This document shows, in pieces, positions 1-64,000 of a stretch of DNA of 64,000 nt (positions within the stretch are counted from its first letter, which is position 1; each line of letters begins with the position of its first letter). The notes beneath the pieces were generated by a model. That model did no database searches. It had not been told where the DNA came from and was given only the letters and a program-made list of their open reading frames with translations. This DNA comes from Nocardioides marinus (GTDB lineage Bacteria > Pseudomonadota > Alphaproteobacteria > Rhodobacterales > Rhodobacteraceae). Position numbers and translations under genes: made by a program. The stretch spans positions 496,001-560,000 of the forward strand of contig JAHVJD010000001.1 in the NCBI GenBank assembly GCA_019801415.1, in the 5' to 3' direction.

Positions 1-855
1 GCGCTCGGCCAGGGGGGCATTGCAGAACAGAACCACGTCGCAGCCCGCCGCGATGGTGGCGCGGGCAATGTCCTGCGGCGCGCCGCGCAGTGCCTTCATC
101 GAGATGTCGTCGCTCATCAGCAGGCCGCCAAAGCCGATTGTCTCGCGGATCAGCTGCGTCATCACCGGCGATATGGTGGCCGGGCGCTCGGCGTCATAGG
201 CCTCGTAGACCAGATGCGCGGTCATCCCCATCGGCAGGTCGTTCAACGCCTGAAAGGCCGCGAAATCCGCCTGTTCCAACTCCGCCGCCGGGGCGCTCAC
301 CCGCGGCAGGTCCTTGTGGCTGTCGGCAGTGGCGCGGCCATGGCCGGGCAGATGCTTCAGCACCGGCAACACGCCACCGTCGAGATGCGCCTCTGCCACC
401 GCGCGGCCCAGTCGGGCCACCGCCGCCGCGTCGCTGCCATAGCAGCGGTTCTTCAGAAACGGATGCGTCACCGCGCAGGCGACATCGCCCACCGGCGCGC
501 AGTTGCTGTCGATGCCAAGCGCGCGCAGCTCATGCGCGATCAGGCGGTAGCGCAGGTACATCGCCCGCTCTGCCCCCGCCCCGGCCCGCTGCACATGATC
601 GAGCGGCGGCAGCCAGTCGCGCGCCAGCGGCGCCCGCAGCCGCTGCACCCGTCCGCCCTCCTGGTCGATGGTGATGAGGCAGTCGCGGCCCACCGCCTCG
701 CGGAAGTCCTCGCACAGGGCGCGGGTCTGGTCGGCACTTTCGATGTTGCGGGCAAACAGGATGAACCCGAAAGGGGTCGCATCACGGAAAAACGCCTTCT
801 CCTCCGCGCTGAGGCGAAGCCCTTCGGCGTCGAGGATGGTGGCTCCGTAGGTCAT
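1..855 (-). CDS. nagZ: Beta-N-acetylhexosaminidase NagZ (3' end off window)
   Basis: Glycoside hydrolase family 3 enzyme that removes N-acetylglucosamine from anhydro-muropeptides during cytoplasmic cell-wall recycling. The translation begins MTYGATILDAEG at 855 and carries the NagZ signatures ITIDQEGGRVQRL, KHLPGHGRATADSHKDLP (general acid/base His region) and SDDISMKAL (the nucleophile Asp loop). About 285 residues are present; the family is usually about 330-340, so only the C-terminal tail is missing beyond the left edge. It follows the SPOR protein by 44 bases on the same strand, and the order argS-SPOR-nagZ is common in Rhodobacterales. Function is certain by motif; the end coordinate is the window edge, not a real stop. 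Confidence 0.95.
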   Translation of the reverse strand, partial: MTYGATILDAEGLRLSAEEKAFFRDATPFGFILFARNIESADQTRALCEDFREAVGRDCLITIDQEGGRVQRLRAPLARDWLPPLDHVQRAGAGAERAMYLRYRLIAHELRALGIDSNCAPVGDVACAVTHPFLKNRCYGSDAAAVARLGRAVAEAHLDGGVLPVLKHLPGHGRATADSHKDLPRVSAPAAELEQADFAAFQALNDLPMGMTAHLVYEAYDAERPATISPVMTQLIRETIGFGGLLMSDDISMKALRGAPQDIARATIAAGCDVVLFCNAPLAER

Positions 856-899
856 GCTGCCTCCTGCTGTGCGGCCCGACCCCGCCGTGCGGGGCGTCG

Positions 900-2126
900 T
901 CAGCGTGTGGTTACAGGAATGCAGTCCGCATCGCCAGCCACCAGCGCCGAGCAGAACCGGCGGGTGTCCGACAGCCCTTCGAACCCCATCGCCCGCAGCC
1001 GGTAGAAGGTGCGACCGCCGCTTTCGGCGCGCTGGATCACCCGCTGCTTGCCTGCCAGGAAATCAGAGAACCGCGCGTAGATCCGATCCCACTCGGCGCG
1101 GGCGATCTCGGCGCTTTCATAGGCCCCGAGTTGCGCGAGTCGTGTGCCCGGCGGCAGGGTGGCGGGGTCGACTTCCACCGTGGCGCGGCTGGCGGCAACC
1201 GCCGGAGCGGCGGCAGCGGTCCGGGTGATCCGCGCCGGACGGGCCGGCGGGCGCAGAGAGCGTTTCACGCCCGGTGCATTCAACAAGGCCGGAGAAATCT
1301 TGGCCGCTTCCGCCAGTGCCGGGCGCAGCGGTTCCGGCTGCACGATGGCGGGCGCCGAGACCGGGGTGGCCGCCGAGAGGCTTTCGGCTTCGGCCGCCAG
1401 TTCGGCCACCAGCGCATCGATATCGCCGTTCTGGAAAGAGGCAACCGCGGCCTCGCTGACGCCCGCATCCTCGGCGGGCTGGGCCGTGGCGGCTGCCTGT
1501 TGCGCAGAGACCTGCGCCGTCAGCAGTGCTTGCGGCTTGTCATCCTCGGTCAGTTCGATGGCGGCAGGTGCCAGCGTCAGCCGATCGGCTGGCGCGGCGG
1601 CGCTGCCCTGCGCAGCCACAGCATTCACCGCCAGCCCCTGATGGTCGGCCTGGATGCCGCCGGGGTTGGCCGGAGCCTCCCGCATCGGGCCTTCGGCTGC
1701 GCGCACAACCGGCACGCCGCTGACATCCCGCATCACCAGCTTGTAGCCCCAGACACCGACACCGGCGACGAGCGCCACCGATGCCGCGGCACCCAGCAGC
1801 CTGAGCGCCTGCGTCATGCCCGCGCGGGCCTGTCCCGGCGCAGGCGGCACATAGCCGAATTCATCCGGTTCGGCGTAGGTATACTGCGGTTCGGCCCCTG
1901 GGCCGGCATATGCCTGTTCGGCGGGATAGCCCTGCGGCGCGTAGCCTTGCGGTTGATATCCCTGCGCGTGATACCCCTGCGGCTGGTAGCCGGGGGCCGG
2001 GTTCACCTGCGCCTGATATCCCCCCGCATAGCCCTGCCCGTAGGCACCGCTTGCGGCTGTTTCCTGTTCCTGAACATCACCTTGGGTGAAGGCACGCCCC
2101 TGGCCTGCCTGCGCGAAATACGCCAT
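900..2126 (-). CDS. SPOR-domain inner-membrane protein with GYxPQ repeats
   Basis: A 408-residue bitopic membrane protein. The first 85 or so residues are a cytoplasmic tract of tandem GYQPQ, GYHAQ, GYAPQ units, followed by one membrane helix (roughly 115-140, ALRLLGAAASVALVAGVGVW). A long Ala/Pro-rich periplasmic linker follows, ending in a SPOR domain (about 330-408, starting LPPGTRLAQLGAYESAEIA). SPOR domains bind denuded septal glycan in other bacteria, so a role at division sites is inferred. I chose the ATG at 2126 because a GAGG ribosome site precedes it; an in-frame upstream start at 2156 lacks one. It lies between argS and nagZ and is probably cotranscribed with both. Confidence 0.85.
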   Translation of the reverse strand: MAYFAQAGQGRAFTQGDVQEQETAASGAYGQGYAGGYQAQVNPAPGYQPQGYHAQGYQPQGYAPQGYPAEQAYAGPGAEPQYTYAEPDEFGYVPPAPGQARAGMTQALRLLGAAASVALVAGVGVWGYKLVMRDVSGVPVVRAAEGPMREAPANPGGIQADHQGLAVNAVAAQGSAAAPADRLTLAPAAIELTEDDKPQALLTAQVSAQQAAATAQPAEDAGVSEAAVASFQNGDIDALVAELAAEAESLSAATPVSAPAIVQPEPLRPALAEAAKISPALLNAPGVKRSLRPPARPARITRTAAAAPAVAASRATVEVDPATLPPGTRLAQLGAYESAEIARAEWDRIYARFSDFLAGKQRVIQRAESGGRTFYRLRAMGFEGLSDTRRFCSALVAGDADCIPVTTR

Positions 2127-2246
2127 TGTCCGCCTCACTGCCCGGTGCAGCAGCACCCCGTGGGGCGCTGCTTTCCAAGTCTCTTGAACTGCCTCATACC
2201 AGCGGAATGTGGAATTTATACCATCGAGAGCTGGCGCCCCCGGTGG

Positions 2247-3992
2247 TTATCGCATCTCTTCTGCCGGTTTGACGCCAAGAATACCAAGCCCCGCGGAAAT
2301 GACAACGGAAACGGCCCGCGCCAGAGCCAAATTCGCATGTGTTGCCGATTGGCTGCTCTCGTTAACAAATCGTAAACCTTCCTGCGATTTGCCGAGGTGG
2401 TACAGACCGTGCAATTCCGATGCCAGATCATAGAGATAGAAGGCAATCCGGTGCGGTTCGTGGGTGCGTGCGGCAATCTCCACCTGGCGCGGCCATTCGG
2501 CCAGCTTCTTGGCCACCGCCAGCTGTGCCGGGTCGGCAATCAGCGCCAGATCGGCGGCCTTCAGCGTCGCATCATCGGCCGCAATGCCCTGCTCGCCCGC
2601 CTTGCGCAGGGTCGAGCAGATCCGCGCGTTGGCATATTGCACGTAGAACACCGGGTTGTCCTTGGACTGCTCCAGCGCCTTGTCGAGGTCAAAGTCGAAG
2701 CCCTGGTCGTTCTTGCGCGTCAGCAGCATGAAGCGGGTCACATCGGCGCCCACTGCATCAACCACGTCGCGCAGGGTGACGAAGGTGCCCGCGCGCTTGG
2801 ACATCTTGAATTCCTGGCCGTCCTTGAACAGCTTGACCAGCTGGCACAGCTTGATGTCCAGCGGCACCTTGCCGTCGGACAGCGCCGACACCGCCGCCTT
2901 CATCCGCTTGACGTAACCGCCGTGGTCGGCGCCGAAGATGTCGATCAGCTCGTCAAAGCCGCGCTCCACCTTGTCGTAGTGATAGGCGATGTCCGGCGCG
3001 AAATAGGTCCAGGAGCCGTCGGATTTCTTCACCGCGCGGTCGACGTCATCGCCGTGGTCGGTGGATTTGAACAGCGTCTGCTCGCGCGGCTCCCAATCAT
3101 CGGGCTTCTTGCCCTTCGGCGGCTCCAACACGCCCTGGTAGATCAGCCCCTTGGCTTCGAGCGCGGCCAGCGCGGCCTCGATCTTGCCGGTGCCGTAGAG
3201 CGATTTTTCCGAATAGAACACATCCATCTCGATGCCGAGCTGGGCCAGATCCTCGCGGATCAATTCCATCATCGCATCGGTGGAGAATTCGCGCACCTCG
3301 GCCAGCCAGACGTCTTCGGGCTGATCGAGATAGGCATCCCCCACTTTATCCTTCAGCGCCTGGCCGACCGGCTTCAGGTAATCGCCGGGATAGGTGCCGT
3401 CGGCAAAGGCGATCTCCTGGCCGTGCGCCTCCAGGTAGCGCAGGTAGACAGAGCGCGCCAGCACGTCGACCTGGCCGCCACCATCGTTGATGTAGTATTC
3501 GCGCGTCACGTCGTAGCCCGCATAGGCCAAGAGCGAGGCCAGAGCATCGCCGAACACCGCGCCGCGGGTGTGGCCCACGTGCAGCGGGCCGGTCGGGTTG
3601 GCGGAAACGTATTCCACGTTCACCCGCTTGCCTGCCCCCATGTCCGAACGGCCGTAATCCGTGCCTGCGTCCAGGACCGATTTCAGCACCCCCTGCCAGA
3701 TGCCCGGAGCGAGGCGCAGGTTCAAAAAGCCGGGGCCTGCCACCTCGGCCGAAGTGACGCGGCCATCTGCGGCCAATTTGGCCGCCAGCGCCTCGGCGAT
3801 GTCCCGCGGTTTCATCTTGGCGGGCTTGGCCAGCACCATGGCGGCATTGGTCGCCATGTCCCCATGGGCGGCATCGCGCGGCGGTTCCACCGCGACATTG
3901 GCAAAATCGAGGCCTTCCGGCAGCACGCCCTCCGTGGTCATGGCGGTGAGGCTGTCAATCACAAGCGAGCGGATATCGGTAAAGAGGTTCAT
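2247..3992 (-). CDS. argS: Arginyl-tRNA synthetase
   Basis: Class I aminoacyl-tRNA synthetase charging tRNA-Arg, 581 residues, full length. The N-terminal Add-1 domain is followed by the HIGH-type motif (HVGH, residues 138-141, within [12 protein letters not shown]). A KMSK signature occurs as FKMSKRAG in the second half, and the DALR anticodon-binding domain ends with [12 protein letters not shown]. It is first in a minus-strand run with the SPOR protein (120 bases downstream) and nagZ. No oddity is visible in the sequence. Confidence 0.98.
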
Positions 3993-4139
3993 ATCTGGCG
4001 TCCCATATGTTCACAGAGGCGGATACCGAGGGGCAGAGGCAGGGTCAACAGCCTTGCCGCCACTGCGGGCCTCATCCCCCGGCGCGGGACGCAGAATTCA
4101 TCGGGTCGGACCGGTTTTCGTCGCCGCGGGCCACGGCCG

Positions 4140-4439
4140 TCAGCTGCCGCTGCCCTGCAGCGCAGCCGCCGTGCCCCAGCGCCGGATCCGATAGCTGCGC
4201 AGGGCGTCCGTGAAATAGGGGTCCTGCCGGATCAGCCGCTCCACGTCTTGCCGGGTCTCGGCCTCGACGTTCCAGATCGCCCCGGGAAAATCCTGCATCG
4301 GACGCATCGCCAGCGCACCGCCGATCTGCAACTCGGGATGTGCCCGCACAAAGGCAATATGCGCTTCGCGCCGCCGCTTCTCGCCGCGCACCCGGTCCAT
4401 CTCCGGCCTGTCCGTGAATGTGACCGTCCAGCGCGCCAT
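4140..4439 (-). CDS. YciI-like protein
   Basis: A 99-residue protein of the YciI/YCII ferredoxin-like fold. It starts MARWTVTFTDRPEM and carries the conserved pattern of a His in the first helix (REAHIAFVRAHPELQIGGAL) and a C-terminal RQDPYFTDALRSYRIRRW. The RQDPY segment corresponds to the conserved DP(Y/F) part of the family. A GGGGAAG ribosome site sits just upstream of the ATG. Members are implicated in small ring-cleavage reactions, but most are uncharacterised. It lies between dgt and argS on the same strand. Enzymatic role unknown. Confidence 0.75.
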   Translation of the reverse strand: MARWTVTFTDRPEMDRVRGEKRRREAHIAFVRAHPELQIGGALAMRPMQDFPGAIWNVEAETRQDVERLIRQDPYFTDALRSYRIRRWGTAAALQGSGS

Positions 4440-4562
4440 AACGCTTCCCCTTGTTGCAGCCCTCCCTGGGGCTTACCGCCTTGGCGGCACCGCGTCATAG
4501 GGCCAGCCGCAAGCCGCGCTTAGGGCCAGATCGGTTGCGCGCCGGTCGCCGACCCGCAGGCG

Positions 4563-5714
4563 TCACACCTTGACCGGGGTGCCGAACAGCCGCTCGTACT
4601 GTTGCAGGGCGAAACGGTCCGTCATGCCGGCAATGTAGTCGGAAACGATGCGCGCACGTGCGACGCGGTCGGGGGCCGCCGCGATTTCCGGCTGCCAGCG
4701 CTCCGGCATATGCGCCGGATTGTCCAGGAAATGCGGAAACAGCGCCTCGACCACGCTGGCAACCTTGGCCCGCTTCTCCATCACCGAGGGCGCGCGGTAC
4801 ATGCGGGTGAACAGAAAGCTCCGTACCTCCTTCAGGTCGCGCCACAAGCCCTCCGAGAACGTCACCACCGGTCGCCCGAGCGCCCGCACCTCCTCCACCG
4901 ACCGCACGCCGCTGTCCGACAGGTTGGCGCGGGCGGTGTCGATCACATCCCCTACCAGAACCCCGAAGAACCGGCGCAGCGCCTCGTGGCGGCGGCGGTT
5001 GGCCTCCAGGCCGGGGTAGATCCGATCGACCTCGGCATAACAGGGCCCGATCAGCGGCAAATCGGCGATGTCCGCATCGGTGAACAGCCCCGCGCGCAGC
5101 CCGTCCTGAAGGTCGTGGTTGTTATAGGCGATATCATCGGAAAGCGCCGCCACCTGCGCCTCGGCACTGGCGTGACTGTGCAGCTCGAGGTCTATCTCCG
5201 CATTGCACTCGGCCAGCGCCCAAGGCAGCTCCCCCACCACCGGGCCATTGTGCTTGGCAATCGCCTCAAGGGTTTCCCAGGTGAGGTTCAAGCCATCGAA
5301 GGCGGCGTAGTGACGCTCCAGCCGGGTCACGATACGGATCGCCTGGGCGTTGTGGTCAAAACCGCCATAGGGCGCCATCAGCGCATGCAGCGCATCCTCG
5401 CCGGTGTGGCCAAAGGGCGTGTGCCCCAGATCATGCGCCAGCGCCACCGCCTCGGTCAGCTCCTGGTTCAGCCCCAGCGCGCCGGCAATGGTGCGGCCCA
5501 CCTGCCCCACCTCGATCGAATGGGTGAGCCGGGTGCGGTAGTTGTCGCCCTCGTGCTCGACGAAAACCTGCGTCTTGTGCTTCAGCCGCCGAAAGGCGCT
5601 GGCGTGGATGATGCGGTCGCGGTCACGCTGGTACGGGGACCGAAAGGAGCTTTCTTCCTCGGCGACCTGACGTCCACGGCTGCGCTCCGGCATGGTGGCA
5701 TATGGTGCATGCAT
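4563..5714 (-). CDS. dgt: dGTPase-like dNTP triphosphohydrolase
   Basis: HD-domain dNTP triphosphohydrolase, 383 residues. The metal-binding His and HD pair are in TRLTHSIEVGQ (His65) and ALAHDLGHTPFGH (His94-Asp95), with the downstream Asp in LSDDIAYNNHDLQDG. The N-terminal SPYQRDRDRIIHASAFRRL is the characteristic nucleotide-site segment. The family hydrolyses dNTPs to nucleoside and triphosphate; length and motifs match the alphaproteobacterial type 2 group. It diverges from the Fe-S carrier gene across a 100-base intergenic region. The start at 5714 is supported by a purine-rich GGGGGAAAG upstream. Confidence 0.93.
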   Translation of the reverse strand: MHAPYATMPERSRGRQVAEEESSFRSPYQRDRDRIIHASAFRRLKHKTQVFVEHEGDNYRTRLTHSIEVGQVGRTIAGALGLNQELTEAVALAHDLGHTPFGHTGEDALHALMAPYGGFDHNAQAIRIVTRLERHYAAFDGLNLTWETLEAIAKHNGPVVGELPWALAECNAEIDLELHSHASAEAQVAALSDDIAYNNHDLQDGLRAGLFTDADIADLPLIGPCYAEVDRIYPGLEANRRRHEALRRFFGVLVGDVIDTARANLSDSGVRSVEEVRALGRPVVTFSEGLWRDLKEVRSFLFTRMYRAPSVMEKRAKVASVVEALFPHFLDNPAHMPERWQPEIAAAPDRVARARIVSDYIAGMTDRFALQQYERLFGTPVKV

Positions 5715-5747
5715 CAGAAATCTTTCCCCCCGAACAGGCTCTACATC

Positions 5748-5776
5748 TTGCCGCTTTTACTGCACCTTTCTATATA
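5748..5776 (+). promoter_or_regulatory. Sigma-70-like promoter for the A-type Fe-S carrier gene
   Basis: TTGCCG (5748-5753) and TATATA (5771-5776) are separated by exactly 17 bases, 38 bases ahead of the start codon at 5815. It lies in the short divergent region with dgt. Confidence 0.55.
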
Positions 5777-5814
5777 AAGCTTTGCGCTGCAACCTGAGCC
5801 TGCGGAGAACGACC

Positions 5815-6138
5815 ATGCAACTGCCCCCCAAAGTGACGGACCGCGCCTTTGCCCGGCTGGCCGAAATCGGCGCCGCTGCACAGGGTCAGGCGCTGCGTAT
5901 CGCGGTGGAAGGCGGCGGCTGTTCCGGCTTTCAGTACGAGATCGCGCTGGACGAGGCCAAGCCCGACGACCTGGTTCTGGAAGGCCAGGGTGAGAAAGTC
6001 GTGGTCGATACGGTTTCGCTGCCCTTCCTGGAAAACGCGGTGATCGATTTCACCGAAGAGCTGATCGGCGCGCGTTTCACCATCGAAAACCCCAACGCTA
6101 CCTCCAGCTGCGGCTGCGGGACGTCCTTTTCGATGTAA
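5815..6138 (+). CDS. erpA: A-type iron-sulfur cluster carrier (ErpA/IscA family)
   Basis: A 107-residue HesB/IscA-family scaffold that passes Fe-S clusters to apo-enzymes. The three conserved cysteines are visible: Cys36 in EGGGCSGFQYE and Cys99/Cys101 in the C-terminal SSCGCGTSF. The start at 5815 (MQLPPKVTDRAFARL) follows a GGAG ribosome site; an in-frame upstream ATG at 5692 lies inside the promoter and is rejected. It is a single gene diverging from dgt. ErpA versus another A-type paralogue cannot be settled from sequence alone. ispG, a possible 4Fe-4S client, is elsewhere in the window. Confidence 0.9.
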   Translation: MQLPPKVTDRAFARLAEIGAAAQGQALRIAVEGGGCSGFQYEIALDEAKPDDLVLEGQGEKVVVDTVSLPFLENAVIDFTEELIGARFTIENPNATSSCGCGTSFSM

Positions 6139-6248
6139 GCGCGGGGCGTCCGGGGCATCTGATGGGATCTCCGGCGGCTCTGACAGCCCACTGACCGACG
6201 GCCACTGGCCACACCGCGGGCTGCACGCGCCACCTGTGCCGGGCAGCT

Positions 6249-7172
6249 TCAGGGATCAGTGCGCAGCCGCGCCGGTCGCGTCGGTTGCGCAGCCGTTTGC
6301 GGGCCACGCGGCGCGAATTGATCCCACACCAGATACAGCCCCGAGCCCACGACGACGAGCCCCCCGACATAGGTGGTCAATGGCGGGTACTCCCCGAACC
6401 CGAGCGCGCCAATGACCGCCATCCAGATGAATTGCAAGTTCATCAGCGGCGTGACCGCATAAGAGGCCAGAAGCCGCAGCGCCACCACCAGCAACCAACG
6501 GGCCGCGAACAGCAGCAGCGCATAGGCGAGCACCCACCCCACGTCCCCTGCGGACATGGGCTGCCAGACAAAGGGAACCAGCAGGAACATCAGCAGGCAA
6601 AGGCACAGATTCGGGTAGAAGACCTGGACAAGCGGTTTCGCCTCGTAACGGCCGATGTAGCGCGCCATGGTCATCGAGAACGTGCCCGCAACCGCCGCCA
6701 TCAAGGCCAGCAGATGACCGGCCGAGACCGTTGCCAGGCCGCGCGGGAAGAGAAACAGCATCCCGGCGAAGCCCGCCAGCAGTGCCAGCCAGGCCGCCGG
6801 GCGCACCGGCTCCTTCAGCAGCGCGCCCGACATCGCCCCGGCCAGCAATGGCATGAGACCGATGAACACGAAGACTTCTGCAAAGGGCAGCAGCCGGAAG
6901 GCCTGATAAAAGCAGATCGCAGCGATGACCGTCGCCAGGCTGCGCAAGGCCGTCGCACGCGGGCAGCTGGTGGCGAACCCCCGGCGCTGCCCCGGGAGCC
7001 GGTCGGCGAGGCGGCACAACAGCACAACCACCGCCCCGGACAAGGCGTAGATCTGCACCGGGCCGTAGCCCCCTGCCAGGACCTTGGTTATGCCATCCGC
7101 CGAGGCGATCAACCCCGTGTAGATCACCACAAGCAGAGCGCCGAGAAGGCTCTGGGTCCGAACGCGGCTCAT
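6249..7172 (-). CDS. EamA-type DMT transporter
   Basis: A 307-residue inner-membrane protein with about ten hydrophobic helices in the two-repeat EamA architecture of the drug/metabolite transporter superfamily (start MSRVRTQSLLGALLVVIYTG, end about LVWDQFAPRGPQ). Such proteins usually export small metabolites or amino acids. Its ATG (7172-7170) overlaps the TGA of the 387-residue gene (7171-7169) as ATGA, which argues for translational coupling. Together with the upstream FSSGS-repeat protein it looks like the export gene of a three-gene operon. The longer start at 7205 has no special support. Substrate unknown. Confidence 0.85.
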   Translation of the reverse strand: MSRVRTQSLLGALLVVIYTGLIASADGITKVLAGGYGPVQIYALSGAVVVLLCRLADRLPGQRRGFATSCPRATALRSLATVIAAICFYQAFRLLPFAEVFVFIGLMPLLAGAMSGALLKEPVRPAAWLALLAGFAGMLFLFPRGLATVSAGHLLALMAAVAGTFSMTMARYIGRYEAKPLVQVFYPNLCLCLLMFLLVPFVWQPMSAGDVGWVLAYALLLFAARWLLVVALRLLASYAVTPLMNLQFIWMAVIGALGFGEYPPLTTYVGGLVVVGSGLYLVWDQFAPRGPQTAAQPTRPARLRTDP

Positions 7173-8332
7173 GCCGGAGCCGCGTGGCCCGCGCGGGCAA
7201 AACACTCGAAAAAGCCGTCGAAGTCAGCGCAGCTCTGCTCCGCGGAGCTCAGAACCTGCTGCGCCTGCTGCGTCAAGGCGCTCTGGCAGCGGGACTTGAT
7301 CGACGCCCAATGTGGCCGCGTTTCGCCTGTCTTGAAAACGGCTTCGGACAAATGTTTCAAAACACTTCCTCCCTGCGGCCCGGAAACGAGCAGCCCACGC
7401 GAGACACCACCCCCGCGCGCCCCGGCCTCTCCCCCAGCCGTTGCTGGACCAACAGTTCGCGGCACCGGATGCCGAAAACCACGGCGACCCGAGAGAACCA
7501 TCAGCCAATTCACCACAAAATACGCGTGATAATCGTCGCTGACACCATAAAACTCGCCTTTTGCGAGTGAAAACTCCGTTAACACCCGGTCGAGCCAGGC
7601 CTCCCACTGCAACGGCGGCTGGTGCCCGGCATAGCGCAGGGCGATGCAGATTTCGGCCAGAAGATCCGCATCCTGATCGAGAAAGGCGACCAATCCGGCA
7701 TACTCCAGACTGGTCTTGACCTGAGCTGGCAGATCCGGGTCCCGTTGCCCGTATTCGGACAGGTAGAAGACGATATGGGTCAGCTCGTAGGCCGCTTTTT
7801 TGTTTGGAATGGCAAAGGTTTGCGAACGCGACGCAAACCCGCGCAGGCGGTCGTCCAATCCCGCATCAGCCAACTGCACGTCGCGGCGCCCCAGCAGGCG
7901 GCGAGCCTCGGCCCGTTGCAGGTCGGACAGTTCGGCCTGCACCAATCCCTGCCTCGCCACCCACTGCGCCATTTGCGCGCCGCTCTCCCCCTCCATCCCG
8001 AGGTCTTCGAGGTCGAAGCAGATGGACAGGATGAACCGGTAATATTGCCGAAAAAAGCTCAGATGCCGCGGAGCTGCAGCGTAAAACGGGGCCAGAACCG
8101 CGAGCGAATCATCCTCGAACCGATGCCCCGTGCATTGCAGGATGTTCAGAAGCTCGGCGTTTTCCTTGAGCCAGAACACATCCTCCTCGCGACGGCGGCC
8201 CCGCGCGAAGGCCGCGACCAACGCCCGCTGCGGCGAAGAACCGCCCCCAATGGACCCGCGCGCAAAGCCCGTGCGGCCACCATGGAATGCAGCGCCGGAG
8301 GGCTGGACGGAAAGAGGAATGATCTGGGCCAT
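7169..8332 (-). CDS. Unrecognised 387-residue protein of the FSSGS-peptide operon
   Basis: I do not recognise this family with confidence. It is 387 residues with no signal peptide or clear membrane helix. The body is helical and rich in Leu, Arg and aromatic residues. A conspicuous motif at residues 183-195 reads ELTHIVFYLSEYG; a Thr-His-x-x-Phe-Tyr signature of this kind occurs, as far as I recall, in uncharacterised DUF families. Residues about 290-325 are a Gly/Arg-rich low-complexity stretch. No radical-SAM CxxxCxxC, ATP-grasp or LanC-type motif is visible. The ATG at 8332 follows GAGG. It lies downstream of the repeat protein and overlaps the exporter start by 4 bases. A role acting on that protein is inference only. 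Confidence 0.6.
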   Translation of the reverse strand: MAQIIPLSVQPSGAAFHGGRTGFARGSIGGGSSPQRALVAAFARGRRREEDVFWLKENAELLNILQCTGHRFEDDSLAVLAPFYAAAPRHLSFFRQYYRFILSICFDLEDLGMEGESGAQMAQWVARQGLVQAELSDLQRAEARRLLGRRDVQLADAGLDDRLRGFASRSQTFAIPNKKAAYELTHIVFYLSEYGQRDPDLPAQVKTSLEYAGLVAFLDQDADLLAEICIALRYAGHQPPLQWEAWLDRVLTEFSLAKGEFYGVSDDYHAYFVVNWLMVLSGRRGFRHPVPRTVGPATAGGEAGARGGGVSRGLLVSGPQGGSVLKHLSEAVFKTGETRPHWASIKSRCQSALTQQAQQVLSSAEQSCADFDGFFECFARAGHAAPA

Positions 8333-8500
8333 TGGAACCTCGTCGAGCGAGGGGCACCGGCCAGGGTCTTGTCCAGCCAGTGCGCCCGATATTGAGCAGG
8401 AGAGCCGTTTTGACCGCGCCTTGGGAGCGTGCCTCGGCGTGCCCTGCGAAATTCGGCAGATGGCCTACAACGAGGCGCACCCGCCAACGCGCAGTTGAGA

Positions 8501-8812
8501 TCAGCTGCCGGAGGAGAAAAGCCCCGTTGCCACACCGGCGTCCATTGCCGCCCCGCTGCCCCGCGCCATTGGTGACGACCCGGAGGAATAGAGGCCCACT
8601 TGGTTGCCGCTGACGGTGTCGGAGAGCCGCGCCGAGGGAGCGGAGCCGGAAGAAAAGCACCCTACGGCCTCGCCAAGGCTGACATCTGCATCCCGTTGCG
8701 GCAGGGAGCCTGAGGAGAACATCTCGACCCCGCCCCCTGCGTGCAAATCGGCCAATGGCAACTCCTCGCTGTGCGAAACGGAAAATTCGGTGAACTTGCG
8801 CAGTGCAGACAT
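8501..8812 (-). CDS. Small protein with four (F/Y)SSGS repeats
   Basis: A 103-residue protein. After a leader-like N-terminus (residues 1-28, MSALRKFTEFSVSHSEELPL...HAGGG) there are four copies of a C-terminal pentad: FSSGS at 32-36, FSSGS at 53-57, YSSGS at 75-79 and FSSGS at 99-103. The last pentad forms the extreme C-terminus. Each copy follows a hydrophobic or Cys residue, usually preceded by Gly (VEM, VGC, VGL, TGL), at 21-24 residue spacing. Codons differ in every copy, including TCN versus AGC serine, so the motif is kept at protein level. I chose ATG 8812 because GAGG lies six bases upstream; ATG 8824 has no ribosome site. No membrane helix is visible. It precedes the 387-residue gene by 168 bases. 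Function unknown; a multi-core peptide precursor is one reading. Confidence 0.65.
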   Translation of the reverse strand: MSALRKFTEFSVSHSEELPLADLHAGGGVEMFSSGSLPQRDADVSLGEAVGCFSSGSAPSARLSDTVSGNQVGLYSSGSSPMARGSGAAMDAGVATGLFSSGS

Positions 8813-9186
8813 CGGAAACCTCATGTGTTTGAGACGGTTACCCCACTGACGCTGACATGGCGATCACTCAACAAAAAGTAGAATTTTAACGACAGCAAAC
8901 AATCAATGATTATACCCACATGAACTTTCTTCGACTGTCATCTAGCGGGTCAAAATGATTTCAAACGATCCACAGGCGAGAGATGAAGTTATGCACATGC
9001 GCCAAAACGCATGCCCTTCGCTGCAAATCGGAAGGTCGCTTTGCAGATGCACAAAGGCAGTTTCCCGAATGCCACACCCGCGTGATTCGCAACGGAGGCT
9101 GACCGGCGCGCATTCACCTTGCTCCGGCCCCGCGATTGGGCGATAGATCAGCGCGTGAATACAGCACCATGCGTCGGAGGCAAGCC
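8813..9186. promoter_or_regulatory. AT-richer divergent region upstream of the FSSGS gene and xthA
   Basis: About 370 bases without a convincing gene. Its first 130 bases are clearly more AT-rich than the surroundings. On the minus strand a perfect TATAAT (plus positions 8909-8914) lies about 95 bases ahead of the repeat-protein start, without a clear -35 hexamer. A 63-codon plus-strand frame at 8955-9146 has no ribosome site and poor composition and is not called. Immediately before xthA there is GGAGG at 9176-9180. Confidence 0.4.
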
Positions 9187-9993
9187 ATGAAAATCGCCAC
9201 GTTCAACATCAATGGCATCAAGGCCCGCGCGCAGGCGCTGCCGGACTGGCTGGACGAGGCGCAACCCGATGTGGTGGTGCTGCAGGAGATCAAGTCCGTC
9301 GACGAGGCTTTTCCGCGCGAGGTGTTCGAGGAACGGGGCTACAACGTGGAAACCCACGGCCAGAAAAGCTTCAACGGCGTCGCCATCCTGTCGAAACTGC
9401 CGCTGGAGGACGTGAGCCGGGGTTTGCCGGGAGATGATGCCGATGAACAGGCCCGCTGGATCGAAGCCACGGTGGTTGGTCAGCAGGCGATCCGGATCTG
9501 CGGCCTTTATCTGCCCAACGGCAACCCGGTTGAACTGGAGGCTGACGGAACCCCGGTGGCGGGCGGCAAATATGCCTACAAGCTGGCCTGGATGGAACGG
9601 CTCAAGGCCCGTGCGCAGGCGCTTCTTGATCAGGAGATGCCTGCCCTCATGGCCGGGGATTACAACATCATCCCCCAACCCGAGGACGCCAAACGCCCTG
9701 AAGCCTGGGTCGAGGATGCGCTGCATCGTCACGAAAGCCGGGCCGCCTATCAGCGGATCCTCAACCTCGGCTTTACCGAGGCGTTCCGGGCGCGCCACCC
9801 CGAGCCGGGACACTACTCGTTCTGGGACTACCAGGCCGGGGCGTGGAACCGCAACGACGGTATCCGCATTGACCATTTCCTGCTCACCCCGCAGGCGGCG
9901 GACCTGCTGCTGGACTGCCAGATCGACAAGGATGTGCGGGGGCGGGAAAAACCTTCGGACCATGTGCCCGTCTGGGTGGAGCTCGACCTGTAA
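9187..9993 (+). CDS. xthA: Exodeoxyribonuclease III
   Basis: AP endonuclease/exonuclease of base-excision repair, 268 residues, EEP fold. Catalytic motifs are complete: FNINGIKARA (Asn near the N-terminus), VVVLQEIKS (metal-binding Glu), GLYLPNGNP (Tyr and Asn), MAGDYNIIP (Asp and Asn) and the C-terminal NDGIRIDHFLLTP and KPSDHVPVWVEL (Asp-His pair). The ATG at 9187 directly follows GGAGGCAAGCC; the in-frame upstream start at 9136 is unnecessary. It stands alone, converging with the FAD monooxygenase. Confidence 0.95.
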   Translation: MKIATFNINGIKARAQALPDWLDEAQPDVVVLQEIKSVDEAFPREVFEERGYNVETHGQKSFNGVAILSKLPLEDVSRGLPGDDADEQARWIEATVVGQQAIRICGLYLPNGNPVELEADGTPVAGGKYAYKLAWMERLKARAQALLDQEMPALMAGDYNIIPQPEDAKRPEAWVEDALHRHESRAAYQRILNLGFTEAFRARHPEPGHYSFWDYQAGAWNRNDGIRIDHFLLTPQAADLLLDCQIDKDVRGREKPSDHVPVWVELDL

Positions 9994-10122
9994 CACAGTG
10001 ACGCGTCGCGCCTCCGACCGGGGGAACCGGTCCCCAAATCGACGGGGATCGTTGTTCCGGCGGAGGCAGACGCAGCGCAGCTCGTATGCGCGCGACCCCG
10101 GACAGCTGTGGGCACGGCAGCC

Positions 10123-11289
10123 TCAGGCGGTCACGTCATGGCGGTAGATCCAGTCGAACTGCCGCACCATCCGCTCCGGGGCGAACCGCCCTGCCAGTTT
10201 CAGCACCTGGTGCGCCGGCCAGTTCAGCGGCGCACGCAGGTGATATTTCCATGCATTGCGGCTGGCGGTGCGCACGACCTTCTCCGCCCGGTCACGGCGC
10301 CGTTGCTGGTACATGGCCAGACCGCTTTCGACCCCCGGGGCCTCGGCCAGTGAGCGCGCCAGCACCCAGGCATCTTCAAGCGCCAGATTGGCCCCCTGCG
10401 CCATGAAAGGCAGCGTCGGATGCGCCGCATCGCCGACGATCGCCGCATTGCCCCGGTGCCAGCACTCTGCCACCGGATGGCGGAACAGCCCCCACAGCAT
10501 CACCTCGTCAACCGCCTCCAGCAACGCCGCGGCGGCCCCGCCGAAGCCCGCGAAAGCGGTCTGCAGGTTCGCCGGGTCATCACGGAACTGCCAGCCTTCC
10601 TCGGCCCAGCTGCGGCGCGCCTGCACCGCCACGAGGTTGACCAACCGGCCATCGCGCAGCGGATAGGCCACCAGGTGCCGCCGCGGCCCCATGAAGACCT
10701 GCGCCTCGGGCGGAAGGTTCAGGTGATTGGGAACGGTCGCCCGCCAGGCCAGCTGCCCCGTGAAGAAAGGCTGATCGCCCCCGTTCAGCGCCGTGCGCAT
10801 CTTGGAATGAAGACCATCGGCGCCAATCACCACGTCGCCGCCGCATTGCGCGCCATTGCCCAGATGCACCACCGTCCGGGCGCCGACCTCGACCCGCTCG
10901 ACCTTTTGCAGCAGGCGCACCTGCACCCCCGCGCGGCGCGCGGCGGCTGCCAGAAGGCCGATCAGATCCGACCGGTGCACCATGTAATAGGGCAATCCAG
11001 CGGCATATTGGTCCAGATCCAGTCGCAGCACCTCTGCGCCGCGCCGGTGGCTGCGCAACACCACGGCCCGAGCCCGCTGGGAACACCAGGCCAGATCATC
11101 CGCCAGATCCAGCGCCCGCAGAACCGCGACCCCGTTGGGGCTGATCTGCAAGCCGGCGCCAACCTCGGTGATCGCGCTGGCCTGTTCCAGCACCGTGACG
11201 GACGCCCCAAGCCTGCGCAGCGCCACCGCCGCGGTCAACCCGCCGATGCCGGAGCCGATAATGGTTATCTTGAGGCCTTTGAGTTCCAT
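10123..11289 (-). CDS. FAD-dependent monooxygenase (salicylate-hydroxylase-like)
   Basis: A 388-residue class A flavoprotein monooxygenase. The N-terminal Rossmann motif GSGIGG (within IIGSGIGGLTAAVALRRLG) binds ADP. A mid-protein DVVIGADGLHSKMR is the DG motif for FAD/NAD(P)H, and GDAAHPTLPFMAQGANLALED binds the FAD ribityl/phosphate. These enzymes hydroxylate aromatic or heteroaromatic substrates. The C-terminal 30 residues carry Trp and Arg and no membrane anchor. No pathway partners are adjacent, since dksA lies upstream on the same strand, so the substrate is not predictable. Confidence 0.85.
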   Translation of the reverse strand: MELKGLKITIIGSGIGGLTAAVALRRLGASVTVLEQASAITEVGAGLQISPNGVAVLRALDLADDLAWCSQRARAVVLRSHRRGAEVLRLDLDQYAAGLPYYMVHRSDLIGLLAAAARRAGVQVRLLQKVERVEVGARTVVHLGNGAQCGGDVVIGADGLHSKMRTALNGGDQPFFTGQLAWRATVPNHLNLPPEAQVFMGPRRHLVAYPLRDGRLVNLVAVQARRSWAEEGWQFRDDPANLQTAFAGFGGAAAALLEAVDEVMLWGLFRHPVAECWHRGNAAIVGDAAHPTLPFMAQGANLALEDAWVLARSLAEAPGVESGLAMYQQRRRDRAEKVVRTASRNAWKYHLRAPLNWPAHQVLKLAGRFAPERMVRQFDWIYRHDVTA

Positions 11290-11324
11290 GAGGGTCCGCC
11301 GAGTTGCAAGCCTGCACCAAATGA

Positions 11325-11358
11325 AACAAAAAACGCCGGAGCAAAAGCCCCCGGCGTT
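11325..11358 (-). terminator. Rho-independent terminator of dksA
   Basis: On the minus strand, perfect 8-base arms (AACGCCGG at 11351-11358 and CCGGCGTT at 11332-11339, minus reading) enclose an 11-base loop and are followed by a short T run (11328-11333). It lies between dksA and the monooxygenase, so the two are probably separate transcripts. Confidence 0.8.
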
Positions 11359-11393
11359 CAGGTTTCTTTCATTTTTGACGCAATTTCGGCCGT

Positions 11394-11816
11394 TCAGTCG
11401 TCGCGATGGACCTTTTCCCGGCGCTCGTGGCGCTCCTGGGCTTCCAGGCTCATGGTTGCGATCGGTCGGGCGTCCAGGCGTTTCAGCGAGATCGGATCAC
11501 CGGTCACTTCGCAATAGCCGTATTCACCTTCGTCGATACGGCGCAGCGCGGCGTCGATCTTGGCAACCAGCTTGCGCTGGCGGTCCCGCGTGCGCAGCTC
11601 CAGCGCGCGGTCTGTCTCTTCGCTGGCGCGGTCGGCAACATCGGGGATGTTGCGGGTGTTGTCCTGCAGCCCCTCGATCGTGTCGCGGCTGTCGGACAGC
11701 AACTCTTCTTTCCAGTTCAATAGCTTACGTCGGAAATACTCAAGCTGCCGTTCGTTCATGAACGGCTCATCTTCGGCCGGGCGGTAGTCGTCCGGCAGAA
11801 ACACTTCTTGCTTCAT
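11394..11816 (-). CDS. dksA: RNA polymerase-binding transcription factor DksA (single-Cys type)
   Basis: A 140-residue DksA that binds the RNA polymerase secondary channel and works with ppGpp. The coiled coil runs through FMNERQLEYFRRKLLNWKEE, followed by the tip DVADRASEETDRALELRTRDR with the conserved Asp residues. The C-terminal zinc-finger region reads YCEVTGDPISLKRLDARPIA and then MSLEAQERHE, so only one of the four usual cysteines remains. Single-Cys DksA proteins are known from Rhodobacter sphaeroides and are active, so this is a lineage trait rather than decay. The start at 11816 (MKQEVFLPDDYRP) has AAGGAG five bases upstream. Confidence 0.95.
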   Translation of the reverse strand: MKQEVFLPDDYRPAEDEPFMNERQLEYFRRKLLNWKEELLSDSRDTIEGLQDNTRNIPDVADRASEETDRALELRTRDRQRKLVAKIDAALRRIDEGEYGYCEVTGDPISLKRLDARPIATMSLEAQERHERREKVHRDD

Positions 11817-12002
11817 TTCGGCTCCTTCGGTCTGGCCCATAATGCTGGTCATAATTTACACCTGAACATTGTGGCTCCCCCTCTGCCGCTGCGTTTATCC
11901 CTATCGGGCAGGAATGTCACTACACAATAGTAGTCTGGTTTGGTTAAAAGAAAGGCAACAAGGGGGCCTGCGCCCCGCGATCAGGATCGGAACGGGAAAG
12001 AT

Positions 12003-12842
12003 ATGAAGTTTCAAGGTACTAAGGAATATGTCGCCACCGACGACCTGAAAGTCGCGGTAAACGCGGCCGTCACGCTGGAGCGCCCGCTGCTGGTCAAGGG
12101 GGAACCGGGCACCGGCAAGACCGAGCTAGCCAAACAGGTGGCCTCCGCGCTGGGGATGCAGATGATCGAGTGGAACGTCAAATCCACCACCCGCGCGCAG
12201 CAGGGGCTTTACGAATACGACGCCGTCAGCCGGTTGCGCGACAGCCAGCTGGGCGACGAGCGGGTCCATGATGTGAAGAACTACATCAAGAAGGGAAAGC
12301 TGTGGCAGGCCTTCGAGGCGGATGAGCGCGTGGTGCTGCTGATCGACGAGATCGACAAGGCCGACATCGAGTTCCCCAACGATCTCTTGCAGGAACTCGA
12401 CAAGATGGAGTTCCACGTCTACGAGACCGGCGAAACCATCCGCGCCAAGCACCGGCCGGTGATCATCATCACCTCCAACAACGAAAAGGAGCTGCCCGAC
12501 GCGTTCCTGCGCCGCTGCTTCTTCCACTACATCCGCTTTCCGGATGCCGAGACGATGAAGAAAATCGTCGAGGTGCATCACCCCGGCATCAAGGAGGCGC
12601 TGCTGACCGCGGCCCTGACCCAGTTCTACGAGATCCGCGAAACCCAGGGGTTGAAGAAGAAGCCCTCGACCTCGGAAGTGATCGACTGGCTGAAACTGTT
12701 GCTGGCCGAAGACCTGGGCCCCGAGGACATTGCCCGCAACGGAGCCGATGCGCTGCCGAAACTGCACGGCGCCCTGCTGAAGAACGAGCAGGACGTGCAC
12801 CTGTTCGAGCGGCTCGCCTTCATGGCGCGCGGGCGGCGCTGA
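12003..12842 (+). CDS. MoxR/CoxD-type AAA+ ATPase
   Basis: A 279-residue AAA+ ATPase. Walker A is GEPGTGKTE (residues 33-41), Walker B is VVLLIDEIDKAD, sensor 1 is IIITSNNEKELPDAFLRRC with the Arg finger nearby. The family partners with VWA proteins in chaperone-like activation or metal insertion; CoxD acts in maturing the CO dehydrogenase metal centre. A VWA/CoxE-type gene lies 1.8 kb downstream on the same strand (14614), separated by a lipoprotein and a small membrane protein. No CO dehydrogenase genes are visible here, so the client is unknown. The start at 12003 is favoured over 11940 because homology begins MKFQGTKEYV. Confidence 0.88.
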   Translation: MKFQGTKEYVATDDLKVAVNAAVTLERPLLVKGEPGTGKTELAKQVASALGMQMIEWNVKSTTRAQQGLYEYDAVSRLRDSQLGDERVHDVKNYIKKGKLWQAFEADERVVLLIDEIDKADIEFPNDLLQELDKMEFHVYETGETIRAKHRPVIIITSNNEKELPDAFLRRCFFHYIRFPDAETMKKIVEVHHPGIKEALLTAALTQFYEIRETQGLKKKPSTSEVIDWLKLLLAEDLGPEDIARNGADALPKLHGALLKNEQDVHLFERLAFMARGRR

Positions 12843-12952
12843 GCGGTGTCATCCGGCGGTGGGCTGTTTTGCTTCAATTTGCCGGTTCCTTGGCCTATCA
12901 CCAAGACAAGGATGCCAGGCCAACTTCAGCCGGGCCGATAGGAGACGCCTGA

Positions 12953-14395
12953 GTGCCCGCTGACGCCCCTTTGCAAGCCCGGACCACGCCCCGCCCTGTC
13001 AGCAGCCGCCTGATGCGTTTGGGCATGGTTGCCCTGGCCGCACTGGCGCTGACGGGATGCGGGCGGCCTGGGGCGGAGGCGCCGCCGCCCACCCGCGCAG
13101 CCTCCGCGGTGCTGGTCTTGCCCCCGGTCAAGGTGTTCACCCCGCGGCCGCCGACCGCCCCGCAACGCTCCAACACGGATATCGCCCGCGATTTCCTCGA
13201 CCTGCACTTCGAGCTGGAGGGCGGTGCCAGCCTGCCCCATTTTTCCCGGTTCGAGAGCCCGATCACCCTGCGGGTGACCGGTGAGCCTGCCCCGGGTTTC
13301 CGGCGGGAGCTGGCCGCACTGCTGACCCGCTTGCGCGTCGAGGCGGGGATCGACATTCACGTGCTTGGCTCAGCGGATGCGGACACGACCGCCCGCATCA
13401 CCATCGAGTCGGTTTCGCGGACCCAGATCCGGCGCGCGCTGCCAAAGGCTGCGTGTTTCGTGGTGCCAAACGTATCGTCGCTTGCGGAATACCGGCGGAA
13501 CCGGCGCAACCCGCGAACGCGCTGGTCGCTGTTGCACCAGCGCGAGAAGCTGGCCGTTTTCATCCCCAATGACGTCAGCCTGCAAGAGGTCCGCGATTGC
13601 CTGCACGAAGAGCTGGCTCAGGCGATCGGACCGCTGAACGACCTCTACCGGCTGCCGGACTCGATCTTCAACGACGACAACGTCCACGCGGTTCTGACCG
13701 GGTTTGACATGCTGATCCTGCGGGCCACCTATGCCCCGGAGTTGCGCACCGGCATGACCCGCGCCGAAGTCGCCGCGCGGCTGCCCGCGATCCTCGCACG
13801 GCTGAATCCGGCAGGTGCCCGGCACGCCACGCTCTGGCTGCCCCCCACGCCGCGCGCCTGGATCGACGCGGTCGAACAGGCCCTGGATCCCCACGCCCCC
13901 GTGCGCACACGCACCCGCGCCGCAAATGACGCCGCGGCCATCGCCCGTGACCTCGGCTGGCAGGACCACCGCCGCGCGCTCAGCCACTACCTCCTCGGGC
14001 GCACGCTGCACCCGCGGGAGCCGCTGTTGGCGCGACAACATTACCTCACGGCCGAAAGCTTCCTGCAGGGCCAGCCCGGCACCGCGCTGCATCAGGCAAA
14101 ACTGGCCGTCCAGCTGGCCGCGCAGGATATTGCCTCGGGCCGGGGCGAGGCCGCACTGGCGCGGCTGGAGCCAGCCTCTGCCACCGCCGCAGCCCACCAA
14201 AACGCGGCGCTTCTGTCGACGCTTCTGATGTTGCAGGCGGAGGCGCTTGAGCTCACCGGCCGCATGGTCGAGGCGCGCCGGGTCAGGCTGGACAGCCTCG
14301 GGTGGGCACGCTACGGCTATGGCGCGGATTGGCAGGTCAAGGCGCGGCTGGAGGACATCGCATCCTTGCGGCCCCTGACGTCCCGCCGACCTTAG
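12953..14395 (+). CDS. DUF2927 lipoprotein
   Basis: A 480-residue predicted lipoprotein. A hydrophobic stretch MRLGMVALAALALTGC (residues 21-36) ends in a lipobox with Cys36. The DUF2927 domain (roughly 70-290) contains CLHEELAQAIGPLNDLYRLPDS, whose HEE pattern resembles a zinc-protease helix, although metallopeptidase activity is not established. The C-terminal third is Ala-rich and helical, TPR-like. The GTG start at 12953 has GGAG at ideal spacing; a later ATG at 13013 would give a tighter signal peptide but has no ribosome site. Its place between the MoxR ATPase and VWA genes suggests a shared envelope role. Confidence 0.75.
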   Translation: MPADAPLQARTTPRPVSSRLMRLGMVALAALALTGCGRPGAEAPPPTRAASAVLVLPPVKVFTPRPPTAPQRSNTDIARDFLDLHFELEGGASLPHFSRFESPITLRVTGEPAPGFRRELAALLTRLRVEAGIDIHVLGSADADTTARITIESVSRTQIRRALPKAACFVVPNVSSLAEYRRNRRNPRTRWSLLHQREKLAVFIPNDVSLQEVRDCLHEELAQAIGPLNDLYRLPDSIFNDDNVHAVLTGFDMLILRATYAPELRTGMTRAEVAARLPAILARLNPAGARHATLWLPPTPRAWIDAVEQALDPHAPVRTRTRAANDAAAIARDLGWQDHRRALSHYLLGRTLHPREPLLARQHYLTAESFLQGQPGTALHQAKLAVQLAAQDIASGRGEAALARLEPASATAAAHQNAALLSTLLMLQAEALELTGRMVEARRVRLDSLGWARYGYGADWQVKARLEDIASLRPLTSRRP

Positions 14396-14430
14396 GACGA
14401 CAGCGACAACAACAGAAGACGGAACATGAC

Positions 14431-14598
14431 ATGATCGTAATAGGCGGTTTGCTGCTGGGGGCTCTGCTGGGCGCGTTGAAGGCCCGCAAGCGGGGCGGCA
14501 ATACATTGGACATGCTGCAATACGGCGCAGTCTATGCCATCGTCTTTGGGATCCTCGGCCTGTTGGCGACGCTGTTGACGCACCGACTGCTGGCCTGA
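14431..14598 (+). CDS. Small membrane protein (55 residues)
   Basis: Encodes MIVIGGLLLGALLGALKARK and then a second hydrophobic helix (AVYAIVFGILGLLATLLTHRL), giving a short two-helix inner-membrane protein with a basic RKRGG loop between helices. It sits 35 bases after the DUF2927 gene and 15 bases before the VWA gene, so it is probably cotranscribed with both. The ATG at 14431 is preceded by GACGGAAC. The hydrophobic pattern and tight packing support a real gene. Function unknown. Confidence 0.65.
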   Translation: MIVIGGLLLGALLGALKARKRGGNTLDMLQYGAVYAIVFGILGLLATLLTHRLLA

Positions 14599-14613
14599 CC
14601 GGAGCGCGCCGAT

Positions 14614-15798
14614 ATGTTCCAGCCCTTCTTTGAAAACCTGCGCAAGGCCGCCATCCCGGTGTCGCTGCGCGAGTATCTGACCTTTCTGGAAGGGATGCGG
14701 GCCGGTCTCGTCACCTACGATATCGAAGGCTTCTACTACCTCGCCCGCGCCGCCATGGTGAAGGACGAGCGCCACATCGACCGCTTCGACCGCGCCTTTG
14801 CCGCCACCTTCGAGGGGCTGGAGGCGATCCCAGCCGAGGCCGTGATGGAAGCCGTCGATATCCCCGAGGACTGGCTGCGCAAGATGGCCGAAAAGCACCT
14901 CAGCGCCGAGGAAAAGGCCGAGATCGAGGCTTTGGGCGGCTTTGACAAGCTGATGGAGACGCTGAAGGAGCGGCTGAAGGAACAACAGGGCCGCCACCAG
15001 GGCGGCAACAAGTGGATCGGCACCGCGGGCACCTCCCCCTTTGGCGCCTATGGCTACAACCCCGAGGGTGTGCGCATCGGCCAAGACAAGAGCCGCCACC
15101 AGCGCGCCGTGAAGGTCTGGGACAAGCGTGAGTTCAGGAACCTCGACGGCGACGTGGAACTGGGCACCCGCAACATCAAGGTCGCTTTGAAACGCCTGCG
15201 CCGCTGGGTCCGCGAGGGCGCGCGAGAAGAGCTGGACCTCGACGGCACCATCCGCTCCACCGCCGAACACGGCTATCTTGACGTAAAGACCCGGCCTGAG
15301 CGGCACAATGCCGTGAAGGTGCTGCTGTTTCTGGACGTGGGCGGCTCGATGGATCCGCATATCCAGGTGGTGGAGGAGCTGTTCTCCGCCGCCCGCGCCG
15401 AATTCAAGCACCTGGAATACTACTACTTTCACAACTGCCTCTACGAAGGCGTCTGGCGCGACAACCGCCGCCGCTGGGCCGAAAAGATCCCCACCCACGA
15501 GGTGCTGCGCACCTACGGGCCGGATTACAAATGCATCTTCGTGGGCGATGCCTCGATGAGCCCTTACGAGATCGCCTATGCCGGCGGTGCCAACGAGCAC
15601 TGGAACGAGGAGGCGGGCCAGGTCTGGCTGCAGCGCGCGCGGGAAGCCTGGAGCGCAAACCTCTGGATCAACCCGGTGCCGGAGAAATACTGGGACTACA
15701 CCCAGTCGATCGGCATGATCCGCGAAATCTTCGAAGGCCGCATGGTGCCGATGACGCTGGACGGCCTGGACCGGGGCATGCGTGAGCTGTCGCGCTAA
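14614..15798 (+). CDS. VWA-domain protein, CoxE-like
   Basis: A 394-residue protein of the CoxE/VWA family. The N-terminal half is helical (SLREYLTFLEGMRAGLV, a start typical of the group). The C-terminal half holds a von Willebrand A domain with MIDAS motif DVGGSMD near residue 240 and later Thr/Asp residues (CIFVGDASMSPYE). Such proteins act with MoxR-type ATPases, one of which is encoded at 12003. The start at 14614 (MFQPFFENLRKA) follows GGAGCGCGCC. The region ends before two strong palindromes. The client of the ATPase/VWA pair is unknown. Confidence 0.85.
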   Translation: MFQPFFENLRKAAIPVSLREYLTFLEGMRAGLVTYDIEGFYYLARAAMVKDERHIDRFDRAFAATFEGLEAIPAEAVMEAVDIPEDWLRKMAEKHLSAEEKAEIEALGGFDKLMETLKERLKEQQGRHQGGNKWIGTAGTSPFGAYGYNPEGVRIGQDKSRHQRAVKVWDKREFRNLDGDVELGTRNIKVALKRLRRWVREGAREELDLDGTIRSTAEHGYLDVKTRPERHNAVKVLLFLDVGGSMDPHIQVVEELFSAARAEFKHLEYYYFHNCLYEGVWRDNRRRWAEKIPTHEVLRTYGPDYKCIFVGDASMSPYEIAYAGGANEHWNEEAGQVWLQRAREAWSANLWINPVPEKYWDYTQSIGMIREIFEGRMVPMTLDGLDRGMRELSR

Positions 15799-16165
15799 GC
15801 CCTCCGCTAGGTCCCCCCCTGTTCGGCCCCTGCCCGGCAACCGGCAGCAAGTCCCGCCATGCCCTCCCGCACCCGCGCCTGCGCTGGCTGACGCCAGCAC
15901 CGTCTGGCGGCTTTGGGCATGGCCTGCGGCCTGCCGATGGCAGGCCGCAGGCGCGCCGGAGCCTCGCTCCGGCGCCGGGCCCAACCGCAAGGGCGGCATG
16001 TCCCATGCTGCCCCGCGCGGGCGGGAGCGCTTCTGACGCGGCGACAAACACCAGCCGGGAGTGGCGCAGCCCCCGGCCCAAGACACAGCAAATGTTGCAA
16101 AATTCCGCGACCGGACCCGGCTGCGGTTGAATGCCCGGCCGCCCCCGCCTAGGTCTGAGCCTGTC
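15799..16165. other. Gene-free spacer with low-complexity GC sequence
   Basis: A 367-base gap after the VWA gene with no convincing coding sequence. It contains two adjacent perfect hairpins listed separately (15922-15975) and GC-rich sequence otherwise. Plus-strand frame 15782-16036 runs through the palindromes and has no ribosome site. Confidence 0.5.
15922..15975. repeat. Two tandem perfect palindromes
   Basis: The first has 14-base arms, GCCTGCGGCCTGCC (15922-15935) and its exact complement (15939-15952), with a GAT loop. The second begins one base later: GCGCCGGAGC (15953-15962), CTC loop, GCTCCGGCGC (15966-15975). No T run follows, so they resemble repetitive extragenic palindromes or a factor-dependent transcript end more than a simple terminator. 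Confidence 0.75.
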
Positions 16166-17605
16166 ATGAGCAGCACAGAACCCGTTACCGGCCCGATCCT
16201 GATCCTCGACAGCCTCCAGCAGGGGCGGATGCAGCTTGCCGCGCTGTTCATAGCCCCCCGGGACACGCAGCTGCCGCCGCTGCGCCACGAGGGCGCTGAG
16301 ACCACCCCGGAGGTGATTGCCGAATACCGCAGCCACGCGGTGCTGCGCGCCCGCTTCAGCCTGCCGGCCGACCGCCCCTCCAGCTATGAGTGGGACGGTG
16401 CAACCTACGAGGTTGCCGGCGGGCTGGGCGACGAGACGGCGGATCTGCGCATCGCCTATGCCTCCTGCAACGGCGAGGAGCACGGCGACCTTGAGCGCAG
16501 TGGCGAGGAGCGCAACGCGATGTGGGCGCGGATGGGGCGCGATCATGCCGCGCGGCCGTTCTCGCTGCTGCTGCACGGCGGCGACCAAGTCTATGCCGAC
16601 GAGGTGACCCATGGCCACCCTCTGAGCGAGAACTGGCCCGGCCGCCCGCCGCGCGAACCCAGCCGCGAGGATCTGAAGGCGCTGCATATGCATCTGCGCG
16701 AGGGCTTCCTGCGCCGCTACCTGGCGGTCTGCAGCGCGCCGGAGTTTGCCTGGCTCGCAGCCCGGGTGCCCGCACTGGCGCAGTGGGACGACCATGACAT
16801 CTGCGACGGCTGGGGCTCGCTGCCGCGCTCGCGCACCTATTCACCGGTGGGCCAGACGCTGTTTGCCGCCGCGCGCGAGGCGGCGCTGCTGTTTCAGCAC
16901 GGCTGCACCGACGGCGATCTGCCGCCGCGCTTTGCCGACCCGGAGGGCAGCCACCTGGGCTGGTGCGTCGAAGCGCCGGGGCTGCGGCTGCTGGCGCCGG
17001 ACCTGCGCAGCGAGCGCAGCCGGCGGCGGGTGATGGCGCGCGGCGGCTGGCGGATGATGAAGGCGGCGGTGGAAACCCCGGCGCCGGGGCGCACCCTTCT
17101 GCTGTCCAGCGTGCCCCTGCTGGGGCCGCGGCTATCGCTGCTGGAGCTGTTGATGGTGCTGACGCCCCGCATGCAGAAATACGAGGACGACCTGCGCGAC
17201 CAGTGGCAGAGCCGCGCGCACCGGGCCTCGTGGCGGCGGATGCTGCGGATGGTGCGCGACATGGCGGCGCAGGAGGACCAGCAGGTCACCGCGCTGTCGG
17301 GCGAGATCCACCTGGCCACGCGCGGCGAGATGCCGCTGGGCGGCGGCAAGCTGCTGCATCAGCTGGTGGCCTCGGGCATTGCCCACCGCGCCCCGCCCAA
17401 GGCCTGGGCGCGGGTTCTGGGGCTGCTGGCCTGGCTGGGCGATGCGCCGCTGAAGGGCCATCCGATCCGCATCCGCAAGATCCCCGGCCAGGCAGGGCGC
17501 TACGTGGCCGAGCGCAATTACCTGACGCTGGAGCGCCAGGGCGGCAGCTGGTCCGCGGCCTGGGAGCTGGAAGATTCCGGCACATCGCCCGCGCTGGCGC
17601 TGTAG
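16166..17605 (+). CDS. PhoD-like metallophosphatase
   Basis: A 479-residue cytoplasmic protein of the alkaline phosphatase D-like metallophosphoesterase group. Visible motifs are RIAYASCNGEE near residue 95, LLLHGGDQVYADE, the metal-binding AQWDDHDICDGWGS, and LSGEIHLATRG near the C-terminus. No signal peptide is present, unlike secreted PhoD, so an intracellular substrate is likely. The start at 16166 (MSSTEPVTGPILILDS) fits the family start, though the ribosome site is weak; an upstream frame to 16061 reads as spacer. Substrate unknown. Confidence 0.8.
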   Translation: MSSTEPVTGPILILDSLQQGRMQLAALFIAPRDTQLPPLRHEGAETTPEVIAEYRSHAVLRARFSLPADRPSSYEWDGATYEVAGGLGDETADLRIAYASCNGEEHGDLERSGEERNAMWARMGRDHAARPFSLLLHGGDQVYADEVTHGHPLSENWPGRPPREPSREDLKALHMHLREGFLRRYLAVCSAPEFAWLAARVPALAQWDDHDICDGWGSLPRSRTYSPVGQTLFAAAREAALLFQHGCTDGDLPPRFADPEGSHLGWCVEAPGLRLLAPDLRSERSRRRVMARGGWRMMKAAVETPAPGRTLLLSSVPLLGPRLSLLELLMVLTPRMQKYEDDLRDQWQSRAHRASWRRMLRMVRDMAAQEDQQVTALSGEIHLATRGEMPLGGGKLLHQLVASGIAHRAPPKAWARVLGLLAWLGDAPLKGHPIRIRKIPGQAGRYVAERNYLTLERQGGSWSAAWELEDSGTSPALAL

Positions 17606-17689
17606 CCGGGCTCAGCAGTCGGCACCCGGCGGCGGCGGTTGCCGCGTTTTACGCTTGAGCCGGCCCGGCAAAGCCCCCATATCTGAGCC

Positions 17690-18376
17690 ATGCTGCGCCT
17701 CACCCCGATCCTGCTGGCCGTTCTCTATGGCCTTGTGATGTACCGGATTTCCGTCTGGCGCACCCACCGCGAGCTGGACCAGCGCTCGACCGAGCTGGCA
17801 GATCCCAAGCTCAAGCGGTTGACCGACCGGCTGGCCGCGGCGCTGGAGATCGACCGTATCCCGGTGCATATCTACGAGGTCGATCCGGTGAACGGATTGG
17901 CCGCGCCGGACGGGCGGATCTTCATCACCCGCGGCTTTTACCGCAAATACCAGAACGGCGAGGTCAGCGCCGAAGAGATGGCCAGCGTGATCGCGCATGA
18001 GCTGGGCCACGTGGCGCTGGGGCATGCGCGCAAGCGGATGATCGACTTTTCCGGCCAGAACGCGCTGCGCACCGCGCTGATGCTGCTGCTGGGGCGCTAT
18101 ATCCCCTTTATCGGGCCGTGGATCGCCGGGGTGCTGACCAGCCTTCTGGCGGCCCGGCTGTCGCGCGGCGACGAGTACGAGGCGGATGAATACGCCGCTG
18201 CGCTGTTGACCAAGGCAGGCATCGGCACCGCGCCGCAGAAAAGCCTGTTCCGCAAGCTCGAGGAACTGACCCAGGCCCGCGCCGGCATGGCCCCCGCCTG
18301 GCTGATGAGCCACCCGAAGACCGAGGAACGCATCGCCGCGCTGGAGGCGCTTGAGGACAGGTGGTCCCGGGGCTGA
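17690..18376 (+). CDS. M48-family membrane metalloprotease
   Basis: A 228-residue zinc metallopeptidase. An N-terminal membrane helix (LTPILLAVLYGLVMY) is followed by the M48 domain with HELGH (in VIAHELGHVALGHA) and the downstream Glu ligand in GDEYEADEYAAAL. A second hydrophobic segment (IPFIGPWIAGVLTSLLAA) lies between them, as in HtpX/Ste24-like proteases. It is shorter than HtpX (about 290). It is single, 84 bases after the phosphatase gene. Likely acts on membrane or secreted proteins; its client is unknown. Confidence 0.88.
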   Translation: MLRLTPILLAVLYGLVMYRISVWRTHRELDQRSTELADPKLKRLTDRLAAALEIDRIPVHIYEVDPVNGLAAPDGRIFITRGFYRKYQNGEVSAEEMASVIAHELGHVALGHARKRMIDFSGQNALRTALMLLLGRYIPFIGPWIAGVLTSLLAARLSRGDEYEADEYAAALLTKAGIGTAPQKSLFRKLEELTQARAGMAPAWLMSHPKTEERIAALEALEDRWSRG

Positions 18377-18472
18377 ACTGCCCATCTTCGCCGCCCAGCC
18401 AATTTCGGATGCCCCCTCTTGCAAACGCCCGCATGATGCACATGTAAACCTTCCAGCCAAAAGAAGGTTCCC

Positions 18473-19462
18473 ATGCGCTATTCCGTACTTGACCTCGCCC
18501 CGGTGCCCGAAGGGCAGACCACCGCCACCGCGCTGCGCAACAGCGCCGACCTGGCCGCCCATGCGGAAAGCTGGGGCTATCACCGCTACTGGCTGGCGGA
18601 GCATCATAACATGCCGGGCATTGCCAGTGCCGCAACGGCGGTGATGATCGGCCACGTGGCGCAGGCCACCAGCACCATGCGGATTGGCGCGGGCGGTATC
18701 ATGCTGCCCAACCACGCGCCCTACATGGTGGCCGAAGCCTTTGGCACGCTTGCGGAAATTCACGGAAACCGGATCGACCTGGGGCTGGGCCGCGCGCCCG
18801 GCACCGACATGGCGGCGATGCGCGCCATGCGGCGTGGTCTGGATGCGGGCGCCGGCGACCGCTTCCCCGAGGACGTGCAGGAGCTGATCGGATACCTTGG
18901 CCCGCGCCGCGAGGGCGCGGCGCTGCGGGCCATTCCCGGCGAAGGCACCGAGGTGCCGGTGTGGATCCTCGGTTCGTCCCTGTACGGCGCGCAGCTGGCG
19001 GCCGCCCTCGGGCTGCCCTATGCCTTTGCCTCGCATTTTGCGCCGCCCGCGCTGGAACAGGCGCTGGAGGTATACCGGCGCAGCTTCCGCCCCTCAGCCA
19101 CGCTGGAGCGACCGCATGCGATGATGGCGATCAACGTCTTTGCTGCCGCCACCGACGCCGAGGGCGTGCGGCTGCGCACCACCATGCAGCAGGCCTTTAC
19201 GCGGCTGCGGATGGGCACGCCGGGCAAGCTGCCCGCGCCGGTCGATGACATCACGACGGTATTGCAGCCGCAGCTGCTGGAGGGCGTCAACGCGGCGCTG
19301 GAGATTTCCGCCACGGGCAGCCGCGACAGCGTGCAGGCGCAGCTGTCGCAGATCATCGACCGATATCAGCCGGATGAGGTGATCCTGACCGGGCAGATCC
19401 ACGACCACGCTGCACGGCTGCGCTCGTTTGAAATTGCGGCGGAAATCCTGCGCGAGATGTGA
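18473..19462 (+). CDS. Luciferase-like flavin oxidoreductase
   Basis: A 329-residue LLM-class TIM-barrel protein. It starts [14 protein letters not shown] and carries [35 protein letters not shown]-type and [14 protein letters not shown]-type segments (here [10 protein letters not shown] and [13 protein letters not shown]), matching the YhbW/alkanal-monooxygenase-like MsnO8 group. Many members are flavin-dependent but with unknown substrate. An AAGAAGG-type ribosome site precedes the ATG. Its stop codon abuts that of the convergent PIN-domain gene with no spacer. Confidence 0.88.
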
Positions 19463-20011
19463 TCAGCGGCTGGCCAGCGCCTTGGCCAGTCGCGGCAGGC
19501 GGGCTTTCTTGAGCAGCAGGCGGATCTCCCAGTTGTCGCCCGACAGGCGGTTGGCCTCGGCCAGCACCTGCGCGCCCAATTGCTCCATCCCCGCCGGATC
19601 CGCCAGCCACAGATCATAGAGCAGCTGGTCGGGGCCGATGCGCTCCAGCCCTTCCTCGGCCAGGGTGTGGCGGGGGAAGTCCTTGTTGTTGACAGTGACG
19701 ATTGCCTCGGCGTGGCCTGCGATGGCTGCGGCGAGGACGTGAACATCCGCCGAATCCGGCAGCCACAGGCGCGCCTCCCCCCCCGGTGCCGCGGCGATTT
19801 CCGCCTTGGGAAAGGCCGCGCGGGTCAGGGCGATCTCCGCCTTGGCCTGCGCCGCGCCCTCGGGGCCGAGTTTCAGCGCCGCGCGCTCCCACTCGCCCAG
19901 GATGCGGGCCGACCACAGCGGCGTGAAATGGCCAAGCCGGGCCGCGCCCAGCAGCATTTCACGCATCACCGTCGGGTACAGCACGCAGGTGTCAAGCAGC
20001 AGCTTGCGCAT
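19463..20011 (-). CDS. PIN-domain protein
   Basis: A 182-residue PIN-fold protein, longer than typical VapC toxins (about 130). Acidic residues fit the nuclease site: Asp7 in LLLDTCVLYP, Glu41 in GEWERAA, Asp in LPDSADVHVLAAA, and the TVNNKDFP segment. No antitoxin-like gene precedes it; instead it follows the RlmI-like gene by four bases on the same strand, and homologues of this family (RSP_2648 type, from memory) occur in that position. A role in RNA processing rather than toxin-antitoxin is therefore more likely, but unproven. Confidence 0.8.
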   Translation of the reverse strand: MRKLLLDTCVLYPTVMREMLLGAARLGHFTPLWSARILGEWERAALKLGPEGAAQAKAEIALTRAAFPKAEIAAAPGGEARLWLPDSADVHVLAAAIAGHAEAIVTVNNKDFPRHTLAEEGLERIGPDQLLYDLWLADPAGMEQLGAQVLAEANRLSGDNWEIRLLLKKARLPRLAKALASR

Positions 20012-20015
20012 GGGC

Positions 20016-21230
20016 CTAGTCGAGCCGGAAGAACACGGCCTTCAGGTAGCCGCTTTCGGCCAGCTGCGGCAGCTGCGGATGGTCGGGGCCGGCGTAGCCG
20101 GTGTGGATCAGGGCACCGCGTCGGCCACCGCGGCCAATGCCGCGGGCCGAAGCGTTGCGGAATTTCGACAGATCCGCGGCGTGGGAGCAGCTGCACAGGC
20201 CCAGGTAACCGCCCGGCGCTACCAGCGGCGCGGCCAGTTTGGCGACGCGTTCATAGGCGCGCAGGCCCGCCTCCAACGCCGGTTTCGAGGGCGCGAATGC
20301 CGGCGGGTCGCAGATCACCACGTCGAACTGCGCGCCCTCTTCGCCAAGGGCGGTCAGCACCTCGAAGGCGTCGCCCTGCCGGGCGGTGAAACGGTCACCA
20401 TGGCCGCTGGCAGCAGCGCCTTGGGCGGCCAGCTCCAGCGCCGCGGAAGAGCCGTCGACGCAGGTGGCATGCGCCGCACCGCCGGCCAGCATCGCCAGAC
20501 CAAAACCGCCGACATGCGAGAACACATCCAGCACCCGTGCCCCCGGCGCGGTCAGCCGCGCGGCAAAGGCGTGGTTTTCGCGCTGATCGTAAAACAGGCC
20601 GGTCTTCTGCCCACCGGTCAGATCCGCCATATAGGTGGCGCCGTTCATCTGCACCGGCACCGGCGCAGAGGGAGCTTCGCCCCGCAGGGTCTGGTTCAGA
20701 TCATCCAGCCCCTCGAGGCTGCGGGTGCGGCCGGAGGCGTTCTTGAGGATCACGTCCGCGCCGGTGACTTCGGCCAATGCGGCGGTCAGCTGGTCCAGAT
20801 GTGCCTCAGCCCAGGCGGCGTTGGGCTGCACCACGCAAGCGTCGCCGAAGCGGTCGATCACCACGCCGGGCAGCCAGTCGGATTCCGCATGCACCAGCCG
20901 GTAGAAGGGCGCGTCGTACAGGCGTTCGCGCATCTCCAGCGCGCGGCTCAGCCGGGCGGCGAACCAGGCCTGGTCGATCTCCGCCCCGGGGTCGCGGTCC
21001 AGCATCCGGGCGATGATCTTGCTCTCGGGATTGACGGCGACCAGCCCCAGCGGGGTGCTCGCCTCGTCCTCCAGCACGGCCAGCGTACCGGGCGCCAGCT
21101 TGCGCGTGCGGCGGTCAGTGACCAGTTCATTGGCGTAAACCCAAGGAAACCCGTGCCGGATGGCGCGGGCGTTGGATTTGGGTTTCATTTTCACACGGGG
21201 GCGCTGCGGCGCATCAGGGGAGGCTGTCAT
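20016..21230 (-). CDS. Class I SAM-dependent rRNA methyltransferase, RlmI-like
   Basis: A 404-residue protein in the RlmI/RlmK layout: an N-terminal PUA domain (VYANELVTDRRTRKLAPGTLAVL), a central EEHD-like domain with KNASGRTRSLEGL, and a C-terminal Rossmann methyltransferase. The SAM site reads VLDVFSHVGGFGLAML, the acidic contact is CVDGSSAALELA and the catalytic motif is VVICDPPAFAPSK. A later YLGLCSCSHAADLSKF carries the Cys expected for m5C chemistry. 23S rRNA position 1962 is the E. coli RlmI target; equivalence is inferred. It is followed closely by the PIN gene. Confidence 0.88.
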   Translation of the reverse strand: MTASPDAPQRPRVKMKPKSNARAIRHGFPWVYANELVTDRRTRKLAPGTLAVLEDEASTPLGLVAVNPESKIIARMLDRDPGAEIDQAWFAARLSRALEMRERLYDAPFYRLVHAESDWLPGVVIDRFGDACVVQPNAAWAEAHLDQLTAALAEVTGADVILKNASGRTRSLEGLDDLNQTLRGEAPSAPVPVQMNGATYMADLTGGQKTGLFYDQRENHAFAARLTAPGARVLDVFSHVGGFGLAMLAGGAAHATCVDGSSAALELAAQGAAASGHGDRFTARQGDAFEVLTALGEEGAQFDVVICDPPAFAPSKPALEAGLRAYERVAKLAAPLVAPGGYLGLCSCSHAADLSKFRNASARGIGRGGRRGALIHTGYAGPDHPQLPQLAESGYLKAVFFRLD

Positions 21231-21291
21231 GGCTTCCTCTTAGCGGCATGTGCGACGCAGGGAAAGAGGCTGCGGCGGCCTCAAGCGGGCC

Positions 21292-21573
21292 TCAGGACAG
21301 CGGCCCGCGCGGGCGCGAGCGCCAGCCGCCACGACGGCGCGGACGCGCTGCGGCTTCAAGTCCCGCGCGCAGCACGGCCGTCATCGGATGCTCGGGATGC
21401 TCCTCGCCGTATTGCTGCAGCAAGGCCTGGATGTCGATCCGACTGTCGCGTTCCGCCGCCATTCCCAACGCCCAGTCCAGAAAAATGCTGCGGCATTGCT
21501 CATCGGTGATCCCGTCGATCCGGTAGGCTTCGTAGATCAGCCCGCGGGGATCCTGTTCAGTCCTGCCCTGCAT
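21292..21573 (-). CDS. Conserved hypothetical protein after glnE
   Basis: A 93-residue protein whose start (21573) overlaps the 3' end of glnE by 17 bases and has GGAGGG five bases upstream, so it is translationally linked to glnE. The N-terminal 65 residues (GLIYEAYRIDGITDEQCRSIFLDWALG) look like a compact helical domain. The C-terminal 20 residues are Arg-rich (RPRRRGGWRSRPRG) and could touch nucleic acid or membrane. Family not recognised; function unknown. Confidence 0.65.
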   Translation of the reverse strand: MQGRTEQDPRGLIYEAYRIDGITDEQCRSIFLDWALGMAAERDSRIDIQALLQQYGEEHPEHPMTAVLRAGLEAAARPRRRGGWRSRPRGPLS

Positions 21574-24379
21574 CCAATCCCTCCATGTTCAAGGCGGCAT
21601 CGATCCGCTCTGCGCAGCCGCTATAGCGCGCCGTCAGGGCCTGCTCCAGCGTCTCGAGCTGATCATGCCCGGTTGTGCGACACAGAAAACGTGCGCCGCC
21701 TTCGCCGATGGTGGCCGCATCAATCGGTTTACCGGAAAGCAGCCGCGCCGCGCTCTGAACCTGCCAGAACAGTTCGTAACTGGCCCCGAGGTAATCCGCA
21801 TCCGCCCGGTCCAGCCACCCGGCCGTGACTGCCCCATCCAGTCCGGCGTGCACATCCCGCGCCACCGAACCGGCGGTCAGGGCGCCGGCCTGGGAGAGCA
21901 GCTCAATATCCATCATCCGGCCCGCGCCGTTCTTGGCATCCCAGACACCCTTCGGAGGTTTTGCTTCGGACAAGCGGCCGCGCATACGCGCCACCTCCAG
22001 CAGAACCTTCGACACCGGGCGCGGCGTCGACAGGAACCTTTCGCGAAAGCTCTCGATTTCGGTGGCGAGGCTGGCGTCGCCCGCCACCACGCGGGCACGT
22101 GTCAAGGCGAGGTGTTCCCAGATCCAGGCCTCGTTCTCCTGATAGCTGGTGAACCCCGTCAGGCTGACCGCAACCGGACCCTGGGTCCCGGACGGGCGAA
22201 GCCGCATGTCAACTTCGTAAAGCCGCCCCTGCGCCATCGGCGCGGAGAGCGCCGTCACGAAAGCCTGGGTGAGCCTTGCGAAATAAGGCCGGGTCGCCAG
22301 AGGCCGCTTGCCCTCGGACATCTCCGCACCGCAGGGATCGTAGATCACGATCACATCGAGGTCGGACTGCGCGTGGATCTGTCCCGCCCCAAGCGAGCCC
22401 ATTGCCAGCACCGCCGCGCCGCGTCCCGGCGGCGGCCCATGCTTGGCAGCGAACTGCTCGACCACCGTCGGCGTGAGGGCCGCGATCACCACACTGGCCA
22501 GTTCGGCATATTGCGCCCCGGCCTGCTGACCGCCAATCAATCCCCGTAGATGATGCACGCCGATGCGGAAATGCCATTCCTTGGCCCAGCGGCGCGCCAT
22601 GTCCAGCCGGGTTTCATAGTCCTCCTCCCGCGCCAGCCGGTCCTCCAGCTGGCGCTGCAGCACATCCGCGCCCGGCCAGGCATCAAAGAAGGAGCCGCCG
22701 ATCACCGCATCGAACACGGAGGAGTTGCGCGACAGGAAACTGGCCAGCTCCCGCGAGGTGCCGGCGATGTCGACCAGCAGGTCCAGCAGCTGCGGATTGG
22801 CATCGAACAGCGAAAACAGCTGCACCCCGGCAGGCAGCCCGGAGAGGAAGCCATCCAGCGCCAGCAGCGTTTCATTCGGCTGGGCCGTGGCGGCGACACG
22901 GGCCAGAAGCTCCGGTTTCAGACGTTCAAAGATCCGCGCGCCGCGGCTGGAGCGCAGCGCCGGGTAGGTTGGCCACCGGGCGATCACGGCCCCGTCCAGC
23001 TCCGCGCCGATTTCCGGCACGGCCGCAGCGGTCGTCGGACGCGCGCTGCCGGGGGCCGACCCGGGCGAGAAAAAGCCCTCGGTCAGCTCATGCACCTGTT
23101 GCAGGCGCTCCCGGATTTCCTCGGTCAGCGCTTCAGGCTCGCGGTCCATCAGGCAGGCAATCCGGGCGATCCCGTCAGGCGACTGCGGCATCTTGTGGGT
23201 CTGGGCATCATGCACCATCTGGATGCGGTGCTCGACCTCGCGATGCGCGCGGTAGTGCGCGCTGAGCCTGTCCGCCACATCCTGTGGCACCCACTCCTTG
23301 GCCGCCAGCGCCGCAAGCCCGTCCACGGTGCCGCGACAGCGCAGGGTTTCGTCCCGCCCGCCGGCGATCAATTGGCGGGTCTGGGTGAAGAACTCGATCT
23401 CGCGGATGCCGCCCCGCCCCAGCTTCATATCGTGGCCGGGCACCGAAAGCGCACCGCCGGTCCCCTTGCTCTCCCGGATGCGCAGGCGGATGTCGTGGGC
23501 GTCCTGGATGGCGGCAAAATCGAGGTGCCGCCGCCAGACAAAGGGGCGCAACGCGTTCAGAAAGCGCTCGCCAGCCTCGATATCGCCAGCACAGGCGCGC
23601 GCCTTGATATAGGCCGCGCGTTCCCAGGTGCGGCCCAGGCTCTCGTAATACCGCTCGGCGGCTTCCATCGCCATGCAGACAGGGGTGACCGAGGGATCAG
23701 GCCGCAGTCGCAGATCGGTGCGGAACACGTAGCCATCGCCGGTGCGATCGCTCAGCGCCGCGCACATGTTCTTGGTCGCGCGCACCATGGCCTGTCGGGC
23801 TTCGTAGAAATCATCAGGATCATAGCGCGTCTCGTCGAACAAGCAGATCAGGTCGATGTCTGAACTGTAGTTCAGCTCATGCGCCCCCATCTTGCCCATC
23901 GCCAGAATGGTCAGCCCCCCGGCCGTCGCAACGTCCTCCTCCGACAGTCCCGGCAGTTTCTTGCGGCGGATCAGCGTGGCGATTTCCGCCTTGATCGCCA
24001 CATCCACGGCCAGGGCGCCGAAGTCGGTCAGCGCACCGGTGACGTGCTCCAGGCTCCACCCACCGGAGAGGTCACATAATGCCGTGAGCAGCGCCAGCCG
24101 CCGCTTGCCTTCGCGCAAGCCCGGCTTCAGCGCGGCCCCCTCCAGCCCGCGGCAGGTGTCGAACACCTGCGCCACTGCAGCCTGCGGATCCTGCAGCGCG
24201 CCCGGCAGCCAGTCGGCCTCGCGCACCGTCAGCTCCTTGAGATAGGGGCTGGAGCCACAGGCCCCCGCCACCAGCTCTGCCTGCTCGCCATTCAAGGCGG
24301 GCAGCAGGGCACGGGTTTCCGCCCCCAGTTCAGGGTCGAAGGCACGGGGAACGCGGGATATTTTCAGGGCGGTGCTCAT
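21557..24379 (-). CDS. glnE: Glutamine synthetase adenylyltransferase/deadenylase
   Basis: Bifunctional 940-residue enzyme that adds and removes AMP on glutamine synthetase in response to PII and glutamine. Two nucleotidyltransferase domains are visible with GxxD-type motifs: ELNYSSDIDLICLFD in the N-terminal deadenylase half and GQIHAQSDLDVIVIYD in the C-terminal adenylylase half. Helical linkers and the PII-binding centre lie between. Full length matches the family. It overlaps the downstream hypothetical gene by 17 bases. No glnA or glnB is adjacent. Confidence 0.95.
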   Translation of the reverse strand: MSTALKISRVPRAFDPELGAETRALLPALNGEQAELVAGACGSSPYLKELTVREADWLPGALQDPQAAVAQVFDTCRGLEGAALKPGLREGKRRLALLTALCDLSGGWSLEHVTGALTDFGALAVDVAIKAEIATLIRRKKLPGLSEEDVATAGGLTILAMGKMGAHELNYSSDIDLICLFDETRYDPDDFYEARQAMVRATKNMCAALSDRTGDGYVFRTDLRLRPDPSVTPVCMAMEAAERYYESLGRTWERAAYIKARACAGDIEAGERFLNALRPFVWRRHLDFAAIQDAHDIRLRIRESKGTGGALSVPGHDMKLGRGGIREIEFFTQTRQLIAGGRDETLRCRGTVDGLAALAAKEWVPQDVADRLSAHYRAHREVEHRIQMVHDAQTHKMPQSPDGIARIACLMDREPEALTEEIRERLQQVHELTEGFFSPGSAPGSARPTTAAAVPEIGAELDGAVIARWPTYPALRSSRGARIFERLKPELLARVAATAQPNETLLALDGFLSGLPAGVQLFSLFDANPQLLDLLVDIAGTSRELASFLSRNSSVFDAVIGGSFFDAWPGADVLQRQLEDRLAREEDYETRLDMARRWAKEWHFRIGVHHLRGLIGGQQAGAQYAELASVVIAALTPTVVEQFAAKHGPPPGRGAAVLAMGSLGAGQIHAQSDLDVIVIYDPCGAEMSEGKRPLATRPYFARLTQAFVTALSAPMAQGRLYEVDMRLRPSGTQGPVAVSLTGFTSYQENEAWIWEHLALTRARVVAGDASLATEIESFRERFLSTPRPVSKVLLEVARMRGRLSEAKPPKGVWDAKNGAGRMMDIELLSQAGALTAGSVARDVHAGLDGAVTAGWLDRADADYLGASYELFWQVQSAARLLSGKPIDAATIGEGGARFLCRTTGHDQLETLEQALTARYSGCAERIDAALNMEGLDAGQD

Positions 24380-24591
24380 GTGCCGACAGTGTTCGCAGCA
24401 CGCCGACGCGTCAATGGGGAATTGCCGGATCAGCGCGGACGCCCGGAAAGGTTTCCTTCACTCACGTCCGCGTCTTCAGGCAACCCACTGACAAATATAC
24501 AGTTTTCAGCCAAGGAACGGTCAGCCGCAGGCAAAATGTAAAAAACATTCACATACAGCCTTGAAAGCCCCCGACCCCCACCCAATATGAC

Positions 24592-24622
24592 ATGATGTGA
24601 AAGGAATTTACATTCACATCAT
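24592..24622 (+). promoter_or_regulatory. Perfect 10-base inverted repeat ahead of the DUF2852 gene
   Basis: ATGATGTGAA (24592-24601) and TTCACATCAT (24613-24622) are exact complements separated by 11 bases and end four bases before the GGAGG ribosome site (24626-24630). A matching half, CATTCACAT, occurs again about 65 bases upstream near 24546. It could be a dimeric regulator site or a 5' UTR hairpin. Confidence 0.5.
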
Positions 24623-24636
24623 CCCGGAGGACACCG

Positions 24637-25137
24637 ATGACAACTTACACCGCCACAGCCACCCCGGCACCCGAGCAGGGCTGGTTTTCCCGCAGCGAAG
24701 CCTGGCTCGACCGCAAGGGCAAGGGGGCCTGGATCGCCGCCATGGTCCTTGGCTTCGTGTTCTTCTGGCCCGTCGGCCTCGCCCTTCTCTTCTACATGAT
24801 CTGGAGCAAACGCATGTTCAGCAAATCCTGCCGCTACGCCAACAAGAGCTGGGGCGAAAAATCCTGGGCGCGCCAGGGGTTTTCCGCCATGCGCCCGTCG
24901 GGCAACAGCGCCTTTGACGCCTACAAGGCCGATACCCTGAGACGGCTGGAACAGGAGCAACATGACTTCGAGGCGTTCCTACAGCGCCTGCGCGAAGCCA
25001 AGGACAAGGCCGAATTCGACGAGTTCATGGAGGAACGCGCCCGCAATGCGGTCGGCGAAGAGGCCGAGAGCGATCCGCTGGACGACGCGGATGATGCGGC
25101 CAGCCGCGACCCAAGCTCCGGCCGCAAGCAGCACTGA
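24637..25137 (+). CDS. DUF2852 membrane protein
   Basis: A 166-residue alphaproteobacterial protein of the DUF2852 family. One or two membrane passes (GAWIAAMVLGFVFFWPVGLALLFYMIW, residues about 30-57) are followed by a basic segment (SKRMFSKSCRYANKSW) and a long charged helix (RRLEQEQHDFEAFLQRLREAKDKAEFDEFM) likely to form a coiled coil. The N-terminus is TATATPAP-rich. GGAGG stands seven bases before the ATG. The role is unknown. It sits behind a palindromic 5' element and before a terminator-like hairpin at 25141. Confidence 0.8.
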   Translation: MTTYTATATPAPEQGWFSRSEAWLDRKGKGAWIAAMVLGFVFFWPVGLALLFYMIWSKRMFSKSCRYANKSWGEKSWARQGFSAMRPSGNSAFDAYKADTLRRLEQEQHDFEAFLQRLREAKDKAEFDEFMEERARNAVGEEAESDPLDDADDAASRDPSSGRKQH

Positions 25138-25140
25138 CCG

Positions 25141-25160
25141 GGCAGGCCTTCGGGCCTGCC
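25141..25160 (+). terminator. GC-rich UUCG-loop hairpin after the DUF2852 gene
   Basis: GGCAGGCC (25141-25148), TTCG, GGCCTGCC (25153-25160): perfect arms with the exceptionally stable tetraloop. It starts three bases after the stop codon but has no T run, so it may end transcription weakly or protect the 3' end. Confidence 0.5.
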
Positions 25161-25253
25161 TCCGGGGGCCATCGCCCCGCGCGGGTCCCGTCCTTGTCGG
25201 GCGGGGCACCGTTGCATAGGTTTTCCACACACGCAGAGCCAAAGGACACCAAG

Positions 25254-25685
25254 ATGACTGCCCTGCCCGACCCTGACTACCAGGCTGAATTCTACGCCTC
25301 CGTTCCCGCCAAACGCCTCGTGGCCTGGGTCGTGGACAGCCTCCTGATCGTGATGCTGAGCGCCGCCGCGGTGGTGGCAACCGCCTTCGTGGGGCTGTTC
25401 GTCTGGCCGCTGCTGTATCTTGTGGTCGGCTTTGCCTACAGGGTGGTGACCATCGCCAACGGCTCGGCCACCTGGGGCATGCGCTTTGCAGGGATCGAGT
25501 TGCGCGACACCAGCGGCCAGCGGTTGGACGGCGCGCAGGCGCTGCTGCACACCGCAGGCTACACGCTCTCGCTGGCCATTCCGGTGCTGCAGGTGATCTC
25601 CATCGTGCTGATGCTGACCTCCGCGCGCGGCCAGGGCCTGACCGACCATCTGCTCGGCACCGTCATGCTGAACCGCCGCGCCTGA
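25254..25685 (+). CDS. RDD-family membrane protein
   Basis: A 143-residue RDD protein with three or so membrane helices. The defining motif is AKRLVAWVVDSLLI near residue 20, in which the usual R-x-x-A-x-x-x-D pattern is kept. The second helix is followed by VGFAYRVVTIANGSATWGMRFAGIELRD and the last by GQGLTDHLLGTVMLNR. The start at 25254 (MTALPDPDYQAEFY) follows an AAAGGA site; the upstream frame to 25194 is unnecessary. Proteins of this family sometimes act in Na+/Li+ export or in protein interactions; no role can be assigned here. Confidence 0.85.
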   Translation: MTALPDPDYQAEFYASVPAKRLVAWVVDSLLIVMLSAAAVVATAFVGLFVWPLLYLVVGFAYRVVTIANGSATWGMRFAGIELRDTSGQRLDGAQALLHTAGYTLSLAIPVLQVISIVLMLTSARGQGLTDHLLGTVMLNRRA

Positions 25686-25842
25686 CCGGGCGTGGCCAGT
25701 CCCGCGCATCAAGAACCTGTTAAGCCAAGCCTCAGATGCAGGCTTGGCGCATACCCATGGCGTTGCTATCATCATCCGGAGCACCTGCCACCCGAAGCGG
25801 CCGCCAGTTTAGATTGCCACGCGAAACCGCGAATGAGACCCG

Positions 25843-26667
25843 ATGCGCCATACCTTACCGATTGCACCGCAGTTTTATGTGACGGCCCCGCAGCCCTGCC
25901 CCTATCTTGAGGGCCGGATGGAGCGCAAACTCTTTACTGCTCTGCAGGGTGACGGCGTCGAGCAGCTGAACAACAGCCTGAGCCAGCAAGGGTTTCGACG
26001 CTCGCAGAACGTGTTGTATCGCCCTTCCTGTTCGGAATGTTCCGCCTGCCTGTCGGCGCGGATCGACGTTGCCGCCTTCAAACCAAGCCGCAGCCAGAAG
26101 CGCACGCTGAAGCGCAACGCACATCTGGAACGTCGCGCCACCTCCCCTTGGGCAACCGAGGATCAATACGACCTGTTCCGCCGCTATCTCGACAGCCGGC
26201 ACGCCGATGGCGGCATGGCTGACATGGATGTGTTCGAATACGCCGCCATGATCGAGGAAACCCCGGTCCGCAGTCGGGTGGTGGAATATGCCGAACCCGG
26301 CTCCAGCACGTTGACCGCGGTCTCGCTGACGGATGTCCTCGAGGATGGTCTCAGTATGGTCTATTCCTTCTACGCCCCGGACCTGCCGCAGAATTCGCTG
26401 GGCACCTTCATGATCCTCGACCACATCAACATCGCGCGCGAGGCCGGCCTGCCCTATGTCTACTTGGGCTATTGGGTGCCCGGCAGCCAGAAGATGGGAT
26501 ACAAGGCAAAATTCTCCGGTCTGGAAATCTATCACGCCAACCAGTGGAAAAAGATGACGGACCCTGCCGAATACGCAGATGAGGGGCATCCGTTGTCGAC
26601 GGACCCGATCGCCGAGCAGGTCGCCAACATCCAGCTGCCAGAGCAGCCCATTCACCGCAATCGCTGA
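25843..26667 (+). CDS. bpt: Aspartate/glutamate leucyltransferase (N-degron)
   Basis: A 274-residue Bpt that transfers leucine from Leu-tRNA to proteins with N-terminal Asp or Glu, marking them for ClpS-ClpAP. The N-terminal domain has the conserved [14 protein letters not shown] and the paired-cysteine segment [14 protein letters not shown]. The catalytic GNAT-like domain includes [23 protein letters not shown] and [20 protein letters not shown]. Length is normal. The downstream VOC gene starts on the last base of this stop codon (TGATG), indicating coupling. Confidence 0.93.
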
Positions 26668-27062
26668 TGCAATCCCTGCAGGCTGTCTCACTGCTGGTGC
26701 CGGACTATGACGCCGCCATCGCCTTCTATTGCGGTCAGCTCGGCTGGCACCTGGCCGAAGACATCGACCAGGGCAGCAAGCGTTGGGTGCGGATCCTCCC
26801 ACCCGGAGCCGATGGCCGGTCTGGTGCCGCCAGCCTGATCCTCGCCCGCGCCGAGGGGGCGCAGCAGCAGGCGGCCATCGGCAACCAGTTCGGCGGCCGC
26901 GTCGGCCTGTTCCTGGCCACGGACGACTTTGCCCGCGACCACGACGCGATGCTGGCCCAGGGCGTGACCTTCGAGGAAGAACCGCGGCAAGAACCTTACG
27001 GCACCGTTGCGGTCTGGCGCGACCCGTTCGGCAACCGCTGGGACCTGATCCAGCTCACCTGA
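26667..27062 (+). CDS. VOC-family (glyoxalase-like) protein
   Basis: A 131-residue single-domain vicinal-oxygen-chelate protein. Two paired beta-alpha-beta motifs are visible: SLLVPDYDAAIAFYCGQLGWHLAEDID and VGLFLATDDFARDHDAML, with the conserved C-terminal YGTVAVWRDPFGNRWDLIQ. The catalytic Glu/His set cannot be confirmed because several glyoxalase ligands are replaced. Its ATG overlaps the bpt stop by one base, so it is translated with bpt. Substrate unknown. Confidence 0.85.
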   Translation: MQSLQAVSLLVPDYDAAIAFYCGQLGWHLAEDIDQGSKRWVRILPPGADGRSGAASLILARAEGAQQQAAIGNQFGGRVGLFLATDDFARDHDAMLAQGVTFEEEPRQEPYGTVAVWRDPFGNRWDLIQLT

Positions 27063-27078
27063 CTCCCGCGCCGCCGCC

Positions 27079-27108
27079 TTTCATCTTTCTGCAAATACTC
27101 CGGGGTGA
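27079..27108. repeat. Copy 2 of the GAGTATTT...GATGAAA element, inverted
   Basis: On plus, TTTCATCTTTCTGCAAATAC followed by TCCGGGG; on minus this reads as CCCCGGAGTATTTGCAGAAA then GATGAAA, matching the copy after dsbA with two changes in the aligned core. It follows the VOC gene stop and is next to GGGGC/GCCCC hairpin arms at about 27127-27140. Confidence 0.6.
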
Positions 27109-27157
27109 ATTGGCCCTTGGCCAAGAGGGGCAGCGCCCCTGCCCCGGGACAAAAGCA

Positions 27158-27180
27158 AAGGGGCCCGCTCGGGGCCCCTT
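27158..27180. terminator. Bidirectional terminator between the VOC gene and dctM
   Basis: AAGGGGCCC (27158-27166), GCTCG loop, GGGCCCCTT (27172-27180): perfect 9-base arms, followed by ATTTTC on plus and TGCTTTTG on minus. It separates convergent transcripts. Confidence 0.7.
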
Positions 27181-27208
27181 ATTTTCGATTTCCTATCCTG
27201 CTGCGGGA

Positions 27209-29563
27209 TCAGTTCGGGATCAGCGCCGGCACGATGGTCACGATCGACGGGAAGGCCCAGAGGATCGCGATACCCACCACCTGGATCAGAACAAACGGAA
27301 TGATCCCGCGGTAGATGTGGCCGGTGGTCACTTCTTTCGGTGCCACCCCGCGCAGGTAGAACAGTGCAAAGCCGAAGGGCGGGGTCAGGAAGGAGGTCTG
27401 CAGGTTCACCGCCACCATGATGGTCACCCATTTCGGATCGAACGACCCGCCATAGATCACCGGCCCCACGATCGGGATCACGATGTAGATGATCTCCAGA
27501 AAGTCCAGCACAAAGCCCAGGAAGAACAAGACCAGCATCACGATCAGGAAGACCGTCATCTCGTTGTCGAAGCTCTTCAGGAACTGCTGAATGTAGTGTT
27601 CGCCACCGAAGGAGATCACCACCAGGTTCAGGAGCTGGGAGCCGATCAGGATGGTGAACACCATCGAGGTCACCTTCGCGGTTTCCCGCACCACCGGGGT
27701 CAGCACGCCGGAGCGGAACAGAACCCAGCAGCCGAACAGCAGGCCGAACAAGGCGTACAGGTAGGCCGCATAAGCCGCGAAAAATGCGATCCAGTTCTCG
27801 ACGGTCACGCCGCCCTGGTTGACGCGCAGGTCAAAGTTCATGCCTATCAGGATGCAGATCATCACGGCAAAGGTGGACCAGATGATGATCTTGCCCGATT
27901 TCCCCTCGTCCTGCAGCTTGCGGTAGGCCGCCAGCATGATGGCACCGCCTGCCCCCAGCGCCGCAGCCGGCGTCGGGTTGGTGATACCGCCCAGGATCGA
28001 GCCCAGCACCGCGACGATCAGCACCAGCGGCGGGAACACCACGCGGATCAGATCATTCTTGGCACAGCGCGCGGCGGCCTCACGGCAGCCGTACAGCGCC
28101 AGCAAGAGCGGCAGCGCGATCAGCAGCACCGTCTTGCCGGGCGAGGTGGTCGGCGCGATGGCAACCAGATCCACCAACGCGATCAGCAGGATGCCGATGG
28201 CGCCGAGGATCAGGGGCTTGGCGTCACGCGACGGCGCGACCCCGCGACCAAAGGCGAGCACCAGCCCGAGGATCACCATGATCGCGGCAATACCGGTGCC
28301 GATCGGCGCGGCATTGGCAATCTTGGCCTCAACGGCCGCGGCGATTTCCTCTTCGCTCAGCTTCTCGGCCAGAGCGACACCACCGGCTGCATCGATGCTT
28401 TCCTGTTCGGCCAAGGCCGCGTCCCAGGCTTCCTGCCCGTGCAGCTCGATCATCGCCGCCTTGCACTCGGCTCCGACGTTGGTGCGCAGGCTGGCGGTCT
28501 GCCCCGCGTCCGAGAAGGTCGACACCACGGTGTTCTGGCTGCCGATCACGTTGAAGCTGGACAGCAGCACGGCGCCACCGATCAGCGCCGCGGGCACGCC
28601 CAGGAACCACAGCAGGCCTTCGTTGCGGGTGATGACCTCACCGGTGCCACCTTCGAAGTTCACGGCAGGCGCCTTGTGCGGGTTCAGCAGCGCATAGCCA
28701 AAGGCATAGGAGGCATAGAGCAGCGCCAGCATGATCCCCGGCAGCAGCGCCGCCTGGAACAGGGTGCCGACGGACACCACCGCGGGCTCACCCAGGTAGG
28801 TCAGCGCGTCAGAGCAACCGGCCTCCATCGCGCGGGTTTCCTGCGCGGTGGAGTAGAGGTCGCCCGCCAGCGTACCCAGAAGAACGATCACGATCGACGG
28901 CGGGATGATCTGCCCCAGCGTGCCGGAGGCGGCGATTACGCCGGTGGCCAGCTCGGGCGAGTAGTTGTTGCGCAGCATGGTGGGCAGGGCCAGAAGACCC
29001 ATCGTCACCACGGTGGCGCCAACGATACCGGTGGAGGCCGCCAGGAAGGCACCCACCACCACGATCGACACCGCCAGACCGCCGGGCAGCGGTCCGAAGA
29101 CCCGCGCCATGGTGGTCAGAAGGTCATTGGCGATCTTGGAGCGCTCCAGGGTGATGCCCATCAGCACGAACATCAGCACCGCCAGTAGGGTCTCGATCGA
29201 GGCACCGGCCAGAACGCGTTCGTTCATCCGGTTCACGATGAAGGAAATGTTGCGGTCCAGCGCCACTTCCCAGCCCTGCGCAAAGACCGGCTCGGCCAGT
29301 CTCGGCAGGTCCGGATAGCGGAACACCGAGATCTTGTCGGGCCGCACGCCGGAGGCAACCAGGTCGCGGTAAGCCTGCGACGAAGAGTCGATTGCCTGGT
29401 GGATCAGGATCCCTGCGCTGTCCAGCGCCGCGATGATCCCGAAGGAGATGACCCCGGCACCGCCAATGGCGAAGGCCACCGGGAAGCCGGAGAGAATGCC
29501 CCCGAAGAGGCAGAAAAATACGATGAGCAGGCCGATTTCGACGCCATCAAGTCCAAATAGCAT
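27209..29563 (-). CDS. TRAP transporter large membrane subunit (DctM family, long form)
   Basis: The sodium-coupled substrate channel of a TRAP transporter, 784 residues, against about 430 for a standard DctM. Typical DctM segments are seen at both ends: FPVAFAIGGAGVISF at the start, GVIAASGTLGQIIPPSIVIVLLG centrally, and SFLTPPFGFALFYLRGVAP near the C-terminus. Extra length comes from soluble stretches (about 50-110 and about 380-425) and additional helices between them (about 430-620), as in long DctM variants of oxo-acid systems. It begins 15 bases after dctQ and ends near a strong terminator. Confidence 0.88.
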   Translation of the reverse strand: MLFGLDGVEIGLLIVFFCLFGGILSGFPVAFAIGGAGVISFGIIAALDSAGILIHQAIDSSSQAYRDLVASGVRPDKISVFRYPDLPRLAEPVFAQGWEVALDRNISFIVNRMNERVLAGASIETLLAVLMFVLMGITLERSKIANDLLTTMARVFGPLPGGLAVSIVVVGAFLAASTGIVGATVVTMGLLALPTMLRNNYSPELATGVIAASGTLGQIIPPSIVIVLLGTLAGDLYSTAQETRAMEAGCSDALTYLGEPAVVSVGTLFQAALLPGIMLALLYASYAFGYALLNPHKAPAVNFEGGTGEVITRNEGLLWFLGVPAALIGGAVLLSSFNVIGSQNTVVSTFSDAGQTASLRTNVGAECKAAMIELHGQEAWDAALAEQESIDAAGGVALAEKLSEEEIAAAVEAKIANAAPIGTGIAAIMVILGLVLAFGRGVAPSRDAKPLILGAIGILLIALVDLVAIAPTTSPGKTVLLIALPLLLALYGCREAAARCAKNDLIRVVFPPLVLIVAVLGSILGGITNPTPAAALGAGGAIMLAAYRKLQDEGKSGKIIIWSTFAVMICILIGMNFDLRVNQGGVTVENWIAFFAAYAAYLYALFGLLFGCWVLFRSGVLTPVVRETAKVTSMVFTILIGSQLLNLVVISFGGEHYIQQFLKSFDNEMTVFLIVMLVLFFLGFVLDFLEIIYIVIPIVGPVIYGGSFDPKWVTIMVAVNLQTSFLTPPFGFALFYLRGVAPKEVTTGHIYRGIIPFVLIQVVGIAILWAFPSIVTIVPALIPN

Positions 29564-29578
29564 GTTTCCGACGTCCCT

Positions 29579-30505
29579 TTAGTGCGTGCCTTCGTAGGCT
29601 TCTTCACCCTCTCCAAGGCTATCCTTGTCGAGGTATTTGTTTTCGCTGCCCTCCCCTTCGGCGAACTCGAGATACGAGCGGTAGAAGAAGGCGATGGCGT
29701 GCAGGAACACGAGACCTGCAAAGGCGATCAGGAGGATCTTGAACAGGAAGTAGGCGTTGAAGCCGTTGGGGCTGAAGCCGATGGTTTCCACGTTCCAGCG
29801 CAGGGCGCGGGATTTCATCACCAGGCGGTCCAGCGTGTCCGAGGCCGACGGCTTTGGCACGATCAGGTGACGCCACAGGAAGAACCAGCCGTACATCCAT
29901 GTCAGCACCGCGGCGGGCATCATGAACAGCAGCGATCCCAGCATGTCGACCACCCGCTTGGCGCGGAAGCTGATGCCGGAATAGATCAGGTCCACCCGCA
30001 CATGGCCGCCCTGCACGAAGGTGTAGGTGACGCACATGCAGACCACCAACGCATTGTACAGCTTCAGCTCTTCCGCGAACCAGCTGATGTCCTGGCTGAA
30101 CGGGATGCCGAAACCGAAACTGATGTCGGGGCGCGCAAAGACGCGCTGCATGAAGACGATGATGATCTGTTGCAGAACCATCAGAAGGCCGGCCCACGCG
30201 AAGAACCGGCCGATCATGTTCGCCATGCCTTCCAGCCCGCGCACCATGCCCCACATGAAGCCACGGAAGTAGAGACCGATGGCGGTCAGGACCAGAAAGG
30301 CCGTGAAGACGACGAAAAAGAATTCGACCGACCCGCCGTAATAGACAAAGCGCATGATCGAGGCCTTGTCGGACCAGTCGAGCCAGAGCTGCGGATGGGT
30401 AACGGCGTAGCCGAAGTTGTAGAAGGCGCCGGCGATGTTCTGGACCAGCCAGAGCAGTCCGCCCGCTATGGCGCCGAAGAAGGTGAGACCACTCTCTTCC
30501 TGCAT
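29579..30505 (-). CDS. TRAP transporter small membrane subunit (DctQ family)
   Basis: A 308-residue DctQ-like protein, longer than the usual 160-200 residues, with several membrane helices (FFGAIAGGLLWLVQNIAGAFYNFG, VEFFFVVFTAFLVLTAIGLYF, FFAWAGLLMVLQQIIIVFM, LLIAFAGLVFLHAIAFFY). It contains the conserved amphipathic GHVRVDLIYSGISFRAKRVVDMLG. The C-terminus is acidic (GEGEEAYEGTH). The start at 30505 (MQEESGLTFFG) is preceded by GGGGGAAAC; an upstream frame to 30580 has no support. It is separated from dctP by a strong hairpin at 30589-30616, so it may be less expressed than the binding protein. Confidence 0.88.
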   Translation of the reverse strand: MQEESGLTFFGAIAGGLLWLVQNIAGAFYNFGYAVTHPQLWLDWSDKASIMRFVYYGGSVEFFFVVFTAFLVLTAIGLYFRGFMWGMVRGLEGMANMIGRFFAWAGLLMVLQQIIIVFMQRVFARPDISFGFGIPFSQDISWFAEELKLYNALVVCMCVTYTFVQGGHVRVDLIYSGISFRAKRVVDMLGSLLFMMPAAVLTWMYGWFFLWRHLIVPKPSASDTLDRLVMKSRALRWNVETIGFSPNGFNAYFLFKILLIAFAGLVFLHAIAFFYRSYLEFAEGEGSENKYLDKDSLGEGEEAYEGTH

Positions 30506-30588
30506 GTTTCCCCCGGGGGTCTTTGTTGCGGCGAGTCCGGCGCACGGCCCCAAGGCCGGCCTAAGCCCCGCGTCACGCAACTGTAAAG

Positions 30589-30616
30589 GGATCCCCCGCG
30601 CGGTGGCGGGGGATCC
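30589..30616 (-). terminator. Intra-operon hairpin between dctP and dctQ
   Basis: Perfect 11-base arms (GGATCCCCCGC at 30589-30599 and its complement at 30606-30616) with a 6-base loop. On the minus strand a short CTTTA follows. It sits 22 bases after the dctP stop, the usual place for a 3' stabiliser or partial terminator that lets the binding protein exceed the membrane subunits. Confidence 0.65.
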
Positions 30617-30637
30617 GGTTGATGCCTGTCAGGCGGA

Positions 30638-31720
30638 TTAGCCGAGAACGCGGTCGCGCTGGACGCGATAGGCGCCTTCGGATTTGGTGATCCAGCCCGA
30701 GGACGCTTTCATCGAGGCTTCGACGCTGTTGCGGATCTTGGCGAACAGCTCGTCACCCATGAACTCGTCCAGGGTTTCCTTGGTCGCGGTGCCGAAGGCA
30801 TCCCAGACGCTTTCCGGGAATTCCAGGGTCTTCACGCCACCGGACTGCAGACGCTGCAGCGCCGCACCGTTGTTGTTCATGAACTGGGCCAGGTTCCACT
30901 GGTGACCCGCGGCAGCTGCCATTTCGATGATCTTCTGGTGGGCCGGCGACAGGCTCTCAAAGACGTCGCGGTTGGTGGCAACCGACAGGCCCGCACCCGG
31001 CTCGTGGAAGCCCGCGGTGTAGTAGACCTTGGTGATTTCCTGGAAACCGGCCTTTTCGTCCGCCCAGGGGCCGATCCACTCGGTACCGTCGATCGCGCCG
31101 GAGGACAGCGCCTGATACACCTCGGAGCCCGGGATGTTCTGAACGGATGCGCCCAGTTTGCCCAGCGCCTTGCCACCCAGGCCCGGCATACGGAACTTCA
31201 GGCCGTTGAAATCTTCGGGGCCTTTGATTTCCTTGTTGAACCAGCCACCGGACTGCGGGCCGGTGTTGCCGCCGAGGAAGGATTTCAGACCGAAGATCTG
31301 GCCCAGCTCGTCGTGCAGCGCCATGCCTTCGCCGTGGTAGTACCAGTTGGTCAGTTCCTGCGGCGTCATGCCGAAGGGCACGGCGGTGAAATAGGCATAG
31401 CCCGGATGCTGACCGGTAAAGTAGTAGTCCGCACCGTGGTACATGTCGGCCTGACCGGCGGTCACGGCGTCAAACACCTCGAAGGCGCCGACGAGTTCGC
31501 CCGCGGCTTTCAGGTCCACGGTCAGGTTGCCGTCGGACATGGTGGTGATGGCATCAGCAACATACTGGGCCGAATCATGCACACCCGCCAGGCCGCGCCC
31601 CCAGGTGGTGACCATGGTCAGGGTGCGTTTGCCCTGAGCGTAGGCCGGTGCAGCCAGCGTGCCGGCCGCGGCTGCGGTCCCGCCCAGTGCAGATGTTTTC
31701 AAGAAAGAACGGCGATCCAT
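30638..31720 (-). CDS. TRAP transporter periplasmic binding protein (TakP-like)
   Basis: A 360-residue DctP-family protein that captures the substrate in the periplasm. The N-terminus is a Tat signal (DRRSFLKTS, with AYAQG as the likely cleavage end). Features of the 2-oxo-acid-binding TakP/TtSBP type are the FRMPGLGGKALGKLGA segment and AIDGTEWIGPWADEK, where an Arg and Trp contact carboxylate in related proteins. A 2-oxo-acid or related carboxylate substrate is inferred, not shown. It is first in the minus-strand dctPQM operon, with GGGAGGAATAAT before the ATG, and diverges from a sensor kinase gene. Confidence 0.88.
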   Translation of the reverse strand: MDRRSFLKTSALGGTAAAAGTLAAPAYAQGKRTLTMVTTWGRGLAGVHDSAQYVADAITTMSDGNLTVDLKAAGELVGAFEVFDAVTAGQADMYHGADYYFTGQHPGYAYFTAVPFGMTPQELTNWYYHGEGMALHDELGQIFGLKSFLGGNTGPQSGGWFNKEIKGPEDFNGLKFRMPGLGGKALGKLGASVQNIPGSEVYQALSSGAIDGTEWIGPWADEKAGFQEITKVYYTAGFHEPGAGLSVATNRDVFESLSPAHQKIIEMAAAAGHQWNLAQFMNNNGAALQRLQSGGVKTLEFPESVWDAFGTATKETLDEFMGDELFAKIRNSVEASMKASSGWITKSEGAYRVQRDRVLG

Positions 31721-31817
31721 GTATTATTCCTCCCATAATTCTTGGATGCCCGGCAGTTGACTGCCCAGCGGATCGGTTCGAGTGCGGTCAGACTAGCGAG
31801 GCAGTCGCGGTTGTGAA

Positions 31818-31833
31818 TACCTAGTACTGCGTA
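31818..31833. promoter_or_regulatory. Imperfect palindrome between dctP and the sensor kinase
   Basis: TACCTAGTACTGCGTA is 12/16 self-complementary, built around AGTACT. It lies 98 bases ahead of dctP in the 291-base divergent region, the likely place for control by the LuxR-type regulator encoded at 33561. The rest of the region holds no gene. Assignment to that regulator is inference. Confidence 0.4.
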
Positions 31834-32011
31834 GAGCGGCGCAATTTTCAGCATTTGCCCCTTCAGAGCGCTGATTTTCCGACCGGATCCAGCCCTCCCC
31901 GCCACAGCCTGTGCGTGTATTTTGCCGCGGGCCAGTGATTCTTCTGGGCGCTGGCGGGATGATTCGGTACAAGATTCTTACCAATCCACTGCCCCGGCTT
32001 GCCCCTTGCCC

Positions 32012-33439
32012 ATGCGCCTTTTCGATACGCTGTTTCGCCCCACCTACGCCCAGAAACTGTCGCTTCTGATGACGCTGCCGCTGATCGTGGCCGGGACCGC
32101 GATCGCGGTGCTGGTCGGGTATCAGTCACGCGCCTTGGCCGAGCGCGAGATCCAGGCGCTCGAGGTTCAGCTGATCGAGGCGAAGAAGGCGGAGTTGCGC
32201 AACTACGTGACCCAGGCCCGCAACGGGTTTGCCCATATCTATGGTCTCGCCGCGCCCGACGATGCCGAGGCCAAGGAACAGGTGGCCCAGATCCTCAGCG
32301 CGATGATCTACGGCAAGGACGGCTTCTTCTTTGTCTATGACTATGACGGCACCAACCTGGTCAGCCCGCGCCAGACCGAGTTCATCAACCGCAACTGGGC
32401 GGGGCTGACCGACAGCGCCGGTGTGCCGGTCGTGGACCGTTTCATCGAACTGGCCCGCAACGGGGCCGGCTGGCACAGCTTTACATGGCAAAAGCCCTCG
32501 ACCGGAGAAGAGGCGCAGATGATCGCCTATGTCGTTGGACTGCAGGACTGGCAATGGGCCGTCGGCACGGGTGTGTTCATCGACGATGTGCTGTCCTCGG
32601 TCGCGGCGACACGGGCCGAGGTCGAAGCCCGCGTGCAACGCACCTTCCTCTACATCGGGGCCATCACGCTCGTGTCGCTGGTCCTGGTCTTTGCCTCCGG
32701 CATGTTGCTCAATATCCGCGAACGTCGGCTGGCGGATGCCAAGCTGAAGGAGCTGACCCAACGGGTGTTCGACGCCCAGGAGGACGAGCGCGGCCGCGTT
32801 GCGCGTGAACTGCACGACGGCATCAGCCAGCTGCTGGTCGGGGTGCGCTATGCGCTGGACAATGCCCGCCGCCGCCTCGCGCGGGGCGACAGCGAAGGCG
32901 CCGCGGCGCCGCTGGAGAAGGGAACGGAACATCTGCTGACCGCGATCACCGAAGTGCGCAGGATCAGCCGTGACCTGCGACCCGGCGTTCTGGACGACCT
33001 GGGCCTGGGTCCGGCCCTGAAGGCGCTGACCGACGATTTCGCCGCCCGCACCGGCATCGAGACGGAGTTCTCGACCGTGGTGTTCCGCAACCGGCTGGAC
33101 CAGGACGCCAAGATCGCGCTCTACCGCATCGCTCAGGAAGCGCTGACCAACATCGAGCGCCACGCAGGCGCCACCAAGGTCACCATAGATCTGCGCGGCC
33201 ACACCAAGGGCGCCACCATGCGGATCACCGACAACGGCGTCGGCCTGCCGCCCCTCAGCGCCCGCTCCGGCCCGGGTATCGGACTGCGCAACATGCAGGA
33301 ACGTATCGACCAACTTGACGGGACCTTGCGCATTCTGTCATCACGAGGCACCGAAAGTGGCACGGTGATCGAGGTCGGGCTGCCCCTCAGCCACCTTTTG
33401 CCACCGGGAGAAGACAGCAGCCCGGCGCAGTTACCATGA
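32012..33439 (+). CDS. Sensor histidine kinase with periplasmic Cache domain
   Basis: A 475-residue membrane sensor. Two membrane helices (about 18-36 and 211-233) flank a single Cache domain (residues 40-210, GKDGFFFVYDYDGTNLVSP and GLQDWQWAVGTGVFIDDV). The cytoplasmic part has HisKA_3 with the phospho-acceptor His268 (RVARELHDGISQLLVGVRYAL) and an HATPase domain (EALTNIERHAGATKV, DNGVGLPP, GIGLRNMQERI). This architecture resembles MctS-type monocarboxylate sensors. The start at 32012 (MRLFDTLFRPTY) is chosen from the membrane layout; no strong ribosome site is visible. It diverges from the TRAP operon, so it probably senses the same substrate. Confidence 0.9.
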   Translation: MRLFDTLFRPTYAQKLSLLMTLPLIVAGTAIAVLVGYQSRALAEREIQALEVQLIEAKKAELRNYVTQARNGFAHIYGLAAPDDAEAKEQVAQILSAMIYGKDGFFFVYDYDGTNLVSPRQTEFINRNWAGLTDSAGVPVVDRFIELARNGAGWHSFTWQKPSTGEEAQMIAYVVGLQDWQWAVGTGVFIDDVLSSVAATRAEVEARVQRTFLYIGAITLVSLVLVFASGMLLNIRERRLADAKLKELTQRVFDAQEDERGRVARELHDGISQLLVGVRYALDNARRRLARGDSEGAAAPLEKGTEHLLTAITEVRRISRDLRPGVLDDLGLGPALKALTDDFAARTGIETEFSTVVFRNRLDQDAKIALYRIAQEALTNIERHAGATKVTIDLRGHTKGATMRITDNGVGLPPLSARSGPGIGLRNMQERIDQLDGTLRILSSRGTESGTVIEVGLPLSHLLPPGEDSSPAQLP

Positions 33440-33560
33440 GCGCCGACAAGGGCGGCGCCGCATGCGAAAGTCGGCGACGGCGAGGCGCGAAACCTTGGTT
33501 GGGTGGGCAACATCGGCAGCAGGCAGCCACGGGCTGCGATGAATGCGAATTGGGGATGAC

Positions 33561-34205
33561 ATGGCGACACCGGTAAAAGTACTGATCGTGGATGACCACC
33601 CGATGGTGGCCGAAGGCATTCAGTCAATCCTCGAAAGCTATGACGACATTCAGGTGGTCGGCTCCCTGACCGATGGCCGCGAGGCGGTCGAGCAGATGCG
33701 GCAGCTGGCCCCGGACGTGGTGCTGATGGATCTCAACATGCCCAAACTGGGCGGGCTCAGCGCCACCGAGATCATACTGGAACAACACCCGGGCACGCGC
33801 ATCCTGATCCTGACCATGCACGACAGCCCCGAATACATTTCCTCCGCGCTCAGCCACGGTGCCATGGGCTACATCCTCAAGGATGTGCCGACGGATGAAA
33901 TCAAGCAGGCCATCGATGCGGTGATGCAGGGGCAGACCTACCTCTGCACCGGGGCCGCCGGTTCGCTGAAACCCAAGGCGGGCGACACGCGCGAGGCGCT
34001 GACCGGACGCGAACAGACGATCCTGCTGGAACTGGCCCAGGGCAAGTCCAACAAGGATGTGGCGCAGACACTCGACATTTCTGTCAGGACAGTCGAAACC
34101 CACCGCAAGAACATCAAGCGCAAGCTGGGCATCTCCTCTACCGCCGGGCTGACCCGCTACGCGCTGGAACACGGGGTCCTGCAAGGCACCGGCGCGGGGT
34201 TCTGA
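33561..34205 (+). CDS. NarL/LuxR-family response regulator
   Basis: A 214-residue regulator. Receiver domain residues Asp11-Asp12 (VDDHPM), phospho-acceptor Asp57 (VVLMDLNMPKLGG) and Lys about 107 (GYILKDVP) are intact. The LuxR-type HTH is TGREQTILLELAQGKSNKDVAQTL and VRTVETHRKNIKRKLG. The start at 33561 follows GGGGA at good spacing. It lies 121 bases after the Cache sensor kinase gene, its presumed partner, and likely controls the divergent TRAP operon. Confidence 0.92.
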   Translation: MATPVKVLIVDDHPMVAEGIQSILESYDDIQVVGSLTDGREAVEQMRQLAPDVVLMDLNMPKLGGLSATEIILEQHPGTRILILTMHDSPEYISSALSHGAMGYILKDVPTDEIKQAIDAVMQGQTYLCTGAAGSLKPKAGDTREALTGREQTILLELAQGKSNKDVAQTLDISVRTVETHRKNIKRKLGISSTAGLTRYALEHGVLQGTGAGF

Positions 34206-34247
34206 CCACCCCGACCCGACCGACCAGAAGGCCTCAGCCAGACTGCA

Positions 34248-35405
34248 TCAGCCGAGGCTGTTCAGCAGCGCTGGCGACGGATCCCCGGTAACCGCCAGCC
34301 CTCGGCTGGACTGGTAGGCGCTGATGGCAGCGCGACTTTTCGGCCCCAGAACGCCGTCGGCACCGCCGGTGTCGAAACCGCGTGCCGTCAGCCGCTTTTG
34401 CAACAGGATCCGATCCTCCTTGGTCAGACCGTATCTGTCCGGTGGAAAGGACGCGCGCAAAGGCCCGCCACCTGCAATGCGGTCGGCAAGATGCCCCACG
34501 CCGATCGCGTAGGAATCGGAGTTGTTGTAGCGCTTGATGACGTCGAAATTGGACGTCACGGAGAACACCGGCCCTCCCGCCTGCGGTTGCAGCCTGCGAC
34601 CGGCGGGCGTGCCGGGCGCACCGGCCTCCCCGCCCCATTTCACCCCGCGGGTCCAGCCATTGCGTTGCAGGTAGGCGGCGGTGGAGGCCAATGCATCCGT
34701 CGGGTCGTCCGACCAGATATCCCGCCGCCCGTCGCCGGTGAAATCGACCGCAAATGACTGGTAGGAGGTCGGAATGAACTGGGTATGCCCCATCGCGCCG
34801 GCCCAGCTGCCGGTCATGCGCGCAGCCGAAATGTCCCCGTTTTGCAGGATCTTCAGCGCCGCGATCAGCTGTTTTTCAAAGAACGCGCCCCGACGCCCGT
34901 CATAGGCCAGCGTCGATGTCGCCGAGATTACCGGCACATTGCCGCGCCGCTCGCCGTAGAAGCTTTCCAGCCCCCAGATCGCGCAGATGATTTCCGCATC
35001 CACGCCATAGGTCTGCTCCAGCGTCTTCAAAGTGGTTCGATGCCGGGCATAGGCCGCCCTGCCCTTGGCAAGGCGCTCGTCAGAGACCGCGATGGCGAGG
35101 TAGTCCTCCAAGGTGCGCTTGAACTCGGTCTGGTTTCGGTCCCGCTTGACCACCCCCGGCAAGTAGCCCGCACCGCGAAAGGCCGCGCGCAGGGTGGCAC
35201 GGCTGATGCCTTTGGCCTCGGCCCGGCTGCGAAACGCGGCCACCCAGGCGTCATAGCCTGCATTGGGCGTGGGCCGCAGGTCCGCTGGCAGGCTGCTGCT
35301 GCCACTGCTTCCGCTGGTGCGCCCACCCGTAGGAACCGTGCCGCCGCAGGCGGTCAGCCCCAGCGCCGCCACTCCAAAACCGAAACTCCGCCGTGAAATG
35401 CTCAT
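34248..35405 (-). CDS. Lytic murein transglycosylase (MltB-type) lipoprotein
   Basis: A 385-residue periplasmic enzyme that cleaves MurNAc-GlcNAc bonds with 1,6-anhydro products. N-terminus: SRRSFGFGVAALGLTACGG, a Tat-like twin Arg plus lipobox ending in Cys. The catalytic domain has the MltB signature with Glu in AIWGLESFYGERRG, and AGAMGHTQFIPTSYQSFAVDF. A C-terminal peptidoglycan-binding domain is LLQKRLTARGFDTGGADGVLGPKSRAAI. The start at 35405 fits the export signal; ATG 35435, which has AAGGGG four bases upstream, would add a 10-residue n-region and cannot be excluded. Confidence 0.9.
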   Translation of the reverse strand: MSISRRSFGFGVAALGLTACGGTVPTGGRTSGSSGSSSLPADLRPTPNAGYDAWVAAFRSRAEAKGISRATLRAAFRGAGYLPGVVKRDRNQTEFKRTLEDYLAIAVSDERLAKGRAAYARHRTTLKTLEQTYGVDAEIICAIWGLESFYGERRGNVPVISATSTLAYDGRRGAFFEKQLIAALKILQNGDISAARMTGSWAGAMGHTQFIPTSYQSFAVDFTGDGRRDIWSDDPTDALASTAAYLQRNGWTRGVKWGGEAGAPGTPAGRRLQPQAGGPVFSVTSNFDVIKRYNNSDSYAIGVGHLADRIAGGGPLRASFPPDRYGLTKEDRILLQKRLTARGFDTGGADGVLGPKSRAAISAYQSSRGLAVTGDPSPALLNSLG

Positions 35406-35787
35406 GTCCAATGCCCGCTTGCTGCCAAGATCCATCATCCCCTTTTGCGTCACTTTGCCTGTGTGACCGGGGCTTTTGCCCGACAGGCTGCCAGAAAGCA
35501 GGTCCAGCGCCAAGACCCGGTTTCCCGCCACGGCAGGTCACCGCCGGTTAAGCGGCGAGTGGCGCTGACAAAGGATCGGAACTGCCTCTGGCTCCGCCAT
35601 GTCCGGGCATCCGCGCTACAGATCGTCCCACCTGACAGCCCCCGATCGGCAGTCGTATGGCGATACGTGCGGCCCCTGCGCAGCAAAACAGGGCAGAAGG
35701 CCACCTCGGTTTCGCAGAAATTTCCCCTGAACACCCCTGGCCGCAAGAAAATGTCCCCATACAGGGCATTTTTGACAGGTTTGCAGG
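35406..35787. other. Spacer between the transglycosylase and ilvB control regions
   Basis: About 380 bases between divergent genes. Frames here are short, GC-driven and without ribosome sites, apart from the alternative transglycosylase start at 35435. No RNA gene is recognised. The ilvB promoter and leader follow immediately. Confidence 0.4.
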
Positions 35788-35816
35788 TTGACGCCCCCTG
35801 CCCCCCGCCATAATGT
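35788..35816 (+). promoter_or_regulatory. Sigma-70-like promoter of ilvBN
   Basis: TTGACG (35788-35793) and TAATGT (35811-35816) with a 17-base spacer, 34 bases ahead of the leader-peptide start. The spacer is C-rich. Confidence 0.6.
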
Positions 35817-35849
35817 CGCCCGCAACGCAAAATGGAGCCCGTGGCCGAA

Positions 35850-35897
35850 ATGACCACCCTAGTCGTAATTGTAGGAACCACGCGCATGGGCCGGTGA
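35850..35897 (+). CDS. ilv leader peptide (attenuator)
   Basis: A 15-residue open frame MTTLVVIVGTTRMGR with five consecutive branched-chain codons (Leu-Val-Val-Ile-Val, 35859-35873). CTA and GTA, usually rare in such GC-rich genomes, are among them. It ends at 35897, shortly before a strong terminator and 95 bases before the ilvB start. This is the classical arrangement for ribosome-mediated attenuation by Leu/Val/Ile-tRNA supply. A GGAG lies 12 bases upstream. Confidence 0.8.
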   Translation: MTTLVVIVGTTRMGR

Positions 35898-35952
35898 CGG
35901 TTGACCATAATCGAACCCATGCGCCCCTGACCAAAAATCGGGGGCTTTTTTT
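35882..35952 (+). promoter_or_regulatory. Attenuator of ilvBN: antiterminator and terminator hairpins
   Basis: Terminator: an 8-base-pair stem, GCCCCTGA (35923-35930) pairing with TCGGGGGC (35938-35945; one G-T pair), loop CCAAAAA, then seven Ts (35946-35952). A competing 9-base stem, GCGCATGGG (35882-35890) with CCCATGCGC (35916-35924), overlaps the terminator base by two bases. A ribosome stalled on the leader Leu-Val-Ile codons would leave 35882-35890 free to pair; one reaching the stop codon would cover it and allow termination. Confidence 0.75.
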
Positions 35953-35992
35953 ATGCGAAACGCACGATGCCGCCAATTGGAGCAAAAAGCAG

Positions 35993-37744
35993 ATGACACG
36001 TGAAATGACCGGCGCAAAGATGGTTGTCCAAGCCCTGAAAGACCAGGGTGTGGACGTAGTCTTCGGATATCCTGGCGGCGCCGTGCTGCCGATTTATGAC
36101 GAGATCTTTCTGCAGAACGACATTCGTCACGTGCTGGTGCGCCACGAACAGGGCGCGGTTCACGCGGCCGAAGGCTATGCGCGCTCCACTGGCAAACCCG
36201 GTGTTGTCCTGGTGACGTCCGGCCCCGGCGCGACCAATGCGGTCACCGGCCTGACCGATGCGCTGCTCGACTCGATCCCGATCGTGGTTCTGACCGGCCA
36301 GGTTCCGACCTTCATGATTGGCTCCGACGCCTTCCAGGAGGCCGACACCGTCGGCATCACCCGCCCCTGCACCAAGCACAACTGGCTGGTCAAGGACACC
36401 GACAGCCTGGCCCCCACCCTGCATGAGGCCTTCCATGTCGCCACGTCCGGCCGCCCCGGCCCGGTGCTGATCGACATTCCGAAGGACGTGCAGTTCGCCA
36501 CCGGCGAATACGCAGGCCCCAAGCCCGCCGCCTCGCATTACCAGCCGCAGCTGAAGGGCGACATGGAGGCGATCACCGAGTTGGTCGCAGCCCTGGAAAC
36601 CGCGGAACGTCCGGTGTTCTACACGGGCGGTGGCGTCATCAACTCCGGCCCCGCCGCCAGCCAGCTGCTGCGCGAACTGGTGGACGCGACCGGTATTCCC
36701 GTCACTTCGACGCTGATGGGGCTTGGCGCCTACCCTGCCTCCGGGCCGAACTGGCTGGGGATGCTGGGGATGCACGGGCTGTATGAAGCCAACATGGCGA
36801 TGCATGACTGCGATCTGATGATCAACATCGGCGCGCGGTTCGACGACCGCATCACCGGCAAGATCGACGCCTTCAGCCCCAACTCGACCAAGGCCCATAT
36901 CGACATCGACCCGTCGTCCATCAACAAGGTGATCCGGGTCGATATTCCGATCGTCGGTGACGTCGGCCATGTGCTCGAAGATATCCTGAAGGTCTGGAAG
37001 TCGCGCGGCCGCAAGGTCAACCGCGAGGCGCTGGAGAAATGGCAGAAGCAGATCAGCGAATGGCGCGCGGTCAAATGCCTGACCTACAAGCCGTCGGAAA
37101 CCACCATCAAGCCGCAATTCGCATTGCAGCGGCTGGAGGAGCTGACCAAGGGGCATGACCGTTATGTCACCACCGAGGTTGGCCAGCACCAGATGTGGGC
37201 GGCGCAGTTCCTCGGCTTCGAGGACCCGAACCGCTGGATGACCTCCGGTGGTCTGGGCACCATGGGCTATGGCTTCCCGGCATCGATCGGTGTGCAGATG
37301 GCACACCCGGATGCGCTGGTCATCAACGTCGCCGGTGAGGCTTCGTGGCTGATGAACATGCAGGAAATGGGCACCGCGGTGCAATTCCGCCTGCCGGTGA
37401 AACAGTTCATCCTGAACAACGAGCGCCTCGGCATGGTGCGCCAGTGGCAGGAGCTGTTGCACGGTGAGCGCTACAGCCACAGCTGGTCCGAAGCGCTGCC
37501 CGATTTCGTCAAGCTCGCCGAAGCCTTCGGCGCCAAGGGTATCTGTGTCTCGGACCCCAAGGATCTGGACGATGCGATCATGGAGATGATCGAATATGAC
37601 GGGCCGGTGATCTTTGACTGCCTGGTGGAAAAGCATGAGAACTGCTTCCCGATGATCCCGTCGGGCAAGGCGCATAACGAGATGCTGCTGGGCGAGGCTG
37701 ACACCCAGGGTGTCATCCAGGCCGGCGGCGCCGTGCTGGTATAA
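35993..37744 (+). CDS. ilvB: Acetolactate synthase large subunit
   Basis: ThDP-dependent acetohydroxyacid synthase catalytic subunit, 583 residues, first common step of valine, leucine and isoleucine synthesis. N-terminal domain: VDVVFGYPGGAVLPIYD and the catalytic Glu in RHEQGAVHAAEGYARSTG. Central FAD domain: GMHGLYEANMAMHDCDL. C-terminal ThDP motif: the usual GDGS is altered here to NVAGEASWLMNMQEMGTAV, so Asp is Glu-shifted (AGEASW). The ATG at 35993 follows GGAG at 10 bases; the upstream frame to 35813 is the leader region. Behind an attenuator; ilvN follows by 86 bases. Confidence 0.95.
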   Translation: MTREMTGAKMVVQALKDQGVDVVFGYPGGAVLPIYDEIFLQNDIRHVLVRHEQGAVHAAEGYARSTGKPGVVLVTSGPGATNAVTGLTDALLDSIPIVVLTGQVPTFMIGSDAFQEADTVGITRPCTKHNWLVKDTDSLAPTLHEAFHVATSGRPGPVLIDIPKDVQFATGEYAGPKPAASHYQPQLKGDMEAITELVAALETAERPVFYTGGGVINSGPAASQLLRELVDATGIPVTSTLMGLGAYPASGPNWLGMLGMHGLYEANMAMHDCDLMINIGARFDDRITGKIDAFSPNSTKAHIDIDPSSINKVIRVDIPIVGDVGHVLEDILKVWKSRGRKVNREALEKWQKQISEWRAVKCLTYKPSETTIKPQFALQRLEELTKGHDRYVTTEVGQHQMWAAQFLGFEDPNRWMTSGGLGTMGYGFPASIGVQMAHPDALVINVAGEASWLMNMQEMGTAVQFRLPVKQFILNNERLGMVRQWQELLHGERYSHSWSEALPDFVKLAEAFGAKGICVSDPKDLDDAIMEMIEYDGPVIFDCLVEKHENCFPMIPSGKAHNEMLLGEADTQGVIQAGGAVLV

Positions 37745-37830
37745 TCGCGGCGGCGCCGCAAGTTTCTTCAAAGAGATTTGCCGGGAGCACTCGGATGTCC
37801 CGGCAGCCACATATGAGAGGAAGACCCAGA

Positions 37831-38391
37831 ATGTCTGCCCTACACATCAAAAAAGGCTCGACCCGCCACTCCGCCTACAACCTACGCCCGACGTTTTCCG
37901 ACACGCAGGAGCGTCACACCATCGCGGTGCTGGTGGAAAACGAACCCGGCGTGCTGGCGCGGGTGATCGGCCTGTTCTCCGGCCGCGGTTACAACATCGA
38001 AAGCCTCACCGTGGCCGAGGTGGACCACACCGGGCACCTGTCCCGCATCACCATCGTGACCACCGGCACGCCGCAGGTGATCGAGCAGATCAAGGCACAG
38101 CTCGGCCGCATCGTGTCCGTGCGTGACGTGCACGACCTCACCGTCGAAGGCGATGCCGTGGAGCGCGAGCTGGCGATTCTGAAAGTCGCGGGCGAAGGCG
38201 ACAAACGGGTCGAGGCGCTGCGGCTGGCGGATATCTTCCGCGCCAATGTGGTCGACAGCACGCTCAATAGCTTTGTGTTCGAGATCACCGGCGCGCCGGA
38301 CAAGATCGACGCATTCGCCGATCTGATGCGCCCCCTGGGCCTGACTGAAATTGCCCGCACCGGCGTTGCCGCCCTGCTGCGCGGCAACTGA
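37831..38391 (+). CDS. ilvN: Acetolactate synthase small (regulatory) subunit
   Basis: A 186-residue regulatory subunit carrying valine feedback control of IlvB. ACT domain: HTIAVLVENEPGVLARVIGLFSGRGYNIESLTV, followed by an ALS_ss C-terminal domain ERELAILKVAGEGDKRVEALRLADIF. The start at 37831 (MSALHIKKGSTRHSAYN) has AGAGGAAG upstream; the ATGs at 37795 and 37813 are rejected. It is cotranscribed with ilvB under the leader attenuator. Confidence 0.95.
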   Translation: MSALHIKKGSTRHSAYNLRPTFSDTQERHTIAVLVENEPGVLARVIGLFSGRGYNIESLTVAEVDHTGHLSRITIVTTGTPQVIEQIKAQLGRIVSVRDVHDLTVEGDAVERELAILKVAGEGDKRVEALRLADIFRANVVDSTLNSFVFEITGAPDKIDAFADLMRPLGLTEIARTGVAALLRGN

Positions 38392-38556
38392 GACCGCGCT
38401 CACAACTGACAGTCGCGGCGCGTCAGAGTGATCGCGACTGCCGTCCGGGCACCGCCAGGTTCTCGGGAGCGCCCGCTCTTGGGGCGACACGTCGCCTTAC
38501 CGCTGATGCCTCCGTGGCTCCAGCCCGCGTAAAACTCTCGGTTTAGACTTCACCAG

Positions 38557-38579
38557 CGCCCCGGAACCCTGCCGGGGCG
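38557..38579. terminator. Hairpin between ilvN and the OB-like gene
   Basis: CGCCCCGG (38557-38564) and CCGGGGCG (38572-38579) are perfect arms around a 7-base loop, without a T run. It separates the ends of convergent transcripts. Confidence 0.45.
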
Positions 38580-38625
38580 TACGTGCATTCATGCAAGCAT
38601 CCGCCCATTGCCAAACCGGCCGATG

Positions 38626-39042
38626 TCAGCGACGCTTCAGCTTTACCACTGCGGCCTTGGCAGTGCTTTTGGAGCGCCGCGGAGAAGACTGAGGGAAGGG
38701 CACAACTTTTTCGCTTCCCTTGCTTTTGCGACTAACACCAGCACAAACGGCCGCTGTGGCCGCCCCGTCGGCGTGTTGCGTGCAGCCCTGCTCCGCGTGA
38801 TCCTGGGCCTCGGTCAAGCGCGCTGCCAGGTCCGGGCTGCCCTTTTCCATCAATACGCGCAGATTCTTGGCAATTCGGAAATTGCCACCCAGGGTTAGCT
38901 CAAACTCAACCCAGTCGCCTGGGTTAAGGTCTTGAAAACCGGCACCGGTTTTGTCGGAATAAAAGGCGAGATCGCCCTGATCGTCACACCAGATTACGGC
39001 TTTGTTCAGGGCCTGCTCGCTCCACAGTACAACTCCAATCAT
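38626..39042 (-). CDS. Small OB-like (cold-shock-like) hypothetical protein
   Basis: A 138-residue protein. The N-terminal 70 residues (MIGVVLWSEQALNKAVIWCDDQGDLAFYS, GDWVEFELTLGGNFRIAKNLRVL) alternate beta-strand patterns with a Trp, Cys and aromatic residues, like a small OB or cold-shock fold, although the RNP motifs of CspA are not recognisable. The C-terminal third is basic (RRSKSTAKAAVVKLKRR). The start at 39042 has GAGG six bases upstream; a GTG at 39054 is less supported. It diverges from an XRE regulator gene. Nucleic-acid binding is inferred only. Confidence 0.65.
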   Translation of the reverse strand: MIGVVLWSEQALNKAVIWCDDQGDLAFYSDKTGAGFQDLNPGDWVEFELTLGGNFRIAKNLRVLMEKGSPDLAARLTEAQDHAEQGCTQHADGAATAAVCAGVSRKSKGSEKVVPFPQSSPRRSKSTAKAAVVKLKRR

Positions 39043-39084
39043 ACCAATCCTCACATTCCCGTATAATAATACTGGATCAATTGC

Positions 39085-39136
39085 GCTGACACCTACATGA
39101 CAAAATCAAAGCTAACCTATTGCATTTTGTGTCAGC
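39085..39136. promoter_or_regulatory. Inverted repeat in the OB-like/XRE divergent region
   Basis: GCTGACAC (39085-39092) and GTGTCAGC (39129-39136) are perfect complements spaced 36 bases apart, in an AT-rich stretch between divergent genes. A related half-site TGACAAAAT lies between them at about 39098, and its relative TGACACAAAAT is read on the minus strand at the second arm. It is a plausible operator for the neighbouring HTH protein. Confidence 0.45.
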
Positions 39137-39272
39137 TAAATTAGCATCCTGACGTGAATTCGCGCCACTATTGGCGCAGATTCATTACAGCGCCACCTTA
39201 TAGCTGCCTGAATTTGCTACGTCATGCGGGCAAGAGGCAAAAAATTGACCCAAACGTCGAGACCGGACAGGC

Positions 39273-40070
39273 ATGATGACCCCGCAGGATCGCTCGCCCG
39301 CTGAGTTGAGAAACATGTTCGGCGCCAACCTGCGCCAGCTGGCGGACCAATATCCGTCGATCTCGGAGTTGTCGCGACAGCTGGGCATCAACCGAACCCA
39401 GTTCAACCGCTACCTGTCCGGAGAAAGCTTTCCCCGTCCCGATGTTCTGGACCGGATCTGCCGCTTCTTCGAGGTCGACGCCCGCATCCTGCTCACCCCT
39501 GTTGACCACATCTCGACGGGGGACAGGGTCGTGAACGGGCCGTTTCTCGGGGAGTTCCTCGGCCAGGGGGTGCAACAGCTGACGGAATCCTTCTTTCCTT
39601 CCGGGTTCTACCGTTTCAGCCGACGCAGCTTCATTGATGAAAACAAGTTCGTGATCGGCCTGACCTATGTGTTCCGCTCCGGCGGCGTCACCTACATCAA
39701 GGGGTTCGAGGCCAAGGAAGCCATGCGCAGCCAGGGCCTGTCCACCAACCCCTCGGCACGCGAATTTCGCGGCTATGTCAGCACCCATGAGGACGGCGTC
39801 GCCTTTGTCATCGCGCGGCGCAAGGCAATGACCTATTCGTTCAACTACCTGGCCCGGGTCGCCTCTCTCGAGAACAATTTCTGGTCCGGCTACGTGGCCC
39901 GCACCGTGCGCGAAGGCAGCGGCGAACGGGTCACGCGCATGGTTTACGAACACCTGCGCCGCAACCGAACCGAGGTCCTGAAAACAGCGCGCAACGCCGG
40001 TCTTGTCACCGAAGAGGACCTGCTCCCCTTCCACCTGCGACTGCTGACGCCGAGCCAGCCCTTCCGCTGA
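39273..40070 (+). CDS. XRE-family transcriptional regulator
   Basis: A 265-residue DNA-binding protein. The N-terminal HTH reads MFGANLRQLADQYPSISELSRQLGINRTQFNRYLSGESFPRPDVLDRICRFFEVDARILL, the Cro/CI-type fold. The larger C-terminal part (FYRFSRRSFIDENKFVIGLTYVF, RKAMTYSFNYLARVASLE) is not recognised and could be a ligand or oligomerisation domain. It diverges from the OB-like gene across an AT-rich region with an inverted repeat, and ends next to the convergent DUF2189 gene. Regulon unknown. Confidence 0.82.
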   Translation: MMTPQDRSPAELRNMFGANLRQLADQYPSISELSRQLGINRTQFNRYLSGESFPRPDVLDRICRFFEVDARILLTPVDHISTGDRVVNGPFLGEFLGQGVQQLTESFFPSGFYRFSRRSFIDENKFVIGLTYVFRSGGVTYIKGFEAKEAMRSQGLSTNPSAREFRGYVSTHEDGVAFVIARRKAMTYSFNYLARVASLENNFWSGYVARTVREGSGERVTRMVYEHLRRNRTEVLKTARNAGLVTEEDLLPFHLRLLTPSQPFR

Positions 40071-40072
40071 GC

Positions 40073-40843
40073 CTAGCCGCCGGAGATCTGCCGGTAGATA
40101 TGCCAGCTGGCGTGTCCCAGCAGCGGCAGCACCAGGAACAACCCCAGGAACCACGGCATCAGCGCCACGAAGGTCAGGCCCGCGATCAGGGCCGCCCACA
40201 GCAGCATCACCATCAGGTTGCCTTGCACATACTGGAAGCTGGTGATCATCGCGGTGACGAAATCCACTTCCCGGTCCAGCAACAACGGCAGCGAAATCAC
40301 CGTGATCATGAACAGCAGCAGCGCAAACAGCGCACCCACCGTGCTGCCCACGGCCAGCATCACCACGCCGTTCAGCGTCAGGAACACCTCGGCCGAGGAC
40401 ATGATGTTGGTCATCGTGGAATGCCCCAGGAACAGGGCAAAGACCATGTGGCCGATAAAGAACCAGAACAGGAAGACCACCACGATAATCGCGCAGATCG
40501 AGGGCAGTTGGCGGCGACTTTGCTGCAGCACCACGCCAAAGATCTCGGACGGGCGCACCGGCTGCCCCGTGGACAGGCGGTGCGACACCTCGTAAAGGCC
40601 AACCGCCGCAAAAGGACCGATGAGTGGAAAGCCGATGGCGGCCAGCACCAGCCAGAAGGTCGTGCCGGTCGCCTGCGTCACCCAGGCCATCGCCCAGCCT
40701 GCGAGCACGTAGAAACCTGCAAAGGTCAGGCCATAGACTGGACGGGCCTTGAAGTCTGCCCAGCCACAGCGCAGCGCCTCCAGCAACATTCCCACACTGG
40801 CCGCACGCAACTGCGGTACGCCAAACGGCTTTTGCGTCTCCAT
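40073..40843 (-). CDS. DUF2189 membrane protein
   Basis: A 256-residue integral membrane protein with about six helices ([47 protein letters not shown], and [27 protein letters not shown]). The conserved DUF2189 motifs [19 protein letters not shown] and [15 protein letters not shown] are visible. The start at 40843 ([13 protein letters not shown]) is supported by a GGGAG upstream; the longer start at 40894 is not. It is typical of Rhodobacteraceae; function unknown. It ends two bases from the convergent XRE gene. Confidence 0.82.
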
Positions 40844-40986
40844 CCCTGCTCCCTGCCCTGTCCCGTTTGCCTGCCGCTGTCCTGCCCATGGCAAGGGCGG
40901 CGCGGCCTCAGGGGCAGCCTAGCGCAGCTTTGGGCGGGAAAAAATGTTTTGCAGATGTATGTTAAGACAGCCGAAGACAGATGTGG

Positions 40987-41012
40987 AAAAGCCCCGGAGT
41001 GTCCTCCGGGGC
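40987..41012 (-). terminator. Rho-independent terminator of prfB
   Basis: Perfect 9-base arms (GCCCCGGAG at 40991-40999 and CTCCGGGGC at 41004-41012), TGTC loop, followed on the minus strand by TTTTCC. It ends 31 bases after the prfB stop codon. Confidence 0.8.
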
Positions 41013-41043
41013 CTGCTGTGACCGTAAAAATGCCAGCTGGTCG

Positions 41044-42171
41044 TCAGTCGTCCGACTGGGCGTCGGCGCGGCTCTTGCCAGAGACATTCAAGGCCAGCGT
41101 CGCTGCCATGAAACCGTCCAGGTCGCCGTCCAGCACCCCCTTGGTATCGGAGGTCTCGTAGTTGGTGCGCAGATCCTTGACCATCTGGTAGGGCTGCAAC
41201 ACGTAGGAGCGGATCTGGTTGCCCCAGCCTGCATCGCCCTTGGCCTCATGCGCGGCATTGATGTCGGCGTTGCGGCGGTCGAGTTCGAGCTGATAGAGCC
41301 GCGATTTCAGCGCCTTCATGGCGATATCACGGTTCTGGTGCTGCGACTTTTCGGAGGAGGTCACCACGATGCCGGTGGGAATGTGGGTGATCCGCACCGC
41401 CGAGTCGGTGGTGTTCACGTGCTGGCCGCCCGCCCCCGAGGAGCGGTAGGTGTCGATGCGAATGTCGGCCGGGTTCACCTCGATCTCGATGTTGTCGTCA
41501 ACCACCGGGTAGACCCAGACCGAGCTGAACGAGGTGTGGCGCTTGGCCGCCGAGTCATAGGGCGAGATCCGCACCAGCCGGTGGACGCCGCTCTCGGACT
41601 TCAGCCAGCCATAGGCGTTGTGACCCGAGATTTTATAGGCGGCGGATTTGATGCCTGCCTCTTCGCCCGGGCTTTCGGACTGCAGCTCGACCTTGTAGCC
41701 CTTTTTCTCGGCCCAGCGGACGTACATGCGGGCGAGCATGGAGGCCCAGTCGCAGCTTTCGGTACCGCCCGCGCCTGCGTTGATTTCAAGGAATGTGTCG
41801 TTGGCGTCGGCTTCGCCGTCCAGCAGCGCTTCCAGCTCCTTCTCGGCGGCCGTGACCTTCAGCGCGGCCAAGGCGGCCTCCGCATCCTTGATCACGTCCT
41901 CGTCCTCTTCCATCTCGCCCAGTTCGATCAGCTCGATATTGTCGGAGAGATCCTGCTTGATGCCCTTGTAGGTGTTGATCGCGTCAACCAGCGCCTGGCG
42001 CTCGCGCATCAGTTTCTGGGCCGCTTCCGGGTCGTCCCACAGGTTGGGGTCCTCGACCCGCGCGTTGAACTCCTCCAACCGGTATTCGGCGGTTTCCCAG
42101 TTCAGCCGCTGGGCCAGCAGCTCCAGCGATTTCTCGATGTCCGCCACGATGTTCTGGGTTTCCGCGCGCAT
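41044..42171 (-). CDS. prfB: Peptide chain release factor 2
   Basis: A 375-residue class I release factor for UAA and UGA codons. It contains the catalytic GGQ loop ([17 protein letters not shown]) and the RF2 recognition region ([21 protein letters not shown]). The coding frame is continuous with no in-frame stop near residue 25, so the programmed frameshift known in E. coli is absent, as in many alphaproteobacteria. The start at 42171 (MRAETQNIV) follows AAGGA. It is downstream of mrcA on the same strand and ends in a clear terminator. Confidence 0.95.
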
Positions 42172-42272
42172 GGGGTGTCCTTGCAATCTTGGGCAATGTC
42201 AGGTCAGGCCTGCGTGATAGACCACACTTGCGCCGCGGGCAAGCCAGCAGCGGCGCAAGCCAGCGATAGCGG

Positions 42273-44774
42273 TCAGTACAGGCCGCCGGAGCTGATGGTA
42301 CCAAAGGTTGCCTTGGGCCCGAGCACAGCGGTCCCGCCACTGGAGGTGGTCACCTTGCGACCGGACTGCTGAACCTCCTCCACCAGTGGCAGGTTGGAGC
42401 CCATGGCAAAGCCGCCGTCATAGGTGAGGCCAAAGATCGGCTCTTCCCCGTCACGGAAGTATTCTGCCACCACGTAGGGGCCGGACGCGTCATTGGGCAG
42501 CCGCGCACCGGTGTAGCGGTCGATCTTGATGAAATGGCCACCTTCGGGCACCTCGAACGGGCCGCCGCCGTATTTCTCGACGGCTTTTTCCATGAACTGC
42601 TGGAACACCGGCCCGCACATGGTGCCGCCATAGGCGCCGCGGCCCATCGGGCGCGGCTGGTCAAAGCCCATGTAGCAGCCCGCAACGATGTTGGAGGTGA
42701 AGCCAACAAACCAGACGTCACGGGAGTCATTGGTGGTACCGGTCTTGCCAGCGGTGGGCACCGGCAGGTTGATGACGCTCGATGCGGTGCCGCGGTCGAC
42801 CACGCCCTTCATCATTGAGGTAAGCTGATAGGCGGTGATCGGATCCATCACCTGCTCACGATCCGCGATGATGCGTGGTTTCTGGCCAGCAGGCAATTCC
42901 GGATCGGCGCAATCAACGCAATCACGGTCGTCGTGGCGGTAGATGGTCCGGCCGAAACGATCCTGCACCCGGTCCACCAGCGTCGGCTGCACCCGCTCGC
43001 CGCCATTCGCGAACATCGCATAGGCCGCCACCATCTTGTACAGCGTGGTTTCCTCGGCACCGAGCGAGTTCGCGAGGAAAGCGCCCATGTTGTCATAGAC
43101 CCCAAAGCGCTCGGCGTAGCCCGCCACAACCGGCATGCCGACCTCCTGCGCCAGACGGATCGTCATCAGGTTCCGGCTCATCTCGATGCCGGTACGCAAA
43201 GGCGTGGGCCCGTAGAACTTGTTCGAGGAGTTCTTGGGCCGCCACAGACCTTGCGGCGTGTTGATCTCGATCGGGGCGTCAACGACGATGGTGGCCGGAC
43301 TGTAGCCACTGTCCAGCGCCGCGGCATAGACGAAGGGTTTGAAGCTGGAGCCCGGCTGGCGCATCGCCTGGGTAGCCCGGTTGAACACCGAATGCTGGTA
43401 GGAGAAGCCGCCCTGCATCGCCAGAACGCGGCCCGAATCCACGTCCATCGCCACGAAGCCGCCCTGCACTTCCGGCACCTGCCGCAGCGACCAGTGGCTG
43501 AATTCGCCGTCTTTCTTTTCCGCCCGCACCAGCACCACGTCACCGCGGCTGATGTTGTCCTTGAAGCTGCCCTTCATCCACTTGATGTCGGCACGCGGCA
43601 CGGATCCCGTGCCCTCGTGCCCCTCGACACCAACGGTCAAGGCCTGGTCGCCGACCTCAAGCGCCACGGCCGGGTACCATTTGCCCCCCAGGTCAATGTC
43701 GCGCGGCACATCGGCCTCGGCCAGGGCGGCGCGCCAGGAGGCCTCGTCCACCAGCTGGGATTCCTCCAGCTCGACACCGGTGCCGCGCCAGATGCCGCGC
43801 GAGCGGTCGTACTTCTGCAATCCGGTGCGCAGCGCCAGGGCAGCTTCGGCCTGCATTTCATGGTCGATGGTGGCGCGCACGGTAAAGCCGCCGGTGAAGA
43901 ATTCACCCTCGCCGAAATCCTGTGTCAGCTGGCGGCGAATCTCGTCGGTGAAATAGTCGCGCGGCGGCAAGGTGGTGCGGAAGCTTTCGAAATCGCCATT
44001 CTGCACCGAGCGCAAGGGCTGGGCCACTTCCACCTTGTAGACATCATCCGAGATATAGCCGTTCTCGCGCATTTCCCGCAGCACGTAGTTGCGCCGCGCC
44101 AGCAGCCGCTCCTTTTCACGCACCGGATGGTAGTCCGACGGCGCCTTGGGCATCGCCGCCAGGGTCGCGGCCTCATGCGGAGCCAGCTCGCCAAGGGTCT
44201 TGTTGAAATAGGTCTGCGCCGCAGCCGTCACCCCGTAGGAGTTCTGGCCAAGGAAAATCTCGTTCAGGTACAGCTCGAGGATGCGTTCCTTGTCCAGCGT
44301 CTCTTCCAGCCGCGTGGCGAGGATGATTTCCTTGATCTTGCGCTCGGCCCGGCGGTCACCGGACAAGAGAAAGTTCTTCATCACCTGCTGGGTGATGGTC
44401 GAGGCGCCGCGCACGTTCTTGCCGCGCGACTGGATCGCCTCGATTGCCGCGGCCGCAATGCCACGGGCGTCATAGCCGGCGTGGCTGTAGAAATTCTTGT
44501 CTTCCGCAGAGATGAACGCCTGCTTCACCAGGTCCGGGATCTCCGACGACGGCGTATACAGGCGACGTTCCTTGGCGAATTCGTCGATCAGGTGGCCCTC
44601 GCCGGAATAGATCCGGCTGATCGTCGGCGGCTGGTACTGGGCCAGCGATTCATGGCTGGGCAGATCACGGCCATAGGTCCAGAACACCGCTCCGATGGTC
44701 AGCGCCACCATCGCCACCCCAAGGGTGATGGTGCTGAAAATGGAACCAAAGAAGGAGAGTATGAACCTGAGCAC
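42273..44774 (-). CDS. mrcA: Penicillin-binding protein 1A
   Basis: An 833-residue bifunctional peptidoglycan synthase. After a membrane anchor (residues 1-30) the GT51 transglycosylase domain has ISAEDKNFYSHAGYDARG and RGASTITQQVMKNFLLSGDR. An OB/linker region of about 200 residues follows. The transpeptidase domain carries SSFKP (the SxxK serine in RQPGSSFKPFVYAAALD) and the KTGTTN box. It is followed by prfB and preceded by the amidase gene on the same strand, a common envelope grouping. Length is at the top of the class A range for alphaproteobacteria. Confidence 0.95.
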   Translation of the reverse strand: MLRFILSFFGSIFSTITLGVAMVALTIGAVFWTYGRDLPSHESLAQYQPPTISRIYSGEGHLIDEFAKERRLYTPSSEIPDLVKQAFISAEDKNFYSHAGYDARGIAAAAIEAIQSRGKNVRGASTITQQVMKNFLLSGDRRAERKIKEIILATRLEETLDKERILELYLNEIFLGQNSYGVTAAAQTYFNKTLGELAPHEAATLAAMPKAPSDYHPVREKERLLARRNYVLREMRENGYISDDVYKVEVAQPLRSVQNGDFESFRTTLPPRDYFTDEIRRQLTQDFGEGEFFTGGFTVRATIDHEMQAEAALALRTGLQKYDRSRGIWRGTGVELEESQLVDEASWRAALAEADVPRDIDLGGKWYPAVALEVGDQALTVGVEGHEGTGSVPRADIKWMKGSFKDNISRGDVVLVRAEKKDGEFSHWSLRQVPEVQGGFVAMDVDSGRVLAMQGGFSYQHSVFNRATQAMRQPGSSFKPFVYAAALDSGYSPATIVVDAPIEINTPQGLWRPKNSSNKFYGPTPLRTGIEMSRNLMTIRLAQEVGMPVVAGYAERFGVYDNMGAFLANSLGAEETTLYKMVAAYAMFANGGERVQPTLVDRVQDRFGRTIYRHDDRDCVDCADPELPAGQKPRIIADREQVMDPITAYQLTSMMKGVVDRGTASSVINLPVPTAGKTGTTNDSRDVWFVGFTSNIVAGCYMGFDQPRPMGRGAYGGTMCGPVFQQFMEKAVEKYGGGPFEVPEGGHFIKIDRYTGARLPNDASGPYVVAEYFRDGEEPIFGLTYDGGFAMGSNLPLVEEVQQSGRKVTTSSGGTAVLGPKATFGTISSGGLY

Positions 44775-44955
44775 GGAGTTGGGCCTTTCTCGCGAGATGA
44801 CGCCTATATAGGCACGCTGCCGCGCGGGGTCAAAAGCTCAAAGCGCGGATCGCCACGTAAAACGGCGGGAAAAAACCACTGGTTTTCACCGCTGAAGCCG
44901 CCCCGCGCCTTGCCGCTGGTCAATTCCGGCACGATTACGCCGATCGGCGCAAGTC

Positions 44956-46191
44956 TTACTGCCGCACCAGGGCCCGGCGCGCGTCATCTTCGGCCCGCCA
45001 CGTGATCAGGCCGTTCAGGATACCGCGCACCGCCTTGGCGCGCCAATCCGGGTCGATCAGGTTCTTCAGATCCCGTTTGCTGGACAGAAAACCGATCTCC
45101 ACCAGCACCGAGGGAATATCCGCAGATTTCAACACCGAGAACCCGGCCTTGCGCAGCGGCCGGTTGTTGATCGGGCGTCCCTGCGCCCGCAGCCCGTCGA
45201 TCAGCGCCGCCGCCAGCGCGTCGCTGCGCGGTTGCGTCTCCAGCCGCGCGAGGTCCAGCATCACCCCGGTCACCTCGTCATCCGCTTCGCTGAGGTCGGT
45301 GCCGGAGAGCAGATCGCCACGCAGATGCCGTTCCGCCAGCTTGGCCGAAGCCGCATCCGAAGCCTCTCGCGACAGGGTGTAAACGGTGGAGCCATGGGCG
45401 CGGCCCTCGGAAATCGAATCCGCGTGCAACGAGATGAAGACGTCGGCCCCCGCCTGATGCGCCATGGCGATGCGCCGCTCGAGCGAGACGAAATAATCGT
45501 CGTCCCGTGTCAGGGCCACGGTGAACTGGCCAGAGCGCAGCAGCGCCTCGCCCAGCTCACGGGCGAACTGCAGCATCAGCTGTTTTTCGCTGATGCCGCC
45601 TTCCGCCTCGGCACCGGGATCGATGCCACCATGGCCGGGGTCCAGCATCACCAGCATCGGCGCATGTTCATCGCGTGGCACACGCCCCTGCATGACCTGG
45701 GGCTGCGGCAGATCCCAACGCGGATCGTCGGGCGCGCCCGCACGGGCCGCAAACGCCTCCGCGCTGGTCGGCTCCAATGTCAGCTCAAGCCGGGCCGCGG
45801 CGGTGACCGGATCAACCTCCATCGCGGCGACGGCAACCTGCATCGGGGCCGCCAGCTCCAGAACCAGCCGCGACCAGCCCGGCACATAGGTGCCGAACTG
45901 CGCCGCCTTGACCTGCTCGCCCTCCAGCAATCGCGCGACCGTCAGCCCGGTCCAGTCGACTTCCTGAAAATCCAGAACCAGGCGCGGCGGTCCGTCCAGA
46001 GTGAACAACCGGTAAGGCACCCCCTGGCTGAGCCCCAGCGACACCTCGACCCCCTGCCCGGCATCGCGCACCCGGCTGGTTTCGGCATCGATACGTGCAA
46101 GGCCGCTGAAGCCCTGACCGCCCGCCGACTGGGCCCACGCGGCCCCTGTCAGCAGCCAGATCAGCGTGATGATGGAAAACAGCCTGCCCAT
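44956..46191 (-). CDS. N-acetylmuramoyl-L-alanine amidase (AmiC-type)
   Basis: A 411-residue periplasmic zinc amidase cutting the amide between MurNAc and the peptide stem, with a role in daughter-cell separation. Signal peptide: LFSIITLIWLLTGAAWAQS. An AMIN domain (about 30-130) is followed by Amidase_3 with LDPGHGGIDPG (zinc His), an SLHADSI zinc His segment and VEIGFLSS with catalytic Glu. The start at 46191 (MGRLFSIITL) fits the signal peptide; the longer frame to 46233 does not. It lies upstream of mrcA, 181 bases away. Confidence 0.93.
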   Translation of the reverse strand: MGRLFSIITLIWLLTGAAWAQSAGGQGFSGLARIDAETSRVRDAGQGVEVSLGLSQGVPYRLFTLDGPPRLVLDFQEVDWTGLTVARLLEGEQVKAAQFGTYVPGWSRLVLELAAPMQVAVAAMEVDPVTAAARLELTLEPTSAEAFAARAGAPDDPRWDLPQPQVMQGRVPRDEHAPMLVMLDPGHGGIDPGAEAEGGISEKQLMLQFARELGEALLRSGQFTVALTRDDDYFVSLERRIAMAHQAGADVFISLHADSISEGRAHGSTVYTLSREASDAASAKLAERHLRGDLLSGTDLSEADDEVTGVMLDLARLETQPRSDALAAALIDGLRAQGRPINNRPLRKAGFSVLKSADIPSVLVEIGFLSSKRDLKNLIDPDWRAKAVRGILNGLITWRAEDDARRALVRQ

Positions 46192-46266
46192 GCCCCGGCC
46201 CCCGTTTCTTGGTTTTGCGCGCAAGGTAGGCAATTCGACCGGAATTTGAAATCCGCCTTTTCGCCT

Positions 46267-47412
46267 TTAGCCGCGCTGCGCCATGAAGGTCCTGAGCCGC
46301 GCCAGCCCCTCCTCGATGTCCGCGGTTGACCGCGCATAGGAGAACCGCAGCGTCGTGGCCCCGCGCACCGGGTCGAAATCCAGTCCCGGAGTGACGGCAA
46401 CGCCAGCCTTTTCAAGGATTTCCGCGGCAAAGCTGCGGCTGTCCGACGTCAGGTCCGAGACATCCGCATAGACATAGAACGCCCCGTCCGGTGGCGCGAT
46501 ATTGGTGAAACCGGCCTTGGGCAGCCCCTCCAGCATCAACTGGCGGTTCCTTGCGTAAACGGCAAGGTTCCCGCGCAGCTCCTCCTCGCAGTCCATCGCC
46601 GCCAGAGCCGCCACCTGGCTGGCATGCGGTGCGCAGATGAACATGTTCTGGGCGATGCGCTCGACCACCCGCACGTGGTCCTCCGGCACGACCATCCAGC
46701 CGACCCGCCAGCCGGTCATGGAAAAGAACTTGGAGAAAGAATTGATGACATAGGTTTCGTCGGTGATCTCCAGCGCGGTGACGGCTTTGGCCTCGTATTC
46801 CAGCCCGTGATAGATCTCGTCCGAGATGAAGCTGGCGCCTGCGTCCCGGGTGGCTTCGATCAGTTCGCGCATCGCGGCGTGGTCCAGCATGGTGCCGGTC
46901 GGGTTGGCGGGCGAAGCCACCATCAGCCCGGCCAGATCCTGCCCCCTGAGATCCGCCGCCACCGGCTGCAGCCGGTTTTCCGGCGCGGTCTGGATGTCCA
47001 CCGGCGTCAGCCCCAGGGCCTTCAGGATCTGCCGGTACGAGGGATAGCCCGGCGCGCCTATGCCAACCCGGTCGCCACTGTCGAACAGCGCCGTGAAGGC
47101 CAGCAGAAATGCGCCGGAAGAGCCCGGCGTGATGATCACCCGCTCCGGGTTCAGATCAACATTATACCACTCGCCGTAAAGCCGCGCGATGCGGCGGCGC
47201 AGCTCCGGCAACCCCAGTGCCACAGTGTAGCCGAGGGCGTTGGTTTCCAGCGCAGCACCCAGCGCTTTCAACGCACCCGAGGGCGCGCCGGTGGCGGGCT
47301 GACCGACCTCCATGTGAATGATGTGGCGGCCGGCCTCCTCGGCCTTGCGGGCGGCCTCCATTACATCCATCACAATAAAAGGATCGACGTCGGAGCGGCT
47401 TGAGTTTCGCAT
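46267..47412 (-). CDS. PLP-dependent aminotransferase, class I/II
   Basis: A 381-residue fold-type I aminotransferase. The PLP Lys lies in YVINSFSKFFSMTGWRVGWM, the pyridine-binding Asp in ISDEIYHGLEYEA, and the substrate carboxylate Arg in TTLRFSYARS. Typical substrates are aromatic or aspartate-type amino acids, but specificity is not readable. The start at 47412 (MRNSSRSDVDPFIVMDVM) has GGGAG six bases upstream. It diverges from the M48/TPR gene with only 22 bases between start codons. No biosynthetic partner is adjacent. Confidence 0.9.
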   Translation of the reverse strand: MRNSSRSDVDPFIVMDVMEAARKAEEAGRHIIHMEVGQPATGAPSGALKALGAALETNALGYTVALGLPELRRRIARLYGEWYNVDLNPERVIITPGSSGAFLLAFTALFDSGDRVGIGAPGYPSYRQILKALGLTPVDIQTAPENRLQPVAADLRGQDLAGLMVASPANPTGTMLDHAAMRELIEATRDAGASFISDEIYHGLEYEAKAVTALEITDETYVINSFSKFFSMTGWRVGWMVVPEDHVRVVERIAQNMFICAPHASQVAALAAMDCEEELRGNLAVYARNRQLMLEGLPKAGFTNIAPPDGAFYVYADVSDLTSDSRSFAAEILEKAGVAVTPGLDFDPVRGATTLRFSYARSTADIEEGLARLRTFMAQRG

Positions 47413-47434
47413 TCTGATCTCCCATGGTGCGCGC

Positions 47435-48790
47435 ATGAGTTTTGACCGTTTCTTCCGGCTGGCGTCAATCCCGGCCATGGTGCTGTGTGCGCTGGTGCAT
47501 TTCGCCACGGCGGTGCAAGCGGCGTCGATTTCCCTGCTGCGCGATCCGGACATCGAACACGGTCTGACCCGGCTGGCGGCACCGGTTCTGAACGCCGCCG
47601 GGCTGAACGCCAAGCGGGTTCGGATCCTGCTGGTGAACGATTCGTCCTTCAATGCCTTCGTGGTGGATTCGCGCACCATCTTCATTCACTACGGCCTGGT
47701 CCTGAAAGCGACCACGCCGGAAATGCTGCAGGCCGTGATCGCGCATGAAGCCGCCCATATCACCAATGGCCACATCGCCCGCCGGATGCAGAACCTGCGC
47801 TCGGCCAACAATGCCGCCGGGCTGGGCATGGCGCTGGCAGTGCTGGCCGCGGCCGCCGGTGCCGGAGAGGCGGCGGGCGGCATTGCCGTCGGCAGCCAGA
47901 ACACGGCGCTGCGCGGCTTCCTGGCCCACACCCGGGCCGAGGAAAGCTCCGCCGACCGCGCCGCCGAGGACTATCTGAACCGCGCCGGTATCAGCCCCCA
48001 GGGTCTGGTGGACCTGCATCAGGTCTTTGCCGGACAAGAGGTGTTGAGCGCGGCCAACCAGGATCCCTACATGCGGTCGCACCCGCTCAGCCGCGACCGA
48101 TTGCGCGCGGCACGGGCCTATGTCGCCGCGCATGGCGACAAGGGGCAGACCGACGCCGAGGCGCAATACTGGTTTGCCCGTCTGCAGGGCAAGCTCTCCG
48201 CCTTCACCCGCTCCCCGAAATGGACTTTGCGCCGCGCGCGCAGCGAACGCTACAAGGACGTGCGCCTGATGCGCGAGGCCGCCGCTCACCACCGGCGCAA
48301 CGACATGTCCAAAGCGCTGAAGGCGATCAACGGAGCACTTGCACAGCGCCCCGGTGATGCCTTCTATCACGAGCTGAAAGGCCAGATCCTGATGGAAAAC
48401 CGCCAGTGGTCCGCCGCCCTGTCGGCCTATGGCCGCGCCGCGGCCCTCGCCCCGCGGGAGCCACTGATCCTGGCCGGACAGGGGCGCGCGCTGCTCGCTG
48501 CGGGCCAGCCCAAGGCGGCGCTGGCAGTGCTGGAAAAAGCCCGCCACCAGGATTTTCGCAACCAGGTGATGCTGCGCGACATGTCCCTCGCCTACGCCAA
48601 GACCGGCCAGCGCGGCATGGCCGCCCTCGTCACCGCCGAACGCTATGCCCTGCAAGGGCGGCTGGAGGACGCCGGTATCCACGCCAAACGCGCGATGGCG
48701 CAGCTGCCCGCAGGCTCGCCCGCGGCCCGGCGGGCGCAGGATGTGCTGGTGGCCTACGAACAAGATCAAAAAAGGAAGAAACGGAAATGA
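47435..48790 (+). CDS. Secreted M48 metalloprotease with TPR repeats (BepA-like)
   Basis: A 451-residue periplasmic protein. The signal peptide reaches AVQAAS. An M48 domain follows, with HEAAH in VIAHEAAHITNGHIARRM, where HExxH is conserved, and Glu ligand in EESSADRAAEDYL. The C-terminal half consists of TPR-like helices (KALKAINGALAQRPGDAFYHELKGQIL, AALSAYGRAAALAP). This architecture matches BepA/YfgC, which handles outer-membrane proteins such as LptD. The start at 47435 is supported by the signal peptide. Its stop overlaps the DsbA-like gene by four bases (ATGA), implying coupled translation. Confidence 0.88.
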   Translation: MSFDRFFRLASIPAMVLCALVHFATAVQAASISLLRDPDIEHGLTRLAAPVLNAAGLNAKRVRILLVNDSSFNAFVVDSRTIFIHYGLVLKATTPEMLQAVIAHEAAHITNGHIARRMQNLRSANNAAGLGMALAVLAAAAGAGEAAGGIAVGSQNTALRGFLAHTRAEESSADRAAEDYLNRAGISPQGLVDLHQVFAGQEVLSAANQDPYMRSHPLSRDRLRAARAYVAAHGDKGQTDAEAQYWFARLQGKLSAFTRSPKWTLRRARSERYKDVRLMREAAAHHRRNDMSKALKAINGALAQRPGDAFYHELKGQILMENRQWSAALSAYGRAAALAPREPLILAGQGRALLAAGQPKAALAVLEKARHQDFRNQVMLRDMSLAYAKTGQRGMAALVTAERYALQGRLEDAGIHAKRAMAQLPAGSPAARRAQDVLVAYEQDQKRKKRK

Positions 48791-49551
48791 AACCCCTGAC
48801 CCGTGCCGCCGCCATGGCCGCCACCGCCCTGAGCCTGCTGGGCGCCCCCGCGCAGGCCTTTGACCTGACGGCGATGAGCGATGCCGAACGCGAAGCCTTT
48901 GGCGCCGAAGTGCGCGCCTACCTGCTGGAGAACCCCGAGCTGATCCTCGAGGCGGTGGACCTGCTGGAACAGCGCCAGCAGGAAGCCGAAGCCGCGCGCG
49001 ATGACGCCCTCGTGGCCGAGAACATGGAAGAGCTGATCAACGACGGCTACTCCTGGGTCGGCGGCAACCCCGATGGCGACATCACGCTGGTCGAGTTCAT
49101 GGACTACCGTTGCGGCTACTGCCGCCGGGCCGCACCCGAGGTCGCCGAGCTGCTGGAAAACGATGGCAACATCCGGCTGATCATCAAGGAATTCCCGATT
49201 CTGGGCGAGGCCTCGGTGATGGCGTCACGCTTCGCTGTGGCGACCAAGCTGGAGGCCGGCGACGACGCCTACAAGCAGGTTCATGACGCGCTGATCGCCT
49301 TCACCGGCGAGCCGAACGAGGTGGCACTGCGCCGCTTGGCCGAAGGGCTGTCGCTGGACGCAGATGCGATCCTGGCGCGGATGGACAGCGACGAGGTGAC
49401 CGCCCAGTTGCGCCAGACCCGTGCTCTGGCGCAGAATTTGGCGATCTCCGGCACGCCGACCTTTGTGCTCGGCACCGAAATGTTGCGCGGCTTTCTGCCC
49501 GCGGAGCAGATGGAGATCATGGTGGCCGAAATCCGCGAACAGCAGAGCTGA
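48787..49551 (+). CDS. DsbA-family thiol-disulfide oxidoreductase
   Basis: A 254-residue periplasmic oxidoreductase. Signal peptide with AQA cleavage (LLGAPAQAF), thioredoxin-fold active site Cys109-Gly-Tyr-Cys112 in YRCGYCRRAAPEV, and cis-Pro in SGTPTFVLG. The N-terminal extension (residues 25-85) is helical. Groups with CGYC can act as isomerase or oxidase; direction cannot be told. Translationally coupled to the BepA-like protease, suggesting a shared role in folding or clearing envelope proteins. Confidence 0.88.
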   Translation: MKPLTRAAAMAATALSLLGAPAQAFDLTAMSDAEREAFGAEVRAYLLENPELILEAVDLLEQRQQEAEAARDDALVAENMEELINDGYSWVGGNPDGDITLVEFMDYRCGYCRRAAPEVAELLENDGNIRLIIKEFPILGEASVMASRFAVATKLEAGDDAYKQVHDALIAFTGEPNEVALRRLAEGLSLDADAILARMDSDEVTAQLRQTRALAQNLAISGTPTFVLGTEMLRGFLPAEQMEIMVAEIREQQS

Positions 49552-49570
49552 TCCGACAGCACAGGACCGG

Positions 49571-49611
49571 GGCTTTGCCCCGGACCCCAGAGTATTTTCA
49601 GAAAGATGAAA
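49571..49611. repeat. Copy 1 of a hairpin plus GAGTATTT...GATGAAA element
   Basis: After dsbA a CCGGGGC-TTT-GCCCCGG hairpin is followed by CCCCAGAGTATTTTCAGA and then AAGATGAAAACG. Almost the same sequence occurs inverted at about 27079-27108, where it lies near a similar GGGGC/GCCCC hairpin. Both copies lie just after gene ends. Confidence 0.6.
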
Positions 49612-49636
49612 ACGACGGGCGCGCCCGCAGACGCCG

Positions 49637-50773
49637 TTATTCTGCCGCGTCCTGCGCTGTTCTGGCCTGGGCTGCCTCGATCTCGGCGGCCTTTTTCTCG
49701 ACCTCTTCAACGATGTGATCGACCATCTGGTCGTTGGACATCTTGTGGCTGGCCTTGCCCGCCAGATAGACCATGCCGGAGCCTGCACCGCCGCCGGTGA
49801 AGCCGACATCGGTCATCAGCGCCTCGCCGGGGCCATTGACCACGCAGCCGATGATGCTGAGGCTCATCGGGGTCTTCACATGCTCCAGCCGCCGCTCCAG
49901 CTTTTCCACCGTCTTGATCACGTCAAACCCCTGCCGCGCACAGCTGGGACAGGAGATGATGTTGACGCCGCGATGGCGCAGGCCGAGGGATTTGAGGATC
50001 TCGAAGCCGACCTTGACCTCTTCGACCGGATCGGCGGACAGGCTGACGCGCAGGGTGTCGCCGATGCCCATCCACAGCAATTGGCCAAGGCCGATGGCGG
50101 ATTTGATGGTGCCGGAGACAAAGCCCCCTGCCTCGGTAATACCGAGGTGGATCGGCGCGTCGGTGGCCTCCGCCAGCTGCTGGTAGGCGGCAGCGGACAT
50201 GAAGACATCCGACGCCTTCACCGAGATCTTGAACTCGTGGAAGTCGTGGTCCTGCAGGATGCGGATGTGATCAAGGCCGGATTCAACCATCGCTTCTGGG
50301 CACGGCTCGCCGTATTTTTCCAGCAGGTGCTTTTCGAGGCTGCCCGCGTTCACGCCGATGCGGATCGAGCAGTTGTGGTCGCGGGCGGCCTTGATCACCT
50401 CGGCCACGCGCTTTTCATCACCGATGTTGCCGGGGTTGATGCGCAGGCAGGCGGCACCGGCTTCGGCGGCCTCGATGCCGCGCTTGTAGTGGAAATGGAT
50501 GTCCGCGACGATCGGCACCGGGCTTTCGCGCACGATCTCCTTCAGCGCCCGCGACGACGCCTCGTCCGGCACCGAGACACGCACGAGGTCGGCTCCGGCC
50601 TCAGCCGCCGCCTGCACCTGCGCCACCGTCGCCGCCACATCGGTGGTCAGCGTGTTGGTCATCGTCTGCACCGCAATCGGGGCGTCGCCGCCGATGGCGA
50701 CGTTGCCGACGTGGATCTGGCGGCTTTTGCGGCGCTCGATGTGGCGCCAGGGGCGGATATGGTTCATCGACAT
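49637..50773 (-). CDS. ispG: 4-hydroxy-3-methylbut-2-en-1-yl diphosphate synthase
   Basis: A 378-residue [4Fe-4S] enzyme of the MEP isoprenoid pathway, converting MEcPP to HMBPP. TIM-barrel start [20 protein letters not shown], and C-terminal cluster cysteines in [15 protein letters not shown] (CxxC) and [13 protein letters not shown]. The C-terminal 40 residues are an Ala/Glu-rich tail ([15 protein letters not shown]). It follows the RodZ-like gene by about 100 bases on the same strand, an order common in proteobacteria. Confidence 0.95.
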
Positions 50774-50873
50774 GAGTGGCGTGTCCCGGCTGGATCCTGT
50801 TGGCGTCTAGATACGCGCAGGCGGGCGGAGCTGCAATGGCAGCCGCCAAAAGCCCGCAGGTTTCATGAAATCG

Positions 50874-52094
50874 TTACTCGCCCGGCTGGGTTTCGGGCTG
50901 CGCCTGCAACTGCGCCACCAAGGTCGCAAGCGCCTGGTTCCGGCCATCCGCCAGATCAGCCAGTTCGAAGCGGCTGGTAATCGCATCCATCGACAGTTCG
51001 ATGTTCTTGGAGACCTGGCCGCGCTTGCCGACGGGGCCGAAATGCTCCCCGTTGACGGCAAAGTAGATGGCGCTGCTCTCGCCGGTGCGCAGCTTGGGCG
51101 CATCCTCGGTCAGGGGCACCTGGAAGCGCTGGCCTGCATCCATGATGGTTTCGAAGATCACGCTGCCATCCGCCGCGGTAACCTGCACCCAGGACGGCCG
51201 CACGGCCACCATTTCGACGCCCGGTTTGACCTCTGCAACCACCTGCGGCACCGGCTGATGCGGCCCGGCGACTGTCGCATCATGCGGCAGGCTCGCCTCG
51301 GCAAGTGCAAGGCTGGGCGGTTCGGGTGCCGCGAAATTTCCAAGGCTGGAAGGGTCCAGGGTCGCGATCGGCGCATCGCGCGCAACAAGCACCGGCACGT
51401 CCAGCGCCTGCGGTCGATACAGGCGATCCAGCGCTTCGGCCGCCGGATCCTGCGCGCCCTCCTCGCCCAGCAGAACGGCGCTGTTCAGCGGGTCGAGATC
51501 CGCCAGAACCGCCGGTGTCTGATCAACCGGGGCGAACTGCACCTGCTGCACCTCTTTCAGCACCGACCAGCCGCCGTAGCCGATGCCACCGATCAGGGCG
51601 ACCAGCACCATCAGCGACCCGATGGCGCGCGGCTCGATCTGGCTCAGCAGGCTGCTGGGCGCAGGCACGTACGGGGTTGCAGAGCCGGTGAAGGCATCAC
51701 CGCCCAGCCCGGTGGAGCGCACCCGCGGCGCAGCGCCCGTCTTGCTCCGCCCCGAGGCCTCGGCCGACATGCCATGGGCAACGCTGAAGCCGCTTTCCCG
51801 GCAGAAAGCGTTGAACGCCTCTTCCGGGTCCATGTTCAGATATCGCGCATAGGACCGCACGTAACCGGCGATGAAGCCGGGGGTGTCAAAGGCGGAAGGA
51901 TCGGAATTTTCAATGGCGGCAATGTAGGAGGCTTTGATGCGCAATTCTCGCTGCACATCCAGCAGCGATTTGCCCATGGTGGCGCGCTCCCCGCGCATCA
52001 TGTCGCCCAATCGCAGCTCGAAATCGTCAAAACCCTTGGGTTCCGCCGGTTTGTCATGCTCTTCATGCTTGCGCTGAGTAAAGCGCCCGATCAT
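50874..52094 (-). CDS. RodZ-like HTH membrane protein (DUF4115)
   Basis: A 406-residue bitopic protein. The cytoplasmic N-terminus has an XRE-type helix-turn-helix (LGDMMRGERATMGKSLLDVQRELRIKASYIAAIENSD). A single membrane helix at about 163-185 (AIGSLMVLVALIGGIGYGGW) leads to a long periplasmic linker and a C-terminal DUF4115 domain (WVQVTAADGSVIFETIMDAG). RodZ links MreB to the elongation machinery in rod-shaped cells; the architecture is the same, but function here is inferred. It lies upstream of ispG on the same strand. Confidence 0.85.
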   Translation of the reverse strand: MIGRFTQRKHEEHDKPAEPKGFDDFELRLGDMMRGERATMGKSLLDVQRELRIKASYIAAIENSDPSAFDTPGFIAGYVRSYARYLNMDPEEAFNAFCRESGFSVAHGMSAEASGRSKTGAAPRVRSTGLGGDAFTGSATPYVPAPSSLLSQIEPRAIGSLMVLVALIGGIGYGGWSVLKEVQQVQFAPVDQTPAVLADLDPLNSAVLLGEEGAQDPAAEALDRLYRPQALDVPVLVARDAPIATLDPSSLGNFAAPEPPSLALAEASLPHDATVAGPHQPVPQVVAEVKPGVEMVAVRPSWVQVTAADGSVIFETIMDAGQRFQVPLTEDAPKLRTGESSAIYFAVNGEHFGPVGKRGQVSKNIELSMDAITSRFELADLADGRNQALATLVAQLQAQPETQPGE

Positions 52095-52223
52095 GCCTGC
52101 CGTCCCATAAATGCCTGCCGCAATCGTCCCCGAGTGGTGAAAGAATCACAGTTGCGACTCAAATCCACGTATTGATTGACAACAGCGTAACACACGCAGC
52201 GTAAAATTACACTGATCAGTGTG

Positions 52224-53459
52224 TTAACCGGCAAGTTCGGCACGATTCAGCGCACAATGCGACCACAATGCGTCCATCGCGTTGACCAGCGCATCAATTT
52301 CGCGCGGTCCATGCACCGGCGACGGCGTGAAGCGCAGCCGCTCGGTGCCGCGCGGCACGGTCGGGAAGTTGATCGGCTGCACGTAGATGCCGTAATCCTC
52401 AAGAAGATGATCGGACAGCACCTTGGTATGCACCGGGTTGCCGACGATCACCGGCACGATGTGGCTGCCGTGATCGATGATCGGCAGGCCCAGCCCTTTC
52501 AGGCGCAATTTCAGTACCTTGGCCTGTTCCTGATGCTTGTCGCGCAGCTCCTGCGCCTGCTTCAGATGCGCAACCGAGGCCGCCGCCCCCGCCGCCACCG
52601 CAGGTGCCAGCGAGGTGGTGAAGATGAAGCCCGGCGCGTAGGAGCGGATCGCGTCGCACATCTTGGCGGAGGCCGCGATATAGCCGCCCATGACGCCATA
52701 GGCCTTGGCGAGGGTGCCGTTGATGATGTCGATGCGATGCGCCAGGCGGTCCCGCTCTGTCACGCCGCCACCGCGGGGGCCGTACATGCCGACCGCATGG
52801 ACCTCATCGATATAGGTCAGCGCGCCGAACTCATCCGCAAGGTCGCAGATCTCGGCGATCGGGCCGAAATCGCCGTCCATCGAGTAGACCGACTCAAAGG
52901 CGATCAGCTTGGGCGCCTTGGGGTCGTCCGCCTCCAGCAGCTCGCGCAGATGGGCAACGTCGTTGTGGCGGAAGATGCGCTTGGCCCCGCCGTTGCGGCG
53001 CACGCCCTCGATCATCGAGGCATGGTTCAGCGCATCGGAATAGATGATGAGACCCGGGAACAGCTTGGGCAGGGTCGAAAGCGTCGCGTCATTGGCGATA
53101 TAGGCAGAGGTGAACAGCAGCGCCGCTTCCTTGCCGTGCAGGTCCGCCAGTTCCGCCTCCAGCTGCTTGTGATAGACCGTGGTGCCGGAGATGTTGCGGG
53201 TGCCGCCCGAGCCTGCCCCGGTCGCATCGATCGCCTCATGCATGGCCTGCAGCACCACCGGGTGCTGGCCCATGCCCAGGTAGTCGTTGCCACACCAGAC
53301 GGTGATATCCTGCTGGCTGCCGTCGGGACGCGACCAGACCGCATGCGGGAAATGGCCCTTCTTGCGCTCGATGTCGATGAAGGTCCGGTAGCGGCCCTCG
53401 TCATGAAGGCTGGCAATCGCTGCGTCCAGTTTCGCGGTATAGTCCACCGGCATCTCCAT
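52224..53459 (-). CDS. hemA: 5-aminolevulinate synthase
   Basis: PLP enzyme joining glycine and succinyl-CoA to 5-aminolevulinate, first step of haem and bacteriochlorophyll by the C4 pathway; 411 residues. Highly similar in pattern to Rhodobacter Hem[39 protein letters not shown], and PLP Lys in [12 protein letters not shown]. The first ATG is 53459; ATG 53453 is an alternative. A hairpin (53468-53484) precedes the start and an FnrL-type box lies 144 bases upstream, so oxygen control is expected. Confidence 0.97.
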
Positions 53460-53602
53460 AGCTAAAGGTGTTCCAGAGGAACACGCGGGGCTGTGTTCAG
53501 GGCACTGCCTTCTGGCGATGCGGCCACATTCACGTTGGCGACGTGGTTACCGCAGCTACCCCTTCCGATCAACTCCATACGCCCAGGCCCGGCTGCGCGA
53601 CA
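53460..53602 (-). promoter_or_regulatory. hemA 5' region with hairpin at the ribosome site
   Basis: Eight bases upstream of the hemA ATG a perfect palindrome, GTGTTCC-TCT-GGAACAC (minus reading, 53468-53484), contains the only GGA that could serve as ribosome site. If formed, it would mask initiation. The rest of the 143 bases shows no other gene. Confidence 0.4.
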
Positions 53603-53616
53603 TTGATGCAGGTCAA
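53603..53616 (-). promoter_or_regulatory. FnrL/FNR-type box upstream of hemA
   Basis: TTGATGCAGGTCAA differs from the FNR/FnrL consensus TTGAT-N4-ATCAA in one position. It lies 144 bases ahead of hemA. FnrL control of hemA under low oxygen is established in Rhodobacter sphaeroides; here it is inferred from the site. The site could also serve the divergent M20 peptidase gene. Confidence 0.7.
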
Positions 53617-53837
53617 ATAGAACTTATTGCATGTGTCGGCAAGAACTCCTGCCGCCTGCGCGCCGGATTGTGACGGTGCGTCGCACGCCCGCATTGCCTG
53701 CCGCACTGCCGGGCAGCCCAGGAAAGGCAGCGCCTGCGGTTGTTTGCAACCTCTGGCCCCTGCCGGGGCACGCTGTTAGGCTCCGCGGCAAAACGACACC
53801 AGCGCCGGTGCGTCCGGCCAGGAAGGAGACCACGAGA

Positions 53838-55229
53838 ATGGCATTGAACGACGTATTGGACCGCATCGACGCAGATCTGAGCGCAGCAACCGACCGGCTG
53901 CTGGACCTGCTGCGCATCCAGTCGATTTCCACCGATCCTGCCTACAAGGCCGAGTGCGACAAGGCGGCGGACTGGCTGGTGGCCGACCTCAACAGCATCG
54001 GCATCAAGGCGGAAAAACGTGAAACCCCCGGCCATCCGATGGTCGTGGGCCATGTCGGCGAGGAGAACAGCGACGCGCCGCATCTGTTGTTCTACGGCCA
54101 TTATGACGTGCAGCCGGTGGATCCGCTGAACCTGTGGAACACGCCGCCGTTCGAACCCCAGCTGGAGGAAACTCCGAACGGCACCGTGATCCGCGGCCGC
54201 GGGGCCTCGGACGACAAGGGCCAGCTGATGACCTTCGTGGAGGCCTGCCGCGCCTGGAAGGCGGTGAACGGCTCCCTGCCCTGCCGCATCACCTTCTTCT
54301 TCGAGGGCGAAGAAGAAAGCGGCTCGCCCTCGCTGATCCCCTTCCTCGAGGCCGCTAGGGAAGAACTGTCGGCCGACATCGCGCTGATCTGCGACACTTC
54401 GATGGTGTCGCGCGGGGTGCCGTCGATTGCATCGCAGCTGCGCGGCATGCTCAAGGATGAATTCACCCTGACCGGCCCGCGCATCGACCTGCATTCGGGC
54501 CATTACGGCGGCCCGGGCCTGAACCCGCTGCGCGAGATCTCGCATATCATCGCCTCGTTCCACGACCCCGAGACCGGCGCCGTGGCGGTCGACGGCTTCT
54601 ACGAGGGCGTGCACGAGGTGCCCGAGGACATCCTGCGCCAATGGCAGGGCTGCGGCTTTGACGAGCAGGACTACCTGTCCAACGCAGGCTACACCCAGGC
54701 GCACGGGGAAAAGAAATACTCGGTGCTGGAACAGCAGTGGGCGCGCCCGACGCTGGAGATCAACGGGCTGTGGGGCGGCTACCAGGGCGCAGGCTCGAAA
54801 ACCGTGATCCCGGCGCAGGCGCATTGCAAGATCACCTGCCGCCTGGTCGGCGACATGGACCCCGACGCGCTGCGCCAGAAGATCCGCAAACACGTCGAGG
54901 ACCGGCTGCCCGCCGATTGCACCGTCACCTGGGACGTGGATCTCGAAGGCTCCCCCGCCTATGTGATCGACACCACCCGGCCCGAATTCGAAGCCGCCCG
55001 CGGCGCGCTGAGCGACGAATGGAACCGCGAGGCGGTGTTCTCGGGCATGGGCGGCTCGATCCCGGTGGCGGGCTATTTCAAGTCGATCCTCGGCATGGAC
55101 GCGATGCTGATCGGCTTTGCCAACGAAGATGACGCGATCCACTCGCCGAACGAGAAATACGACCTGGAGAGCTTCCACAAGGGCATCCGCTCCTGGGCGC
55201 GGGTCCTCGACGCGCTGTCGCGCAAGTAA
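53838..55229 (+). CDS. M20-family dipeptidase
   Basis: A 463-residue zinc peptidase of the M20 family, long form (PepV/carnosine-dipeptidase-like). Metal-binding motifs: LLFYGHYDVQPVD, GRGASDDKGQLMTF, FFFEGEEESGSPSL, and ICDTSM, with the lid domain (about 195-360) between. The start at 53838 (MALNDVLDRIDADL) follows AAGGAG. Its final codons plus stop (55174-55229) are duplicated 139 bases downstream, outside the frame. Likely cuts dipeptides in the cytoplasm; substrate not predictable. Confidence 0.92.
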   Translation: MALNDVLDRIDADLSAATDRLLDLLRIQSISTDPAYKAECDKAADWLVADLNSIGIKAEKRETPGHPMVVGHVGEENSDAPHLLFYGHYDVQPVDPLNLWNTPPFEPQLEETPNGTVIRGRGASDDKGQLMTFVEACRAWKAVNGSLPCRITFFFEGEEESGSPSLIPFLEAAREELSADIALICDTSMVSRGVPSIASQLRGMLKDEFTLTGPRIDLHSGHYGGPGLNPLREISHIIASFHDPETGAVAVDGFYEGVHEVPEDILRQWQGCGFDEQDYLSNAGYTQAHGEKKYSVLEQQWARPTLEINGLWGGYQGAGSKTVIPAQAHCKITCRLVGDMDPDALRQKIRKHVEDRLPADCTVTWDVDLEGSPAYVIDTTRPEFEAARGALSDEWNREAVFSGMGGSIPVAGYFKSILGMDAMLIGFANEDDAIHSPNEKYDLESFHKGIRSWARVLDALSRK

Positions 55230-55367
55230 GCCGCCGCAGGTGGAAGCTCTGAAGGGCTCTGCCCGTTCGACCCTGAAACGCTCCCCCGGAGCGTTTCCTG
55301 GACGGGCCTCACTCCACAAGGGCATCCGCTCCTGGGCACGGGTCCTCGACGCGCTGTCGCGCAAGTA
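55174..55367 (+). repeat. Direct repeat: duplicated 3' end of the M20 peptidase gene
   Basis: Two 55-base copies (55174-55228 and 55313-55367) differ at one base. They encode the C-terminal HKGIRSWARVLDALSRK. Offset 139 bases is not a multiple of three, so the second copy does not extend the protein and gives a fragment with its own TAG. Between them is a perfect hairpin AAACGCTCC-CCC-GGAGCGTTT (55276-55296) closed by an outer GCCCGT/ACGGGC pair. Confidence 0.85.
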
Positions 55368-55415
55368 GACGGCGTCGGATTGAGGCACCCCAGGTGCCGT
55401 CTTGATAGCCACAAA

Positions 55416-55440
55416 GCCCCGGCTGCGGCCGGGGCATTTT
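55416..55440. terminator. Terminator hairpin between the M20 and thioesterase genes
   Basis: GCCCCGGC (55416-55423) with GCCGGGGC (55428-55435), TGCG loop, then ATTTT. A-run to the left makes it usable in both directions. An extra small palindrome GGCACC/GGTGCC sits at 55384-55398. Confidence 0.7.
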
Positions 55441-55458
55441 ACTCCCGCGTACCGGTGT

Positions 55459-55854
55459 TCAGCCTGCGTCGCGGATCACCGGGCGCGGGCGGGCGTTTTC
55501 ATCCAGCGCCACGAAGGTGAAAATCGCCTCGGTCACCTGCTGGGTCTCCTCCTGATGGCGGGCCCGGCGCCAGGCCCGCACCCGGATCCGCATCGAGGTG
55601 CGCCCGATCTTCAGCATTTCCGCAAACAGCGACACCTCGTCCCCCACCAGCACCGGGCGGTGAAACTGGATCTCCTCGACCGAGACCGTCGACGCCCTGC
55701 CCTTGGAGACCCGCGCGGCGATGGTTCCCGCCGCAAGGTCCATCTGGCTCATCAGCCAGCCACCGAAGATGTCGCCCGCCGGGTTGGTATCGGTGGGCAT
55801 CGCGATCACGCGCAGCGTGGGCTGGGTTTCGGGCGGCTGCATCTGCTGGCTCAT
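55459..55854 (-). CDS. Acyl-CoA thioesterase, YciA-type hotdog fold
   Basis: A 131-residue single hotdog-domain thioesterase. Conserved Asn and Asp are in TDTNPAGDIFGGWLMSQMDLAAG, followed by VSVEEIQFHRPVLVGDEVSLFAEM, as in YciA. It cleaves acyl-CoA esters in the cytoplasm; chain-length preference is not readable. GGAGACAGTAG precedes the start at 55854. Downstream of the tRNA-Asp cluster on the same strand. Confidence 0.9.
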   Translation of the reverse strand: MSQQMQPPETQPTLRVIAMPTDTNPAGDIFGGWLMSQMDLAAGTIAARVSKGRASTVSVEEIQFHRPVLVGDEVSLFAEMLKIGRTSMRIRVRAWRRARHQEETQQVTEAIFTFVALDENARPRPVIRDAG

Positions 55855-55995
55855 CTACTGTCTCCTGGCGCAAACGGGGCTATCCCCAGCATTGCAGCCG
55901 CGCACAGCAGACGAAAGAGCCAAGCGGCAAAACACCCGAAAGCGAAGCGCCTCGGTGCCGACAAAACAGGCAAATTCCTGGAGAAGTGGGGAAAG

Positions 55996-56072
55996 TGGCG
56001 CGGTTGACGGGGCTCGAACCCGCGACCCCCGGCGTGACAGGCCGGTACTCTAACCAACTGAGCTACAACCGC
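55996..56072 (-). tRNA. tRNA-Asp (GTC), copy 1
   Basis: 77 bases including an encoded CCA (plus TGG at 55996-55998). Acceptor GCGGTTG/CAACCGC with discriminator G. Anticodon loop CT-GTC-AC. T-loop GGGTTCGAGCCC. Identical in body to the two copies upstream on the minus strand. Confidence 0.97.
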
Positions 56073-56152
56073 GCATGGGCCTTTCGGCTGGCCATCTCTG
56101 GCCGATGTCCCCTCCGGGGCGGACCCTGAAACGTCAGGGCGGCGGGCGAAAG

Positions 56153-56229
56153 TGGCGCGGTTGACGGGGCTCGAACCCGCGACCCCCGGCGTGACAGGCC
56201 GGTACTCTAACCAACTGAGCTACAACCGC
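56153..56229 (-). tRNA. tRNA-Asp (GTC), copy 2
   Basis: 77 bases with encoded CCA, same sequence as copy 1, 80 bases away. The spacer contains a CCCCTCCGGGGCGGACC-type stretch repeated before copy 3. Confidence 0.97.
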
Positions 56230-56313
56230 ATTTTCGCCTTGCGGCGGACCGTTTCCAGTCCAGTTCCCCTCCGGGGCGGGTTCCGTTTCAGCCCCGGAAC
56301 AGGGGCGCAGCAG

Positions 56314-56390
56314 TGGCGCGGTTGACGGGGCTCGAACCCGCGACCCCCGGCGTGACAGGCCGGTACTCTAACCAACTGAGCTACAACCGC
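56314..56390 (-). tRNA. tRNA-Asp (GTC), copy 3
   Basis: 77 bases with encoded CCA, same sequence as copies 1 and 2, 84 bases from copy 2. It is the promoter-proximal Asp copy of the minus-strand cluster. Confidence 0.97.
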
Positions 56391-56523
56391 CCGCTGCGTC
56401 TTCAGCATCGCTGCTGAATGTTGGGCTGTAATATGCGCCACCCTGCGCACCGTCAAGCCGTGTTTTGCCTTTTTCGGAACTTTCCTGGAAAAAAATCCGA
56501 ACCCACCCTCAAGCCTCTGAAAC

Positions 56524-56560
56524 AAAACAAAAAACGCCTCCACGAAAGCCGTGAAGGCGT
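56524..56560 (-). terminator. Terminator of tRNA-Val (TAC)
   Basis: On the minus strand ACGCCTTCACG (56550-56560) pairs with CGTGGAGGCGT (56534-56544), including one G-T pair, loop GCTTT, then TTTTTTG. It lies 29 bases after the tRNA and shows that tRNA-Val and the tRNA-Asp array are probably separate transcripts. Confidence 0.8.
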
Positions 56561-56589
56561 ATGCGTTCAGTCGTCGAAAATAGGGAGAA

Positions 56590-56665
<76 letters not shown>

Positions 56666-56751
56666 GTTGGCCGGGGATTTAGACAATGGCGCTGGCGGAC
56701 GCAAGAGGAAAAAGAAGATTTTTTTACCCCGCGAAGGCACCGACCGACGGC

Positions 56752-57321
56752 CTAGGCCAGGACCGTTTCCCGGCCGTTCTCCAGAACATACACGCACCCC
56801 TGCCCGTTCGGCAGCGCCGCCATCTGGTCCCGCGTCAGCCCGCAGGCAATTCCCCGCATGACCTGCCCCAGAAGCCCATGGGCCACCACGACCGAGGGAC
56901 CTTCAAGCGACTGCATGAAGGCGAGGATGCGACCGTGAAAGCGCTCATACCCCTCGCCGCCCGGCGCATTACAGAACAGGTCCAGATTCTGCGGGTTGTT
57001 GGCATAGATCTCCGGATAGGTGCGCTCAACTTCCGACAGGGTCATGCCCTGCAGCTCGCCCGCATAGGCCTCGGCCAACCTCGGATCGGTTTCAAACGGG
57101 GCACCGCCCAACGCAATGTCCGCAGTCTGCTGCGCGCGCCCCAGCGGAGAGACGAAGCAGCGCAGATCCGGCGTCAGATAGGGCTGCATCAATTGCGCCT
57201 GACGACGCGCCTGCTCGATTCCCAGCTGGGTCAACGGTGATTCCAACTGTCCCTGGATGCGGTGCTCGGCATTCCAGTGGGTCTGTCCATGACGCAACAG
57301 CCAGATCTTGGGAAAGGGCAT
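56752..57321 (-). CDS. Histidine phosphatase (phosphoglycerate mutase superfamily)
   Basis: A 189-residue enzyme of the branch-2 histidine phosphatase fold. Catalytic LLRHGQTHWNAEHRIQGQ contains the phospho-acceptor His near residue 9. VSPLGRAQQTADIA carries the second Arg, and VVVAHGLLGQVMRG the second His. Substrate may be a small phosphorylated metabolite or phosphoglycerate. The start at 57321 (MPFPKIWLLRHG) follows GGAGG by five bases. It sits between the two tRNA-Val genes. Confidence 0.9.
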   Translation of the reverse strand: MPFPKIWLLRHGQTHWNAEHRIQGQLESPLTQLGIEQARRQAQLMQPYLTPDLRCFVSPLGRAQQTADIALGGAPFETDPRLAEAYAGELQGMTLSEVERTYPEIYANNPQNLDLFCNAPGGEGYERFHGRILAFMQSLEGPSVVVAHGLLGQVMRGIACGLTRDQMAALPNGQGCVYVLENGRETVLA

Positions 57322-57400
57322 GGCGACCTCCTTGTTTGCCCTCACAGTGGTAACGGCAGCGGCAGGCAACAGGAAGCCGGAAACAACAGGCGCAAAAGCA

Positions 57401-57433
57401 AAAGGCGCTCAACCTTTTTCAGGGAGCGCCTTT
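57401..57433 (-). terminator. Terminator of tRNA-Val (CAC)
   Basis: Perfect 10-base arms, AAAGGCGCTC (57401-57410) and GAGCGCCTTT (57424-57433), with a 13-base loop. On the minus strand TGCTTTTGC follows. It begins eight bases after the tRNA end. Confidence 0.75.
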
Positions 57434-57441
57434 CAGAAAGA

Positions 57442-57516
57442 TGGTGGGTGATAAGAGATTTGAACTCCTGACATCTTCGATGTGAACGAAGCGCTCTACC
57501 ACTGAGCTAATCACCC
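57442..57516 (-). tRNA. tRNA-Val (CAC)
   Basis: 75 bases including encoded CCA (57442-57444). Acceptor GGGTGAT/ATCACCC, discriminator A, anticodon loop TT-CAC-AT between CTTCG and CGAAG. Similar to the TAC gene 780 bases away, with a one-base shorter D-loop (CAGTGGT). Confidence 0.95.
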
Positions 57517-57615
57517 GTGAGGCAGGGTATTACCCGCAGGTCGCGGCCTCTGCAAGAGGGTCCGGCGAAGAAAATTTACCCGACGCGCAATTTTATCGGC
57601 TCTCGTCAACAGCTC

Positions 57616-58086
57616 TCAGCAACTGGGCAGTGCATCCCGCTGAATCATCGTGCGCAGGGTGAAGCTCGATCGCGTGTTGCGAATCCCCGGCACCCGCATC
57701 AGCCGGTCCTCGAGGAAACGGTCAAAGTCGGCAAGATCCTCCGCCACCACCCGCAGCAGGATATCCCGGGTGCCGGTCATCAGGTAGCATTCCATCACCT
57801 GGTCGAACCGGCGCACCGCGTTTTCAAAGGCCATCAATGCGTCCCGCGATTGCCGCTCCAGCTCCACCGCCACGAAGATCGTTACCGGCAGCCCCAGCTT
57901 GGCCTGGTCCACCCGCGCCGAATAGCCGCTGATGACACCGCTTTCCTCCAGGTTGGCCACCCGCCGCGCACAGGGCGTCGGCGACAGGCCGACCATGGAC
58001 GACAGCTCCGAGATCCGCAGCCGCCCATTGCGCTGCAAGGCTGCCACGATCTTACGATCAATCGAATCCACGCCGATTTCCTCCAA
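57616..58086 (-). CDS. Lrp/AsnC-family transcriptional regulator
   Basis: A 156-residue feast/famine regulator. HTH: IDRKIVAALQRNGRLRISELSSMVGLSPTPCARRVANLEESG. RAM ligand domain: PVTIFVAVELERQS, ECYLMTGTRDILLRVVAEDLADFDRFL. It diverges from the leucine dehydrogenase gene and very likely controls it in response to an amino acid. The 117-base region between them has a matching inverted repeat. Confidence 0.93.
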   Translation of the reverse strand: MEEIGVDSIDRKIVAALQRNGRLRISELSSMVGLSPTPCARRVANLEESGVISGYSARVDQAKLGLPVTIFVAVELERQSRDALMAFENAVRRFDQVMECYLMTGTRDILLRVVAEDLADFDRFLEDRLMRVPGIRNTRSSFTLRTMIQRDALPSC

Positions 58087-58111
58087 TATTCTCCTTCAGA
58101 TGACACTCTAC

Positions 58112-58147
58112 CACCAAAACGGCGCGTTCGAGCAGCCATTTTTGGTG
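58112..58147. promoter_or_regulatory. Inverted repeat between the Lrp gene and leucine dehydrogenase
   Basis: CACCAAAA (58112-58119) and TTTTGGTG (58140-58147) are perfect complements with centres 28 bases apart. It is placed where a dimeric Lrp would bind to control both divergent genes. Assignment to the Lrp protein is inferred. Confidence 0.55.
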
Positions 58148-58203
58148 AAAACCGGCTCTGCGACCAGACTAGTATTCCGGCACCCTGAGGAGGAACTATC
58201 CAG

Positions 58204-59253
58204 ATGTCCGTGACCGCCGTTGCATCCACCACCCATGAAGAAATCGTCCGCGTCGAGGACGCCTCTATCGGGCTGGTGGGATATATCGCCATCCATTCCA
58301 CCCTGCTCGGCCCCGCAGCTGGCGGGCTGCGCATGCGCCCCTATGCCTCCGAGGACGAGGCCCTCACCGACGTCAAGCGCCTCAGCGAGGGCATGACCTA
58401 CAAGAACGCCGCAGCCGGTCTGCCGCTGGGCGGCGGCAAGGCGGTCATCATCGGCGACCCGACGGCGCAGAAATCGCCGGAGCTGCTCCGCGCCTTTGCC
58501 CGCGCCATCAACACGCTGGACGGCCGCTACATCACCGCCGAGGACATGGGCATGACCCCGGCCGACATGGCCCTGCTGGCCGAGGAAACCAGCTGCGTCG
58601 CCGGTCTGCCGGATGGTGAGTTTGCCAGCGGCGATCCCTCGCCGGTGACCGCGCTCGGGATCTTCAACGCCATCTGCACCACGCAGGCGCACAAGCACGG
58701 CAGCCGCGACCTCACCGGGCTCACCGTGTCGGTTCAGGGGCTGGGGCATGTCGGCTGGTACCTGTGCCAGTTCCTCTCCGAAGCAGGCGCCAAACTGGTG
58801 GTGACCGATATCGACGCCGCCCGGGTGGAAAAGGCCGTGGCGGAATTCGATGCCCGCCCCGTCGGGCTCGAGGAAATCTACAGCGTGCAGGCCGACATCT
58901 TTGCGCCCTGCGCCATCGGCGGCATTCTGAACGCCCAGACGATCCCGCAACTGAAGGTGAGCATCGTCGCAGGCGGCGCCAACAACCAGCTCGCCACACC
59001 GGCGGACGGTGCCGCACTGCATGACCGTGGCATCCTCTATGCGCCCGATTTCGTCGCCAACGGCGGTGGAATCATCAATGTCGCGACGGAAATCCTGAAG
59101 ATCTCGGACCGGGCCGGCTTCGTGGCCGAGAAACTGGCCGCGCTGGACGCCACCCTGGCCACCATCCTCAACCAAGCGCGGGTCGAGAATACCAGCCCGG
59201 ACGCAGTCGCCATCGCCACCGTGCAGGCCCGGATGGCGCGCGAGGCGGCCTGA
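58204..59253 (+). CDS. Leucine dehydrogenase (Glu/Leu/Phe/Val dehydrogenase family)
   Basis: A 349-residue NAD-dependent amino-acid dehydrogenase that deaminates branched-chain amino acids. Substrate-domain lysines are in MTYKNAAAGLPLGGGKAVI (Lys67 and Lys79). The Rossmann domain has VQGLGHVGWYLCQFLSEAGAKLVVTDID. GGILNAQTIPQL and VAGGANNQLA are typical. Leucine or phenylalanine preference cannot be separated. GGAGG precedes the start at 58204. Divergent from an Lrp regulator. Confidence 0.9.
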   Translation: MSVTAVASTTHEEIVRVEDASIGLVGYIAIHSTLLGPAAGGLRMRPYASEDEALTDVKRLSEGMTYKNAAAGLPLGGGKAVIIGDPTAQKSPELLRAFARAINTLDGRYITAEDMGMTPADMALLAEETSCVAGLPDGEFASGDPSPVTALGIFNAICTTQAHKHGSRDLTGLTVSVQGLGHVGWYLCQFLSEAGAKLVVTDIDAARVEKAVAEFDARPVGLEEIYSVQADIFAPCAIGGILNAQTIPQLKVSIVAGGANNQLATPADGAALHDRGILYAPDFVANGGGIINVATEILKISDRAGFVAEKLAALDATLATILNQARVENTSPDAVAIATVQARMAREAA

Positions 59254-59560
59254 ACGCAGCCGCGCCCCACCCTGTCAAACAGCCTGCGGCCCGGCGGCGC
59301 CTCCCTCGTCCCGGCTTCAGGCGCGGCTGGTTGCCCTGTCGGGGTCGCCAGCGTGCCGGGCCGGGCAACCGGTCCGGCACCTCCGCCGCCAGACACGCGG
59401 ATAACGACGCCCCGTCACAGAAGGGCCAGAACGGAAGAGAACACCTGAAAAGGGCGGCCCACCACGGGGCCGCCCTCTTTTTGTAGGGATAGGATCTGGT
59501 GGCAGGCCGCAGCCTGCCCCGCCCGGCCCGCCAGCAGGACGAGCACCGGGCAACCCGGTC
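59254..59560. other. Spacer between leucine dehydrogenase and lon
   Basis: About 307 bases with no convincing coding frame. It contains GC-rich runs and one strong bidirectional terminator (59447-59482), listed separately. Confidence 0.45.
59447..59482. terminator. Bidirectional terminator downstream of lon
   Basis: GGGCGGCCC (59452-59460) and GGGCCGCCC (59467-59475) form a perfect 9-base stem with a 6-base loop. It is followed on plus by TCTTTTTG and on minus by TTTTC, so it can end transcripts of leucine dehydrogenase and lon. Confidence 0.75.
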
Positions 59561-61972
<2,412 letters not shown>

Positions 61973-62206
61973 ACTCGGTCCTTTGGTTTGGCAAGACGGT
62001 CCGGCCCCGGTCATCGGCAGCTTTGGCCCGTCTCCTCATTGGATGTCTATATCTGGTGGGGCTGTCGAAGATTTTCAACTGCCCTGCTGCCAGGTTGGGG
62101 CTCACCTTGCCCGCACCGACGCCGGATCACAAGGGCGCAAATGGGGAAACGGTGAGCAAAGCAATAACGAGACCGTCAAGCGGGCATGTCGCCTGCGACT
62201 TGCGCA

Positions 62207-62878
62207 TCAGGGGCGCTCCAGCGTCACCAGGCCACGGGTGATGTGACCTGCGGGGCCGGTTTCACGGTACGTGCCGCTGATGCGCGTGGCGTCGATCAGG
62301 AACAGGCGATAATCGGCGCGCCGGGGCTCGAGGGTGGCCGTATCCAGCGCCGCTTGCAACCGGAATTGCAGCAGCTGATCCGGGCCGCAGGGCAAACGCC
62401 CGATCGCCACCTCGTCGAGAAACACCTCCGCCCCTTCCGGCAGGTCACCGCGTCCGACGCTGGCTGCGCGCAAACCGCTGCCCGGCTCCGGAGGGGCGCG
62501 ATCCCGGACCGAGATCGGCAGTATCCCGGCCACCGGGGAATCCACCACGAGGCGACCGTTGCGGAAGGTGAGGTTCACCAGCTCGCCACTGCGCTGCGGC
62601 ATGGGTTCCATGTGGATGCGGCCCGCCGCCGACACGGCCATCTCGCCCGGCCCCTTGCGCAGGATCCACTGCCCCCGCAGCGCCTGCGCACCGCCTTTGA
62701 CCAGATCCTCGAGGGGTATGCGGCACCCATCGAGGGCGGGTGCCTTGAAGAAGCTGGACGCCTCCGCCAGCGACCCCGGCGCCGTCTGCACGGTCTGTGC
62801 GGTCTCTGCGGTTTGCGCAAGACCGGCTGAACTGCCGCCCAGCACAGCCGCAACGACCAAGGCCTGATACCGGAACAT
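62207..62878 (-). CDS. Secreted hypothetical protein
   Basis: A 223-residue protein with a signal peptide (ALVVAAVLGGSSAGLAQ). A short TAETAQTVQTA repetitive stretch follows (about 22-32). The rest has alternating hydrophobic and charged patterns (GELVNLTFRNGRLVVDSPVAG) suggesting beta structure, with one Cys in DGCRIPLEDL and one in RLPCGPDQLL that could form a disulfide. GGAGG six bases upstream supports the start at 62878. It is not recognised. Upstream of lon on the same strand, but 234 bases away. Confidence 0.7.
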   Translation of the reverse strand: MFRYQALVVAAVLGGSSAGLAQTAETAQTVQTAPGSLAEASSFFKAPALDGCRIPLEDLVKGGAQALRGQWILRKGPGEMAVSAAGRIHMEPMPQRSGELVNLTFRNGRLVVDSPVAGILPISVRDRAPPEPGSGLRAASVGRGDLPEGAEVFLDEVAIGRLPCGPDQLLQFRLQAALDTATLEPRRADYRLFLIDATRISGTYRETGPAGHITRGLVTLERP

Positions 62879-62977
62879 CGCAATCCTCCCCGCTTTTGGC
62901 GCAATACTACCAGCTGAGACCTTCACAACCGGTGAATGCAGGAGCAACGGAGCCAGTCCCTCCCCTGCCGCCCCCGG

Positions 62978-63940
62978 TCAATGCGCGGGCAGGATCAAAA
63001 GCGGCTGCTCCTCTTCCTGCGACAGCCGCTCCAGATAATCGCGTCCATGCACGCCCAATCCGGCGACCCGGTTTGACAGCGCGGGCAGAGCTGCAACCCG
63101 AGCTCGGATCTCTGCCATGTCATCAGACAGCGCCGCTGCGGTTGCGAATGCGTCCCCAGGATCCGCGGACATCAGCTTGTGCGCCAGCACATCTTGGGGA
63201 AACCGCAGCGAGAGGGCTTCGATCTTCTGGAACTGACGCTTTGCCTGCTGCTCGGCCTCGGCCAACTCATTCAGCCAGAACAGAGCCTTGATCTGCGCGG
63301 CACCGCACAGCGACACACCGGCAAGCAGGCTGCGCAGCAGGCCCGTATCGACCTTAGGCATCGCCAGCACAGCTTGAACCCCGTCGAGCAGCTTATCAAA
63401 GCCATAGTGCAGCTTTTCCTCGGCATTGCGCACCACCGGCTCCGGGTCGAGCCGGTTGGCAGCGTTGTCCAGCCGCTCCAGCGTTGTGCGAATACCCGTC
63501 AGCACGTCGCGCAGCCCCAGTTCGCGCAAGCGGTCGGGGAAACCGTCCATCTTGGCCTCAACTCTGTTGATCTGGCCGCCGATTCCGTCCAGGCGGTGCA
63601 GGATCATTGCAGTGCTGGCAGCGGTCACGCCAATCCCTGCCACCGAAGAGGCAATATTGACCAGCTGCAGCGATTGCAGTGTCCCCACCGTCTGCTGCAA
63701 CGCCGTCAGCTTGCTGCTGATCTGCGCGTTCTGCACGACACCGATAAGCCCGGTGGCGCCGGTCGGGTCAAACGACAGCCCGGTCTGCAGCAGATCGCCC
63801 AGCAGCCCGGTCTCCTGCACATGGCCGACAATCTTGCCCGTGGTCGTATCCTTCAGGATCGCGCCATACCGCTGCACTCCGCCAGTAGCAAAATTCAGCA
63901 TGTGCTCAGCGGGTATGGCAAAGGGAATAGCAACAGGCAT
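62978..63940 (-). CDS. Unrecognised protein with a hydrophobic segment and coiled-coil
   Basis: A 320-residue protein I do not recognise. N-terminus MPVAIPFAIPAEHMLNFATGG lacks a clear signal peptide. Residues about 65-120 are hydrophobic with coiled-coil character (ALQQTVGTLQSLQLVNIA, SVAGIGVTAASTAMIL). After residue 120 the protein is helical and charged (RVEAKMDGFPDRLREL, LNELAEAEQQAKRQFQKIEAL). Its ATG (63940-63938) overlaps the upstream gene's TGA as ATGA, so it is translated with that partner. A role with a membrane cannot be assigned. Confidence 0.6.
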   Translation of the reverse strand: MPVAIPFAIPAEHMLNFATGGVQRYGAILKDTTTGKIVGHVQETGLLGDLLQTGLSFDPTGATGLIGVVQNAQISSKLTALQQTVGTLQSLQLVNIASSVAGIGVTAASTAMILHRLDGIGGQINRVEAKMDGFPDRLRELGLRDVLTGIRTTLERLDNAANRLDPEPVVRNAEEKLHYGFDKLLDGVQAVLAMPKVDTGLLRSLLAGVSLCGAAQIKALFWLNELAEAEQQAKRQFQKIEALSLRFPQDVLAHKLMSADPGDAFATAAALSDDMAEIRARVAALPALSNRVAGLGVHGRDYLERLSQEEEQPLLILPAH

Positions 63941-64000
63941 CAGCCCAGCTCCTCCAGCCGTTTGGCCAGCAAGCCATCCAATTCAGAGAACAACGTCCCT
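63940..64000 (-). CDS. C-terminal end of an upstream coupled gene (partial)
   Basis: Only the last 19 residues are in the window: GTLFSELDGLLAKRLEELG and then TGA (63942-63940), which overlaps the start of the next gene. Frame is supported by this ATGA overlap. Nothing can be said of its function; the rest lies beyond the right edge. Confidence 0.5.
   Translation of the reverse strand, partial: GTLFSELDGLLAKRLEELG

Follow-up and report, generated by a model that had tools for sequence, protein, structure and literature searches.

Three genes on the minus strand of the window, by which we mean the whole stretch of 64,000 nucleotides analysed here, probably form a compact multi-core pathway of the RiPP type, a reading to which we assign a probability of about 0.8. 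The first gene would make an unstructured precursor composed of a leader and tandem units. The DUF6902 protein encoded by the second gene would act on the cores of this precursor, possibly by epimerising one core residue from L to D, after which host peptidases would free many identical short peptides and an EamA transporter would export them. What was found is a ribosomal precursor with a leader and a variable core that is genetically tied to a candidate enzyme, which is one of the features by which RiPP pathways are recognised.

The precursor gene (8501..8812, minus strand) encodes 103 residues plus the stop codon at 8501-8503, with a leader of approximately residues 1-25 (beginning MSALRK) followed by four units. 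A probable ribosome-binding site, GAGG, is located at 8819..8822 (minus strand), six bases before the ATG at 8812. An alternative, longer reading from the ATG at 8824 would yield 107 residues; we prefer the ATG at 8812, since most relatives begin at the equivalent of MSALRK (91 of 116 arrays). The four cores, delimited from the sequence and by a unit search that used flanks only, are FSSGS at 8705..8719, FSSGS at 8642..8656, YSSGS at 8576..8590, and FSSGS at 8504..8518, the last of them ending at the stop codon (all minus strand). On the same strand follow the DUF6902 protein of 387 residues (7169..8332), a proposed peptide-modifying enzyme on the basis of Pfam match, structure model, and alignment, and an EamA (DMT) transporter of 307 residues counted from the ATG at 7172 (6249..7172; Pfam match), which overlaps the DUF6902 stop codon (ATGA). 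An alternative GTG start would extend the transporter to 318 residues. The three genes, the four (F/Y)SSGS units, the gene order, and the ATGA coupling had been described in the initial annotation, and all are present in the sequence.

The gap between the precursor and DUF6902 genes is 168 bases at this locus versus a median of 67 bases among the 97 measurable arrays. Between positions 6140 and 9200 there was no sigma-70-like promoter (0.6 in shuffles) and there were two terminator-like sites, which is below the 3.9 expected from shuffles. Pfam searches detected no peptidase, RRE, regulator, receptor, or ThiF-like enzyme in the three operon proteins, and no lasso cyclase or leader peptidase among the six window proteins scanned. 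NCBIfam recognised neither the precursor nor the DUF6902 protein.

Tandem units and selection on the core

Within each unit, a recognition stretch (G-D/E-x-V/T-x-M/A/L) precedes a core of five residues, and a short linker follows. When the residues of the precursor were shuffled 100,000 times, 99,238 shuffles held no unit, 760 held one, and two held two, compared with four in the real protein, the structure model of which is disordered (pLDDT 44). Among relatives, the leader often starts with M(S/T)A..K, and most arrays have a proline two residues past the core. We distinguished 33 core types among 116 non-redundant arrays comprising 842 units, with up to 20 units per array. These counts cover arrays that differ within the last 120 residues and have at least three detected units, a lower limit that was our own choice (two-unit arrays exist at L076, L083, and L112). 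The array profile was run over 147 loci from overlapping sets and reported no array at ten of them: L084 has none, a contig end truncates L085 and L086, and units are visible by eye at L052, L083, L110, L111, L112, L193, and L231. Ser and Thr are abundant in the cores, some of which contain Cys or Trp. Some arrays have near-identical units.

The proportion of identical cores was 0.91 within arrays versus 0.13 between arrays (116 arrays). At core positions +1 to +4, 49% of unit pairs differed synonymously and 2% non-synonymously, whereas at linker positions -5 to -1 the values were 20% and 49%, respectively (array means). As read from the codons, this pattern is one of selection on a short product, since cores are near-invariant within an array while differing synonymously, and linkers vary non-synonymously. 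A core-aware unit search could favour uniform cores, and it detected three of the window's four units; because of this possible bias, the search was repeated with the upstream flank alone. In this leave-one-out control, which yielded 838 units, positions +1 to +4 were identical in 104 of 113 arrays (the other three of the 116 had fewer than three units there), and the values of 49% synonymous and 2% non-synonymous were obtained again.

Uniform cores could also result solely from recent duplication or gene conversion of a functionless pentapeptide: the near-identical units of some arrays would agree with this, and a new core could spread with the help of short-tract conversion. Such an origin does not account for core codons that differ synonymously and hardly ever non-synonymously next to linkers that change in amino acid, and we consider it very improbable; recent duplication as the cause of core uniformity was rejected on the codon data and the flank-only control. 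Two arrays with DUF6902 proteins 94.9% identical to each other differ by a change in every core (FSSGS versus FTSGS), and the units of this pair have different linkers and codons. The core type tracks the DUF6902 tree, with Trp at core position 4 explained by three changes compared with a mean of 20.3 in 50 shuffles; plain descent would likewise make core type follow the tree.

Co-occurrence and genomic site

DUF6902 was present in 55 of 198 Rhodobacteraceae genomes, the window's own included. A further search gave 397 DUF6902 relatives, of which 80 were kept. The precursor profile matched 52 of the 198, all inside these 55, and none of the 143 DUF6902-less genomes of the family draw. The three DUF6902 genomes that it did not match comprise a diverged MMCCS array, a locus cut by a contig end, and the array-less L084. 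At 52 of the 53 family loci retrieved with sequence upstream of DUF6902, that sequence contains a tandem-unit gene. Gene order was conserved among Rhodobacteraceae while repeat number and core sequence varied, as the initial annotation had proposed to check. The observation that it had named as contradicting its reading, a repeat protein without its partners, was not made, since the repeat protein was always accompanied by DUF6902 (52 of 52 genomes).

Co-occurrence of all three genes, also proposed there for checking, held for the repeat protein and DUF6902 but only in part for the transporter. An EamA gene adjoins 97 of the 114 non-redundant arrays with room for one and is missing at 17, which makes it the least constant part of the operon. 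In 30 DUF6902-less control genomes, which we chose from those listed without a match, no EamA gene was located within 1.5 kb of erpA. Because xth and erpA-dgt, which flank the operon, are conserved, three chance neighbours might persist by inertia in a conserved chromosomal region. The set, however, comes and goes together at that site, and in one genome from a different class the three genes recur in identical order, with GCYT cores and a DUF6902 match of 343 bits. Chance neighbourhood was rejected on these two observations and has a negligible probability in our judgement. A search of plasmid records found no relative.

The DUF6902 protein and its candidate chemistry

The 387-residue protein, initially called unrecognised, belongs to Pfam DUF6902, a domain of unknown function (447.9 bits; curated cut-off 27). 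It also scores against DUF6895 (PF21836) with 75.5 bits (cut-off 23.8), a domain matched by 52 of the 53 aligned DUF6902 members at E <= 0.1. By sequence comparison, DUF6902 is homologous to DUF6895. The DUF6902 and DUF6895 proteins of mixed alignment A2 are just 16-20% identical to the window's protein, and residues H186, F189, D223, and E227 are among those near-invariant across the superfamily (alignment A1 left out L080, L085, and L086). The stretch ELTHIVFYLSEYG, to which attention had been drawn in the supposed orphan protein, contains the His and Phe near-invariant across DUF6902 and DUF6895. At the array-less L084, all four of these residues are also lost in the alignment.

The structure model of the DUF6902 protein is all-helical. 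Foldseek against the PDB gave nothing at E <= 0.001, and the comparison with RiPP enzymes suggested in the initial annotation returned no match. The top sub-threshold rows were armadillo-type and designed helical proteins, and lower ones included transcobalamin, haptocorrin, complement C4b, and GH154, which we take to be alpha/alpha toroids. Matches to squalene-hopene cyclase models, also below the cut-off, were obtained for two DUF6895 relatives. Sequence searches of solved structures with DUF6902, one DUF6895 relative, and alignment A2 found no believable relative.

One DUF6895 member is reported to be an epimerase of lasso peptides (Shi et al., ACS Catal. 2026; cited in PMC13352647). DUF6895 genes at L107, L108, and less clearly L119 sit behind short candidate precursor genes, while none was noticed among the sequence listed at five lower-scoring loci, L130-L134 (L120 and L121, with DUF6895 below the cut-off, were left out). 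The peptides at L107 and L108 differ from those described here in carrying GPWF, GPWY, or GRWY motifs instead of pentapeptide arrays, and none of the window proteins scanned was a lasso gene product. In one genus, two DUF6895-like proteins occur as fusions with an M55 D-aminopeptidase, which fits chemistry on D residues. Given its homology to DUF6895, the likeliest chemistry of DUF6902 would be L-to-D epimerisation of a core residue, to which we give slightly less than even odds.

DUF6902 might instead catalyse cross-linking, cyclisation, dehydration of Ser/Thr cores, or the cutting apart of units, an alternative with a sizeable chance of its own that bears on the chemistry alone and is consistent with the pathway as a whole. 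The Ser and Thr content of the cores, and the Cys or Trp present in some, would suit it, as would an all-helical model with sub-threshold likeness to toroids and squalene-hopene cyclase, folds that serve many reactions; cutting would agree with an operon that has no peptidase. Against it, the D-aminopeptidase fusion points to epimerisation, which is the sole superfamily activity that we found named (in a title cited by PMC13352647).

DUF6902 is predicted to be all-helical, whereas the epimerase MslH has a metallophosphatase-type fold. MslH, the lasso epimerase of MS-271, acts on a ribosomal peptide by epimerising one of its residues (PMC10406935), as is proposed for DUF6902. Open-licence literature yielded no mention of DUF6902, one paper for DUF6895 and, for FSSGS, three matches unrelated by title; among the matches listed, no title or abstract start described this operon.

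Proposed release, export, and possible role of the peptide

The EamA domain scored 47.2 bits in Pfam (cut-off 28.2). The exporter of pantocin A, another tiny ribosomal product, is thought to be an EamA-family protein (cluster PaaP/PaaA/PaaB/PaaC; PMC12250964). A ThiF-like enzyme and an oxygenase act there, in place of DUF6902 here. We know of no tandem cores in pantocin A. Cyanobactins have a multi-core precursor with recognition stretches resembling this one; they use subtilisin-like proteases, of which this operon has none, and the uniformity of the cores in each array sets this operon apart from them. The yeast alpha-factor precursor holds many copies of a short core with spacers. Many short-core copies parted by spacers are likewise found in fungal Kex2-processed repeat proteins (PMC7329392), which depend on eukaryotic secretion and Kex2 cleavage, unlike a bacterial operon.

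The initial annotation favoured export of a short cleaved product over that of the whole protein, and this fits arrays in which only the core is constant, as well as the EamA-family exporter proposed for pantocin A. The repeat protein could nevertheless act whole, in metal binding, scaffolding, or phase separation, being bound or modified by DUF6902 and left uncut. Repetition of a fixed short motif is common in scaffold proteins, the operon lacks a peptidase, and the missing EamA genes would be in keeping with such a role. We consider it improbable, since it predicts neither a concerted change of all the cores in an array that keeps them uniform nor a link to an EamA exporter that recurs in another class. 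The RiPP-type pathway, and with it the earlier reading as a peptide-natural-product locus, is supported at the sequence level by core uniformity, co-occurrence, and conserved order.

One uniform core per strain, differing between strains, would suit either a signal specific to the strain or an antimicrobial of narrow spectrum. More speculatively, and with rather less confidence than in any epimerase activity, DUF6902 might mark an undescribed RiPP class, patchily distributed in Rhodobacteraceae, in which a strain-specific pheromone derives from up to 20 identical pentapeptide cores, acquires a D residue from an all-helical epimerase, and leaves through a DMT exporter. If so, whole arrays would switch core together, and each lineage would have one peptide dialect.

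These findings provide functional context for two Pfam domains of unknown function in an ecologically important, largely marine group, the Rhodobacteraceae, with loci in Leisingera, Ruegeria, Salipiger, Roseovarius, Shimia, and other genera. The codon pattern clearly points to selection for a single uniform short product in each strain, and sequence alone suffices to predict, at more than 100 loci of this group, which core a short secreted peptide would carry. The natural core variants make the specificity of the enzyme, and any signalling or killing role of the peptide, directly testable.

Operon architecture and precursor arrays

The operon lies on the minus strand and is composed of a repeat protein of 103 residues with four (F/Y)SSGS units (8501-8812), a protein of 387 residues (7169-8332) and an EamA transporter, the ATG of which (7172) overlaps the upstream stop codon. 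This gene order and overlap, described in the initial annotation, were confirmed in the sequence. The 387-residue protein, regarded there as unrecognised, does belong to a named family: Pfam places it in DUF6902 with 447.9 bits, and it also exceeds the cut-off of the homologous domain DUF6895 (75.5 bits). The genome encodes a single DUF6902 copy. The operon is flanked by a gene with an Exo_endo_phos domain by Pfam (9187-9993), which we take to be xth, and by an ErpA/IscA-type gene (5815-6138); further genes of the window were presumptively labelled argS, dgt, dksA and moxR from the sequence by eye. No peptidase, regulator or receptor domains were seen by Pfam in the proteins of the operon.

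Across 116 non-redundant arrays (the tandem units of one precursor), the unit consensus reads G-(D/E)-(A/G)-(V/T)-E-(M/A/L), followed by the core F-(S/T)-S-(G/W/S)-(S/L/A) and then by (A/G)-P, and unit spacing was 20 or 21 residues in 661 of 726 spacings. As anticipated, repeat number varied between loci while gene order was kept: arrays held 3 to 20 units, 3 being the chosen lower cut and all unit numbers being lower bounds, since the core-aware model misses some units. We distinguished 33 core types, of which FSSGS was the commonest (38 arrays) and FTSWS the second (14). The final detected core ended exactly at the stop codon in 73/116 arrays, including that of the window, and the leader started like MTAQRK or MSALRK in 91/116. 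The precursor was predicted to be disordered (structure model, pLDDT 44).

Selection on the five-residue core

Mean entropy at core positions +1 to +4 was 0.01-0.05 bits within arrays and 0.6-1.7 bits between array consensuses, and variation within arrays was seen at most linker positions. Between unit pairs of one array, core codons displayed 49% synonymous and 2% non-synonymous differences, against 20% and 49% at linker positions -5 to -1 (array means); these percentages are descriptive, as within-array pairs are not independent and serine has six codons, and the gap between core and linker is very wide. The original units came from a core-aware model, so units were also re-found with an upstream-flank model under leave-one-out. 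This control yielded 838 units, with +1 to +4 identical in 104 of 113 arrays and, again, 49% synonymous and 2% non-synonymous differences. It follows that selection acts on the short core as the product, and that this selection, not merely recent copying, keeps it uniform.

Among the nine non-uniform arrays, two (L068 and L214) look like false unit calls and the other seven are real mixtures: FSTSC together with FSSGS units (L063, L204), FTSGS with FTTSA (L177), FTSSS with FTSGS at the end (L070), FTTSC with FTTGL (L071), and one odd unit each in L058 and L182. The last unit carried FSSGS or FTSGS, with most other cores different, in precursors L063, L204, L072 and L070.

Whole arrays also differ between close relatives. 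Loci L036 and L201, whose DUF6902 proteins are 94.9% identical, carry FTSGS in all 7 and FSSGS in all 6 detected cores, respectively, and their recognisably equivalent units differ in linkers and codons. Their leaders and several linkers are alike although every detected core is switched. Core type tracked the DUF6902 tree: over all types it needed 48 changes, whereas 50 shuffles averaged 75.3, and for tryptophan at core position 4 the figures were 3 and 20.3. The tree was built quickly, support was weak at 47 of its 114 inner forks, and simple vertical descent would also produce this pattern.

Distribution of DUF6902, precursor and exporter

DUF6902 was present in 55/198 genomes of the family draw (that of the window counted), in none of 14 control genomes, in 25/101 of the order draw, every match coming from the same family as the window, and in 3/240 of the class draw, all of that family, plus one weak match that scored under the cut-off. 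Scanning the genome contigs of 84,980 species returned 397 relatives. In the titles of the best 80 of these, metagenome-assembled genomes were labelled Rhodobacteraceae, Paracoccaceae, Rhodobacterales or Alphaproteobacteria, and the named genera presumably belong to Rhodobacteraceae.

We fetched 55 loci around family matches, excluding that of the window; two of them start within the gene because the contig ends there. A same-strand tandem-unit gene lay upstream of DUF6902 in 52 of the 53 loci with upstream sequence, the exception being L084. In the reverse direction, a profile built from eleven precursors and searched against the family draw of 198 genomes (listed handles matching the DUF6902 draw) hit 52, every one within the 55 carrying DUF6902, and none of the 143 lacking it. 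Of the three unmatched DUF6902 genomes, one is that of L084, another is truncated by a contig end, and the third has a diverged array of two MMCCS units recognised by eye. In two genomes (G027 and G053) precursor matches were split over two contigs each; tandem units probably break assemblies there.

Co-occurrence of the genes, as first proposed, was supported: within the family draw the repeat protein was never found without DUF6902 (52/52 genomes), and EamA was the most variable member. A relative of the EamA of the window adjoins DUF6902 in 97 of the 114 non-redundant arrays (out of 116) with enough downstream sequence and is absent there in 17. None of 30 DUF6902-less genomes, hand-picked from listed non-matches and including two loci cut by contig ends, had such an EamA within 1.5 kb either side of erpA; dgt was still present in 28 and xth, whole or partial, in 23. 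EamA therefore comes and goes with DUF6902, yet is not obligatory. A precedent for EamA export is pantocin A, as mentioned in PMC12250964.

When 274 genomes of another class were searched for DUF6895, locus L129 emerged, whose protein is in fact a DUF6902 (343 bits, 41% identical to that of the window). About 300 bases upstream, a short gene preceded by a GGAGG site encodes three units, G-E/A-G-T/S-E-L-F/L/Y-GCYT, and an EamA protein (34% identical to that of the window) follows DUF6902 with a four-base overlap. The same order with a different core in another class, albeit in one genome, strongly disfavours the view that the genes are neighbours by inertia.

The proposed DUF6902 enzyme and its putative product

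The DUF6902 model was confident and mostly helical (pLDDT 88.5, pTM 0.88), and Foldseek retrieved no significantly similar solved structure. The top non-significant rows were armadillo-type and designed helical proteins, and lower ones, also non-significant, we take to be alpha/alpha toroids; we draw no conclusion from these rows. L65, H186, F189, D223 and E227 are nearly invariant over DUF6902 and DUF6895 (at least 11/12 aligned sequences). The array-less locus L084 encodes a distant relative (6792-7928 of that locus, 24% identical) with other residues at H186, F189, D223 and E227 in the alignment. With the array absent as well, this lineage seems to have lost its substrate along with the putative active residues, which makes it a single-case natural control. 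The DUF6902 of the window has arginine at residue 95, where at least 90% of relatives carry proline, and a glycine-rich insert of low model confidence at about residues 288-312; this copy may be diverging.

DUF6895 loci offer hints on the chemistry. In L107 (8104-8703) two look-alike short candidate precursor genes with GRWYVY and GPWFVL motifs precede the DUF6895 gene, and in L108 (9437-9868) a candidate with GPWYIY and GPWFVL units does so. The candidate in L119 is less clear, and no precursor gene was noticed among the matches listed for the lower-scoring loci L130-L134. A C39/C70-like peptidase frame is present in L107 too, where the upstream frames are presumably methyltransferase-like and MFS-like. 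A DUF6895-like region fused to an M55 D-aminopeptidase occurs in two genomes belonging to a single genus (L133, 5484-7172; L134, 6305-8128), beside frames that we take from their sequence to be ATP-grasp-like and SDR-like. The candidate precursors and the fusion would be compatible with peptide-acting, D-residue chemistry, a fit and not a proof. The title of Shi et al. (ACS Catal. 2026), cited in PMC13352647, names an epimerase of the DUF6895 family that acts on a lasso peptide. Epimerisation is the putative chemistry of DUF6902, a tentative assignment at slightly under even odds.

No paper in the open-licence literature searched names DUF6902, and none of the titles and abstract openings surveyed there describes the operon. 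The logic of a multi-core RiPP plus exporter is already known; to our knowledge, no earlier description exists of this enzyme family, of so compact a layout or of core switching across a whole array. A product made in many copies, uniform within a strain and differing from lineage to lineage, would be of the kind expected of a signal or a narrow-spectrum antimicrobial.
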